Part shown: positions 1-44,553 of the stretch, piece by piece | Position numbering within the stretch: position 1 is the stretch's first letter | How the letters are laid out: the number at the start of each line of letters is the position of its first letter | DNA from: a virus | IMG/VR virus record: IMGVR_UViG_3300030102_007459 | Coordinates: 1 to 44,553 of that record | Length of the DNA stretch: 44,553 nucleotides | Strand: one strand, 5' to 3' | Translations under genes and position numbers: made by a program | Notes under the pieces: model-generated | Database searches by the model: none | Seen by the model: only the letters and a program-made list of their open reading frames with translations | Told to the model about the DNA's origin: nothing

Positions 1-2
1 CT

Positions 3-536
3 ATAAGATCAGGTTCGGTTGAGAATAATTTAAATGATCCTATAAATGCCAACCATGAAAATTCTGCATTTGGATTTGCATATCCTGATTTAGGACTTTT
101 AGTTTTTGATACTAAAGGTTTAAATTTATCATGTTCAGCAAACTTTTTTCATGGTACTCAAATGAATGACGTAGTTGATAATAAAGAATATGGAATGACA
201 ACTCACTTTTTTAACCACCTAAGAGATGGAAACTTTTTTAGGTGCAACTCTAGAGAAGAAGTACTTAGCAACTTTTATTATTGTAGGGCAAATAATGGAG
301 AATTTAATTTTAGTAACAATCCATCATTTACAACCGGAAGTAATGCAACTGATACATTAAGACATTCTCTTGGTTCAACACCAGAAACAACAATGGTAGG
401 TAATCCTATTGTCTATATTACAACTATAGGTCTATACAATGAGTATAACGAATTATTGGCTGTAGGAAAACTAAGTAAGCCTCTAAAAAAGAGTTTTGAC
501 CGTGAAGTTTTAATTAGACTAAAATTGGACTACTAA
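3..536 (+). CDS. Partial virion-type protein, paralogue of the next gene (5' end outside window)
   Basis: The frame is open from the window's left edge to TAA at 534-536, so this is the C-terminal part of a longer gene; an internal ATG at 162 is not needed as a start. Its last 40 or so residues (ITTIGLYNEYNELLAVGKL) match the end of the next gene (ITTVGLYNNFNELLAVGKL), and an upstream segment (FRCNSREEVLSNFYYCRANN) resembles that protein's FEYTCRATEREYNMSLNPS. I recall this ITTVGLYN..NELLAVGKL ending from virion structural proteins of marine T4-like phages, but the exact role (tail, baseplate or fibre attachment) is unknown to me. The stop is followed one base later by the next ATG, so the pair is surely co-transcribed. 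Confidence 0.75.
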   Translation: MRSGSVENNLNDPINANHENSAFGFAYPDLGLLVFDTKGLNLSCSANFFHGTQMNDVVDNKEYGMTTHFFNHLRDGNFFRCNSREEVLSNFYYCRANNGEFNFSNNPSFTTGSNATDTLRHSLGSTPETTMVGNPIVYITTIGLYNEYNELLAVGKLSKPLKKSFDREVLIRLKLDY

Positions 537-537
537 T

Positions 538-2004
538 ATGTCAAATAAAATATTTAAAGAAATACATCCAGATGATAGGTCTTATCAATCAATTGAGACC
601 AATAAAGAGTGGAATATACTAAGCTCTAATGCATCGTCATCATTTGGTATATTGACATATAAGGGACAAAGTGGATCAATCCATGATTCAAAATTTAGAG
701 ATGGAGGTACATCTAATGGGGTATTCAAAAGACTATTATGGAATTCAATAAATCATCTATGCTATGATAAATTTAGAATAGACCCATATGCAGCTAGTGA
801 TAATAACCGACAAAGATTAAATGATATTGGCGGAGCTCCTCCGTTGTTTGAAAGAACAACTAGAATAAGAAATATTGCAAAACCATTACCTGGGGAATCA
901 GAACCACCAAGACAGGTTGATCCTAATTCAACTGGACAAAATAATCAGTACTCACCAGCTCCTGGTGCATATATTCCATCTCAACTTCATACAGATGTTG
1001 CAATTCTATCAATACCTAGAAACATATTTGGTACTGAAATTCAAAGAGGAACATTTGAATTGGTATCTGATGGAAAACATATAGTAACTGATGATGGAAA
1101 AGGTGCATTGGTAAGTTCTTCCCATAACAATGTTGTACAAGTTGGTGATATTTTTTATGAAAGAGGCCTTGCCGTTATTACTTCAAACTCGCATTCAAAT
1201 CAAGACCTTTTGGATGACTATGAATTAAAGTTTAGGGCAACACATGACGTCCACAATTTTGAGTATACATGTAGGGCAACTGAACGTGAATATAATATGT
1301 CTCTAAATCCCAGCCTTTTAACAAGGGATTCATTTATTAGAACAGTGGTTGCTGCAGGATTCCCTGGAGGTGAAAGAATAGATCTAAACTTTAATAGGTC
1401 AATACGATATCAGCCTAACACTTTACAATCAGGTGCTAGCTCGTCAATAGATCAAACAATACATGGTGGAGGTGGAGCCACGTTAGCTGTAGAACATATA
1501 GCGGCTAGTGCAAGTAATTTTTTAAAAGTAATATCTCGAGGAACATCAAATAAATTTGCATTTATCAAATATAAAGAAGAGACTGGTGTACTATATAATT
1601 TAAAATTTAATTATGTACAAGGAACTGTAAATGGTCGTGTTTTCAAAACCTCTGAAGGTGTAAACGGTGACCAATGGAGTGAAATATATACTGAATCACA
1701 AAATGATGTTGAGATTGCATGGTCTGGTTCAACAAACAATCCTACAATGATTAAATTTGCGGCTGAAGGTGTTGCAGATAAACATGCATACTATGATAAA
1801 ATATCTTTAACCAGTGATAGGCAACAATCATCAGGACTAACAAAGGTTAGAGGAATGGCAACTCACAGTCAGTTTCAACCTTTTATTACAACGGTTGGAC
1901 TATATAATAATTTTAATGAGTTATTGGCAGTTGGTAAATTACCAAAGCCAATTAGAAAACCGGACAATTATGATATATCATTTCAAATAAAAATAGACAA
2001 ATAA
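538..2004 (+). CDS. Virion structural-type protein, ITTVGLYN-ending family
   Basis: 488 residues with no signal peptide or obvious membrane segment. The N-terminal 270 residues are rich in Asn, Ser, Asp and Tyr, and the C-terminus carries ITTVGLYNNFNELLAVGKL, shared with the preceding paralogue. A middle part (about residues 300-420) contains a segment of carbohydrate-binding or jelly-roll type composition (FNYVQGTVNGRVFKTSEGVN, then YDKISLTS), which may be an inserted beta-sandwich; this is inference from composition only. It starts one base after the previous stop, without its own Shine-Dalgarno site, suggesting coupled translation. It is probably a tail or baseplate accessory protein; the function is not established. 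Confidence 0.75.
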   Translation: MSNKIFKEIHPDDRSYQSIETNKEWNILSSNASSSFGILTYKGQSGSIHDSKFRDGGTSNGVFKRLLWNSINHLCYDKFRIDPYAASDNNRQRLNDIGGAPPLFERTTRIRNIAKPLPGESEPPRQVDPNSTGQNNQYSPAPGAYIPSQLHTDVAILSIPRNIFGTEIQRGTFELVSDGKHIVTDDGKGALVSSSHNNVVQVGDIFYERGLAVITSNSHSNQDLLDDYELKFRATHDVHNFEYTCRATEREYNMSLNPSLLTRDSFIRTVVAAGFPGGERIDLNFNRSIRYQPNTLQSGASSSIDQTIHGGGGATLAVEHIAASASNFLKVISRGTSNKFAFIKYKEETGVLYNLKFNYVQGTVNGRVFKTSEGVNGDQWSEIYTESQNDVEIAWSGSTNNPTMIKFAAEGVADKHAYYDKISLTSDRQQSSGLTKVRGMATHSQFQPFITTVGLYNNFNELLAVGKLPKPIRKPDNYDISFQIKIDK

Positions 2005-2015
2005 GGAATTAGTTT

Positions 2016-2420
2016 ATGGCATGGAGAAGTAAATCCAAAGTTCGTCAGAACGCAATTAAACATGGTTATAGAAGTGGATTTGAACACAAGGTTGCAGATC
2101 AATTAACAGAATCAAAAACTAAATTTGAATACGAAACAACGGTTATAGATTATATAAAACCTCAAACCAATCATACATATACAATTGATTTTACATTACC
2201 TAACGGTATACTTGTAGAAACAAAAGGAAGGTGGGTATTGGAAGACCGTAAAAAACACCTCTTAATAAAAAAGCAACACCCAGACCTAGATATTAGAATT
2301 GTTTTTCAAAGTGCAAAAGGAAAAATTAGAAAAGGTAGTAAAACAACATATGCAGATTTTTGTGATAAACATGGAATAGTTTGGGCAGAAAAAGAAATTC
2401 CAAAATCTTGGCTTAAATAG
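2016..2420 (+). CDS. T7 endonuclease I-type Holliday-junction resolvase
   Basis: 134 residues, close to T7 gp3 (149). It has the family's catalytic layout: Glu23 in RSGFEHKVA, Asp58 in YTIDFTLPNG, and Glu68-x-Lys70 in ILVETKGRW. T7 gp3 uses Glu20, Asp55, Glu65 and Lys67, with the same D-10-E-2-K spacing. Downstream, a DRKKHLL segment, LDIRIVFQ, and SKTTYADFCDKHGIVWA match the family's conserved C-terminal half. The enzyme resolves branched DNA made during replication and recombination, so packaging can proceed. It is a dimer in T7. It has an AAGGA-type ribosome site just before ATG. It sits directly ahead of the primase and the gp47/gp46 recombination protein, so the three form a replication-recombination group. 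T4 itself uses an unrelated resolvase (gp49). Confidence 0.9.
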   Translation: MAWRSKSKVRQNAIKHGYRSGFEHKVADQLTESKTKFEYETTVIDYIKPQTNHTYTIDFTLPNGILVETKGRWVLEDRKKHLLIKKQHPDLDIRIVFQSAKGKIRKGSKTTYADFCDKHGIVWAEKEIPKSWLK

Positions 2421-2426
2421 TTTATT

Positions 2427-2449
2427 TTGTCAATTATTTTTGTTATATT
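2427..2449 (+). promoter_or_regulatory. Probable early/middle promoter before the primase
   Basis: TTGTCA at 2427-2432 and TATATT at 2444-2449 are separated by 11 bases. TGTCAA, one variable base, then TATTTTTGTTATATT recurs at 29158-29179 before bS21 with the same spacing. Eleven bases is too short for a normal -35/-10 pair, but it resembles activator-box spacing in T4 middle promoters. A start site 7 bases after TATATT would fall on the primase ATG (2456), giving a leaderless message. Confidence 0.6.
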
Positions 2450-2455
2450 TAATAC

Positions 2456-3370
2456 ATGAACAATTATGCAATAATTAAGTTATTGAATTCATTACTTGGA
2501 AAAGGATATGAATTAAAAAACAATGAAGTATCATATCATTGTCCTTTTTGTAATCACCACAAGAAAAAATTACAAGTAAACATATCTAGTCAATTTTGGC
2601 AATGCTGGGTTTGTGGTGTTAAAGGAAGAAAGATAATATCGCTATTTAAAAAACTTTCTGCGCCTCATGAGTATTTTAAAAAACTTTCAAATCTATTAGG
2701 TGATAGGCTTGACTTTAATACTAACAAAAAATATTCAGATGAATTGAATTTACCTATTGAATACATTGCATTTAAAGACGCCAACACTAAAAGTCCTGAA
2801 TATAAAAATGCAATATATTATCTTATTAAAAGAGGAATAACACCACAGGATATTTTTAAGTATAGTATTGGGTATTGTGAAAGTGGTCCATATCGTGGAA
2901 TGATAATTATTCCAAGTTATGACTGCAATGGTAAACTAAACTTTTTTACTGGTAGAAGTTATTATGAAACAAACTATAAACATAAAAACCCTTCAGTATC
3001 AAAGGATATTATTGGATTTGATTTACATATAAACTGGGATGAACCTATTACTTTAGTTGAAGGTGCATTTGATGCAATTGCAGTTAGAAGAAATGCCATT
3101 CCATTATTTGGAAAATTAATGTCTGATAAACTAAAAATAAAAATAGTACAAAAACAGGTTTCAAAAGTAAACATAGCACTAGACAGGGATGCATTAAAAG
3201 GATCACTCAAAATATCAGAGTATTTAATGTCAAATGGTATAGATGTTCATTTTATAGATTTACCTGAAAAAGACCCTAGTGAATTAGGATTTAAAAATAT
3301 ACAACAATTAATTAGTGATTCCAATCCACTAAACTTATTAAAAATAATGGAGTTTAAATTATTATGTTAG
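2456..3370 (+). CDS. gp61: DNA primase, T4 gp61-like (zinc finger plus Toprim)
   Basis: 304 residues; T4 gp61 is 342. The N-terminus has a zinc-binding module with Cys29-x-x-Cys32 and Cys50-x-x-Cys53 (CPFC and CWVC), matching primase zinc fingers that read the template. A Toprim fold follows: VEGAFDAIA at about 201-209 supplies the catalytic Glu202, and ALDRDA near 241-246 supplies the acidic pair. It makes RNA primers for lagging-strand synthesis with the replicative helicase, which is not in this window. There is no Shine-Dalgarno sequence before ATG, and the upstream promoter-like TATATT ends only 6 bases from it. It overlaps the next gene by 7 bases. Confidence 0.85.
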   Translation: MNNYAIIKLLNSLLGKGYELKNNEVSYHCPFCNHHKKKLQVNISSQFWQCWVCGVKGRKIISLFKKLSAPHEYFKKLSNLLGDRLDFNTNKKYSDELNLPIEYIAFKDANTKSPEYKNAIYYLIKRGITPQDIFKYSIGYCESGPYRGMIIIPSYDCNGKLNFFTGRSYYETNYKHKNPSVSKDIIGFDLHINWDEPITLVEGAFDAIAVRRNAIPLFGKLMSDKLKIKIVQKQVSKVNIALDRDALKGSLKISEYLMSNGIDVHFIDLPEKDPSELGFKNIQQLISDSNPLNLLKIMEFKLLC

Positions 3371-3573
3371 AAATTGAAATTTGGCCATATGTGTCCGGCA
3401 GTCATAAAGTATACACAAATAACGAAAAAATGAAAAATGAATTATGTACAGTTTTAAAAATAGAAAATGCATCATGTACATATATGAAAAAAGGAAAACC
3501 TTTTGCATGGGATTTAATATTTAACGATGTTAGAATGTCTACTGTAAAACGAATCATAAAAAAGTATAACTAG
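3364..3573 (+). CDS. Small conserved-looking unknown protein
   Basis: 69 residues, starting MLEIEIWPYVSGSHKVYT and containing a Lys-rich C-terminus. It overlaps the primase end by 7 bases and has GGAG about 11 bases before ATG, so it is translated from the same message. No cysteine pairs, membrane segment or known motif. Its position between the primase and the gp47/gp46 fusion suggests a DNA-metabolism accessory, but that is only context. I do not recognise the family. Confidence 0.65.
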   Translation: MLEIEIWPYVSGSHKVYTNNEKMKNELCTVLKIENASCTYMKKGKPFAWDLIFNDVRMSTVKRIIKKYN

Positions 3574-3583
3574 GAGTTTTATA

Positions 3584-6500
3584 TTGAATACAATTATTGA
3601 TGTAGGATTTAATTCTACTGAGAAAATATTGCATGTTGCAGACATCCATATAAGAAACTACAAACGTCATAAAGAATATAAACAAGTTTTTAGAAAACTA
3701 TATAAAGAAGCCAGAAAAACTCCAAAGGAAACTGTCATATATGTTGGTGGAGACATAGTACATACAAAAACTGATATAAGTCCAGAACTTATACAAATGG
3801 TTAGTGATTTTTTTAACACTCTTGCAAAAATTAGACCTACAATTGTTATAACTGGTAATCATGATGCTAACCTAAATAATCCTAGCAGACTAGATTCTCT
3901 TTCTCCAATTGTTGATAACTTAAACAATCCAAACTTACATTACTTAAAGGATTCAGGAATATATACAATAGCTGGAATAAATTATATTGTAATGTCAGTT
4001 TTTGATGATCCTAAAAACTACTTAACAAAAAAAGATCTACCAAAGGGGTATAACATAGCACTATATCATGGACCTGTAAATAAATCACAAACTGATATTG
4101 GATATGTTGTAGATAATCCTCATATGACAACAAAAATGTTTGATGGATATGATTTAGTACTTCTTGGGGATATTCATAAAAAGCAATTTTTAAATGATGA
4201 AAAAACAATATGTTATGTTGGATCCTTAATACAACAAAACTTTGGAGAAACATTTGAAAATCATGGCTATATGTTATGGGACGTTAAAACAAAAAAGTCA
4301 GAATTTTTTGAAATAGAAAACGACTTTGGATATTACACTATTGATGTAAAAGATGGTAAACCATTAAACCTAAATAGGATTCCAAAAAAACCTAGGTTAA
4401 GACTTAGGACTGAAAATACAACGGCGGCTGATATAAAAAATATTATAGTTGACATTAAAAAGAAATATAAAATTCAGGATGTAACAATAATTAGACAGGA
4501 CAACATATTGAGCCAAAAGGGTGATGAAATAACTGGGATAGAAATAACAAGGGATGTAAGAAGTGCTGAATATCAAAATCAACTTTTAGAGGATTACTTA
4601 GTTAGAAGATTTACACTTGATGAAGACATGATATCCAGGATAAAGGTTATTAATAGTGAACTTAATAAAATATTAAATGATATTGACATAGGTAGACATA
4701 TACATTGGAAACCTAAGAAATTTGAATTCTCAAATATGTTTAGTTACGGTGAAGGTAATACAATGGATTTTGAAAACTTATCAGGATCTATAGGTCTATT
4801 TGCACCAAATCATTCTGGTAAGTCTGCACTATTTGATGCATTATCGTTTTGTGTATTTGATAGGTGTAGTAGATCACGTCATGGTATGGATGTAATGAAT
4901 AACAAAAAGAAAACTTTTCACTGTAAATTAAATTTTGAAATTGACGGTATAGATTATTTTATTGAGAGACACGGAAAAAGATTTAAAAGTGGAGGTGTAC
5001 GAGTTGATACTGATTTTTGGATGATTGATGAAAGTGGTGAAAAGGTTAGTCTCAATGGTGAACAACGAAAGGATACCAATAAAAACATTCAGGGATATTT
5101 AGGTGCATATGAAGACTTCACATTAACTGCACTATCGGTTCAAAATAACAATACTGGATTTATTGATAAAACTCAATCTGAGAAAAAAGATTTACTTGCA
5201 CAGTTTTTAGATATAACTGTATTTGAAGAATTATACCAATTGGCAACCGATGAAATTAGTGATGTAGCAGCTGTACTAAAACAATTCCGTGATACAGATT
5301 TTGAATCCCAGCTAATAGAATATGAAAATTCTCTTAAGAGCTTTAAAGAAAAGTATAGTGAAGTTGAATCTAAAAATAATAAAATAAAAACAACTTTAAA
5401 AAAATTAAATGACAAACAATTAGAACATAGTAGTAAATTAATAACAACATTTAATTTAAAATATTCCATAAGTGAATTAATATCAAAGAGAAAAAATATT
5501 AAAGACACAATTGAGTTTCTTCAATCAAAATTAAATAAGTATGAAAAGTATACTGTTGAAAATAAAGTTAAACTTCAAGATATAAACAAAAAGCTAGCTG
5601 ATTTAGATGAAAATGAAGTAACATCTAATAAAATGTTATATGATTCAACTATGGTTGAAAAAACAAAAATAACAAATGAGTTAGACAAATTAAAAATCAT
5701 TGTTAAAAATAAATTGGAAAAGCTTTCAGCGATTGGTCAGTTTGATCCTAATTGTGATTTTTGTAAAAATACCCCATTTGTACAAAGTTCTACAAAAATA
5801 GAAAATTCATTAAATGGGGATAAAGTTCTTGCAAAGAAAAACATTGAGAAAATAAATCAATTGGATTCTACATTGGAAAAACTAAAACCTTCACTAATTG
5901 ATTATGATAATCTAACTTCATATAAATCAGAGCTTCAAACAATAAAACAATATGAAAGTGAAATAAGAATTAAAACATCTAAAAATGAAACTCTTATTGC
6001 AAACAATAAACATGATTTAACTAAAGTAAATGATTTAATAGATAAATACTATAATAATGAATCAGCAATAAAGAGTAATCAAAGGGTTCAGAAAAAAATA
6101 GATGATATAAAGGAATCTATAAATGAACTAAATCTTGAGCTTAGAAAAAGTACCGTTAATTCACAGGATATGTACAGTGATATTAAAGTTTATGAAAATA
6201 AAATACTTACAATAAAAACCTCTATTAAAGAAGCTGAAGAGCTGGAAAAAAGATATAAGGCATACGAATATTACCTTAATGCTATTGAAAGGGACGGTAT
6301 TCCATATGAATTAATTTCAGCTGTTCTTCCATATATAGAAGATGAAGTAAATAATATTCTTTCTCAAATAGTTGATTTTAAAATATTGTTTAACGTTGAT
6401 GGCAAAAAAATAAATACATACATATCATATACAAATGACGACTTTTGGTCATTAGAACTTACAAGTGGTATGGAAAAGTTTATATCTTCATTGGCAATAA

Positions 6501-6733
6501 GAGTTGCACTAGTAAACATTTCAAATCTACCTAGACCTAATTTCTTAGCAATAGATGAAGGATTTGGAAACCTTGATTCTCAAAATATAAATTCAATGTC
6601 AAACCTATTTGACTATCTTAAAACTCAATTTGATTTTATGATGGTTATAAGTCATATTGATGTTATGAAAGATATCATGGATGACTCTATAGAAATTGAC
6701 ACATCTAATGAATTTAGCCGCATTTGTTATTAG
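3584..6733 (+). CDS. gp47/gp46: Fused recombination nuclease-ATPase (gp47 + gp46; SbcD-SbcC / Mre11-Rad50 type)
   Basis: 1049 residues carrying two normally separate proteins. Residues 1 to about 370 are a calcineurin-like nuclease: Asp20-x-His22 (ADIH), Asp57 (VGGDIVH), GNHD at 91-94 and LGDIH later. From about 385 an SMC-type ATPase follows: Walker A APNHSGKS ending at Lys413-Ser414, long coiled coils, a zinc hook Cys724-x-x-Cys727 (CDFC), a signature region near LTSGMEKF, Walker B with Asp991-Glu992 (AIDEGFG) and the D-loop NLDS. T4 gp47 and gp46 process DNA ends for recombination-dependent replication. The start is TTG, chosen because TAGGAG lies 7 bases before it and the family N-terminus begins just after. 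I see no stop or frameshift between the two halves. Confidence 0.92.
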   Translation: MNTIIDVGFNSTEKILHVADIHIRNYKRHKEYKQVFRKLYKEARKTPKETVIYVGGDIVHTKTDISPELIQMVSDFFNTLAKIRPTIVITGNHDANLNNPSRLDSLSPIVDNLNNPNLHYLKDSGIYTIAGINYIVMSVFDDPKNYLTKKDLPKGYNIALYHGPVNKSQTDIGYVVDNPHMTTKMFDGYDLVLLGDIHKKQFLNDEKTICYVGSLIQQNFGETFENHGYMLWDVKTKKSEFFEIENDFGYYTIDVKDGKPLNLNRIPKKPRLRLRTENTTAADIKNIIVDIKKKYKIQDVTIIRQDNILSQKGDEITGIEITRDVRSAEYQNQLLEDYLVRRFTLDEDMISRIKVINSELNKILNDIDIGRHIHWKPKKFEFSNMFSYGEGNTMDFENLSGSIGLFAPNHSGKSALFDALSFCVFDRCSRSRHGMDVMNNKKKTFHCKLNFEIDGIDYFIERHGKRFKSGGVRVDTDFWMIDESGEKVSLNGEQRKDTNKNIQGYLGAYEDFTLTALSVQNNNTGFIDKTQSEKKDLLAQFLDITVFEELYQLATDEISDVAAVLKQFRDTDFESQLIEYENSLKSFKEKYSEVESKNNKIKTTLKKLNDKQLEHSSKLITTFNLKYSISELISKRKNIKDTIEFLQSKLNKYEKYTVENKVKLQDINKKLADLDENEVTSNKMLYDSTMVEKTKITNELDKLKIIVKNKLEKLSAIGQFDPNCDFCKNTPFVQSSTKIENSLNGDKVLAKKNIEKINQLDSTLEKLKPSLIDYDNLTSYKSELQTIKQYESEIRIKTSKNETLIANNKHDLTKVNDLIDKYYNNESAIKSNQRVQKKIDDIKESINELNLELRKSTVNSQDMYSDIKVYENKILTIKTSIKEAEELEKRYKAYEYYLNAIERDGIPYELISAVLPYIEDEVNNILSQIVDFKILFNVDGKKINTYISYTNDDFWSLELTSGMEKFISSLAIRVALVNISNLPRPNFLAIDEGFGNLDSQNINSMSNLFDYLKTQFDFMMVISHIDVMKDIMDDSIEIDTSNEFSRICY

Positions 6734-6740
6734 ATTCTTT

Positions 6741-6750
6741 TATATTTATA
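6741..6750 (+). promoter_or_regulatory. Late-promoter-type motif TATATTTATA
   Basis: First copy of the recurrent (G/T)ATATTTAT(A/T) motif. It starts 47 bases before the ATG at 6788. It is followed by ACTAGTATA, a palindromic extension shared with the site at 40712-40730. It probably starts the fibre-gene message. Confidence 0.5.
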
Positions 6751-6787
6751 CTAGTATAATTATATATAGAATTAATGGTAATGGTAT

Positions 6788-9742
6788 ATGGCAAACTCTA
6801 GAAACTTACATTTATCGCCTACAATATTATTTCAGGATACATCTGAGTTTTCTCACGATTATTTTAATTTAACTGAACTACCAGGATTTTTTAAATTAGG
6901 ATCTAATATTGTTAAATTAACTCCAAATGTCAATGGTTTACAATTTGGTACACCTGTAGATTTTGAGTTTGTATCAAGTAATGGTACCACTTTAGTGTCC
7001 GATGTTAAAGATGATCCTGACAACGCAGGTCAAAAAATAATTGAAGTATTTGTAACAGAAGAAACGGCTGCCGAGTCAATAATCATAAGACTTCTAGGAA
7101 CGGCAAAGTTTGGTACTTATGATGTATCATTTCCACAACAAAACAATATATTTTGGACGTCAACAATACTGGCAGATCCATTGGCTGTTGAATTATTAGG
7201 AAGTACTTCAGGATCTATAGTTTCTGGATCATTATTTGTTGGAAATGCATCAGGCGATGGTATACAAATTAGAGGTGATAAGAGTGAAGCATATATAAGA
7301 TCAATTGGATATGGAGGTCTTGCCTTTGGTGAACCAGGATTCATGATGTTTAGTGGTTCTGTACTTCCTGGAAACAATGTTGATGAATATTCCGGTGTCG
7401 GCCTAGAACTATTTCAACATACAGGAAGTTTTTTTAAATTTAGAACATCTCCTGAAAAACATGCAGGTCTTGAAATTAGAACTGATAAATTTCTTATTGG
7501 AAGTAGTGGATCAAAGTCAGAAGGTGTTTCATATCAGTTTATATCAGGTTCAAATGGACAGATAGAAATAAGTTCATCAACCTTTCATTTAAATCCAGCC
7601 GATGGTTCATTTAGATTAGGGGATAAACTGGTCTGGGATGGAACAACACTATCAATAGTTGGAAACTTAACAATATCAAATCCTTCCTCTGTTGGTAGTG
7701 CTCTTGGTGTAGGGGATACTGGTGGTGGAAGTATTAGTGATTCGTTTATTAGGACAGGACCTAATCCAACGCTAGGGGACTCATGGGTAACTGGAAGTAA
7801 ACTACAATTCATGGCAATAAGTGCAAGTGGTAAAGCAAATCAAGGTGGACAAGATACAACTCCTCATACACAAGAAAACATTGCCACCCTTCATCACCAA
7901 CCTGGAATGATATTTTATAGAGGGGAACTTGACGGCGATGGTGAGCATGTCTTTGGTTCTGACAATGGTTTCCAAAGTTCATACCTTCATTTTTCACAAT
8001 CTTTTCAAAGGGCAAATACACCAACACTACAGGCTGAATTTATAGTTTCAGGAAATGACCCTTCAATAGTATTTGGATGGATAGACGATGTTGCACTAGA
8101 TAATAATGATACTACAATAGATGGTCCTGAAGCATTCCAAACAAACTTGGCTCTTGAGGAAAGTATTCACATGAAATACTCATCAATGTTTAGGGTTGAA
8201 TCCAGGGACTTCAATAGTACAACCTTTAATGATGGACAACCTCATGAATTTTCAGGGTTTGTTTCTAGCAATACAGATTCTGACCTATCTGAAGTTGAGA
8301 ATGAATCAACCACAAATGCACAACAAATATTTACAATAAATGAAAACCAGGCTTGGCCAAACGATGGTGATTTTTCAAATGGAACATCCTTTATAGCAAA
8401 AATAACACTAAAACATCCAGACAGTGGAGGTGGTGCAATATATGAAATATATAAAAATGGCGATATGACTTCTCCGTTTGCATCTTTTGAAACCTCTGGA
8501 ACATTGTCACCAAATCTTAGGCCTATCATTAGAGTATTTAAAACCTCAGAAAATACATTTGGACAGGATGCAGTTCTCTGGAGATTCTTTGGTGTAAATG
8601 CTTCACCCACAGTGTCTTCAACTTCAATATCAGGTGATATGATTAAAACTGGAAAAATAGAGTCAACAAACTGGACTGGTCCAACCGGCACTAGAGGAAC
8701 TAGCCTTGATCTAAATGGTGGTATATTTCATATGCGTTCAGATGGCTCTACAAAGTTTAAACTCGACGCCAATGCTGGTACTGCACAAATAGCTGGGTTT
8801 CAAATAGGGTCAACTACACTCACTGGTAATGGTACAACATCTAAGTTTCAAACAAATGATTCAGGAAAAAGAATAGAAATAGGTGGTGCAGACAATAACA
8901 TAAAGTTTTTTAAAGAAGGTGAGGACAATGCAGTTTGTACAATTGATGATAACCTTTTAAGTACACATCCAGGTATTGAAATAAAAGAGGGTGTAATTAG
9001 AATAATCAATCTTAGTGATTTTGGTGATGAAGGATTAGGAGCTCCACTATTTGTCAAAACAGAAGCTGATATGGGAGAAAACAGATGCGGTGGATTTTTT
9101 GGAATATCAAATTCTGGAACATCGGTACCAAACTGGTGGACAAGCACGTCTGCACCTGGTATTACTGGAAAAGTATCAAAAACCCAGGTGCAGGGAGGTA
9201 CTTGCGCAATTGTAACAGAAAACCTTCCATTCATGGCTGGAATTGTTGCCGAGTGTAATATAACTGGATGTCAAGCAGATGCTATCAAAACAATAACTGC
9301 AGGTATAGTTGCAATAGGTACAAATTCAGGTGGAGGATTTTCATTTTATGGTGCAGGTGGTATTCTATACAATTCAGGAGAAATAAGAAGTGGTGCAGAT
9401 ATCGTTGCATTTCATAGTTCAGACAAAAGAATGAAAGAAAACATTGTCACTATAGATGAACCACTTAATATTATTGGAAAACTTAGAGGTGTAACATTTA
9501 ACTGGAAAAAAGAAACTGCACCTGAGTGGGCAAATGATTATCTTGATAAAGATATGAGCGATATGGGATTTATTGCACAAGAAGTGCAAGATGTATTACC
9601 TAATCTAGTACAGCAAAGAGAAAATGAATACTTAACTGTAAGATATGAAAAAATGATTCCTTTACTTGTTGAAGGTATAAAAAGTCAACAAAAACAAATA
9701 GACCTATTAACAAAAAGAATAACTGAACTGGAAAGCAAATGA
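6788..9742 (+). CDS. Large tail fibre/structural protein with C-terminal S74 chaperone
   Basis: 984 residues, Gly/Ser/Thr-rich with beta-type repeats, typical of a trimeric fibre. The last 107 residues are an intramolecular chaperone of the S74 peptidase family: Ser878-Asp-Lys-Arg-Met-Lys883 (SDKRMK) is the Ser/Lys self-cleavage motif, followed by GVTFNWKKE, GFIAQEVQDVLP and a terminal coiled coil (LVEGIKSQQKQIDLLTKRIT). In the family, this domain trimerises the fibre and then cuts itself off. There is a short repeated TISGNL/SISGD-like element but fewer ASG repeats than in the next fibres. It is preceded by a late-type motif and overlaps the next gene by ATGA. Host recognition is the likely role; which receptor is unknown. 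Confidence 0.85.
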   Translation: MANSRNLHLSPTILFQDTSEFSHDYFNLTELPGFFKLGSNIVKLTPNVNGLQFGTPVDFEFVSSNGTTLVSDVKDDPDNAGQKIIEVFVTEETAAESIIIRLLGTAKFGTYDVSFPQQNNIFWTSTILADPLAVELLGSTSGSIVSGSLFVGNASGDGIQIRGDKSEAYIRSIGYGGLAFGEPGFMMFSGSVLPGNNVDEYSGVGLELFQHTGSFFKFRTSPEKHAGLEIRTDKFLIGSSGSKSEGVSYQFISGSNGQIEISSSTFHLNPADGSFRLGDKLVWDGTTLSIVGNLTISNPSSVGSALGVGDTGGGSISDSFIRTGPNPTLGDSWVTGSKLQFMAISASGKANQGGQDTTPHTQENIATLHHQPGMIFYRGELDGDGEHVFGSDNGFQSSYLHFSQSFQRANTPTLQAEFIVSGNDPSIVFGWIDDVALDNNDTTIDGPEAFQTNLALEESIHMKYSSMFRVESRDFNSTTFNDGQPHEFSGFVSSNTDSDLSEVENESTTNAQQIFTINENQAWPNDGDFSNGTSFIAKITLKHPDSGGGAIYEIYKNGDMTSPFASFETSGTLSPNLRPIIRVFKTSENTFGQDAVLWRFFGVNASPTVSSTSISGDMIKTGKIESTNWTGPTGTRGTSLDLNGGIFHMRSDGSTKFKLDANAGTAQIAGFQIGSTTLTGNGTTSKFQTNDSGKRIEIGGADNNIKFFKEGEDNAVCTIDDNLLSTHPGIEIKEGVIRIINLSDFGDEGLGAPLFVKTEADMGENRCGGFFGISNSGTSVPNWWTSTSAPGITGKVSKTQVQGGTCAIVTENLPFMAGIVAECNITGCQADAIKTITAGIVAIGTNSGGGFSFYGAGGILYNSGEIRSGADIVAFHSSDKRMKENIVTIDEPLNIIGKLRGVTFNWKKETAPEWANDYLDKDMSDMGFIAQEVQDVLPNLVQQRENEYLTVRYEKMIPLLVEGIKSQQKQIDLLTKRITELESK

Positions 9743-10572
9743 AACTAATATCAAAAATAGAGTACAGAAAGGATATACCTGCAACAGAAGAAGGATGTAT
9801 TAACAATCCCTACGGATCATCATTCCAGGAGGACAATACTCCAGGACTGAGCTGGGAAGGTATAGGTAGGGAATTGAGAAGAAATAGCTGGGATAGTGCT
9901 AATTCTGCACACCCACTTGGTGATGACGACGGTCAATTAAGTATGAAGAAAATGATTGATGGAGATGAGTTTACCCCCGACCAATATATCAGGTCATGGT
10001 ATGGTCCTCACCCATCTGGATATAGTTATGCTGCATCTGAATTTTTTGACTACAATCATCATAACCCTCCTCCACCAGTTCCAGAAGTTGAGCCTGACTC
10101 CCACACCCCATACAATCCTCCTATAACTCCTCCGTCTCCTCCTCCAGTGCCGCCAGCACCTGTTCCTTCACCCACTCCAACTTACACCTATGATCCTCTT
10201 GCCGGTATGTCTGGCGCATGGGCAGGTTTAGACTTTAGTAACTTTAATTTTGGTAGTTTTGGTATCCCAGGACTTTCAGATAAAAGACTAAAAACAAATA
10301 TTAAAAAAGTTGGAAAGTCACCATCAGGTATAAACATTTATGAATTCAATTTTAAACATGATTTGTCTAGAAAATTTCGTGGGGTAATTGCTGATGAATT
10401 AATTATTGACAATCCGTCAGTTGTAAGTTCTAGTAAAATGTATAATAAAAAAAATAAAAGACATGAAGAATACCTAACAGTTAATTACAACAAAATTGAC
10501 GTTGAGTTTAAACAAATAGGAAATACCAAAAAAAATAAACATGCACATAGGTTTAGAGGGTTTAGGAGATAA
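9739..10572 (+). CDS. Compact virion protein with proline-rich linker and S74 domain
   Basis: 277 residues. Residues 1-100 have no recognised fold; about 108-150 is a proline-rich linker (PPPPVPEVEP; PPSPPPVPPAPVP); from Ser180 comes a short S74 domain starting SDKRLK, with Lys185 as the partner lysine, then SGINIYEFNF, RGVIADEL and EYLTVNYNKID. The S74 region is about 95 residues with a basic tail. The N-terminus MKLISKIEYRK nearly repeats that of the tape-measure gene (MKLISKIQYKK), which is unexpected. ATG overlaps the previous stop (ATGA), so it is co-translated with the large S74 fibre. It may be a fibre tip, adaptor or assembly chaperone; the role is inference. Confidence 0.75.
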   Translation: MKLISKIEYRKDIPATEEGCINNPYGSSFQEDNTPGLSWEGIGRELRRNSWDSANSAHPLGDDDGQLSMKKMIDGDEFTPDQYIRSWYGPHPSGYSYAASEFFDYNHHNPPPPVPEVEPDSHTPYNPPITPPSPPPVPPAPVPSPTPTYTYDPLAGMSGAWAGLDFSNFNFGSFGIPGLSDKRLKTNIKKVGKSPSGINIYEFNFKHDLSRKFRGVIADELIIDNPSVVSSSKMYNKKNKRHEEYLTVNYNKIDVEFKQIGNTKKNKHAHRFRGFRR

Positions 10573-10579
10573 ATAGATT

Positions 10580-13500
10580 ATGGGAAAATACACTAGAAAT
10601 TTACCTGCCCCTACTGATTCATTTTATCTTGATGTAACATCTGGAAAAATGTTCTTTTTTCCAGAAGGAACAATAGGTATATCTGCATCTTTTGCTGCAA
10701 CCGCTTCGCTATATGAATTGTCAATGTCGGCAAATACAAATAACCTCCATACACCAACGGACGGTACATCAAGTTATGTATACTTTAGTGCAAGTGGTGC
10801 CATGCTTGGACCTGATTCAACCTTTGGATTGTATTGGGCAAGAACTGGAAGTCAGCATCAAACAAGAATAATACCCAACCACAATAGTAGTTCTAGAAAT
10901 TCAGGGTATGGTTCTCTAGGAGGAAAATTCTTTTCATTTACTGCAAGTGCACATACACCACGAAAAAAATTCTATAAGGTTGTATTTACAAATCCTGAAA
11001 GTAGAGTTGCTGCAACAAGTAGCAATATAGTTTTTTCATCACATCCTTCTGCATCCTTTAGTTCATCACAGGGATACACCTTTCAAATAACTGGTTCAGA
11101 CACTACATCAATATACAATCTAAAAACAACATCATCTAGAAATGGAGGTGATTATTCTACGCCATATTCATCAAGTACTGAAGGAGGCAAAACAATAACA
11201 ACTATTCCATTCTTCTATCAATACTCTGCATCTGCTGCCGTTCTTGCCGGTGCTGGAGGTAATAGTTCATCTGCAAAGGATGGTGTAAGAAACCTACTTA
11301 ATGTAATAAATGAAAATAAAGATACACTTGGGGTTTCAGCATCATTTACATCAAATAATGGACTTTCATTTAAACTAACGTCAACTAGTAGTTTTATATT
11401 ACCCCACCCAATATCATTTGTAACTAAAAGTATACATGGCTCAAAAACAAAAATATTTAACATTGAAGGTGCAAGACACATTACGTCATCTCAGCCATCA
11501 GGTGATAATATCATACAGGTACCAATTAATTTTACAGCATCTAGATATTTAGTTGCAACTGCATCGGCCCTTGCAATAAATCGAACATCATCAGCTGCAC
11601 CATTTGTTAGTGCATCAATAAGCGGAAGTAAAAATGACTTCTATGGTCTAATATTGACAAATAAGCTGGAGAAATCAGTTGGGCTAGTTTCAGATATTGG
11701 AGGTGCAGGAATAACGGCATCAGTACTAAGATCTGGTTCATCGGTTCCTGCGGTTCCTGATTTTTCAGGTTCACACGCAAATCCAAGTCCTCCCAACACT
11801 GTGATTCCAATAATTGTAAACAATAATGATGATGTTGCAACAATGGTTACAAAATCTGTTGAGCAAATAAATCTTTACTTTACAGAAGAGGCAAATACAG
11901 GAAAGTACATTCCAATCACTGCTTCATTTTCAAGTTCAGGTAAATCGTCATTACTTATTGAATCATCGTATGGATTCTTAATGAATCCTCCAACTTCTAG
12001 TGATGCAAGAACAATTACAATGAGTGTTGTTAGAACTGGTTCAGGTGAGCCTGGTACCAGTTTAAATGGACCTACATTTGGCCAACCAGACTTTAAGTCA
12101 GCGTCAGCACACTTATTATTAGACCCGGATGATGGAACTAGTTTCTTTATTTCAGGATCTAATACAAGTGCAAGTTTATATTTTTCAGGTTCAGGTCGTA
12201 TGGGACTTGGAACCAAAAATCCAAAGTCTGCATTTGATGTTAAAGCAAATGATTTTAAAATTAGATCACGTGACGGAAAGAGAGAATTGAAGTTTGATGG
12301 TGATGGTCGTTTATCAACAAAACTTTTTGCAAACCAAGCAGCGTCTGAATCCCTAGGTGGTACACTATTACTAACATATTCACCAGGTACATTTGAAAAT
12401 CCAACACCGGCACAAACAGGTGAAACTATTGGATCTATAATATTTGTTGATGAATCACTAAACACCATTGATAAATTTCAAGGTTCAGGTAGTGCGGCCA
12501 AAATTACATCAACAGTTAGAGGTACATCACCATTAGGAGGTGGTGGTTTAATTGGAGACCTACAGTTTAAATTAAATCTGGACTCAAGCACAAGTTCTTC
12601 ACTTGTTTCCTTTCTTAATATGGGACCTCATCTTGCACTACAAAATAACTTTGCAGTTCATTTCCCATTTTCAGTTAGTATGAGCCAAAATTTAATTGTC
12701 GGTGGATTTATTAGTTCCAGTGATATTAGAGGTGTGACATCTGCAAAGGTAACAACTGTTGACACTGGAGATGATAATGATACATACTTTCCACTGCTTG
12801 CAACAAACGCCGTTGGTGATTCAGCATTTGAAACTGATAGTGAACTATCCTATAATGCATTAACAAATTTCTTAAACGTAAACTTTGTTGGAAGTGGTCT
12901 TGGCTGGATAAAAGGAACATTTTTTACAGGTAGTGAAGTAAGAGTAGGTTCAGTTACAGCAAGCAAAAGGCAAGGAGGTTCTGGTGACGTAAGTGCAAGT
13001 GGTACTGTGTTTGCACTAGATGTTCAAGGTGGAGGAGGTAATATCACCGGATTTACATCAATGTCAATTAGCTACATAACGGCATCAATAGTGGATGTTG
13101 ACGGTGACACAATTCGTATGGGTGGTGAACCTTTTACAAAGGCAAACATTCAAGCTTTAAAGCAAGGAAGAAGTTTAAAAGCAGTAAGGCCTGGTAGAGA
13201 TAAACCTGATCTTGAAGCTGATACTGGAATATTTGATAGTCACATAACGGCTTCTGGTAATATAAGTTCAAGTGGTACTATAATAGCGAGTGGATTAAAC
13301 ATAGATGCAGGTACTAATTTCCTTGGCGGAAATCGATTTGGAGTATCAGATAGTGAATTTGATTTTAGGGATGCAGATGTACGTGTTCAGCAGTCCATTA
13401 TAACTACAAACTTAACAGCTTCTGGTAATATAAGTGCAAGTGGCAATTTGATAGGTAATAACATAGGACCAGGAATATATGATAATCGTATCTATTTAAC

Positions 13501-13882
13501 CCCCGCTGATTTTTATGCACAAGAAGTTGCACAAAGTACTAGAAATGATATGGGATTTATATTTGCAAATGGTGGTGTAATAGTAGATGCTGGAAGAAGA
13601 TTAAAATATTATGCACAAAAGGTTATTCCTAAAGGATACGAAGCAACACATGTTCTGGTTAAAGGAAGTGATAGTACAAATAACTGTACAGTCTTTTCAA
13701 GTAGCTTTACCGAAAATACTGCAGGACAAGTAGGTGCTGCCGGAACTATAAACACGGAACTAAATTTTACATCTTCAACTATAGTAGGAGGAGGTAATGG
13801 AACTTACTGTTCAGTGCAATGGACTGCAGGTAGTGGTAACGACCAAATATTTGGAGGCTACATTCAGATAAGACCAGTATAA
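10580..13882 (+). CDS. Very long fibre-like virion protein
   Basis: 1100 residues dominated by Ser, Thr, Gly, Ala and Asn, with many SASxSGSG and TASGNISASG units, especially after about residue 840 (ITASGNISSSG and LTASGNISASG). These are typical of marine phage fibre or appendage proteins. The N-terminus (NLPAPTDSFYLDVTSGKMFF) could be the virion-attachment end. The C-terminal 120 residues (about 985-1100) form a distinct globular region containing GYEATHVLVKGS and ending GGYIQIRPV, a possible tip. No S74 motif. AGGAG lies 11 bases before ATG. Host binding is inferred from length and neighbours. Confidence 0.8.
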   Translation: MGKYTRNLPAPTDSFYLDVTSGKMFFFPEGTIGISASFAATASLYELSMSANTNNLHTPTDGTSSYVYFSASGAMLGPDSTFGLYWARTGSQHQTRIIPNHNSSSRNSGYGSLGGKFFSFTASAHTPRKKFYKVVFTNPESRVAATSSNIVFSSHPSASFSSSQGYTFQITGSDTTSIYNLKTTSSRNGGDYSTPYSSSTEGGKTITTIPFFYQYSASAAVLAGAGGNSSSAKDGVRNLLNVINENKDTLGVSASFTSNNGLSFKLTSTSSFILPHPISFVTKSIHGSKTKIFNIEGARHITSSQPSGDNIIQVPINFTASRYLVATASALAINRTSSAAPFVSASISGSKNDFYGLILTNKLEKSVGLVSDIGGAGITASVLRSGSSVPAVPDFSGSHANPSPPNTVIPIIVNNNDDVATMVTKSVEQINLYFTEEANTGKYIPITASFSSSGKSSLLIESSYGFLMNPPTSSDARTITMSVVRTGSGEPGTSLNGPTFGQPDFKSASAHLLLDPDDGTSFFISGSNTSASLYFSGSGRMGLGTKNPKSAFDVKANDFKIRSRDGKRELKFDGDGRLSTKLFANQAASESLGGTLLLTYSPGTFENPTPAQTGETIGSIIFVDESLNTIDKFQGSGSAAKITSTVRGTSPLGGGGLIGDLQFKLNLDSSTSSSLVSFLNMGPHLALQNNFAVHFPFSVSMSQNLIVGGFISSSDIRGVTSAKVTTVDTGDDNDTYFPLLATNAVGDSAFETDSELSYNALTNFLNVNFVGSGLGWIKGTFFTGSEVRVGSVTASKRQGGSGDVSASGTVFALDVQGGGGNITGFTSMSISYITASIVDVDGDTIRMGGEPFTKANIQALKQGRSLKAVRPGRDKPDLEADTGIFDSHITASGNISSSGTIIASGLNIDAGTNFLGGNRFGVSDSEFDFRDADVRVQQSIITTNLTASGNISASGNLIGNNIGPGIYDNRIYLTPADFYAQEVAQSTRNDMGFIFANGGVIVDAGRRLKYYAQKVIPKGYEATHVLVKGSDSTNNCTVFSSSFTENTAGQVGAAGTINTELNFTSSTIVGGGNGTYCSVQWTAGSGNDQIFGGYIQIRPV

Positions 13883-13904
13883 CATAATTGATAAAGTTTA
13901 AATA

Positions 13905-13914
13905 GATATTTATA
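13905..13914 (+). promoter_or_regulatory. Late-promoter-type motif GATATTTATA, touching the start codon
   Basis: Copy of the recurrent motif, ending one base before the ATG at 13916, with no Shine-Dalgarno site in the 33-base gap. If this is a promoter, the message for the downstream gene would be leaderless or nearly so; otherwise the motif has another role. Confidence 0.4.
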
Positions 13915-13915
13915 T

Positions 13916-14236
13916 ATGGCAGCAGGCGATAAAATAAAATGGGAAGACGCAAACTTTTTATGGAATGAAGCAATTCCAGGAAACGTCTATACATGGGATG
14001 ATGTAAAGGTATTAGAAGAGGCCGCACTAGTTTTTGAAGGAGCCGATTATACCGCACTTGAAAAACTAGAGGACAAAAAGAAAAAAAGAATTATACATTT
14101 GGTTATGCGTAAAAAAGGTATAAAAATGTATGATGAAATAAAAGAAGTCAAGGACATAGTTGTACATGCCGAAGACATTAAAATATTAATAAATGAAGTT
14201 AGAAAACAAGCAATTGTTGAGAATATAAATCTATGA
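13916..14236 (+). CDS. Small conserved unknown protein near fibre genes
   Basis: 106 residues, acidic and Trp-containing at the N-terminus (KWEDANFLWNEA; YTWDDVKVLEEAA), then a basic helical stretch (KLEDKKKKRIIHLVMRKKG). I recall similar WEDANxLW..YTWDDV proteins next to fibre genes in marine T4-like phages, without known function. No ribosome site is visible. It overlaps the next gene by ATGA and belongs to a three-gene cluster of small proteins between two long fibre genes, so a fibre assembly or chaperone role is possible but unproved. Confidence 0.7.
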   Translation: MAAGDKIKWEDANFLWNEAIPGNVYTWDDVKVLEEAALVFEGADYTALEKLEDKKKKRIIHLVMRKKGIKMYDEIKEVKDIVVHAEDIKILINEVRKQAIVENINL

Positions 14237-14409
14237 GTAAATCACAAGACAAATTATATAAAAAAAGTGTTGGTTTAGGGGATACCATAGAAAAGATAAC
14301 ATCAATGACTGGAATCAAAAAAGTTGTTAAAAAAGTTGTTGGTGAAGATTGCGGATGTAATCAAAGAAAAGAAACACTAAATAAATTATTCCCATATAAG
14401 GATAACTAA
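14233..14409 (+). CDS. 58-residue protein with DCGCNQRK motif
   Basis: Reads MSKSQDKLYKKSVGLGDTIE at the start and EDCGCNQRKETLNKLFPY near the end. ATG overlaps the previous stop (ATGA), codon use matches its neighbours, and AAGGA at its end serves the next gene. A DCGC(D/N)xRKExLNxxFPY ending is, from memory, a recurrent small-protein signature in marine phages. Two cysteines spaced CGC could bind metal together with a partner chain, or form a disulphide; I cannot say which. Confidence 0.75.
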   Translation: MSKSQDKLYKKSVGLGDTIEKITSMTGIKKVVKKVVGEDCGCNQRKETLNKLFPYKDN

Positions 14410-14410
14410 T

Positions 14411-14995
14411 ATGTATAAACTATATACTGATAAAACTGAAATATTTGAATGCGACATATCCCTATCAGGTGCTAGCTTAACAAATAGTAAAGCAAGACTA
14501 GTTGTTGAAACAGAAAACATAAATCTTTTATTTAATGGAACTATAGACGACAAGGGAAAATGTAAAATACCAGTTAAAAAATTAAAAGGCCTAGTTAATG
14601 AAAACATTGAAGGAAACATTAAGTTGGAGGTCATTGCAGATGATACATATTTTATTCCTTGGGAAAGTGAATTTAAAGTAAAGGCTAGTAAAAGTATTAC
14701 TGTAGAGGTAAAATCACAAAGACGAAAAATAACTGAGTCCTCAAAACCAAAAATGAAAGTAAATGTAAAGTCTTCAAACAATGACATAGAAATAGTCAAC
14801 GATATACTTTCTGAAAAAGAACACGTTATTAATATAATGAAACTATTAATAAATGAAAACATTAATATAAAGAACTTAACAGTTAAAAAGAATAAAGTAA
14901 ATAACATAATTGCCGAATATACAAGAGACAACTATATAGGTAATAAAAAAGGAGTTATATCAAAAGTTGTTAAAGTACTTTCAAAAAGAAAATAA
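14411..14995 (+). CDS. Conserved unknown protein, predicted beta-rich N-terminal domain
   Basis: 194 residues. The first 100 alternate hydrophobic and polar residues in short strands (ARLVVETENINLLFNGTIDD; GNIKLEVIADDTYFIPWES), suggesting an immunoglobulin-like or beta-sandwich fold. A basic linker (EVKSQRRKITESSKPKMKVN) and a helical C-terminus follow. AAGGA lies before ATG. It sits within the fibre block after two other small genes, so it may be a virion decoration or assembly protein; no function is known to me. Confidence 0.7.
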   Translation: MYKLYTDKTEIFECDISLSGASLTNSKARLVVETENINLLFNGTIDDKGKCKIPVKKLKGLVNENIEGNIKLEVIADDTYFIPWESEFKVKASKSITVEVKSQRRKITESSKPKMKVNVKSSNNDIEIVNDILSEKEHVINIMKLLINENINIKNLTVKKNKVNNIIAEYTRDNYIGNKKGVISKVVKVLSKRK

Positions 14996-15007
14996 GGGTT
15001 ATAGATC

Positions 15008-17863
15008 ATGCCGTTACCAGATTTAACAGGCCAAAACATACAGGATACATATCAGAGACTGGTACAAGTTGACGCCACAGGAAGCTTTACTGATGGTACT
15101 GGTAGCAATATACCTATTAGTATTGAGGGCAACAATGTTAGAGTGTCAGGTTCTATTATTGCACAGGAGTATATAGTTTCATCATCTGTTACAAATGTAA
15201 CATTTCAACAACAAAGTGGTTCAACTATATTTGGTGATAGTGTAGACGATATACATCAATTCACTGGAAGTTTATTGGCCTCACCTTCAATATCTGCACC
15301 TGTTATAACTGCAACCAGTACTTTTGCTGGTGATTTGATAGGTAATGTTACAGGTACTGCAACAGGTTTATCAGGTACACCATCAATAAGTGTAAACCAG
15401 ATAACAGCGTCAGGTGATGTAGCATTTACAGATGGTACAGACGTTACCATAACAACACAGGAAGGTTTAACTGTTAATATTGAAAATAGTGATTCAGGAA
15501 ATCAAACTGCATTTAAGGTGCACAATTTAGCACTGGAAAAAAACTTACTTGAAGTAAATGATTTAGGACAAGTTATTGTTGGAGTTCCTAATGCAATTCT
15601 TTCATCAAAAGGCGACCTCCAATTTGTTACTGATGTTAATGATGAAGACACTGATAATAAATTTATTTTTAAAAATCACACAACAACACTGGCAACATTG
15701 CATGAATCGGATGGATTTAATATAGAAACAAACATAACAGCCTCGGGTGCAATAAGTGCAAGTGGAAATTTAACAGCCGATAAGTTATCTGTAGGTGGAA
15801 TAATAGAACATATTGGCGATTCAGATACAAAAATATCATTTGCTAATAATAATGTTATACATTCAGTTGGTGGCGCTAATTATATCACTTTAGCTTCGAG
15901 TCCATCACAAAAAATTACATTAGGTAAAAATACATCTGTATCTGGTGAGTTAACAGCAACAAGTCATATAAGTACCACAGGAGATATAAGTGCAAGTGGA
16001 ACTATAGTAGGTTCAAATTTAAGTGGTACAAATACAGGTGATCAAGATTTATCTAATTTAGCAGTAACGGGAAGTGATGTAATATTTAATCACATAACAG
16101 CATCAGGTGATATAAGTTCAAGTGGTGATACAATATTAAATAATTTAACTGTACATGCAACTATGCTTTCTAATAGAATTGATCGTGTAGATAATGAAAA
16201 AATAGGTGTTCAATTTGGAGATGGAATTAATGTTTCTGGTGGTCATATAACCGCTTCAGGTAATATAAGTGCAAGTGGTGATCTATTTGTAAATGATGTA
16301 ACAGCATCAGGTATTCAAGCATCAAGTATTAATGCAACAACTAATTTCCGATTAGCTGGCGATTCAATTATAGGTAATTTTTTCGGATCACACTTAGTTG
16401 GAAATGCTAACTTTCCTCTTTTGTTAAATGGGTCACAAATAACTTTAGGCTTTGGTGCAATTCCTATTATTGCTCAAGGTAATTTTTCAGGAGCCCAAAT
16501 ATCAGCATCAGCAATAAGTTCAAGTGGAGAAGTACTTGCTTTTAAATTTAATGTTAATGGTTTAGGTTCAATATTCAATAGTAATGGTCATGTAAAATTT
16601 GGCCAAACACTACTACCTATTCACACTGCAAACATAACATCTTCGGGCAATATACAAGCAGATGGTAACATAAGTGCAAGTGGAACTATATTTGGAAATA
16701 TTGGTACATTTAATGATTTAGGAAATATAAGTGCAAGTGGAAATGTAGTAGCAGCTAATATAACTGCATCAGGAACTGTATCTGCAAGTACAGTTAGGGC
16801 AGGTTCAGGAGGATTAAGAGCAGATGATATTGTCATTACTGAAAATATAATTGGTGGTTCAGTAACACAAGTTAGATTTGCAGATAGTAGTACAAGAATT
16901 CAGCCAAGGGACGATGGCAACTTAGAACTAGTGGATGTACCCACTGGATTTTTTGACAAAGGCCTGCATTTAGGTAGTTTATCGGCATCAAACGATATTA
17001 GCTCAAGTGCAAATGTAATTGCTGATGCATTCTTTTTAGGTCCAAACCGTGAAGTATTATCATTTAGTGGAGATCAACTAAATATTAATTTTGGAGGACA
17101 ATTTGATTCAATAGGAATCGGACGAGGAAATACAGCTGTACCAATAATTGCATCTGGCCACTTACATGTTGTTGATCCAACCCAGCCACTCGGAGGTCAT
17201 ATAACAGCATCAGGAAATATTTCAGCAAGTGGAACAATAACAGCTGGAACATTTGCTGGTGCCACAACAAGTGGGGATCAATCAGGTAGTTTAGTATTAT
17301 CAGGTAGTTTAACACTAAGACCTAATGCTGCTTTTCCTGCAATTAGCTCAAGTGTTTTATATGCAACAGGTAGTGATGGAAAAGGAACAGCGCCATCTGA
17401 ATTGAGATTTGGTGGAATGCCAATTGGACCCTATACAACTATTATGATTAATTGCGGTTGGGTATCAGGTACTAATGCTAGAGTATATTTACCATTTGCA
17501 GAAGGTGGACTAAATGATTTAGCTACAACTAGTACTACCGTTACAGAGTTTCATTCAATAATTATGCCCTTTGATGGATATGTTGATCAAGTACTAGTAA
17601 GAAGTGAAAACAATTGTGGTGATGTAATAATTGGTACTCACATACAGTCAGATGGAACTGAAAGTCCATCGTCAACTCCAGGAGAGTCATTAACTATAGA
17701 CATGTCAACAGACGACACAACTAAAAGTTTCAAATTTACAAGTAGTACATTTACTGCAGGTCAAACATTAAGTATTAGTTTTGATCCTGTAAATTCAGGT
17801 GGAGATTGTATCGCTACTTTAATATTAAAATATGATTTAAGTAAACCTCATAGTAATAGCTAG
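15008..17863 (+). CDS. Long fibre-like protein built on ASGNISASG repeats
   Basis: 951 residues. After an N-terminal segment (LPDLTGQNIQDTYQRLVQVD) that looks like an attachment module of marine phage fibres, residues 240-760 carry repeated ITASG(N/D)ISASG units separated by 30-70 variable residues. The C-terminal 170 residues are a separate domain without the repeats (VYLPFAEGGLNDLATTSTTV; FHSIIMPFDGYVDQVLV; GGDCIATLILKYDLS), a likely tip or binding domain. No S74 motif. The following small gene begins six bases after the stop and may encode a partner. Its role in host contact is inferred. Confidence 0.82.
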   Translation: MPLPDLTGQNIQDTYQRLVQVDATGSFTDGTGSNIPISIEGNNVRVSGSIIAQEYIVSSSVTNVTFQQQSGSTIFGDSVDDIHQFTGSLLASPSISAPVITATSTFAGDLIGNVTGTATGLSGTPSISVNQITASGDVAFTDGTDVTITTQEGLTVNIENSDSGNQTAFKVHNLALEKNLLEVNDLGQVIVGVPNAILSSKGDLQFVTDVNDEDTDNKFIFKNHTTTLATLHESDGFNIETNITASGAISASGNLTADKLSVGGIIEHIGDSDTKISFANNNVIHSVGGANYITLASSPSQKITLGKNTSVSGELTATSHISTTGDISASGTIVGSNLSGTNTGDQDLSNLAVTGSDVIFNHITASGDISSSGDTILNNLTVHATMLSNRIDRVDNEKIGVQFGDGINVSGGHITASGNISASGDLFVNDVTASGIQASSINATTNFRLAGDSIIGNFFGSHLVGNANFPLLLNGSQITLGFGAIPIIAQGNFSGAQISASAISSSGEVLAFKFNVNGLGSIFNSNGHVKFGQTLLPIHTANITSSGNIQADGNISASGTIFGNIGTFNDLGNISASGNVVAANITASGTVSASTVRAGSGGLRADDIVITENIIGGSVTQVRFADSSTRIQPRDDGNLELVDVPTGFFDKGLHLGSLSASNDISSSANVIADAFFLGPNREVLSFSGDQLNINFGGQFDSIGIGRGNTAVPIIASGHLHVVDPTQPLGGHITASGNISASGTITAGTFAGATTSGDQSGSLVLSGSLTLRPNAAFPAISSSVLYATGSDGKGTAPSELRFGGMPIGPYTTIMINCGWVSGTNARVYLPFAEGGLNDLATTSTTVTEFHSIIMPFDGYVDQVLVRSENNCGDVIIGTHIQSDGTESPSSTPGESLTIDMSTDDTTKSFKFTSSTFTAGQTLSISFDPVNSGGDCIATLILKYDLSKPHSNS
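15733..17232 (+). repeat. Coding repeat region: ITASGNISASG units
   Basis: At least five diverged DNA copies of a unit like CATAACAGCATCAGG followed by TATAAGTGCAAGTGG occur near 15733, 16091, 16244, 16632 and 17198. Related units lie in the upstream fibre gene near 13246 and 13417. They are in frame and irregularly spaced, so they are protein repeats rather than a tandem array. Confidence 0.75.
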
Positions 17864-17869
17864 TTTAAT

Positions 17870-18445
17870 ATGCCAATTGAATCAATAGTACCAGACGCAA
17901 CAACACAACCAAACCCAGCATGGACAGGTGGTCTTCCTCATCAACAATTAGATGCAGCTGATGGTAACTTTATTTCTTGTGCAACCCCAGGAGAAAAATT
18001 TAATGTCTCATTTGGAAACTTAACATCTGATATAGCATCAATAAATTCAATAGTATTTGGCATTCAGGGAGGAGTAGATCTTGTTAGAGGAGTAACTGCA
18101 AATGCTAGTTTTACTATACTAGATAGTTCTGATTCAGTTTTATATGCAGCAGAAAATAAAAATTTCGATGACACTACCTTTGCCACTGTACAAGCAGGAA
18201 CAACAAGGACAACTAGTGATGGTTCAACTGCATGGACTGAATCTGATGTAAATGGTTTAAGAATGCAGGTAAAATTTAATTCTATTACTCCTGGTGGTGG
18301 ATCGTTTAAATTAAATTTTTTAAAAATTGATGTAGATTATGTTGAATTTGTTGATCCTAATGCTGGCCCATACAATAACTCTGCAAATAGTATACATATT
18401 GCATCAGGAAATATTAGTATAGTATCAGGTAACATATTTATATAA
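17870..18445 (+). CDS. Small virion-type protein of unknown role
   Basis: 191 residues, rich in Ser, Asn, Asp and Thr with alternating strands (SINSIVFGIQGGVDLVRGVT; FKLNFLKIDVDYVEFVDP), compatible with a single jelly-roll domain. The tail ends in two ASGNIS/VSGNIF units that echo the neighbouring fibre repeats. No ribosome site is seen in the six-base gap from the fibre gene. It may be a fibre-associated receptor-binding or capping protein, judged from position and composition only. Confidence 0.7.
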   Translation: MPIESIVPDATTQPNPAWTGGLPHQQLDAADGNFISCATPGEKFNVSFGNLTSDIASINSIVFGIQGGVDLVRGVTANASFTILDSSDSVLYAAENKNFDDTTFATVQAGTTRTTSDGSTAWTESDVNGLRMQVKFNSITPGGGSFKLNFLKIDVDYVEFVDPNAGPYNNSANSIHIASGNISIVSGNIFI

Positions 18446-18450
18446 AGGTG

Positions 18451-18460
18451 GATATTTATA
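18451..18460 (+). promoter_or_regulatory. Late-type motif GATATTTATA between ribosome site and ATG
   Basis: Motif copy lying between an AAGGTGG ribosome-site candidate (18445-18451) and the ATG at 18464. Its first base is 13 bases before ATG, the same spacing as at 20886. As a promoter it would exclude the ribosome site from its own transcript. Confidence 0.4.
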
Positions 18461-18463
18461 TTT

Positions 18464-20875
18464 ATGGACGAAAAAATAACATTAGGGAAGTGGTTAGCAA
18501 ATTCAATACTTCTAGAAGACACCAAAATAACAAAGGTGGTGGTAATATATCCAGGAAGATTCCAGCCTATGGGAAAACACCATGCACAAACATATAAAAC
18601 CTTAAAGTCAAAGTTTGGTGATGCATGGGTTGCAACAAGTGGAAAGGTTCAATTACCTAAGTCACCATTTTCATTTAGTGAAAAAAAGAAGATAATCAAT
18701 TCACATGGTATATCAAGAGTTGCACAAGTTAAAAATCCATATAGGGCAGATGAAATACTAAGTAAATATGATCCTAACACAACCGCCGCAATATTTGCTG
18801 TAGGTGCAAAAGATGCAAATAGGTTAGGTGGTAAATTTTTTAGACCTTGGAAAGGAAAGGCCGAAGTTGGGTATACTCAAGGTGCATATACAATTGTTGC
18901 TCCCCACCAAAGTCTAAATGTTAGAGGATATGGCGAAATGAGTGGCACTACTATACGACGTGCTTTAGGTGATAAATCACTAGATAAAAAAGAAAAGACA
19001 AAACTATTTAAGGATATATTTGGCCACACTAAAAACTACGATATGATTGTTAATAAACTCGAAAAGCTTAATGAAACTATTGAAGAATTTTGTGAAAAGA
19101 GTGATATTGCAAATCTTATTAAGGAAATATCAAAAAACAAAATATCTGCAAAAACAGATAAAGACAAAAATGAAATAGATGATGGACCTAGATATTTTTA
19201 TGCAACACAAAAATCATATAGGGCTGATACAAAAGAAATGGCTGAAAAGTTAGGAATGGAAGTTTTAAACTACATTGTACCAGATAATGAATTTTTTCAA
19301 CATGGAACAAAGTTTCCTAAAGGACCTACAGCCGCTGTGTCATATTTTCCAACAGGTGTACCAGGTGATTTTTATGGAGGTACAAGATATCTAAAAAATA
19401 AAATAGGTAGAGATGCATATGAAAGATGGAGTAAGTGGTCAAATTATTTGGCACAAGTATCAGGATATAAATTTATTGAATTTTTAAATGCAGATCTATC
19501 AATAGAAAAATCGGAAGAAGAACCTAAAAAACCTGATGGCGATATTGTACAAATACAAAAAGATTTAAAAACACAAAGAAAATCAGGAGAAGAGGTTGAA
19601 GTTGATCCTGAAGAAATAAATGTTAATGCACCTAATATTAATGAAAGTTATTCATCTTGGTTAGTAGATCAAATTCTTCTCACTGAAGGTGGTGCCTATG
19701 GCCACATGGCTCATCCATTTGATGATAGAGGTTTAACATTTGGTGATTTTAAAAGAATTATAGATATAGCACTTCAAGGAAGATTAGACTTGGAACAATC
19801 TGCAACTGAAAAAACAGATGGACAAAATTTATTCATATCTTGGACAAATAAACTTGTTGCAGCCAGAAATACTGGTGATATAAAAAGAGGAGGTCAAGAT
19901 TCTAAAGCAATTGCAAAAAAGTTTGCAGGAAGAGGTAATATTGAAAAGGCATTTAACTTTGCAATGCGTGATTTATCAAAGGCAATAGGTAGTTTAAGTG
20001 ATAAGCAAAAAACTAAAATATTTAACAATGGAAATAACTGGGTAAATATGGAAATAATGTACCCAGCGTCGTCTAACGTAATAAACTATGATGCTCCTAG
20101 ATTACAATTTCATAATGTATTACAGTATAAAGATGGTAGGGCAATAGGATCACTACCAGATGGCGCAAGAATATTAGCTGGTATGATTGCACAAGTAAAT
20201 CAAAATGTACAAAAAACATTTAGTGTAATTGGACCTAAAATATTAAAGGTTAAACGAAACCAAGATTTTGCAATAAAAAAACCATACTTTATTGGAAAAT
20301 TAAATAAACTTATGAGTAAACTAGGAATGAATGATAGCAATACATTTGCAGAATATCATCAAGCTTGGTGGCAGCAATATGTTGATAAAAATTTTGGTAA
20401 TGTTGAAAATAGAATAAAAATGGGGCTAGTTAAAAGATGGGCCTTTGGCGATAAGTCATTTAGATTAAATAGAAAAAATATAGATGATGAAAAAGTATTG
20501 GCAAAGTCAATTGATGTTGACAAACAGAAACACCAAACACAGGTTAAAAAGAATATGCTTCCATTTGAAAATCTATTTTTTGAACTTGGTGCAGAGGTAT
20601 TGAAAAATGCAGAAGGATTTTTAGCTGCAAACCCTAGTAAAGCAGTACAAGGAATACGAAAACAACTTGCATCTGCAATTTCATCAATAAGAAAAGGTGG
20701 TGACCTTAAAAAACTAAATAGGTTAGGTCAACAATTAAATAAAATAAAAGCAATAGGCGGTTTCAAAACAATAGTACCTAGTGAAGGTTTAGTTTTTATA
20801 TATAAAGGAAAAACCTATAAATTAACTGGTGCATTTGCCCCTATAAATCAAATAACTGGAATGATGACATTTTAA
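18464..20875 (+). CDS. Fused nucleotidyltransferase and ligase-like protein with repeated leader motifs
   Basis: 803 residues. About 25-200 is a cytidylyltransferase/NMNAT-like domain: YPGRFQPMGKHHAQT (P30-T43) is a variant of the GRFxPxHxGH nucleotide-binding motif and SGTTIRRAL is the closing ISSTxIR-type motif. About 240-350 is an unassigned domain (FYGGTRYLKNKIGRDAYERW). From about 410 comes a region resembling RNA/DNA ligases: Lys450-Thr-Asp452-Gly453 (KxDG), NMEIMYP (motif III-like), PSEGLVFIY (motif IV-like) and YKLTG (motif V-like). I recall the GGAYGHMAHPFDD..LTFGD ligase-like family from marine phages, mostly unassigned. WLxxxILLxE occurs at 10-18 and again at 399-408, just before each enzyme domain. 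Substrates are unknown; NAD-type or RNA repair chemistry is possible. Confidence 0.75.
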   Translation: MDEKITLGKWLANSILLEDTKITKVVVIYPGRFQPMGKHHAQTYKTLKSKFGDAWVATSGKVQLPKSPFSFSEKKKIINSHGISRVAQVKNPYRADEILSKYDPNTTAAIFAVGAKDANRLGGKFFRPWKGKAEVGYTQGAYTIVAPHQSLNVRGYGEMSGTTIRRALGDKSLDKKEKTKLFKDIFGHTKNYDMIVNKLEKLNETIEEFCEKSDIANLIKEISKNKISAKTDKDKNEIDDGPRYFYATQKSYRADTKEMAEKLGMEVLNYIVPDNEFFQHGTKFPKGPTAAVSYFPTGVPGDFYGGTRYLKNKIGRDAYERWSKWSNYLAQVSGYKFIEFLNADLSIEKSEEEPKKPDGDIVQIQKDLKTQRKSGEEVEVDPEEINVNAPNINESYSSWLVDQILLTEGGAYGHMAHPFDDRGLTFGDFKRIIDIALQGRLDLEQSATEKTDGQNLFISWTNKLVAARNTGDIKRGGQDSKAIAKKFAGRGNIEKAFNFAMRDLSKAIGSLSDKQKTKIFNNGNNWVNMEIMYPASSNVINYDAPRLQFHNVLQYKDGRAIGSLPDGARILAGMIAQVNQNVQKTFSVIGPKILKVKRNQDFAIKKPYFIGKLNKLMSKLGMNDSNTFAEYHQAWWQQYVDKNFGNVENRIKMGLVKRWAFGDKSFRLNRKNIDDEKVLAKSIDVDKQKHQTQVKKNMLPFENLFFELGAEVLKNAEGFLAANPSKAVQGIRKQLASAISSIRKGGDLKKLNRLGQQLNKIKAIGGFKTIVPSEGLVFIYKGKTYKLTGAFAPINQITGMMTF

Positions 20876-20885
20876 GAAAAATTTA

Positions 20886-20895
20886 GATATTTATT
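20886..20895 (+). promoter_or_regulatory. Late-type motif GATATTTATT beside start codon
   Basis: Copy of the recurrent motif in a 23-base gap, starting 13 bases before the ATG at 20899. No ribosome site lies between. An internal ATG at 20935 would sit about 34 bases after a start site placed near 20901. Confidence 0.4.
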
Positions 20896-20898
20896 AAT

Positions 20899-21462
20899 AT
20901 GAAAAAAGGTATAAAAGAATCAGCAGTACAAAGAATGAGAAATATAGTTTCTGGTAAACATAATAACAGGACTAAAATTCAAGGAGGATATAGGACTTAT
21001 GCCAAAGATCATGGCGAAGGTGATGTATGGGAGGAGCGTGGTAAAACATGGACTATAAAAAATGGCATAAAACAAAATGTAACTAAAATGGACAAGATAA
21101 GGGACCTAATTAAAATACCAGTTGTTTGTCCTGTTACAAGAAAGCCTATGAAACATAAATTTGATAAAGTTTGTTATAGACTTTATGGATATGGATTTAA
21201 TGCATATGTTCAGAATGAACTAGAACAAAAGTTAAATGGAACATGGAAAAAAAGTGTTAATGAAATAAGTAAACAAAATAAAAAATCTCAAATACGAGAT
21301 TTAGAAGTTCAATACATGGAATGGTTAGACTCTGATGTGTCAAAAAAGTTTATTACTGAAAATGGAATGATTGAAGATTGGGAAAACAACATTGATAAAG
21401 AAAGTCTTAGAAAAAATTTCTATGAACAATTAAACAAATATAAAAAAACTATAGAGGAGTAG
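20899..21462 (+). CDS. Conserved phage protein with degenerate zinc-ribbon-like region
   Basis: 187 residues. It resembles a family I recall from marine and other phages: MRNxISxKxxxxTKIQxGY near the N-terminus, then EGDVWEERGKTWTIKNGIKQ, then a cysteine-rich ribbon, then a long helical tail. In the family the ribbon is usually CPxCxKPM...CFDCV; here it reads CPVTRKPM...GYGFNAYV, so only one of four cysteines remains. ATG at 20899 gives 12 extra residues before MRNIVSGK (ATG at 20935), which might be the real start. Function unknown. It precedes small virion and holin genes in a tight run. Confidence 0.7.
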   Translation: MKKGIKESAVQRMRNIVSGKHNNRTKIQGGYRTYAKDHGEGDVWEERGKTWTIKNGIKQNVTKMDKIRDLIKIPVVCPVTRKPMKHKFDKVCYRLYGYGFNAYVQNELEQKLNGTWKKSVNEISKQNKKSQIRDLEVQYMEWLDSDVSKKFITENGMIEDWENNIDKESLRKNFYEQLNKYKKTIEE

Positions 21463-21466
21463 TTAG

Positions 21467-21829
21467 ATGTCAGAATTAAAAAATAACATAAGATTTCATG
21501 GCCATCCTGGAAAATTCAAAAGAGTAACAAAGTGGACAGGCGGACAAGTTACATTCACCGGTACAAACTATGGTGCAGGTGCTTTAATTATAAGTGGGTC
21601 ACAAACGCAATTTGATCAAGAAGCATATGTAAAATTAACAGATGGTGGATCTATTTTGTTAAGAGACCTAGCAGCTGCAAATGATGATTTCTTTGAACTC
21701 TCTGTTGCAGAACTATCAGGTTCAGGGGCAGGAGAGTCAATTACACCTGGTGCTGCACCAAATAAAGGGATTGAATTTATACAAACTGGTGTTGTTTATG
21801 TATTGCATAGAAACACTACAACATCATAG
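21467..21829 (+). CDS. Small unknown, probably virion-associated, protein
   Basis: 120 residues, Gly/Ser/Thr-rich and strand-forming (GGQVTFTGTNYGAGALIISG; EAYVKLTDGGSILLRDLAA), with no membrane segment. GAGGAG at 21454-21459 gives a strong ribosome site. Composition resembles small capsid or tail decoration proteins, and it lies between the enzyme gene and the holin-type genes. Function is not identifiable by sight. Confidence 0.7.
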   Translation: MSELKNNIRFHGHPGKFKRVTKWTGGQVTFTGTNYGAGALIISGSQTQFDQEAYVKLTDGGSILLRDLAAANDDFFELSVAELSGSGAGESITPGAAPNKGIEFIQTGVVYVLHRNTTTS

Positions 21830-21839
21830 GAGTTAAAAT

Positions 21840-22055
21840 ATGTGGGATATATTTAAAGAAGATAATGACTATAATGAAAAGTCTATAATTGGATTTATAG
21901 CATTTTTAATAATGTGTTTAATAATGATTGCTGACTTAGCAACCGGATGGGCTGGTCAGGATTTAGTAATTAATGAATTTGTATATGATTCATTTGTATG
22001 GGTAGTACTTGGATGCTTTGGAATAGCCGGGGTTGAAAAGTTTGCCAAAAAATAA
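21840..22055 (+). CDS. Small two-helix membrane protein, holin-like
   Basis: 71 residues with two hydrophobic segments at about 15-37 (SIIGFIAFLIMCLIMIADLA) and 48-67 (VYDSFVWVVLGCFGIAGVEK), a charged N-terminus and a Lys-rich end. Size and layout suit a holin or antiholin that permeabilises the inner membrane at lysis. It is followed 15 bases later by a second membrane protein of holin type, making a likely lysis pair. AGGAG precedes ATG. No endolysin gene is visible nearby. Confidence 0.65.
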   Translation: MWDIFKEDNDYNEKSIIGFIAFLIMCLIMIADLATGWAGQDLVINEFVYDSFVWVVLGCFGIAGVEKFAKK

Positions 22056-22070
22056 TTAGAAGGAAAAGTT

Positions 22071-22466
22071 ATGGGATTAGGATTAGGAAAGTTATTCAGT
22101 GGTGGCGCTGCTGATTTAGTTGAAGGTGTAGGAGGAGTACTCGATAATCTAACAACAACAAAAGAAGAAAAACTAGCTGCAAAACAAAAAATGAAACAAT
22201 TGGTTGCAGACTATGAAACTAAAATGGAGGCCAACATTACTGATAGGTGGAAGGCTGACATGAACAGTGATTCATGGTTAAGTAAAAATGTAAGACCATT
22301 AGTACTAATATTTTTAGTAGTATGTACAATGCTTATGATTTTTATTGATGCAGGAACAATTGAATTTACAGTTGAAGAAAAATGGACAGATCTATTACAG
22401 TTAGTACTTATTACTGTTATTGGTGCTTACTTTGGTGGGCGTTCGTTTGAGAAACGAAAAAAATAA
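22071..22466 (+). CDS. Holin, 3TM (gene-transfer-agent release) type
   Basis: 131 residues: a Gly-rich N-terminal amphipathic start, a charged helix (EEKLAAKQKMKQLVADYETK), then DSWLSKNVRPLVLIFLVVCT leading into the first clear membrane span, and a second span (LLQLVLITVIGAYFGGRSFE). SWLxxNVRPLxL and YxGGRSxEK are hallmarks, as I recall them, of the GTA_holin_3TM family. Such proteins release progeny through the inner membrane. AAGGA precedes ATG. It is immediately upstream of the terminase, where T4-like phages often place gp16; no gp16-like gene is seen here. Confidence 0.75.
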   Translation: MGLGLGKLFSGGAADLVEGVGGVLDNLTTTKEEKLAAKQKMKQLVADYETKMEANITDRWKADMNSDSWLSKNVRPLVLIFLVVCTMLMIFIDAGTIEFTVEEKWTDLLQLVLITVIGAYFGGRSFEKRKK

Positions 22467-22483
22467 CAATTAAGAAAATATAA

Positions 22484-24064
22484 ATGTCTAAACACACGTC
22501 AATGAAAGATATTGTTCGAGAAGAGTATAAACGATGCTCTCAGGACCCAGTGCATTTTATGAAAAAGTACTGTATGATTCAACATCCAACACGTGGAAAG
22601 ATAAATTTTAACTTATATGAATTTCAGGAAAGATCATTACTTGACTTAATGAATCATGACTATAATGTTATTTTAAAATCAAGGCAGTTAGGTATATCTA
22701 CATTAACTGCAGGATATTCATTATGGTGTATGTTATTTAATGAAGATTTTAATTCATTGGTAATTGCAACAAAACAGGATGTTGCCAAAAACCTTGTTAC
22801 TAAAGTTAGAGTAATGCATCAGTATTTACCTAGTTGGCTTAAAGGTACTGTTATTGAAGACAATAAATTATCATTGAGGTTAAATAACGGATCTCAAATA
22901 AAAGCAGTTTCAGCTGCAGGTGATGCTGGTCGTTCTGAAGCATTATCACTATTAGTTATGGATGAAGCTGCATTCATTGATAAGATTGATGAAATCTGGG
23001 CATCTTCACAACAAACATTGGCAACAGGTGGTAGGGCAGTAATACTTAGTACACCTAATGGTACAGGAAATTTCTTTCATAAAATATGGACTAATGCAGA
23101 ATCAGGTCTAAATGAATTTAATACAATAAAGCTACATTGGAGTCTTCACCCAGAACGTAATCAAAATTGGAGAGATAGGCAGGATGAATTACTTGGTCCT
23201 AAAATGGCTGCACAAGAATGTGATTGTGATTTTGTTAGTTCAGGTAATTTAGTCATTGATGGAACACTATTACAATGGTATGAAGAATCATCATGTAAAG
23301 AACCGTCTGAAAAAAGAGGGTTTGATGGAAATTACTGGATATGGGAATACCCAGATTATTCTAGAGACTATATGGTGGTTGCCGATGTAGCACGAGGAGA
23401 CGCATCTGATTTTTCTGCATTTCATGTTATAGATATTGAATCAGTTACTCAAGTTGCAGAATATAGAGGTCAGCTTACTCCAAAGGAATTTGGAAATATG
23501 TTAGTGGCTGTTGCAACCGAATATAACGAAGCACTGCTAGTTATTGAAAATGCCAATGTAGGTTGGGGTGCAATACAAAGTGCAATTGATAGGGATTATC
23601 AAAATCTATATTATACATATAAACAGGATGGAGTTGTTGATGCAACTACACAATTAACAAAAGGTTATGATTTAAAAGACAAGTCTCAAATGACTCCAGG
23701 TTTCACTACATCATCTCGTACAAGACCACTTTTAATATCAAAACTTGATATTTATTTTAGGGAAAAAGAATGTCTTGTTAGGTCTAAACGTCTAATTGAA
23801 GAACTAAAAGTTTTCATTTGGAGAGGACATAAGGCTGAGGCACAAAGCGGATATAATGATGATTTGGTAATGTCATTTGCCATAGCATTATGGGTTCGTG
23901 ATACTGCACTTAAGTTGAGGTCTCATGGTTTGGAATTAAACAAAAGGGCAATTGGTCTTATTGGAAAAAATAGTGGCATATATTCTTCTAATTCTCAAAA
24001 CACGCAGGATTGGAAAATGAAAATTAAAGGAAAGGACGAAGACTTAACATGGCTAATAAAATAA
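22484..24064 (+). CDS. gp17: Terminase large subunit (gp17)
   Basis: 526 residues (T4 gp17: 610). The ATPase half has the terminase Walker A variant K65-SRQLGIST, Walker B with Asp160-Glu161 (LLVMDEAAFI), and the coupling motif STPNGTGNFF. The nuclease half begins VVADVARGD with catalytic Asp301, followed by LLVIENANVGWG and GYNDDLVMSFAIA, supplying the further acidic residues. It drives DNA into the prohead and cuts the concatemer at headful. The start follows a weak AAGAAA ribosome site. The absence of a small-terminase gene beside it is noted; the portal follows 15 bases later. Confidence 0.95.
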   Translation: MSKHTSMKDIVREEYKRCSQDPVHFMKKYCMIQHPTRGKINFNLYEFQERSLLDLMNHDYNVILKSRQLGISTLTAGYSLWCMLFNEDFNSLVIATKQDVAKNLVTKVRVMHQYLPSWLKGTVIEDNKLSLRLNNGSQIKAVSAAGDAGRSEALSLLVMDEAAFIDKIDEIWASSQQTLATGGRAVILSTPNGTGNFFHKIWTNAESGLNEFNTIKLHWSLHPERNQNWRDRQDELLGPKMAAQECDCDFVSSGNLVIDGTLLQWYEESSCKEPSEKRGFDGNYWIWEYPDYSRDYMVVADVARGDASDFSAFHVIDIESVTQVAEYRGQLTPKEFGNMLVAVATEYNEALLVIENANVGWGAIQSAIDRDYQNLYYTYKQDGVVDATTQLTKGYDLKDKSQMTPGFTTSSRTRPLLISKLDIYFREKECLVRSKRLIEELKVFIWRGHKAEAQSGYNDDLVMSFAIALWVRDTALKLRSHGLELNKRAIGLIGKNSGIYSSNSQNTQDWKMKIKGKDEDLTWLIK

Positions 24065-24079
24065 TAAAGAGGTTACATT

Positions 24080-25882
24080 ATGGCAGATAAAACATTATTT
24101 GGAAGACTAAGAAAATTATTCTCTACAGGGGTAATAATTAGAAGGTCTGGAACAAATTTAAAAGTTGTCGATACACAAAGACTACAATCAACTGGTAATT
24201 TAGAAACAAATAGATTGGTTGATAGATATAATAGATTACATTCACCGACAAATTCATATTCAGTATATCAACCAGGTCAAGGATATATACCACTAAGAAC
24301 TGAATTGTTTAACGATTTTGAAGCAATGGATTCAGATTCAATAATTAGTGCAGCACTGGATATATATGCTGAAGAATCAACTTTAAAAAATGAAAGTGGT
24401 GATGTAATATCAATAAAAAGTACAAATGAAAATATCACTAAAACATTACACAACTTATTTTATGATATACTAAACATTGAATTTAACCTATATCCCTGGG
24501 TTAGAAATATGGCAAAGTATGGTGACTTTTTCTTAAGGTTAGATATTGTTGAAAAATTTGGTGTTACAAATGTTACTCCATTAACAACATATGAAGTTAT
24601 TCGTGAAGAAGGATTTAACCCGGATAATGAAAATGATGTTAGATTTGTTATTGATCCATCAATGGGTGGTGGAGGAAGTTATGGAGGTGGAGGAGGTCAA
24701 GGCGCAAAGGAATTTCTAGAAAACTATGAAGTTGCACATTTTAGATTATTAGGAGATTCTAATTTTTTACCTTATGGTAAGTCAATGATTGAATCGGCGA
24801 GAAAAACTTGGAAACAATTAACTCTTATGGAAGATGCAATGTTAATTCATAGAATTATGCGAGCGCCAGAAAGAAGAATATTTAAAATTGATATTGGTAA
24901 CATACCTCCTGGCGAAGTAGATAACTATATGCAACAAGTTATTAATAAAATGAAAAAGCAACCATATATTGATGAAAACACTGGTGACTATAATTTAAAA
25001 TTTAACCTACAAAATATGTTGGAAGATTATTATCTCCCAGTTAGAGGTGGACAAAGTGGTACTGAAATAGATTCATTGAGTGGAATGGATTTTACAGGTA
25101 CTGAAGATATTGAGTATTTGAAGAATAGAATGTTGGCAGCTTTAAAAATACCAAAGCCGTTTTTAGGATTTGACGAAAACATGGAAGGTAAAGCAACATT
25201 GGCCGCACAAGATGTCAGGTTTGCAAGAACAATTGAAAGAATACAAAGAATTGTTGTAAGCGAATTAACCAAAATAGCAGTTGTACATTTATATACTCAA
25301 GGATATACCGATGAGGATTTAGTCAACTTCCAATTATCGCTTACCAATCCATCAACCATTGCAGAACAAGAAAGATTAGAACTTTGGTCTAGTAAAGTAA
25401 ATCTTATTAGGGATATGAAAGATCAAAGAATGTTATCTGAAGAGTGGATTTACAAAAATGTTTATGGATTTGGTGATGGTGAAATAGAGAAAGAACGTGC
25501 AAATGTAATAGAAGATATAAAACAACAATTTAGAAAAAATCAAATTGAAGGTGAAGGACAAGATCCAGCAAATCCTCCAGCACAGCAATCACCAGAACAA
25601 CAAGAATTTGAAGAAGACGTTGATTTAGGAGGTAGACCTAAAGAAGGTCCTAAATATAATTCACAGAAATCTGCTAGAGGACGTGATCCTATAGGACGAG
25701 ACGAAAGAAGACGAGATGGGTCAGGTAGTTTAGGTAATAATAAAAATAAGTTTAACGGCCATTCACCATTAGCAAGAGAAATAAAATCAAAGTTAAAACT
25801 TAACGGAAAAAAATTATTTCTTGAAAAAAATGATAATGAAGGTTTATTAGATGAAAATAACCTATTGAACGTGAAAAAATAA
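24080..25882 (+). CDS. gp20: Portal protein (gp20)
   Basis: 600 residues (T4: 524). Recognisable gp20 signatures: LRTELFNDFEAMDSDSIISA, ALDIYAEEST, the stem/crown region MLIHRIMRAPERRIF (residues about 253-267), LKIPKPFLGFDENM and GKATLAAQDVRFARTIERIQ. The dodecameric ring forms the head vertex through which DNA enters. Two features are unusual: a glycine-rich loop at about 196-206 (GGGGSYGGGGGQG), and a long hydrophilic C-terminal tail with RGRDPIGRDERRRDG. AGAGG serves as ribosome site. A late-type motif follows the gene, so the core genes downstream may be transcribed separately. Confidence 0.95.
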   Translation: MADKTLFGRLRKLFSTGVIIRRSGTNLKVVDTQRLQSTGNLETNRLVDRYNRLHSPTNSYSVYQPGQGYIPLRTELFNDFEAMDSDSIISAALDIYAEESTLKNESGDVISIKSTNENITKTLHNLFYDILNIEFNLYPWVRNMAKYGDFFLRLDIVEKFGVTNVTPLTTYEVIREEGFNPDNENDVRFVIDPSMGGGGSYGGGGGQGAKEFLENYEVAHFRLLGDSNFLPYGKSMIESARKTWKQLTLMEDAMLIHRIMRAPERRIFKIDIGNIPPGEVDNYMQQVINKMKKQPYIDENTGDYNLKFNLQNMLEDYYLPVRGGQSGTEIDSLSGMDFTGTEDIEYLKNRMLAALKIPKPFLGFDENMEGKATLAAQDVRFARTIERIQRIVVSELTKIAVVHLYTQGYTDEDLVNFQLSLTNPSTIAEQERLELWSSKVNLIRDMKDQRMLSEEWIYKNVYGFGDGEIEKERANVIEDIKQQFRKNQIEGEGQDPANPPAQQSPEQQEFEEDVDLGGRPKEGPKYNSQKSARGRDPIGRDERRRDGSGSLGNNKNKFNGHSPLAREIKSKLKLNGKKLFLEKNDNEGLLDENNLLNVKK

Positions 25883-25901
25883 GAATTTGGTTACTGTAGG
25901 T

Positions 25902-25911
25902 TATATTTATA
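25902..25911 (+). promoter_or_regulatory. Late-promoter-type motif TATATTTATA
   Basis: Motif copy in the 66-base gap after the portal gene, starting 47 bases before the ATG at 25949, the same distance as the copy at 6741. GGAG at 25934-25937 would lie in the resulting leader. Confidence 0.5.
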
Positions 25912-25948
25912 TTTGAATATATGAATCATTATTGGAGAAAAGAATCTG

Positions 25949-26815
25949 ATGAAACACAGAAAGTATAAAAATACTGGTATTCTATTTGAATTACTAGTAA
26001 GACAAATAACTGATGACACCTTAAATGGTGTAAAGAATTCATCAGCACTCAAAATAGTAAAGGAATTTTTTGGAAAAAGAAAAACATTAAATTCAGAACT
26101 TAATTTGTATAGAACATTACTAGGCGAAAAATTTAATCGAGAAGATAAGGCTGATAAATTTTTACAAGCTGTATTGACTGAATATGCAAAACTAAATACT
26201 CAGTCAATAAGAAGAGAAAAATATAATCTTATTAAAGAAATTAAAAATAAGTATGATCTCAGAAACTTCTTTTCACATAGGGTATCTAACTATAAAGAGT
26301 ATGCATCAGCATATATGCTTTTTGAATCGCAAAGCGGAAAAATACAAATTAATCCTGCAAATCTAATTAAGAGTCATTATTCAATTGTTGAACACATAAT
26401 AAAAAAACCACTCACTAAAAAAGAAAAGAGTAGGGTAATTGAAAGCTATTCCAAGCAAGATAAAGATTTAAGATTATTATCATATAGAATATTAATTGAT
26501 AAATTTAATGAAAAGTATGGAAAGGCTTTAAATGAGCAACAAAGATCATTACTTAAGTTATATATAAATAATGTATCTAATACAACAAAACTTTTAGATG
26601 AAGTAAAGAATAGAATTCCTAAACTTGAAAAATCTTTAAAAACATTAAATAAAAATATAGATGATAAAGTTGTAAATATAAAATTGAATGAAGTAATAAA
26701 TCAGTTATCAAATTTTAAAAGCTTAAAAAGAATAACTGAAGAAAATATACTAACACTATTAAGATATCACAAACTCATTGAGGAATGTAAAAATGCAACA
26801 TCTAAAAAAAATTGA
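25949..26815 (+). CDS. Conserved unknown protein of the head-core cluster
   Basis: 288 residues, mostly helical and basic. It starts HRKYKNTGILFELLVRQITD, which I recall as a conserved opening in marine T4-like phages, always near the portal and prohead genes. No catalytic motif or membrane span. It lies between gp20 and gp21, where T4 has its small core proteins gp67 and gp68, so a prohead assembly role is likely by position. GGAG at 25934 is the ribosome site. Its 3' end overlaps the next gene by 23 bases. Confidence 0.75.
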   Translation: MKHRKYKNTGILFELLVRQITDDTLNGVKNSSALKIVKEFFGKRKTLNSELNLYRTLLGEKFNREDKADKFLQAVLTEYAKLNTQSIRREKYNLIKEIKNKYDLRNFFSHRVSNYKEYASAYMLFESQSGKIQINPANLIKSHYSIVEHIIKKPLTKKEKSRVIESYSKQDKDLRLLSYRILIDKFNEKYGKALNEQQRSLLKLYINNVSNTTKLLDEVKNRIPKLEKSLKTLNKNIDDKVVNIKLNEVINQLSNFKSLKRITEENILTLLRYHKLIEECKNATSKKN

Positions 26816-27341
26816 TGAACTAATAAACCAGATCCTTGAAAAATCTGATAGGGACCTTTTGGATTCTTCAAAGTTAATTCCTAATGAATCCCCTGATTTT
26901 ATAGAAGATGAGGATTTAGAAGAAATTAGTACTACAGGTGGATTGGATGGCGGTGAAGGACCTCCTAGAACTCCTTATGCATTTTCAGGGGATACCAAAG
27001 ATGATGAAGAAAAGAGAAAAAGAAATGCAATGTCAAGCACGGGGTATACAATAGTTGGAGAAGCAAAAACAAAATTAGGTGAAATTTATGATTCAAACTA
27101 TAAGTCATATAAAAGAGATGAATCATTAAATAGCAAGCAAAAAGTAAATGGTTCTATAAGGGAAATAAGTAAACGCTTATTACAAATAGAAAGAATAATA
27201 AATAGAAATATAAAACTTAAAAAAGAGTCAGGTGTTAACACTACAAGATATTGGAAATCTACAAGAAGAACAATGGGAAAGGTTAGTGAAAGAATGATTA
27301 GAGTTGCACGAAGACTTAGAGAATTATCATCATATGATTAG
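26793..27341 (+). CDS. Unknown protein of the head-core cluster
   Basis: 182 residues from ATG at 26793, chosen over an upstream TTG at 26778 because GAGGA at 26780-26784 is correctly placed for it. The N-terminus is helical (HLKKIDELINQILEKSDRDL), then an acidic segment (PDFIEDEDLEEIS), a Gly-rich STTGGLDGGEGPPRTPYAFS patch that resembles core or scaffold proteins of marine phages, and a basic C-terminal half (ISKRLLQIERIINRNIKLKK). QILE near the start and other xxE sites could be prohead protease targets. Probably a core component; position is the main argument. Confidence 0.7.
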   Translation: MQHLKKIDELINQILEKSDRDLLDSSKLIPNESPDFIEDEDLEEISTTGGLDGGEGPPRTPYAFSGDTKDDEEKRKRNAMSSTGYTIVGEAKTKLGEIYDSNYKSYKRDESLNSKQKVNGSIREISKRLLQIERIINRNIKLKKESGVNTTRYWKSTRRTMGKVSERMIRVARRLRELSSYD

Positions 27342-27350
27342 GAGACAATT

Positions 27351-27575
27351 ATGCCAGGACTAGACGAAAATAGCATACCACCAGCACAAGGTGGAATAAC
27401 AAAAAGACCTGAAACAATATCGGGAAAACTTGAGTCTCTCGTTGACGGTGCAATACAGGGTCAAATAGCAAAACCACAAGTTAAACATTCAGACCCATTA
27501 CCTGAGTTAGAATCACCAGCACCTGGATCCTCAACTCTTGATATTGATGGAACGCCAGAAAAGTACGCAGGATAA
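27351..27575 (+). CDS. Small proline-rich protein of the head-core cluster
   Basis: 74 residues, disordered and rich in Pro, Gly, Ser and Lys (SIPPAQGGITKRPETISGKL; PLPELESPAPGSSTLDIDG). Good AGGAG ribosome site. It lies directly before the prohead protease, where T4 encodes gp67/gp68, which shape and fill the prohead core. No sequence motif proves this; low complexity makes homology hard to judge by eye. Confidence 0.65.
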   Translation: MPGLDENSIPPAQGGITKRPETISGKLESLVDGAIQGQIAKPQVKHSDPLPELESPAPGSSTLDIDGTPEKYAG

Positions 27576-27579
27576 TGAT

Positions 27580-28212
27580 ATGAATAAAAGATTACTGATA
27601 GATTATATACCTTTTCACATATCACCCCAAATGATTGCTGAATCTGAGCAAAAAAATAATGGAAGGGTAATTGTGACTGGTATATTACAAAGGGCTGGTG
27701 CAAAAAACCAAAATGGACGTGTATATCCTAAGGCTGTTCTTGAAAGAGAAGTTGCTGAATATAAAAAAGTTCAGATTGCAGAAAGACGAGCTCTTGGAGA
27801 ACTGGACCATCCTGAATCATCAGTAGTAAATTTACAAAACGTAAGTCATAATGTATTGGATTGTTGGTGGAAAGGTGATGATGTTATGGGCACAGTTGAA
27901 ATATTAAATACTCCTAGCGGTAGAATACTAAAAGAGCTACTTGCTGCAGGCATAAAGTTAGGTATTAGTAGTAGGGGATTAGGAAGTGTTGAGTCCTTAC
28001 GTGAAGACACTGTTGAAGTACAACCTGATTTTGAATTAATATGTTGGGACTTTGTAAGTAATCCTTCCACTCATGGTGCATTTATGAAACCAATGAATGA
28101 AAGCGTAAACAATATAAAAGTAAATAAATATGCAGGAGTTAATTCTGTTATCAATGACATTATCTGTGAAGTAACAGGAAAATGTGAAATAAAAAAATGT
28201 GGTTGTGAATAA
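27580..28212 (+). CDS. gp21: Prohead core protease (gp21)
   Basis: 210 residues from ATG at 27580; T4 gp21 is 212. An in-frame ATG at 27538 lies inside the preceding gene and lacks support. Catalytic signatures: His77 in RALGELDHPES and the serine of GISSRGLGSV (Ser130 or Ser131), with KNQNGRVYPKAVLEREV near the N-terminus. This is the herpes-like serine protease family that matures the T4 head by cutting scaffold, internal proteins and gp23 after (L/I)xE. The C-terminus ends with a Cys cluster (CEVTGKCEIKKCGCE), which is unusual and might bind metal or be trimmed. It lies four bases after the previous stop. Confidence 0.92.
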   Translation: MNKRLLIDYIPFHISPQMIAESEQKNNGRVIVTGILQRAGAKNQNGRVYPKAVLEREVAEYKKVQIAERRALGELDHPESSVVNLQNVSHNVLDCWWKGDDVMGTVEILNTPSGRILKELLAAGIKLGISSRGLGSVESLREDTVEVQPDFELICWDFVSNPSTHGAFMKPMNESVNNIKVNKYAGVNSVINDIICEVTGKCEIKKCGCE

Positions 28213-28229
28213 TTTAAAGGAAGAAAATT

Positions 28230-28967
28230 ATGAAACTTAAAAAGATACTAAGCGAAAATCAAGAATTGAATTTTACTCCAAAACAAAAGCGTGCCTTTTT
28301 GGAATCAATTTCTAAATTTAATGAATATGGTCAATCAATATACCGAACCAGTAAACTTAAAGAGGCTGTTAGTGAAATCGCAGGATTAGTAGATATGGCG
28401 TCTAAAGTTGCAGTGAATGAAACTGGTGACTGGTTTGATAATGTATCAGTTAAACGTGATATGAAAGGATTGTCTGAATCTATGTCAGTATTTGAAAAAA
28501 CCGCTGATGAAATGGGAGCATTACAACAAAGATTAGAATCACTATATGAAGATATGGGGCACAAGCTTGGTAAGTATTATGAAATAGCTGAAAAGATTGA
28601 CAACATTGATGATAAAGAAGCTGCAATGGACTTTAAAGATTTACCAGATAAAGATATTGACAATGATGGTGATGTAGATGATTCTGATTCATACTTACAT
28701 CATAAACTAGGTAATGTTGCAAAGAGAGTTGAAAACAGGATGAGTAAATTAGCAGGTATTAAAGAAGCTGCACCTAAAATGAAAATTTCTCCGTTTTCAT
28801 CAAAAGTAATGACACAAATGCAAATCCTAAGTGGAGTTGAACAACAAATGAAGTTCAAGGATAAAAATGGTTATGATAAAACTAAAAATGCATTCAAAAA
28901 GGCAAAGAAAGCTATGATGGATTTATCAGGTGCAATTAGAATGCATGGTTCAAATCTAGTTAAGTAA
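28230..28967 (+). CDS. Head-core-region protein with EF-hand-like loop
   Basis: 245 residues, helical. The 12-residue loop D142-I-D144-N-D146-G147-D-V149-D-D-S-D153 fits the calcium-binding EF-hand/dockerin consensus (acids at 1, 3, 5 and 12, Gly at 6, hydrophobic at 8), followed by SYLHHKLGNVAKRV. I recall the DKDIDNDGDVDDSD..L segment from many marine T4-like phages; no function is assigned. The N-terminus MKLKKILSENQ carries an LxE-type site (LSE) like prohead-protease targets, fitting a core or internal protein. Strong AAAGGAAG ribosome site. Confidence 0.75.
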   Translation: MKLKKILSENQELNFTPKQKRAFLESISKFNEYGQSIYRTSKLKEAVSEIAGLVDMASKVAVNETGDWFDNVSVKRDMKGLSESMSVFEKTADEMGALQQRLESLYEDMGHKLGKYYEIAEKIDNIDDKEAAMDFKDLPDKDIDNDGDVDDSDSYLHHKLGNVAKRVENRMSKLAGIKEAAPKMKISPFSSKVMTQMQILSGVEQQMKFKDKNGYDKTKNAFKKAKKAMMDLSGAIRMHGSNLVK

Positions 28968-28977
28968 GGAGAAATTG

Positions 28978-29133
28978 ATGTTAATGCAAAAGCTCACATG
29001 GCAACAGTGGTTAAATATACCACAAAACAAAAAACTTTCAGAATCTAATATGGAATCTGCAAAGAGAAAGTATCGTGACGAACAGACTAAAGTGGATCAA
29101 CACTTAGCATATATAAACATTAAAAATAAATAA
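28978..29133 (+). CDS. 51-residue unknown protein
   Basis: Starts MLMQKLTWQQWLNIPQNKKL and ends LAYINIKNK. AAGGAG at 28966-28971 is well spaced from ATG at 28978, and codon use matches the flanking genes, so it is probably real despite its size. Amphipathic and basic, no cysteine or membrane segment. It is the last gene before a new promoter at 29158, so it closes the head-core cluster. KLSES could be a protease site, but this is speculative. Confidence 0.65.
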   Translation: MLMQKLTWQQWLNIPQNKKLSESNMESAKRKYRDEQTKVDQHLAYINIKNK

Positions 29134-29157
29134 AAAACTTCCTTAATAATTTTTTTA

Positions 29158-29179
29158 TGTCAAATATTTTTGTTATATT
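29158..29179 (+). promoter_or_regulatory. Probable early/middle promoter before bS21
   Basis: TGTCA at 29158-29162 and TATATT at 29174-29179, with 21 of 22 bases identical to the element before the primase and the same 11-base spacing. The predicted start near 29186 leaves a 23-base AT-rich leader with no Shine-Dalgarno site before the ATG at 29209. Confidence 0.6.
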
Positions 29180-29208
29180 ATAGTAATTATTAATTAAATA
29201 CGTATTAT

Positions 29209-29550
29209 ATGAGTAAGAAAAATTATAGAGGGAAATTTACCCCTCGAGACCGTTCAGGAAAACCAATCAGAAACTATAGGGCAAGAACAGATTTTGTTAT
29301 CCCAGGAGTACCATTAGGTGTTAAAGTTTTAGACAACGATGTTGAAAGAAGCTTAAAAATATGGAAGAGACAACTCAAGGACTCTGGCAAAATTATGGAA
29401 TTAAAACAAAGACGCTACTTTGAAAAGCCGTCATCTAAAAGAAGAAAGGAGAAGGATTTTGCAATACGGCGTGACTGGATTGAAAACCTAAAGAGGCGTC
29501 AAAATGAAAAAGAGTGTTGGACTATAATAACACCAAAAGGCGCAATGTAG
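29209..29550 (+). CDS. rpsU: Ribosomal protein bS21 homologue
   Basis: 113 residues. Residues about 38-98 match bS21: VKVLDNDVERSLKIWKRQLK, SGKIMELKQRRYFEKPSSKR, then a basic helix (AIRRDWIENLKRRQ). bS21 sits on the 30S platform near the anti-Shine-Dalgarno end of 16S rRNA and affects initiation. Phage bS21 genes are known, for example in Pelagibacter phages. This copy has about 35 extra N-terminal residues (basic, RGKFTPRDRSGKPIRNYRA) and a C-terminal tail (ECWTIITPKGAM). It has its own promoter-like element and terminator, forming a single-gene unit inside the head genes, and lacks a ribosome site of its own. It could bias host ribosomes toward phage messages. Confidence 0.88.
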   Translation: MSKKNYRGKFTPRDRSGKPIRNYRARTDFVIPGVPLGVKVLDNDVERSLKIWKRQLKDSGKIMELKQRRYFEKPSSKRRKEKDFAIRRDWIENLKRRQNEKECWTIITPKGAM

Positions 29551-29576
29551 TATATCTACAATTATTTACACAAATT

Positions 29577-29597
29577 AGAGGCTTCGGCCTCTTTTTT
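29577..29597 (+). terminator. Rho-independent terminator after bS21
   Basis: Stem AGAGGC/GCCTCT (29577-29582 with 29587-29592), TTCG loop, then six T to 29597. Confidence 0.92.
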
Positions 29598-29630
29598 GCT
29601 TTTTAAAAACATACTTTTGTAATATATGTA

Positions 29631-29640
29631 TATATTTATT
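29631..29640 (+). promoter_or_regulatory. Late-promoter-type motif TATATTTATT before scaffold and capsid genes
   Basis: Motif copy 34 bases after the bS21 terminator and 130 bases before the scaffold ATG (29761). It probably drives gp22 and gp23. Confidence 0.55.
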
Positions 29641-29663
29641 TTTGAATTAAAAAATCTACAATG

Positions 29664-29730
29664 CACTACCTTCTATGTAGTGGACGATTAAATTAAAACA
29701 AATCACAATTAAGATTCAAGAATAATCTTA
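29664..29730 (+). promoter_or_regulatory. Two-hairpin leader of the scaffold-capsid message
   Basis: CACTAC (29664-29669) pairs with GTAGTG (29677-29682), and TAAGATT (29710-29716) with AATCTTA (29724-29730), both around seven-base loops. They lie between the late-type motif and the AAGGAG ribosome site of gp22, in the longest gene-free stretch of the window (29551-29760). They could stabilise this highly expressed message. Confidence 0.4.
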
Positions 29731-29760
29731 TTATCCTAAAAAATTTAAGGAGTAATAGTA

Positions 29761-30972
29761 ATGGCAGACTTACTAAAGGACGCAATTGCGGATGCTAAAG
29801 CAGTTAGAGAAACGGCAATTGCAAACGCTAAGCTAGCTCTTGAAGAAGCATTCACACCAAGACTTCAATCAATGTTATCTAAAAAGATATCTGAAGACAT
29901 GGAGGACGACAAAAATGAAATTGACGACAAGGATGAAATGGCAATGAAAGATGAAATGGCTATGAAGGACGAAATGGCTATGAAAGATGAACAATCTGAT
30001 TCATCTGACATTGGGACAGGCGATAATAAAGTTGATCAGGCAGACGGTGACGATTATGAAAAACCGGAAACTGATACAATCACTGACCAACCAGGAACCG
30101 AAGACGACAATGTCAAAGTTGTTTCTGATTTATCTGAAGAAGATGATGATGAAAAAAACGAGTTGCACTCTGAAGACGACGATATGATGGACATGGACAA
30201 CAATGATGACGATGACGATGATATGGAAGACATGATGAGTGATGATCAAGACGATGACTTAGAAGAAATAATTAGAGAGTTGGAAGAAGACGACGACGAT
30301 AAAAAAGACGAAGTCTACGAAATGGAAAAGAAAGACGAAATGGAAAAGAAAGATGAGATGGAGAAGAAGGATGAAATGGAGAAGAAAGATGAAATGGCTA
30401 TGAAAAAAGAGATGGAGAAGAAAGACGAGATGGAGAAGAAAGACGAAATCAATAAAGATGAAATGGCTATGAAAGATGAAATGGAAAAGAAAGATGAAAT
30501 CGATGAAGATGTAGATTTAAAAGAAATTATCAGATCTTTACGTGAAGAAGAAGATGATGATAAAAACGAAATGGAAAAAAAGGACGAAATGGAAAAAGAG
30601 AAGAATGAAGCAAAACTTCAGGAAGCTTATGATACTATTCGTTCATTAAGAAAAACCATTAATGAAGTTAATCTTTTAAATGCAAAATTATTGTTTTCAA
30701 ATAAACTTTTCAGATCAAATGAATTATCTGAATCTCAAAAAGTTAAAGTAATAGAAACTCTTGACCGAGCAGTAAACATGCGTGAGGTTAAGCTTGTATA
30801 TACTACTTTAGCTGAATCATTCAATAGGGCAACAAAGTCAACTAGACAAAGAAAATCAATATCTGAAGGAATTGCTAGTAAACGAGTTGCTGGAACAAAA
30901 CCCGTTAAGAAAGTTATCTCTGAAGGCTCAACTTTATCAAATAGGTTTAAAAAACTTGCAAACATTTTGTAA
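29761..30972 (+). CDS. gp22: Prohead scaffolding core protein (gp22-like)
   Basis: 403 residues directly before gp23, the T4 position of gp22 (269 residues). The N-terminus is helical (MADLLKDAIADAKAVRETAI); residues about 50-280 are an extremely acidic low-complexity region of KDEMAM/KDEMEK repeats and Asp runs; the C-terminal 110 residues are a more ordered helical segment (AYDTIRSLRKTINEVNLLNA; FRSNELSESQKVKVIETLDR) like gp22 ends. Near the C-terminus SISEG and VISEG are IxE sites suited to gp21 cleavage, as expected for a core digested during maturation. AAGGAG ribosome site. The extra length over T4 comes from the repeats. Confidence 0.82.
   Translation: MADLLKDAIADAKAVRETAIANAKLALEEAFTPRLQSMLSKKISEDMEDDKNEIDDKDEMAMKDEMAMKDEMAMKDEQSDSSDIGTGDNKVDQADGDDYEKPETDTITDQPGTEDDNVKVVSDLSEEDDDEKNELHSEDDDMMDMDNNDDDDDDMEDMMSDDQDDDLEEIIRELEEDDDDKKDEVYEMEKKDEMEKKDEMEKKDEMEKKDEMAMKKEMEKKDEMEKKDEINKDEMAMKDEMEKKDEIDEDVDLKEIIRSLREEEDDDKNEMEKKDEMEKEKNEAKLQEAYDTIRSLRKTINEVNLLNAKLLFSNKLFRSNELSESQKVKVIETLDRAVNMREVKLVYTTLAESFNRATKSTRQRKSISEGIASKRVAGTKPVKKVISEGSTLSNRFKKLANIL
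29925..30600 (+). repeat. KDEM/EKKDEM coding repeats in the scaffold gene
   Basis: Imperfect 12-15 base units (such as ATGGAGAAGAAAGATGAA) are repeated many times at about 29931-29990 and 30322-30500 and more sparsely to 30600. They are in frame, giving alternating Lys and acidic residues. Slippage here could change scaffold length. Confidence 0.8.
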
Positions 30973-30998
30973 TTAAAAAAAATTAGAGGAGACAAATA

Positions 30999-32663
30999 AT
31001 GTCAAACATAAGTAATTTATTAAACGATGCTTCTAATAGCTACAATGAAAATTTAGCTAAAACTAGAAGTCTTGTTGGAAAATGGAATAAGACTGGTCTT
31101 CTTGAAGGTATCAACCAAGAGTATGATAAAAGTGGAATGGCTGTTCTACTAGAAAATCAAGCTCGTCAATTAATAGATGAAAATTCAAAAACAGGTACAT
31201 CTTCAAACTCGGAAGAGTGGTCAGGTGTAGCTTTACCATTGGTAAGAAGAATTTTCAGTGAAATTGCTGCTAAAGATTTTGTATCAGTACAACCAATGAA
31301 CTTACCTTCAGGACTAGTATTTTTCTTAGATTTTAAATATGGTACAGCTTTAGGCTCAGGCCAATTTAATCAAGGATCTGACATTTTCGGAAACACTTCA
31401 TCTTCAGGTGATGCTAAAGGTGGTCTTTACGAATCATTCGGATTAGGAAATAATAGTAAAATGGGATATTCAATATCTCAATCATTAAAAGAAGATGCAA
31501 CTGCAACTGTAGCAGATACTTCTTCAGTAACTGTAAGAAATGCAATCTGGAAAGATCTTGGATTCTCTGCTGACTTATCAGCATCTGTTGCTGCAGGTCA
31601 AGTAGGACGAATCACAATAGCAAAAGGTCAATTTACAAATCCAGATATGGAATCAGTTAAAGGATGGGCATTTACATCTGCATCAGGTACAGGACTAGTT
31701 GGTGGTTCAACTCTTAATGCTGACAACCAATTAGGTGCATTTAATCATGTTGATGGTACAAATGTAGTATTATTTATTACACAATCTACAGGTCAAACAA
31801 TATCAGCTAATAAGAATCAAGTTTATTTCTTTAAAGGCGATAACGTTGATACTGCAAGAGGTGATTTTGAAGATACTTCTGGTACTGGTGATACTGATAT
31901 AGGTATTCCAGAAATTGATGTTGAATTAAGAAGTGAAGCTATTGTTGCTAAGACTAGAAAATTAAAGGCTGTTTGGTCACCTGAGTTCGCTCAAGACTTA
32001 AACGCTTATCACTCAATTGATGCTGAAGCTGAATTAACTTCTATGTTATCTGAATATATTTCAATGGAGATAGATTTAGAAATTTTAGATATGTTAATCA
32101 CAAACGCATTAACTACTGAGTTCTGGTCAGCTACAATTGGTGAAACATTTAACTCAACCAATGATACATGGACAGCTGCTTCAGGTGCTGAGGCATATCA
32201 ACAAGGAACTTGGTTCCAAACTTTAGGTACTAAAATGCAAAAAGTTTCTAACCAAATTCATGCTAAGACTTTAAGAGGTGGTGCTAATTTCGTGGTTTGC
32301 GGACCAGAAGTTGCAACAATCTTAGAATCTATTCCAGGATATGCTGCTGACACTGATGGAACTGCTATCGGTAAAACTGGATTTGCAATGGGCGTACAAA
32401 AAGTAGGTGCATTGAATAACAGATTTACTGTATACAAAAATCCATATATGCAGACTAATACTATCTTAATGGGATTCAGAGGAACTCAGTTCTTAGAAAC
32501 TGGTGCGGTATATGCTCCGTACATTCCACTTATCATGACTCCATTAGTGTATGATCCTAAAAACTTTACACCAAGAAAAGGTGTAATGACGAGATACGCT
32601 AAGAAAATGGTAAGACCAGAATTCTATGGTAAGATCTTTGTTAAAGACTTAAATGTAGTATAA
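30999..32663 (+). CDS. gp23: Major capsid protein (gp23)
   Basis: 554 residues (T4: 521). Family signatures: LLENQARQLIDE near 50-61, GVALPLVRRIFSEIAAKDFV, SVQPMNLPSGLVFFLDFKYG, then the HK97-fold body with KTRKLKAVWSPEFAQDL, ISMEIDLEILDMLI, and the end MTRYAKKMVRPEFYGKIFV. In T4 the prohead protease removes about 65 N-terminal residues after an xxE site; IDE at 59-61 or LLE at 50-52 are candidates here. Codons lean to GCT, ACT and TCA more than in neighbouring fibre genes, as expected for high expression. GAGGAG ribosome site; a strong terminator follows. Confidence 0.95.
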   Translation: MSNISNLLNDASNSYNENLAKTRSLVGKWNKTGLLEGINQEYDKSGMAVLLENQARQLIDENSKTGTSSNSEEWSGVALPLVRRIFSEIAAKDFVSVQPMNLPSGLVFFLDFKYGTALGSGQFNQGSDIFGNTSSSGDAKGGLYESFGLGNNSKMGYSISQSLKEDATATVADTSSVTVRNAIWKDLGFSADLSASVAAGQVGRITIAKGQFTNPDMESVKGWAFTSASGTGLVGGSTLNADNQLGAFNHVDGTNVVLFITQSTGQTISANKNQVYFFKGDNVDTARGDFEDTSGTGDTDIGIPEIDVELRSEAIVAKTRKLKAVWSPEFAQDLNAYHSIDAEAELTSMLSEYISMEIDLEILDMLITNALTTEFWSATIGETFNSTNDTWTAASGAEAYQQGTWFQTLGTKMQKVSNQIHAKTLRGGANFVVCGPEVATILESIPGYAADTDGTAIGKTGFAMGVQKVGALNNRFTVYKNPYMQTNTILMGFRGTQFLETGAVYAPYIPLIMTPLVYDPKNFTPRKGVMTRYAKKMVRPEFYGKIFVKDLNVV

Positions 32664-32690
32664 TTCTACTTTTAATCTTTAGAATATTAA

Positions 32691-32717
32691 GGGGCTCCAA
32701 AAGGAGCCTCTTTTTTT
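32691..32717 (+). terminator. Rho-independent terminator after major capsid gene
   Basis: GGGGCTCC (32691-32698) pairs with GGAGCCTC (32703-32710) around AAAA (one G-T pair), then seven T. Confidence 0.93.
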
Positions 32718-32723
32718 ATACAT

Positions 32724-32733
32724 GATATTTATT
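32724..32733 (+). promoter_or_regulatory. Late-type motif GATATTTATT before phoH
   Basis: Motif copy immediately after the capsid terminator and 38 bases before the phoH ATG; GGGAG at 32750-32754 is in the presumed leader. Confidence 0.5.
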
Positions 32734-32761
32734 ATTAATAAACGATAGTGGGAGTGTTGTT

Positions 32762-33439
32762 ATGACAAACGCAAAGTTTTCAAATAATCGAGAAAAAAAT
32801 AATAAAAAAGGATATAGGTTTCTTTTATCACTAAATGAAGAACAGAAAAAAGCAAAGTATGATATCTTACAAAATACAATATCTGTTATTCTTGGAAAGG
32901 CAGGAAGTGGTAAAACATTATTAGCATGTCAAATTGCATTACAAGGCGTACTTGAAAAAACATATAAAAAAATAATAATTACTAGACCAACAATATCAAA
33001 AGAAGATCTTGGTCACCTTCCTGGAAACATGGAAGAAAAGATGAGTCCTTGGGTTGCACCAATATATGGCAATATGTTTCAGCTACTTAGAAAAGAAAGG
33101 GTTGAGCAAATGATAAGTAGAGGACAAATAGAAATAGTACCAGTTAGTTATATGAGAGGAAGAACATTTTTAGATTCAGCTGTAATAGTTGATGAATGCC
33201 AAAACCTTGATAACGAACAAACACTAATGATACTACAAAGAATAGGTATAAATAGTCGCATGATGTTTTGTGGTGATACAGACCAGGTGGATCTCAAAAA
33301 GAATGGTGATAGTGGTTTAGGATTTTTAAAAACTATAAAAAATGTAAATGGCTTAAATACAATAGAACTACTAAGTAATCACAGGCACCCAATATTAGAT
33401 GATATATTAAAGGTGTATAAGTCACACAACCGTATATAA
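32762..33439 (+). CDS. phoH: PhoH-like ATPase
   Basis: 225 residues, the compact phage form. Walker A GKAGSGKT at 45-52, Walker B VIVDECQN with Asp144-Glu145, TRPTISKEDLGHLPGNMEEK (hallmark PhoH segment), SYMRGRTF, and the sensor GDTDQVD, all typical of PhoH. The family binds ATP and nucleic acid and is linked to phosphate-stress regulation in bacteria; its role in phages is unsettled, with RNA metabolism one suggestion. It is placed between capsid and neck genes with late-type motifs on both sides, so it can be expressed as a separate unit. GGGAG ribosome site. Confidence 0.92.
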   Translation: MTNAKFSNNREKNNKKGYRFLLSLNEEQKKAKYDILQNTISVILGKAGSGKTLLACQIALQGVLEKTYKKIIITRPTISKEDLGHLPGNMEEKMSPWVAPIYGNMFQLLRKERVEQMISRGQIEIVPVSYMRGRTFLDSAVIVDECQNLDNEQTLMILQRIGINSRMMFCGDTDQVDLKKNGDSGLGFLKTIKNVNGLNTIELLSNHRHPILDDILKVYKSHNRI

Positions 33440-33442
33440 ATT

Positions 33443-33452
33443 GATATTTATT
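33443..33452 (+). promoter_or_regulatory. Late-type motif GATATTTATT before neck genes
   Basis: Motif copy starting 45 bases before the ATG at 33488, in a 48-base gap that also holds AAGGAG. Confidence 0.5.
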
Positions 33453-33487
33453 AAAAAGCATAACTTCATAGATTTAAGGAGCAAGTA

Positions 33488-34639
33488 ATGGCAACAGTAA
33501 GTATTTGGGGAGGGACCTCATCATTTGTAGCAAACCAAATGACCCCTTTTGCATTATATGATAGTGATACAACATTTCAGTCAGATTCAACAAAAGTTGC
33601 AGATTGGTGTGCTAGGAGATTAGGATATCCAATAATTGATGTAGAACTTCAATCAGGTAGTTTCTTTGCATGTTTTGAAGAAGCAGTAAGTGAATATGGT
33701 TCACAGGTTAATTTTATGAATATAAAAAATAACCTTTTCCAAATGAAAGGTCAACCTACTACTTCAGTTGTACATGAACGAGAAATAACACCTTCACTAA
33801 ACAGCCTAGTGGAACTCAGTGATCAATACGGTGTTGAAGCAATGGCAGGTGGAAATGTTGAATTAAAACAAGGTTCTATAACCGTTAGTTCAGCAAGTGG
33901 TCAAACATATGATTTAGATACTTTATATTCTGATGTTAGCGAAAGTGGAAAATCAATAGAGGTTAGACGTGTATACTATCAAGGAAATCCTGCAATAGTA
34001 AAATACTTTGATCCATATATTGGAACTGGTATGGGAAGCAATCAAATGTTGGACGGGTTTGGATTTGGTGATATGACTCCTGCAGTTAACTATTTACTTT
34101 TACCTATGTATGATGATCTATTAAGATTACAAGCAATAGAGTTTAATGACTTAATAAGAAAGTCAGCATATAGCTTTCAACTAATAAACAATAAGTTAAG
34201 AATATATCCAGTACCAACAACTGAGTTTACTCTATATTTTGATTATTATGTTAAAGAATCAAAAAGCCCAGTTAGTGGATCAAGAGGTATTGGTTCAATA
34301 AGTGACATGTCAAATATCAATTATGAGTCTATGACATATAGTAACATAAATGAACCTGGAAAAAACTGGATAAGAAAATATACATTGGCGCTAAGTAAAG
34401 AGCTTTTAGGAAGTATTCGTAGTAAGTATGGATCACTTCCAGGTGTAAAAGGGGATGTTTCTTTAGATGGTGACACTCTTAGGAATGAAGGCGCAACTGA
34501 AAGAGATGCACTGGTTACTCAATTAAGAGAAGACCTAGAAGCCACATCTCGTAGAAATATGATGGAACGTGAAAATGAAATTGCACAGTTTCAAAATGAA
34601 TCACTTTCAAAAATACCTTATGGAATTTATATAGGATAA
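33488..34639 (+). CDS. gp13: Neck protein, gp13-like
   Basis: 383 residues (T4 gp13: 309). The segment DWCARRLGYPIIDVELQSGS followed by FEEAVSEYG matches the LCxRRLGxPVIxIxV...DDALxxY pattern of T4-like gp13 neck proteins as I recall it. Mid-protein: LRLQAIEFNDLIRKSAYSFQ, LRIYPVPTTEFTLYFDYYV. The C-terminal region is helical (REDLEATSRRNMMERENEIA). gp13 caps the filled head and joins it to the tail. Position after the capsid and before the gp15 and sheath genes supports it. Identity is moderately sure. Confidence 0.7.
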   Translation: MATVSIWGGTSSFVANQMTPFALYDSDTTFQSDSTKVADWCARRLGYPIIDVELQSGSFFACFEEAVSEYGSQVNFMNIKNNLFQMKGQPTTSVVHEREITPSLNSLVELSDQYGVEAMAGGNVELKQGSITVSSASGQTYDLDTLYSDVSESGKSIEVRRVYYQGNPAIVKYFDPYIGTGMGSNQMLDGFGFGDMTPAVNYLLLPMYDDLLRLQAIEFNDLIRKSAYSFQLINNKLRIYPVPTTEFTLYFDYYVKESKSPVSGSRGIGSISDMSNINYESMTYSNINEPGKNWIRKYTLALSKELLGSIRSKYGSLPGVKGDVSLDGDTLRNEGATERDALVTQLREDLEATSRRNMMERENEIAQFQNESLSKIPYGIYIG

Positions 34640-34641
34640 TT

Positions 34642-35163
34642 ATGGCATTATTTGGTGGAAATAGAGATATAAAATTATTTAACACTGTAAATCGTGAATT
34701 GATAAACGATATCATGGATTTACAGGTTGATATCTATAAGCCATCATTAAATGATTCAAAAACAAACCTTTATGGTGAATCCATGAGAAGAGTATACTTA
34801 ACAGCTGTACGAGTTGCATGTTTAATAGATCTATCAGAACAGGATTTTAATAGTGATGAATTTGGTGTTGATGTAAATCAAACAATCATATTCTATTTTC
34901 TAAAGGACATTATGAAAGAAACTGCAAATGTAGTTGTTGAACCAGGAGATGTAATAAATTGGGACGAGAGTTATTGGGAAATTGATACTGTTAAAGAAAG
35001 TGAATATTTTCTAGGTAAGAATCCTGATACTGATAAAGGTAATGGATCTAATTTTGGATCAAGTGTATCAATAATCTGTGATGCTCACTTAACAAGAAAA
35101 TCTTCATTATCACTTGTACAAACTAATGTTGGACTTGATGAAATGTTACCGAGAAATATATAA
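34642..35163 (+). CDS. Probable neck/head-closure protein (gp14 position)
   Basis: 173 residues, starting two bases after gp13 and overlapping the next gene by one base (TAATG). Starts FNTVNRELINDIMDLQVDIY, has YGESMRRVYLTAVRVACLID and a later WEIDTVKESEYFLGKNPDT that resembles ring-type head-tail joining proteins. T4 has gp14 here (256 residues); similarity to gp14 is not evident, so the role is taken from order and length. A head-closure or neck ring function is likely, identity uncertain. Confidence 0.55.
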   Translation: MALFGGNRDIKLFNTVNRELINDIMDLQVDIYKPSLNDSKTNLYGESMRRVYLTAVRVACLIDLSEQDFNSDEFGVDVNQTIIFYFLKDIMKETANVVVEPGDVINWDESYWEIDTVKESEYFLGKNPDTDKGNGSNFGSSVSIICDAHLTRKSSLSLVQTNVGLDEMLPRNI

Positions 35164-36053
35164 TGGCAAGAACTGAAAAACAAATAAAGACACCTAAAGA
35201 TAAAAGTATCAATAGGTCCCAACAAATAAGAAGGGATAATGATACTGTAGGTGATATTGGAATAAGTCTTTATGATATTGATGAAACTATAAAATATTAT
35301 TTTGACAATGTCATTATGCCACAAGTTCCAGATAGCCAAGGAAACATGGTACAGGTTCCAACAATGTATGGTTCTCCTCAAAGATGGAAGTCTGCACAAA
35401 AGAGTGGATTTATGCGTGATAAAAATGGAAGACTTCAAATTCCATTAATAATGTATAAGCGTGGAACAATTACAAAGAACCGTAGTTACTCCAGGCACTT
35501 TGATAGTACAGACAACAATTTATACTATACTTTTGAAAATTATAGAACACAGGTAAATAAGTATGATCAATTTTCAATATTAACCGGTGCTAAGCCAATG
35601 AAAGAATTTCATAAAATAGTTGTACCTGATTATTTAGACATATCATATGAATGTATTATATGGTGTGAATTTATAGAACAATTAAATAAAATAATAGAAG
35701 CAGTACAATATGCCGAAGGATCATATTGGGGAGACCCTGATAGATTTAAGTTTAGGGCAAAGATAGATAGCTTTGATGGAATCACAGAACTGTCACAAGG
35801 TGAGGATAGAACTGTTAGAAGTACTTTTTCAATTGATATGTCCGGACACATAATACCTGATGTACTACAGAAAAAGTTAAAAACAACAAGTCAAAAGGTA
35901 TTTACAAATTCCAAAGTTATATTTATTGGAGAAGGATCTTCAACATTAGAGGTTGAACAACCAGCTAAAGAAGCAATCCCTGAAAATGAGCTGAGTCCGT
36001 CTCAAAGATTAAGAGGATTGGACGTAGGTAGTACAGAAATAGACAAATGCTAA
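35163..36053 (+). CDS. gp15: Tail-sheath stabiliser / tail terminator, gp15-like
   Basis: 296 residues (T4 gp15: 272). Near the start DETIKYYFDNVIMPQV, then VQVPTMYGSPQRWKSAQK and LQIPLIMYKRGTI resemble the gp15 opening (VPv.YGsp.rw...LP.i...R). Later VPDYLDISYECIIWCEFIEQ and STFSIDMSGHIIPD fit the same family. gp15 forms the hexameric ring that closes the sheath and contacts the neck. It lies between the neck genes and gp18. The weak GAG ribosome site and the one-base overlap suggest translational coupling to the previous gene. Confidence 0.65.
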   Translation: MARTEKQIKTPKDKSINRSQQIRRDNDTVGDIGISLYDIDETIKYYFDNVIMPQVPDSQGNMVQVPTMYGSPQRWKSAQKSGFMRDKNGRLQIPLIMYKRGTITKNRSYSRHFDSTDNNLYYTFENYRTQVNKYDQFSILTGAKPMKEFHKIVVPDYLDISYECIIWCEFIEQLNKIIEAVQYAEGSYWGDPDRFKFRAKIDSFDGITELSQGEDRTVRSTFSIDMSGHIIPDVLQKKLKTTSQKVFTNSKVIFIGEGSSTLEVEQPAKEAIPENELSPSQRLRGLDVGSTEIDKC

Positions 36054-36066
36054 AAAGGAGTAGGTT

Positions 36067-36327
36067 ATGGCAGAACAACAAAAGAAAAAATTTACTGACG
36101 AAGAAGTCAAACAAATAACAGAGATAAAAGATGGTTTGCAAACTATAGCAACCACTCTTGGACAAATAAGGATTCAACGGTTAAATTTAGATAAGGGCGA
36201 AAAGGAAACAATTGATAAATTCAATGAGCTAACGGCAAAAGAAAGTGAATTGGCAAAAAAGTTAGAGGCAAAATACGGAAGAGGAACACTGGATATAAAT
36301 ACAGGTGAATTTATTCCATCTAGCTGA
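36067..36327 (+). CDS. Small coiled-coil protein before the sheath gene
   Basis: 86 residues, strongly helical and charged (FTDEEVKQITEIKDGLQTIA; EKETIDKFNELTAKESELAK), ending DINTGEFIPSS. It looks like a single long coiled-coil hairpin. AAAGGAG ribosome site. Similar short helical genes lie before the sheath in marine T4-like phages in my recollection; no function known. It may be a tail assembly helper. Confidence 0.7.
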   Translation: MAEQQKKKFTDEEVKQITEIKDGLQTIATTLGQIRIQRLNLDKGEKETIDKFNELTAKESELAKKLEAKYGRGTLDINTGEFIPSS

Positions 36328-36356
36328 TAAAATTTCACACCTTCAGCACTTTAACT

Positions 36357-36366
36357 TATATTTATT
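36357..36366 (+). promoter_or_regulatory. Late-type motif TATATTTATT before sheath gene
   Basis: Motif copy 78 bases before the sheath ATG (36435). A weak hairpin GATATA/TATATC (36381-36386 with 36392-36397) and GAGGAG lie in between. Confidence 0.5.
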
Positions 36367-36434
36367 AATTGTATTATTATGATATAGGGATTATATCAAA
36401 TAGTTGAATCAGATTAATAGAGGAGAAAATATAA

Positions 36435-38915
36435 ATGGCTGAAAAAATAGTTAGTCCTGGTGTATTTACGCAAGAAAATGATCTATCGTTTCTACCCCAA
36501 GGTATATCGGAAATAGGTGCAGCAATTATTGGACCAACAGAAAGAGGTCCTGCATTTGTGCCTACAATAGTTGAATCATTTAATGATTTTGAACAATTGT
36601 TTGGAACTGATACTTCTGTATCATATGTTCCTTATACTGTAAAAGAATATCTTAGAAGTGCTGGTGTAGTAACAATAGTAAGAGTACTGGACGTTGGTGG
36701 TTATACCGTAACTCCACTTGTATTCTCATTTGGAGCTCCAGGGTCAAGATTAACAACCACAGTTATCCATCCATCAAATAATGCAACAAATCAAACATCA
36801 ACGGCGGCAGGAAACTTTACTTTCCCAACCGGTGAAAATGCATATTTAGATGGTGGCGGTTTCCCTACTGGTTCTTTCAAATCTGGTTCAGGACAAGCAG
36901 GCGAAGTTGGTACATATACATCTGACGCAGGAACAATTTCATTTATATTAACTGGTTCTGCAGGAGAAGTTGGAGGTACTAAAATTACTGCATCATTTGA
37001 TGTACAGAAAAATACATACATTGAAAATATATTCGATGAAACACCAGCATCCTCAAAGACTGGTTACTTATATCTAAATTTCCAACAACACCACTCAGCA
37101 AGCTATACTGCAGGTACAACATCTGCATCGTTTAATGATTCTACTGAATTTGATTTTATACTAGGAAGTGGAAACGATGCAAGTCCAGCATATCAACAAG
37201 CAAGCACTCCGTTTATTACATCCCAATTTCAGGATGGTACAAATACTACTAACCTGTTTAAGATTAAAACAAGAGCTCATGGTACATCAACAAATAGAAA
37301 CTATAAGATTGCAATATCTGATGTTAAATTTGCAAGCCAAGTACCAGGAAGTGATTATGGAACATTTACATTAAGTGTAAGAAAATATGATGATACTGAT
37401 AAAACTCCATCTGTAGTTGAATCATTCGCAGGTTTAACATTAAATCCTTCATCACCAAACTTTATCTGTAGAGTTATTGGTGATCAAGATATGTTTATAG
37501 ATGGTGATGGTAAATTAATTATGTCAGGTGACTATCCAAATAGAAGTAGACATATCTATGTTCAACCAGCAACAGGTCTAAACGAAGGTGGTATTGCAAA
37601 ATCATTAGTACCTTATGGATTTGCTGCTGTTGAAGAACCTATTCCAAGTGCACTAGACAACTTGCCAGCTGCAGGTATCAAAAAAGCACAAGAGGACGAT
37701 GGAAAAACATATCAAGCATTTGCACATTATGGATTTAACTTTGATAACATTAGAACTGCAAATGATAATATAAACTATTTAATGCCTCTACCTGATAGTA
37801 ATAATGCAGGATCAAACCTTGCGTTTAACCTATCTGCACATTTCGTACATCCAAGCCATTCAACTACTGCACAGGCATCGGCTTCATTATCTGGATCAAC
37901 AACTCCAGTAAATGCAAGAAAATTCTTAATTCCATTCCAAGGAGGATTTGATGGAACGAATCCAGGAAATAAGAAAAAGGCTGCACAGGAAATTGCAAAT
38001 ACAAATGTATTTGGGTTTGATTGTTCTACAGCAACAGCTAAAGGTACATTATCGTATAAAAAAGCATTAAATGCAGTAAGCAATGCTGATGAATATGATA
38101 TTAATATGATTGTAACACCAGGAATTATTTCAAGATTACATCCAACAGTTACTCAGAAAGCAATAGATGTAGCAACTGCTAGAGGAGATGCATTCTACAT
38201 AATGGATACTTGCGCTCTTAATGACGGAACTCCAGATACAATAGATAGTATTTCAACAGTTGTTGCTGAAGCAGAAAACTTTGATACTAGTTACGCTGCA
38301 ACATATTATCCATGGGTAAAAATACGAGATGTAGCTTTAAATAAATTTGTATGGGTACCACCATCAGTAGTATTACCAGGTGTATTCTCGTTTAACGATA
38401 AAGTTGGACAAGAATGGTTTGCACCTGCCGGACTAAACAGAGGTGGACTAACAACTGTAAATGATGTATTCACTAGATTGACTCATTCTGAACGTGATGA
38501 ATTATATGACGGTAGAGTTAACCCAATCGCTGTATTCCCAGGACAAGGAGTTACGGTATTTGGTCAAAAGACATTACAAGTAAAAGCATCTGCACTTGAT
38601 AGAATAAACGTAAGAAGATTATTAATTAACCTTAAAAAGTTTATCGCATCATCTGCAAGATTCTTAGTATTTGAAAATAATACAACACAAACTAGAAATA
38701 GATTTTTAGGTATAGTAAATCCATATCTTGAAACTGTACAACAGAATCAAGGACTATTTGCATTTAGAGTAGTAATGGATGAAACAAATAATACACCGGA
38801 TTTAATTGATAGAAATATAATGAAAGGTGAAATATTCCTACAACCAGCAAAAGCTGCTGAATTCATTGTAGTTGACTTCAATATTTTACCAACTGGTGCA
38901 TCGTTTGGTGACTAA
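36435..38915 (+). CDS. gp18: Contractile tail sheath protein (gp18)
   Basis: 826 residues (T4: 659). The N-terminus IVSPGVFTQENDLSFLPQGI and GAAIIGPTERGPAFVPTIVE are sheath hallmarks. The C-terminal assembly domain has VWVPPSVVLPGVFSFNDKVG, GLTTVNDVFTRLTHSERDEL, VNPIAVFPGQGVTVFGQKTL, NVRRLLINLKKFIASSARF and FENNTTQTRNRFLGIVNPYL. The protein polymerises around the tube and contracts to drive it into the cell. The excess length lies in the middle (about 110-420), a Ser/Thr/Gly-rich domain (GGFPTGSFKSGSGQAGEVGT) probably exposed on the tail surface. GAGGAG ribosome site. Confidence 0.95.
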   Translation: MAEKIVSPGVFTQENDLSFLPQGISEIGAAIIGPTERGPAFVPTIVESFNDFEQLFGTDTSVSYVPYTVKEYLRSAGVVTIVRVLDVGGYTVTPLVFSFGAPGSRLTTTVIHPSNNATNQTSTAAGNFTFPTGENAYLDGGGFPTGSFKSGSGQAGEVGTYTSDAGTISFILTGSAGEVGGTKITASFDVQKNTYIENIFDETPASSKTGYLYLNFQQHHSASYTAGTTSASFNDSTEFDFILGSGNDASPAYQQASTPFITSQFQDGTNTTNLFKIKTRAHGTSTNRNYKIAISDVKFASQVPGSDYGTFTLSVRKYDDTDKTPSVVESFAGLTLNPSSPNFICRVIGDQDMFIDGDGKLIMSGDYPNRSRHIYVQPATGLNEGGIAKSLVPYGFAAVEEPIPSALDNLPAAGIKKAQEDDGKTYQAFAHYGFNFDNIRTANDNINYLMPLPDSNNAGSNLAFNLSAHFVHPSHSTTAQASASLSGSTTPVNARKFLIPFQGGFDGTNPGNKKKAAQEIANTNVFGFDCSTATAKGTLSYKKALNAVSNADEYDINMIVTPGIISRLHPTVTQKAIDVATARGDAFYIMDTCALNDGTPDTIDSISTVVAEAENFDTSYAATYYPWVKIRDVALNKFVWVPPSVVLPGVFSFNDKVGQEWFAPAGLNRGGLTTVNDVFTRLTHSERDELYDGRVNPIAVFPGQGVTVFGQKTLQVKASALDRINVRRLLINLKKFIASSARFLVFENNTTQTRNRFLGIVNPYLETVQQNQGLFAFRVVMDETNNTPDLIDRNIMKGEIFLQPAKAAEFIVVDFNILPTGASFGD

Positions 38916-38929
38916 AAATTGAAAAGATA

Positions 38930-38939
38930 GATATTTATA
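38930..38939 (+). promoter_or_regulatory. Late-type motif GATATTTATA before tube gene
   Basis: Motif copy 29 bases before the ATG at 38959. AGGAG at 38946-38950 would lie at the very 5' end of a message started from it. Confidence 0.5.
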
Positions 38940-38958
38940 TAATATAGGAGAATAAACA

Positions 38959-39447
38959 ATGGCAGAATTAATTGCACCAGATGAAATAATGTTTAAAGCC
39001 TTTCAACCAAAGGTATCGAACAGATTCATATTGACTATTGATGGTATTCCAAGTTTTATTTGTAAGTCTATAAGTAGACCAAATATAAACATCGAAGCCA
39101 AAAAAATGGATCATATCAACACTTATAGAAAAATTCAAGGAAAGGCTGAATGGCAAGATGTGACAGTATCATTATATGATCCTATTGTACCATCTGGAGC
39201 ACAAGCAGTCATGGAATGGGTAAGACTAGGATACGAATCAGTAACTGGTCGAGCAGGATACTCTGACTTTTACAAGAAAGAGGTAACATTTAATGTTCTA
39301 GGTCCTGTTGGAGATAAAGTCGAAGAATGGACTCTAAAGGGTGCATTTATCACCGCTGCCAATTTTGGTGAACTAAATTGGGAAACGGATGATCCTATAA
39401 ATATTGAACTAACACTAGCTTACGATTACGCAATATTACAATACTAA
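38959..39447 (+). CDS. gp19: Tail tube protein (gp19)
   Basis: 162 residues (T4: 163). FQPKVSNRFILTIDGIPSFI, the strand pattern IEAKKMDHINTYRKIQGKAE, WQDVTVSLYDPIVPSGAQAV and the C-terminal INIELTLAYDYAILQY match gp19. It stacks as hexameric rings to form the inner tube through which DNA passes. It is monocistronic, with its own late-type motif and a terminator just after, consistent with high copy number. Confidence 0.95.
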   Translation: MAELIAPDEIMFKAFQPKVSNRFILTIDGIPSFICKSISRPNINIEAKKMDHINTYRKIQGKAEWQDVTVSLYDPIVPSGAQAVMEWVRLGYESVTGRAGYSDFYKKEVTFNVLGPVGDKVEEWTLKGAFITAANFGELNWETDDPINIELTLAYDYAILQY

Positions 39448-39468
39448 TATACGCATCGCTATAATAAA

Positions 39469-39505
39469 AAATCCCATTTCACTAATAAGATTTGGGATTT
39501 TTTTT
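39469..39505 (+). terminator. Rho-independent terminator after tail tube gene
   Basis: AAATCCCA (39469-39476) pairs with TGGGATTT (39493-39500), extendable through flanking A and T runs to 11 pairs, and ends in a run of T to 39505. The loop is a longish 16 bases. Confidence 0.85.
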
Positions 39506-39515
39506 GTTTTACTTT

Positions 39516-39525
39516 TATATTTATT
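39516..39525 (+). promoter_or_regulatory. Late-type motif TATATTTATT before gp26-like gene
   Basis: Motif copy right after the tube terminator, starting 48 bases before the ATG at 39564. Confidence 0.5.
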
Positions 39526-39563
39526 AGGTAATAAGTTATTAAACATACATTAAGGAGAAAGTT

Positions 39564-40475
39564 ATGTCAGAAGGTTTAGATCCAGATTATCAAGGAAAAT
39601 TATCGGACCAAGAATTAAAGCAAAAACTAACTGAGGAATATAATCAAAATAAAACTGTAGAAGAAGTTAAAGAACAAAAGTTTCCTACAGAAATTGTTGA
39701 TCTTCCATCAAAAGGATTGTTATATCCAAAAGAAAATCCATTATCATCAGGAAAGGTTGAACTAAAATATATGACAGCAAGAGAAGAGGATATTTTAACA
39801 ACTCAATCTTATATTGCGCAAGGAGTCGTTATTGATAAACTTTTACAGTCATTAGTTGTAGGTAATGGTGAAGGAAAGCCTGTAAAATTTAATGAGCTAT
39901 TGGTTGGTGATAAAAATGCTATAATGATTGCTGCAAGATTACTAGGATACGGAAAGGATTATGATATAGAAATGAATGATCCATTTGCACCTGGAAAAAC
40001 ACAAAAATTGAGTATTGATTTATCAGTAATTGATAACAAAGAATTACATCCAGATGTTGAAAAGGCTAAACATAAAAATAGATTTTCGTTTACATTACCA
40101 AGATCAAAAAGAAAAGTAGTATTTAGATTATTGAATCATGGAAATGAAAAAAGAGTTGAGCATCAAAAAAAGGATGAATTAAAAAAACTTAGGCGTGCAA
40201 AAATAAAGAAGGATCAACATGCAGATCCAACACTATCACTTAGAACAAGGCAAATGATATTATCAGTTGATGGAAATGATGATCCTGAATTTTTAGATAA
40301 TTTTGTTAAAAGTGAAATGTTAGCATTAGATGCAAGAGCGTTAAGAAACTATATGGTTAAAATGCAACCAGATGTTGATTTAAAATTTTTATTTGTTAGT
40401 GATGAAACTGGCGACGAGAAGGAGATGGAAATCCCCATAGACGTCAACTTTTTTTGGCCTGACGCCGACATATAA
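39564..40475 (+). CDS. gp26: gp26-like baseplate/tail assembly protein, likely first half of a frameshifted pair
   Basis: 303 residues (T4 gp26: 208). Family features: VDLPSKGLLYPKENPLSSGK, VELKYMTAREEDILTTQSYI, KFNELLVGDKNAIMIAARLL. A highly charged insert (RVEHQKKDELKKLRRAKIKK) and the C-terminus MQPDVDLKFLFVSD follow, ending NFFWPDADI. T4 gp26 is a baseplate hub component. The gene lies between tube and tape measure, the normal site of tail assembly chaperones in other tailed phages. Its last codons overlap an open frame that continues into the next coding segment, and a seven-T run lies 20 bases before its stop. AAGGAG ribosome site. Confidence 0.8.
   Translation: MSEGLDPDYQGKLSDQELKQKLTEEYNQNKTVEEVKEQKFPTEIVDLPSKGLLYPKENPLSSGKVELKYMTAREEDILTTQSYIAQGVVIDKLLQSLVVGNGEGKPVKFNELLVGDKNAIMIAARLLGYGKDYDIEMNDPFAPGKTQKLSIDLSVIDNKELHPDVEKAKHKNRFSFTLPRSKRKVVFRLLNHGNEKRVEHQKKDELKKLRRAKIKKDQHADPTLSLRTRQMILSVDGNDDPEFLDNFVKSEMLALDARALRNYMVKMQPDVDLKFLFVSDETGDEKEMEIPIDVNFFWPDADI
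40449..40455 (+). other. Candidate ribosomal frameshift site (TTTTTTT)
   Basis: Seven T follow AAC in frame AAC-TTT-TTT-TGG of the gp26-like gene. A +1 shift (or -2) enters the frame GGC-CTG-ACG-CCG, open to TAG at 40696-40698. A -1 shift meets TGA within three codons. An internal AAGGAG lies at 40419-40424. Another possible slip point is ATA-TAA at the first stop. Removing one T would fuse the two frames directly. Confidence 0.5.
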
Positions 40476-40500
40476 ACCACTTCTACATAAACAAATTTTA

Positions 40501-40698
40501 ATGGTCTGCTATAGTTGTTCAGGATTTTCATTTGATGAAGTATATAGTATGCCTGTTTGGCTAAGAAAGTTTTACTTATCTGAACTTGCTGAAATAAAGA
40601 AAGCTGAGTCAGGTAATGCAAAAGAATCTACGCAAGACATTGCAGGTAATATGCAAAGAATTCAAGCGATTCAAGATAAAATTAGCTCAAAAAAGTAG
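40501..40698 (+). CDS. Downstream segment, gp51-like or frameshift extension of the gp26-like protein
   Basis: 65 residues from the first ATG, but the frame is open from 40441 and reads FFGLTPTYKPLLHKQI just before it. That upstream part looks like the N-terminus of short T4-like tail proteins I recall (FFGxxxxY...LHxxIF...GFxxDEVYxMPxWLRxFY). The ATG has no ribosome site and would remove this conserved-looking part. The core FSFDEVYSMPVWLRKFYLSE is followed by a charged helical tail. Either it is made by frameshifting from the gp26-like gene, or it starts at a non-standard codon. The partner role is probably tail or baseplate assembly. Confidence 0.65.
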   Translation: MVCYSCSGFSFDEVYSMPVWLRKFYLSELAEIKKAESGNAKESTQDIAGNMQRIQAIQDKISSKK

Positions 40699-40711
40699 CT
40701 CATTAGATAAT

Positions 40712-40730
40712 TATATTATATACTAGTATA
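40712..40730 (+). promoter_or_regulatory. Variant promoter-like element with ACTAGTATA
   Basis: TATATTATATACTAGTATA, nearly the same as TATATTTATACTAGTATA at 6741-6758 but with one inserted base. Followed by AGAGGAG and the ATG at 40752. Confidence 0.4.
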
Positions 40731-40751
40731 GTTAAATAGAGGAGCAAAGAA

Positions 40752-40967
40752 ATGAATAAAAAGCCACTTTCTGAAAACCTATTATCAAGGATAATGGCAA
40801 AGATTTTATTTATGCGTGGAAAAGTAAAAGTACCAGGACATCCTGATGTACAATCAGCAATAAATAAATTCATAGCTGCAAAAGATGATGCAAAAGCTGC
40901 AATTAAAAATTACGAAAAAAGAACTGGAAAAGAAATACCTGATGAATTGAAAAAATTAGGATATTAA
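40752..40967 (+). CDS. Small basic unknown protein before the tape measure
   Basis: 71 residues. Helical and basic: LLSRIMAKILFMRGKVKVPG, then AINKFIAAKDDAKAAIKNYE. The N-terminus MNKKPLSENLL carries an LxE site like those of prohead-processed proteins, but in a tail gene block. AGAGGAG ribosome site. Function unknown; position suggests a tail component or tape-measure partner. Confidence 0.68.
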   Translation: MNKKPLSENLLSRIMAKILFMRGKVKVPGHPDVQSAINKFIAAKDDAKAAIKNYEKRTGKEIPDELKKLGY

Positions 40968-40983
40968 TTAAGAGCATATATCT

Positions 40984-43749
40984 ATGAAGTTAATATCCAA
41001 AATACAATATAAAAAACAGGATGAAAAGCCAAAATTTGAAGGATTCGATGAGGATCCTAATGTTGATAATATTAAGGCGTATGAACGTGAACTTGATTTA
41101 TCAAAAGGCTTAAATAAACTTCTAGACCAGAGACTTACAAAAACTGGTAAACTCACCAAATCACAAGAAGACCTATCAGCGGCACTACAGGGTGCAACCA
41201 CAAGACAAGATCAAATACTAGAAATAGAAAAAGCAATATTTAAACTTAGTCAAGATAAGACTAGGGCAAATACTAAACTAACAAAGGATCTACAGTCTCA
41301 ATACACTGTTGCAATAAAAATATTGAAGGCTGAGGAACAAAGACAAAAGGCAATTGATAAAGCCAATGAAAATTTTCAGGCAATGGGAGACCTGCTTCAG
41401 GAAATAGCAGGTGATATTCCACTTATTGGTGGACTAATATCCAAGTTCATTGGAATGGGAATGGAATCAGCCGCTGAAAAATTTAATGAACATATGCAAG
41501 AATCATTGGACAATATAAAGGCTGCCACTGGTGCGGCACAAGGTCTATCAGCTGTATTTAGAGGAATGTCAGGTATACTTATTGGAGGTATAATCGGAGT
41601 CTTCATAATGATGTTAGCTTTCATATACAAAATGGCAAAAGCTGCACAACAGTTAAATAGGGAAAACAGTGACGCCCTTGCATCCTCAACTAGACAACTA
41701 AACATATCAAGACAACAAGGAAAAGAAATGTTAGGTATGGTTGGATATGCAAAAAGGTACGCATCAGGATTGGCAGATGCATTTGCAGCATCACGAGAAC
41801 AATTAGGATTTTTACCTAAAGTTACTAGAGAAGAAGCCAAGCTAATGGCAAAGTTAAATGTTGATGCTGGTATAAGTTCAGAAACAATTGGTAAAATGGT
41901 TAGGCAATCCAGAAAACTTAACATGGGATTTGATGAATATGTAAAGGCACAGGATAAAAATGTTGCTAAATTAAATAAACAATTTAATGTACAATTTGAC
42001 ACGGCAGAAATAATGAATGAAATGTCAAATATTGCCGATGATACACTTGCACTAATTGGTAAACAAAATGGTGGTTTGGAAAGACAAGTATTCTTAACTA
42101 AAAAGATAGGGCTAAACACAGCACAGGCTGCACAGATTGCCAGAGGATTACTTGATATTGAAAGTTCAATTGAAGCTGAGATGGAGGCAAGAGCACTAAC
42201 CGGTAAAGACATAAACTTTGACCTTGCAAGACAAAAGGCATTAGAGGGTGATGTGGCTGGTGCAGCTGAGGCAGTACTTGCACAGGTAGGTGGTATAGAT
42301 GAATTCAATAAAATGAACATTATACAGAAAGAGGCCATTGCAAAAGCTGCAGGCTTAGAGGTTGGAGAACTACAAAAGAGTTTAGAAGTACAGGATAATT
42401 TGGCTGCAGGTAGACAGGCTGCCGGTGCCCAAGACTTAGCCACACGAAGTATAATAGGTGGTGGTGAAGCGGCACAAATGAGAGAGGATAGACTAGTCAG
42501 TAAATTTTCTGAATTAGGAACAAAGCTAGAAAACTTTGAAAAGAAGATTATGAATTTCATAGGAAATATGACAGCGGAACAAATAGAGGCAGTACTTGTA
42601 GCCGGCTTTGCAGCTGTAGTGCTAGCAATAACAGCATCTTTAGTAAATAGTATAGTTGGACTAGGTAGAAATCTAAGAAGTGGATTTAGATCTTTAAGAG
42701 GTACGCCTAAAGGAACTAAACTTCCACCAACCAAAGTTCCTTTAACAAAAACAGGTAAACCTGACATGAGATTTAAAGTTAACAAAGTACCTCCACCAAA
42801 AGGACCAAATGTTAACATTAAAGCTCCACCAAAAGGACCAACAAGTGGTTCACCTTTCAAAATGCCAGGAGCGCCACCAGGTGCACCAACTCCCGGGGCT
42901 CCACCTAAACCAAGTGGTGGTGGAAATATTTTTTCTCGTGGATTCAATAAAGTAATGAATTTTGGAAGTAATGTTGCATCATCTGTAAAAGCAAAGGTGG
43001 CTCCATATACACCAGCACAACTATTTAAAAAAATGGGACCTGGTGTATTTAAGTTTCTTAAAGGAATACCAGTTCTTGCCGCCGCAATAGAAACTATATT
43101 TGCTGGAATGCAAATAGGTCAGCTTGTTGCTTCAGGAGCAGAACCTACTACCATTGCACAAGGAATAGGAAAAATAGTCATGCAAAGTATTGGAGGTTTA
43201 GCTGGTGGTGCAATAGCGTCAACAATGACTACAACAATAATGCAAGCTGTTGGATCATTAATTCCTGGAATTGGAAATGTTGGAATGGGACTATTAAATG
43301 CAGCTGTAGGTACGGCAGTATACTTGGCAGGTGATGCTGCTGGTAGATGGTTGGCAGGAATGGTTGCTGATAATGTAGATCTAACTGGTGTTGGTAAGTT
43401 TGTTACAAAAACATTTGCACCAGATACATACGGAAAAATATTTGGAGATGGAGGTGATACGGCAGATGACTTTATATGGAGAGGTGGTCCAGGCGGTGGT
43501 ATACAAAAATTCAATAAAGACGATTTAATAATTGGAGGAACAAAATTAAGAAGTGAAAGTGGAACTGAAACAGCACCAACCAGTGGACCAATGCTAGATG
43601 AAGGAACAATAAATAAAATAAATGGAACAATGACAGCAATTGCTTCATGGTTATCGCAACCACTAGGTCCTAAAGTTGCAATAACAAATGCAAATGGACA
43701 AATTCTAGGTGAAATGATATTTAAAGATGATACAGGGCAAGTACAATAA
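40984..43749 (+). CDS. Tail tape measure protein
   Basis: 921 residues, the longest tail gene after the tube and the gp26-like gene, as expected for a tape measure (T4 gp29: 590). The N-terminal 170 residues are coiled coil (EDLSAALQGATTRQDQILEI; ALNAxxE-like heptads). Hydrophobic spans lie near 197-217 (GILIGGIIGVFIMMLAFIYK), 540-565 (VLVAGFAAVVLAITASLVNS) and in the Ala/Gly-rich part around 700-800. Residues about 575-645 form a Pro/Lys-rich linker (PPPKGPNVNIKAPPKGPTSG). Tape measures set tail length and pass into the host membrane. The N-terminus MKLISKIQYKK repeats that of the protein at 9739. Confidence 0.85.
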   Translation: MKLISKIQYKKQDEKPKFEGFDEDPNVDNIKAYERELDLSKGLNKLLDQRLTKTGKLTKSQEDLSAALQGATTRQDQILEIEKAIFKLSQDKTRANTKLTKDLQSQYTVAIKILKAEEQRQKAIDKANENFQAMGDLLQEIAGDIPLIGGLISKFIGMGMESAAEKFNEHMQESLDNIKAATGAAQGLSAVFRGMSGILIGGIIGVFIMMLAFIYKMAKAAQQLNRENSDALASSTRQLNISRQQGKEMLGMVGYAKRYASGLADAFAASREQLGFLPKVTREEAKLMAKLNVDAGISSETIGKMVRQSRKLNMGFDEYVKAQDKNVAKLNKQFNVQFDTAEIMNEMSNIADDTLALIGKQNGGLERQVFLTKKIGLNTAQAAQIARGLLDIESSIEAEMEARALTGKDINFDLARQKALEGDVAGAAEAVLAQVGGIDEFNKMNIIQKEAIAKAAGLEVGELQKSLEVQDNLAAGRQAAGAQDLATRSIIGGGEAAQMREDRLVSKFSELGTKLENFEKKIMNFIGNMTAEQIEAVLVAGFAAVVLAITASLVNSIVGLGRNLRSGFRSLRGTPKGTKLPPTKVPLTKTGKPDMRFKVNKVPPPKGPNVNIKAPPKGPTSGSPFKMPGAPPGAPTPGAPPKPSGGGNIFSRGFNKVMNFGSNVASSVKAKVAPYTPAQLFKKMGPGVFKFLKGIPVLAAAIETIFAGMQIGQLVASGAEPTTIAQGIGKIVMQSIGGLAGGAIASTMTTTIMQAVGSLIPGIGNVGMGLLNAAVGTAVYLAGDAAGRWLAGMVADNVDLTGVGKFVTKTFAPDTYGKIFGDGGDTADDFIWRGGPGGGIQKFNKDDLIIGGTKLRSESGTETAPTSGPMLDEGTINKINGTMTAIASWLSQPLGPKVAITNANGQILGEMIFKDDTGQVQ

Positions 43750-44553
43750 TGGCAATAGTTTCTAACAATACAGACTTAAAAACATTCTTTGAACAACAAG
43801 GTACCCAGATGCATAATGTGTCATCACCTCAGTTTGAACAAAAGTTTGATATTGAATCACAATATCGTGATGTAAATGGTGAATTAGGCGATAGCAATGT
43901 AGGTGTTGGGGTTGAAGAGGTAAACTATACAAATACTATCACAAACATTACAACACCTGAATTTGGAAACATATATGTAATAGATAGTACCTATGGTGAT
44001 GTAAATGGTAATTTCATAGATACAACTCCAAAGGAAGGAATACAACTACAAACAACAGATTCACCTGATGGATTTGGTAGCTTTGGAACAAATGTAATAG
44101 TGCCTGGTCCACCAACATCAACTAAGTTTACAAATGGACCTTTTTCAATTGATAGGACATATAGTGATGTACATGGCCAACGTGGAGACCAATCAGTTAA
44201 AGAAGGAATACAATTACAAACTATTGAATCAACAGCAGGTATAGGTACTTTTGGTACAAATGTTGCTCCAAATGGAAACCTATTTAACATAGGTACACCA
44301 TACACTGCTATTGAAGTAAACGGAACATTTGGAAGGTATACAGATGGGGCTGACTTTTTAATTAGTTCAAATATTGACACTGTTGGCCAATCTGCATTTG
44401 CAACTAATCCAGCCAGTGATATCAACAACTTTGATTTTACTAAATACAGCAACTTAAATAAGTATAGCGACCAGGTTGAGGTAAATGATGCAGATGAATC
44501 TTTAAGTCCACTTGCAAACCTTTCACTAAAAGATGATAAAGCAAAATTAAAAG
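43749..44553 (+). CDS. Partial virion-type protein with internal repeats (3' end outside window)
   Basis: ATG overlaps the tape-measure stop (TAATG); the frame stays open for 268 codons to the window edge. Two or three repeats occur: SQYRDVNG, STYGDVNG and RTYSDVHG near residues 38, 81 and 137, with KEGIQLQT at about 96 and 152, each followed by GxFGTNV. Spacing is about 43-57 residues. Asn/Thr/Gly-rich composition and position directly after the tape measure suggest a baseplate or tail-tip component. I do not recognise the family. Confidence 0.75.
   Translation, partial: MAIVSNNTDLKTFFEQQGTQMHNVSSPQFEQKFDIESQYRDVNGELGDSNVGVGVEEVNYTNTITNITTPEFGNIYVIDSTYGDVNGNFIDTTPKEGIQLQTTDSPDGFGSFGTNVIVPGPPTSTKFTNGPFSIDRTYSDVHGQRGDQSVKEGIQLQTIESTAGIGTFGTNVAPNGNLFNIGTPYTAIEVNGTFGRYTDGADFLISSNIDTVGQSAFATNPASDINNFDFTKYSNLNKYSDQVEVNDADESLSPLANLSLKDDKAKLK
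43850..44270 (+). repeat. Coding repeats (Y-x-DVNG ... KEGIQLQT ... FGTNV)
   Basis: Diverged in-frame repeats inside the partial gene: the DVNG units lie near 43863, 43992 and 44160, the EGIQLQT units near 44033 and 44203. Confidence 0.65.

What the first reader, a model, noticed from the sequence alone, without database searches (positions are those of the whole stretch)
18464..20875. Two enzyme domains each preceded by a capsid-targeting-like WLxxxILLxE leader: possible packaged polyprotein
Residues 10-18 (WLANSILLE) and 399-408 (WLVDQILLTE) repeat the same pattern, each right before an enzyme domain (nucleotidyltransferase, ligase-like). T4 internal head proteins and Alt have short N-terminal leaders that end in (L/I)xE and are cut by gp21; LLE and LTE fit that site. 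The gene lies among virion genes and the phage encodes gp21 (27580-28212). The simplest reading is two former head-internal proteins, each with its leader, now fused and possibly cut apart in the prohead, then injected with the DNA.
Basis: partly seen in the sequence, partly recalled or inferred. Interest (0 to 1): 0.72.

Follow-up and report, generated by a model that had tools for sequence, protein, structure and literature searches.

The report
Phage head polyprotein with cut sites
A marine T4-like phage gene encodes two enzyme domains plus a third domain as one chain that starts with a capsid-packaging tag and has a conserved protease-type cut motif before each domain, so it is probably packed into the phage head, cut into separate enzymes there and injected into the host; no virion of this phage has been tested.

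Summary
In detail: WLANSILLE (residues 10-18) and WLVDQILLTE (399-408) precede an NMNAT/PPAT-like domain and a T4-Rnl1-like ligase domain. The packaging reading survives every test run here. The leader is conserved in all relatives. A ligase-only relative starts with a T4-like capsid-targeting sequence (CTS) that 18 other genes of its phage share. In marine relatives 18 unrelated gene families share an MIKLKDILNE leader. In cyanophage S-CREM2, whose virion proteome is published, all five genes with a strict CTS, including its NMNAT-like protein, are in virions.

IKE|I (E221) precedes a middle domain and is invariant in 57 of 57 non-redundant relatives. The three sites keep L/I (V at some leader sites) at P3 and E at P1 while P2 varies, and the major capsid protein's presumed propeptide site looks the same. 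Related contigs carry longer chains (>1600 aa) with kinase, Nudix, poly(A)-polymerase-like and protease-like modules.

Two corrections. The full second leader is a derived insertion, not a fusion relic. Cutting before the ligase is not universal: E is replaced by M or C in 27 of 61 polyprotein relatives. Virion presence and cleavage of this protein remain unshown. The novel element is a CTS-led, prohead-protease-type polyprotein of enzymes.

The parts
18464..20875 (+). polyprotein gene, 803 aa, 90.5 kDa, pI 9.6
18464..18517 (+). N-terminal leader, residues 1-18 (MDEKITLGKWLANSILLE), ends in candidate site 1 LLE|D
   Evidence: E18 in 98% of 53 relatives, P2 has 11 variants; predicted helix 7-16, residues 15-19 pLDDT <50
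18518..19126 (+). domain 1, residues 19-221: NMNAT/PPAT-like nucleotidyltransferase (GRFQPMGKHH, SGTTIRR), 22.8 kDa, pI 9.8
   Evidence: (relatives)
   Evidence: P3 only I/L and P1 E in 57/57 relatives, P1' mostly A/N/S; start of a variable-length linker
19127..19687 (+). middle domain with DDGP motif plus linker, residues 222-408, no known family, pI 5.1
   Evidence: conserved in relatives; low pLDDT
19658..19687 (+). second leader-like segment, residues 399-408 WLVDQILLTE, ends in candidate site 3 LTE|G
   Evidence: LxE|GG in 57/57 close relatives; full WL..QILL form only in a derived subset
19688..20872 (+). domain 3, residues 409-803: ligase-like nucleotidyltransferase (EKTDG, EGLVF, YKLTG), 44.2 kDa, pI 10.0
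27538..28212 (+). gp21-type prohead protease, presumed processing enzyme
   Evidence: PHROG 207, E 2e-58; found in 14 of 15 related records
30999..32663 (+). major capsid protein (gp23-like); its presumed propeptide ends in QLIDE|N, the same motif as site 2
   Evidence: PHROG 138; QLI[DQSK]E|[ANS]-type site conserved in aligned MCPs
28230..28967 (+). second leader-bearing gene in the window, N-terminus MKLKKILSE, next to the protease

Best explanation
The gene encodes a head-internal polyprotein. Its N-terminal amphipathic leader acts as a capsid-targeting sequence that brings the chain into the prohead core. The gp21-type prohead protease then removes the leader (LLE|D) and probably cuts at the linkers (IKE|I and LTE|G), releasing a basic NMNAT/PPAT-like enzyme, a small acidic domain and a basic Rnl1-like ligase. 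These stay in the head and enter the host with the DNA, where the enzymes most likely act on nucleotides, NAD or RNA early in infection. Shown: anatomy, conservation, leader transferability, and published virion presence of leader-bearing NMNAT-like relatives. Inferred: packaging of this protein, each cut, injection, enzymatic activity and its role.
For: (1) Leader conserved in all close relatives with an intact start. (2) Leader is transferable: 19 of 456 ORFs of phage LR756500 start MKYIxxYxxFLxE, including the ligase-only relative L003, with 0 internal occurrences in 106,168 residues; in marine relatives plus Mel-JY01, 22 of 731 ORFs start with MIKLKDILNE-like leaders against about 0.1 expected; 18 unrelated families. 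(3) Published S-CREM2 virion proteome (PMC10665884): the five genes with a strict M[KQ]xFxxFLxE-type leader (SAM hydrolase, APH-like kinase, NMNAT-like cytidylyltransferase, gp13, gp136) are all virion-detected, p 6e-4 to 4e-5. The S-SCSM1 NMNAT, also found in virions, starts MKSFLQFLKE|A. (4) Three sites keep L/I (V at some leader sites) at P3 and E at P1 with variable P2, as expected for the gp21 motif L/I-x-E, and the capsid protein's presumed propeptide end matches. (5) In longer relatives 125 of 138 module junctions hold [LIV]xE against 67.8 +/- 5.2 in shuffles, while module interiors are depleted (168 vs 219). (6) The kinase module starts E|G[VIL]xDPGI... in most phages seen, whatever precedes it. 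(7) The sites lie at or in low-confidence segments between modelled domains.
Against: No mass spectrometry of this or a close relative. P1 at the ligase junction is M or C in 27 of 61 longer relatives, five of them without another [LIV]xE within 45 aa, so cutting there is not essential in all lineages. The short motif occurs by chance, and LNE204, conserved in 93%, lies at the end of the NMNAT helix and may be no site. P1' at site 1 is D/E/N/Q. Homologous sequences are not independent. The S-CREM2 strict leader pattern was narrowed after seeing the list; the pattern fixed beforehand gives p 0.011. The middle domain is poorly modelled.
Confidence: 0.68

Rival explanations
1. The chain is packaged through its leader, and only the leader is cut off; the three domains stay linked as one multifunctional injected protein (a classic polyvalent protein). 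Conserved LxE residues at the linkers are there for other reasons, such as helix capping or contacts.
For: P1 is M or C at the ligase junction in 27 of 61 longer relatives. Some packaged multidomain proteins, such as N4 virion RNAP, stay unprocessed (PMC5512222).
Against: Site 2 is invariant at P3 and P1 with free P2 in 57/57; junction sites are strongly enriched and domain interiors depleted.
Confidence: 0.2
2. An ordinary cytoplasmic nucleotide or RNA metabolism fusion enzyme; the leaders are oligomerisation or docking helices unrelated to the head.
For: Both enzyme domains have plausible cytoplasmic roles; no virion data for this protein.
Against: The leader type is shared by unrelated genes within each phage and tracks virion presence in S-CREM2; NMNAT-like relatives are in virions.
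Confidence: 0.08
3. A tail or baseplate protein, given its place beside tail-fibre-like genes; the leader directs tail assembly.
For: Upstream genes 15008-18445 were not identified and may be tail proteins. T4 Rnl1, the best ligase fold match, doubles as a tail-fibre attachment factor (established knowledge).
Against: None of the 24 virion-detected structural proteins of S-CREM2, most of them tail and baseplate proteins, has such a leader; terminase, portal, protease, scaffold and MCP genes follow within 12 kb.
Confidence: 0.04

Closest known systems
T4 internal head proteins (IPI-IPIII, Alt) with capsid-targeting sequence cut by gp21
   Same: Short N-terminal leader ending in L/I-x-E, gp21-type protease in the same genome, basic enzyme domains, leader shared by unrelated proteins.
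   Different: Several domains in one chain with further conserved sites between them; different leader sequence; enzymes are NMNAT/PPAT-like and ligase-like, not ADP-ribosyltransferase.
Polyvalent proteins of phages and mobile elements (Iyer et al. 2017, PMC5512222)
   Same: Disparate enzymatic domains in one polypeptide, mosaic architectures, predicted injection with DNA.
   Different: That paper's processing theme is zincin-like metallopeptidases; a text search of it found no capsid-targeting sequence and no NMNAT, and RNA ligases are mentioned only as not associated with its 2H domains. Here a separate prohead protease is the presumed processing enzyme.
Virion-associated NMNAT-like proteins of cyanomyoviruses (S-CREM2 gp154, S-SCSM1 ORF91)
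   Same: NMNAT-like protein with T4-type leader, detected in virions.
   Different: Single enzyme, no ligase fusion, no internal sites considered. The cited papers raise contamination as an alternative; the leader argues against it.
Cytidylyltransferase-like protein of Microcystis phage Mel-JY01 (WWT39297.1)
   Same: Same NMNAT plus ligase fusion, about 42% identity.
   Different: About 640 aa, lacks the middle domain and the full second leader.

Membership tests
T4-type head-internal (CTS) protein | N-terminal short leader that ends in L/I-x-E | tested here: met
   Residues 1-18, E18 in 98% of relatives; motif from PMC9026906
T4-type head-internal (CTS) protein | gp21-type prohead protease in the same genome | tested here: met
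   27538-28212, PHROG 207, E 2e-58
T4-type head-internal (CTS) protein | Leader is a transferable tag on unrelated proteins | tested here: met
   Met for the leader types of related phages; in the window itself only gene 28230 shares the MIKLK type
T4-type head-internal (CTS) protein | Present in the mature head and processed | not testable with these tools
   Only single-domain NMNAT-like relatives are known in virions
T4-type head-internal (CTS) protein | Injected with the DNA | not testable with these tools
   No infection data for any phage with this gene
Polyvalent protein | Two or more biochemically disparate domains in one chain, with mosaic architectures in relatives | tested here: met
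Polyvalent protein | Encoded beside packaging genes | tested here: met
   Holin and terminase follow (22071-24064), then portal to MCP
Polyvalent protein | Embedded peptidase domain for release | tested here: not met
   None in the window protein; a PF05618 module occurs in relative L094. Common in, but not required of, that class
NMNAT / PPAT nucleotidyltransferase (HIGH superfamily) | GxFxPxHxGH-type and ISxTxxR motifs | tested here: inconclusive
   SGTTIRR and the last His are present, but HxGH reads GKHH; profile E 0.007 to PDB 2qjt, fold E 6e-4 to PPAT 3k9w
ATP-dependent RNA ligase (Rnl1-like) superfamily | KxDG motif I, EGxV motif IV, motif V lysine | tested here: met
   EKTDG, EGLVF, YKLTG conserved
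ATP-dependent RNA ligase (Rnl1-like) superfamily | Same overall fold | tested here: inconclusive
   T4 Rnl1 is the best PDB match, E 0.017, prob 0.85, TM 0.24

The most novel reading that the evidence does not exclude
Marine T4-like phages use an RNA-virus-like polyprotein strategy: one capsid-targeting tag brings a modular chain of enzymes (NMNAT-like, ligase-like, kinase, Nudix, poly(A)-polymerase-like) into the head, and the prohead maturation protease cuts it into separate injected enzymes.
Probability: 0.55. Interest if true: 0.82.

Novelty: new variant of a known kind. Interest (0 to 1): 0.68.

Why it matters
If true, capsid maturation doubles as polyprotein processing: one packaging tag delivers a set of enzymes in fixed ratio to the host at the first moment of infection. 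The leader gives a simple sequence rule to predict injected proteins in uncultured T4-like phages, and it supports true packaging of the NMNAT-like enzymes, kinase and SAM hydrolase seen in cyanophage virions, which the cited papers could not separate from contamination.

Tried and rejected
Pfam, PHROGs and NCBIfam scans of the window protein itself gave nothing. No paper on Mel-JY01 is held, and literature searches found no report of a prohead-protease polyprotein of this kind. The idea that leader 2 is the relic of a fused gene was rejected on the tree. The idea that LLxE|GG is only a strand of the ligase fold was weakened: residues 409-416 are outside the modelled core (pLDDT <50). S-SCSM1 gp90 was tested as a virion ligase-like relative and is not one. 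A genome scan found only one cellular-bin hit, in a Pelagibacteraceae MAG, probably phage sequence.

Full report
What is there. The ORF at 18464-20875 encodes 803 aa. The window is a 44,553-base IMG/VR virus record, probably a fragment, with T4-type late genes: holin, terminase, portal, prohead protease, scaffold, major capsid protein, sheath (some named from memory).

Domains. Residues 22-212 model well (about 88 pLDDT) and match phosphopantetheine and nicotinamide-nucleotide adenylyltransferases. The usual HxGH reads GKHH, so activity is uncertain. Residues 409-803 carry ligase motifs I, IV and V (EKTDG, EGLVF, YKLTG) and model at mean pLDDT 83; the best solved fold is T4 RNA ligase 1, with low TM-score, and viral RNA ligases recur among the weaker matches to predicted viral structures. 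Between them lies a poorly modelled middle domain with an invariant DDGP-type motif.

Relatives. Eighty viral contigs encode the same architecture at 58-71% identity (the best hit, 100%, is probably the same virus). Longer members exceed 1600 aa and add a kinase, an SH3-like module, Nudix, poly(A)-polymerase/CCA-adding-like, nucleotidyltransferase-like or PF05618 protease-like modules, with the ligase last. L003 (phage LR756500) is the ligase alone, and it starts MKFLKSYEEFLNE.

Is the leader a packaging tag? In LR756500, 19 of 456 ORFs share that leader type, with no internal occurrence in 106,168 residues, although several of the 19 are paralogues. In marine relatives, 18 families without detectable similarity share MIKLKDILNE-type leaders, among them the kinase and a Nudix protein that also occur as polyprotein modules. 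T4's IPIII needs only its first ten residues for packaging, and gp21 cuts after L/I-x-E (PMC9026906). The strongest outside test is Synechococcus phage S-CREM2, with a published virion proteome (PMC10665884). A loose pattern set beforehand finds leaders in 5 of 28 virion-detected non-structural or hypothetical proteins, 6 of 167 undetected and 0 of 24 structural ones (Fisher p 0.011). A stricter CTS shape, chosen after looking, picks five genes, all virion-detected. One of them is the NMNAT-like protein. The S-SCSM1 NMNAT, also reported in virions (PMC9602691), starts MKSFLQFLKE|A.

Are there cut sites between domains? In 57 relatives under 90% identical, site 2 (I219-K220-E221) has only I or L at P3, only E at P1, ten different P2 residues and mostly A, N or S at P1', just before a linker of variable length. 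Site 3 has only L or I at P3, E at P1, G at P1' and eight P2 residues. The major capsid proteins of the same phage group keep QLI[DQSK]E|[ANS]-type sites at the end of the presumed propeptide, a close match to site 2. The window protein has six [LI]xE triplets and all fall in leader or linkers. Across longer relatives, 125 of 138 junctions hold [LIV]xE against 68 expected from shuffles, while module interiors hold fewer than expected. The kinase module begins E|G[VIL]xDPGI or a near variant, whether alone after a leader or inside a chain. Against universal cutting, P1 before the ligase is M or C in 27 of 61 longer relatives; 22 of these have another [LIV]xE within 45 residues, five do not.

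History. On a ligase tree, full second leaders are nested among members with a short LxE|GG junction and need about four changes (quick tree). They resemble leader 1 (LG.WLA.QIL). So the second leader is most likely a later copy, not the relic of a fused gene.

Mechanism. Shown: anatomy, conservation, tag-like spread, virion presence of tagged NMNAT-like relatives. Inferred: this protein is packaged, cut at E18 and probably at E221 and E408, and injected. The function in the host (NAD, CoA-type or RNA chemistry) is a guess from the domains.

Limits. All evidence is from sequence and published proteomics of other phages. Homologues are not independent, shuffles ignore that, and the motif is short.

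Noticed in passing
L232 (S-CREM2 OR473000.1) 7704-10313, minus strand: The virion-detected Cas9-like nuclease gp12 has a CTS-like stretch RFASFMAE|AA at about residues 18-25, suggesting a packaged, injected nuclease.
   Followed up: partly
window 28230-28967: Gene beside the prohead protease starts MKLKKILSE, the leader type shared by 18 families in related phages; possibly a core or internal protein.
   Followed up: partly
L228 2275-4611 (Agrobacterium phage Atu_ph07): An ADP-ribosyltransferase-like domain (YRGM) is fused before the same kinase module with VTE|GVNDKHIFKA at the junction; this gene and two neighbours start M[KR]W[NE][DQ]L[NT]E.
   Followed up: partly
L094 1450-5058: One polyprotein relative contains a PF05618 protease-like module, so some members may carry their own peptidase.
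   Followed up: no
L206-L225 (LR756500): Several leader-bearing genes of this huge phage are repeat-rich paralogues that look like leucine-rich-repeat proteins; candidates for injected effectors against host factors.
   Followed up: no
window 19688-19708: GGAYGHM at the start of the ligase domain is invariant, or nearly so in longer relatives, yet lies outside the modelled fold; a conserved mature N-terminus of unknown role.
   Followed up: no
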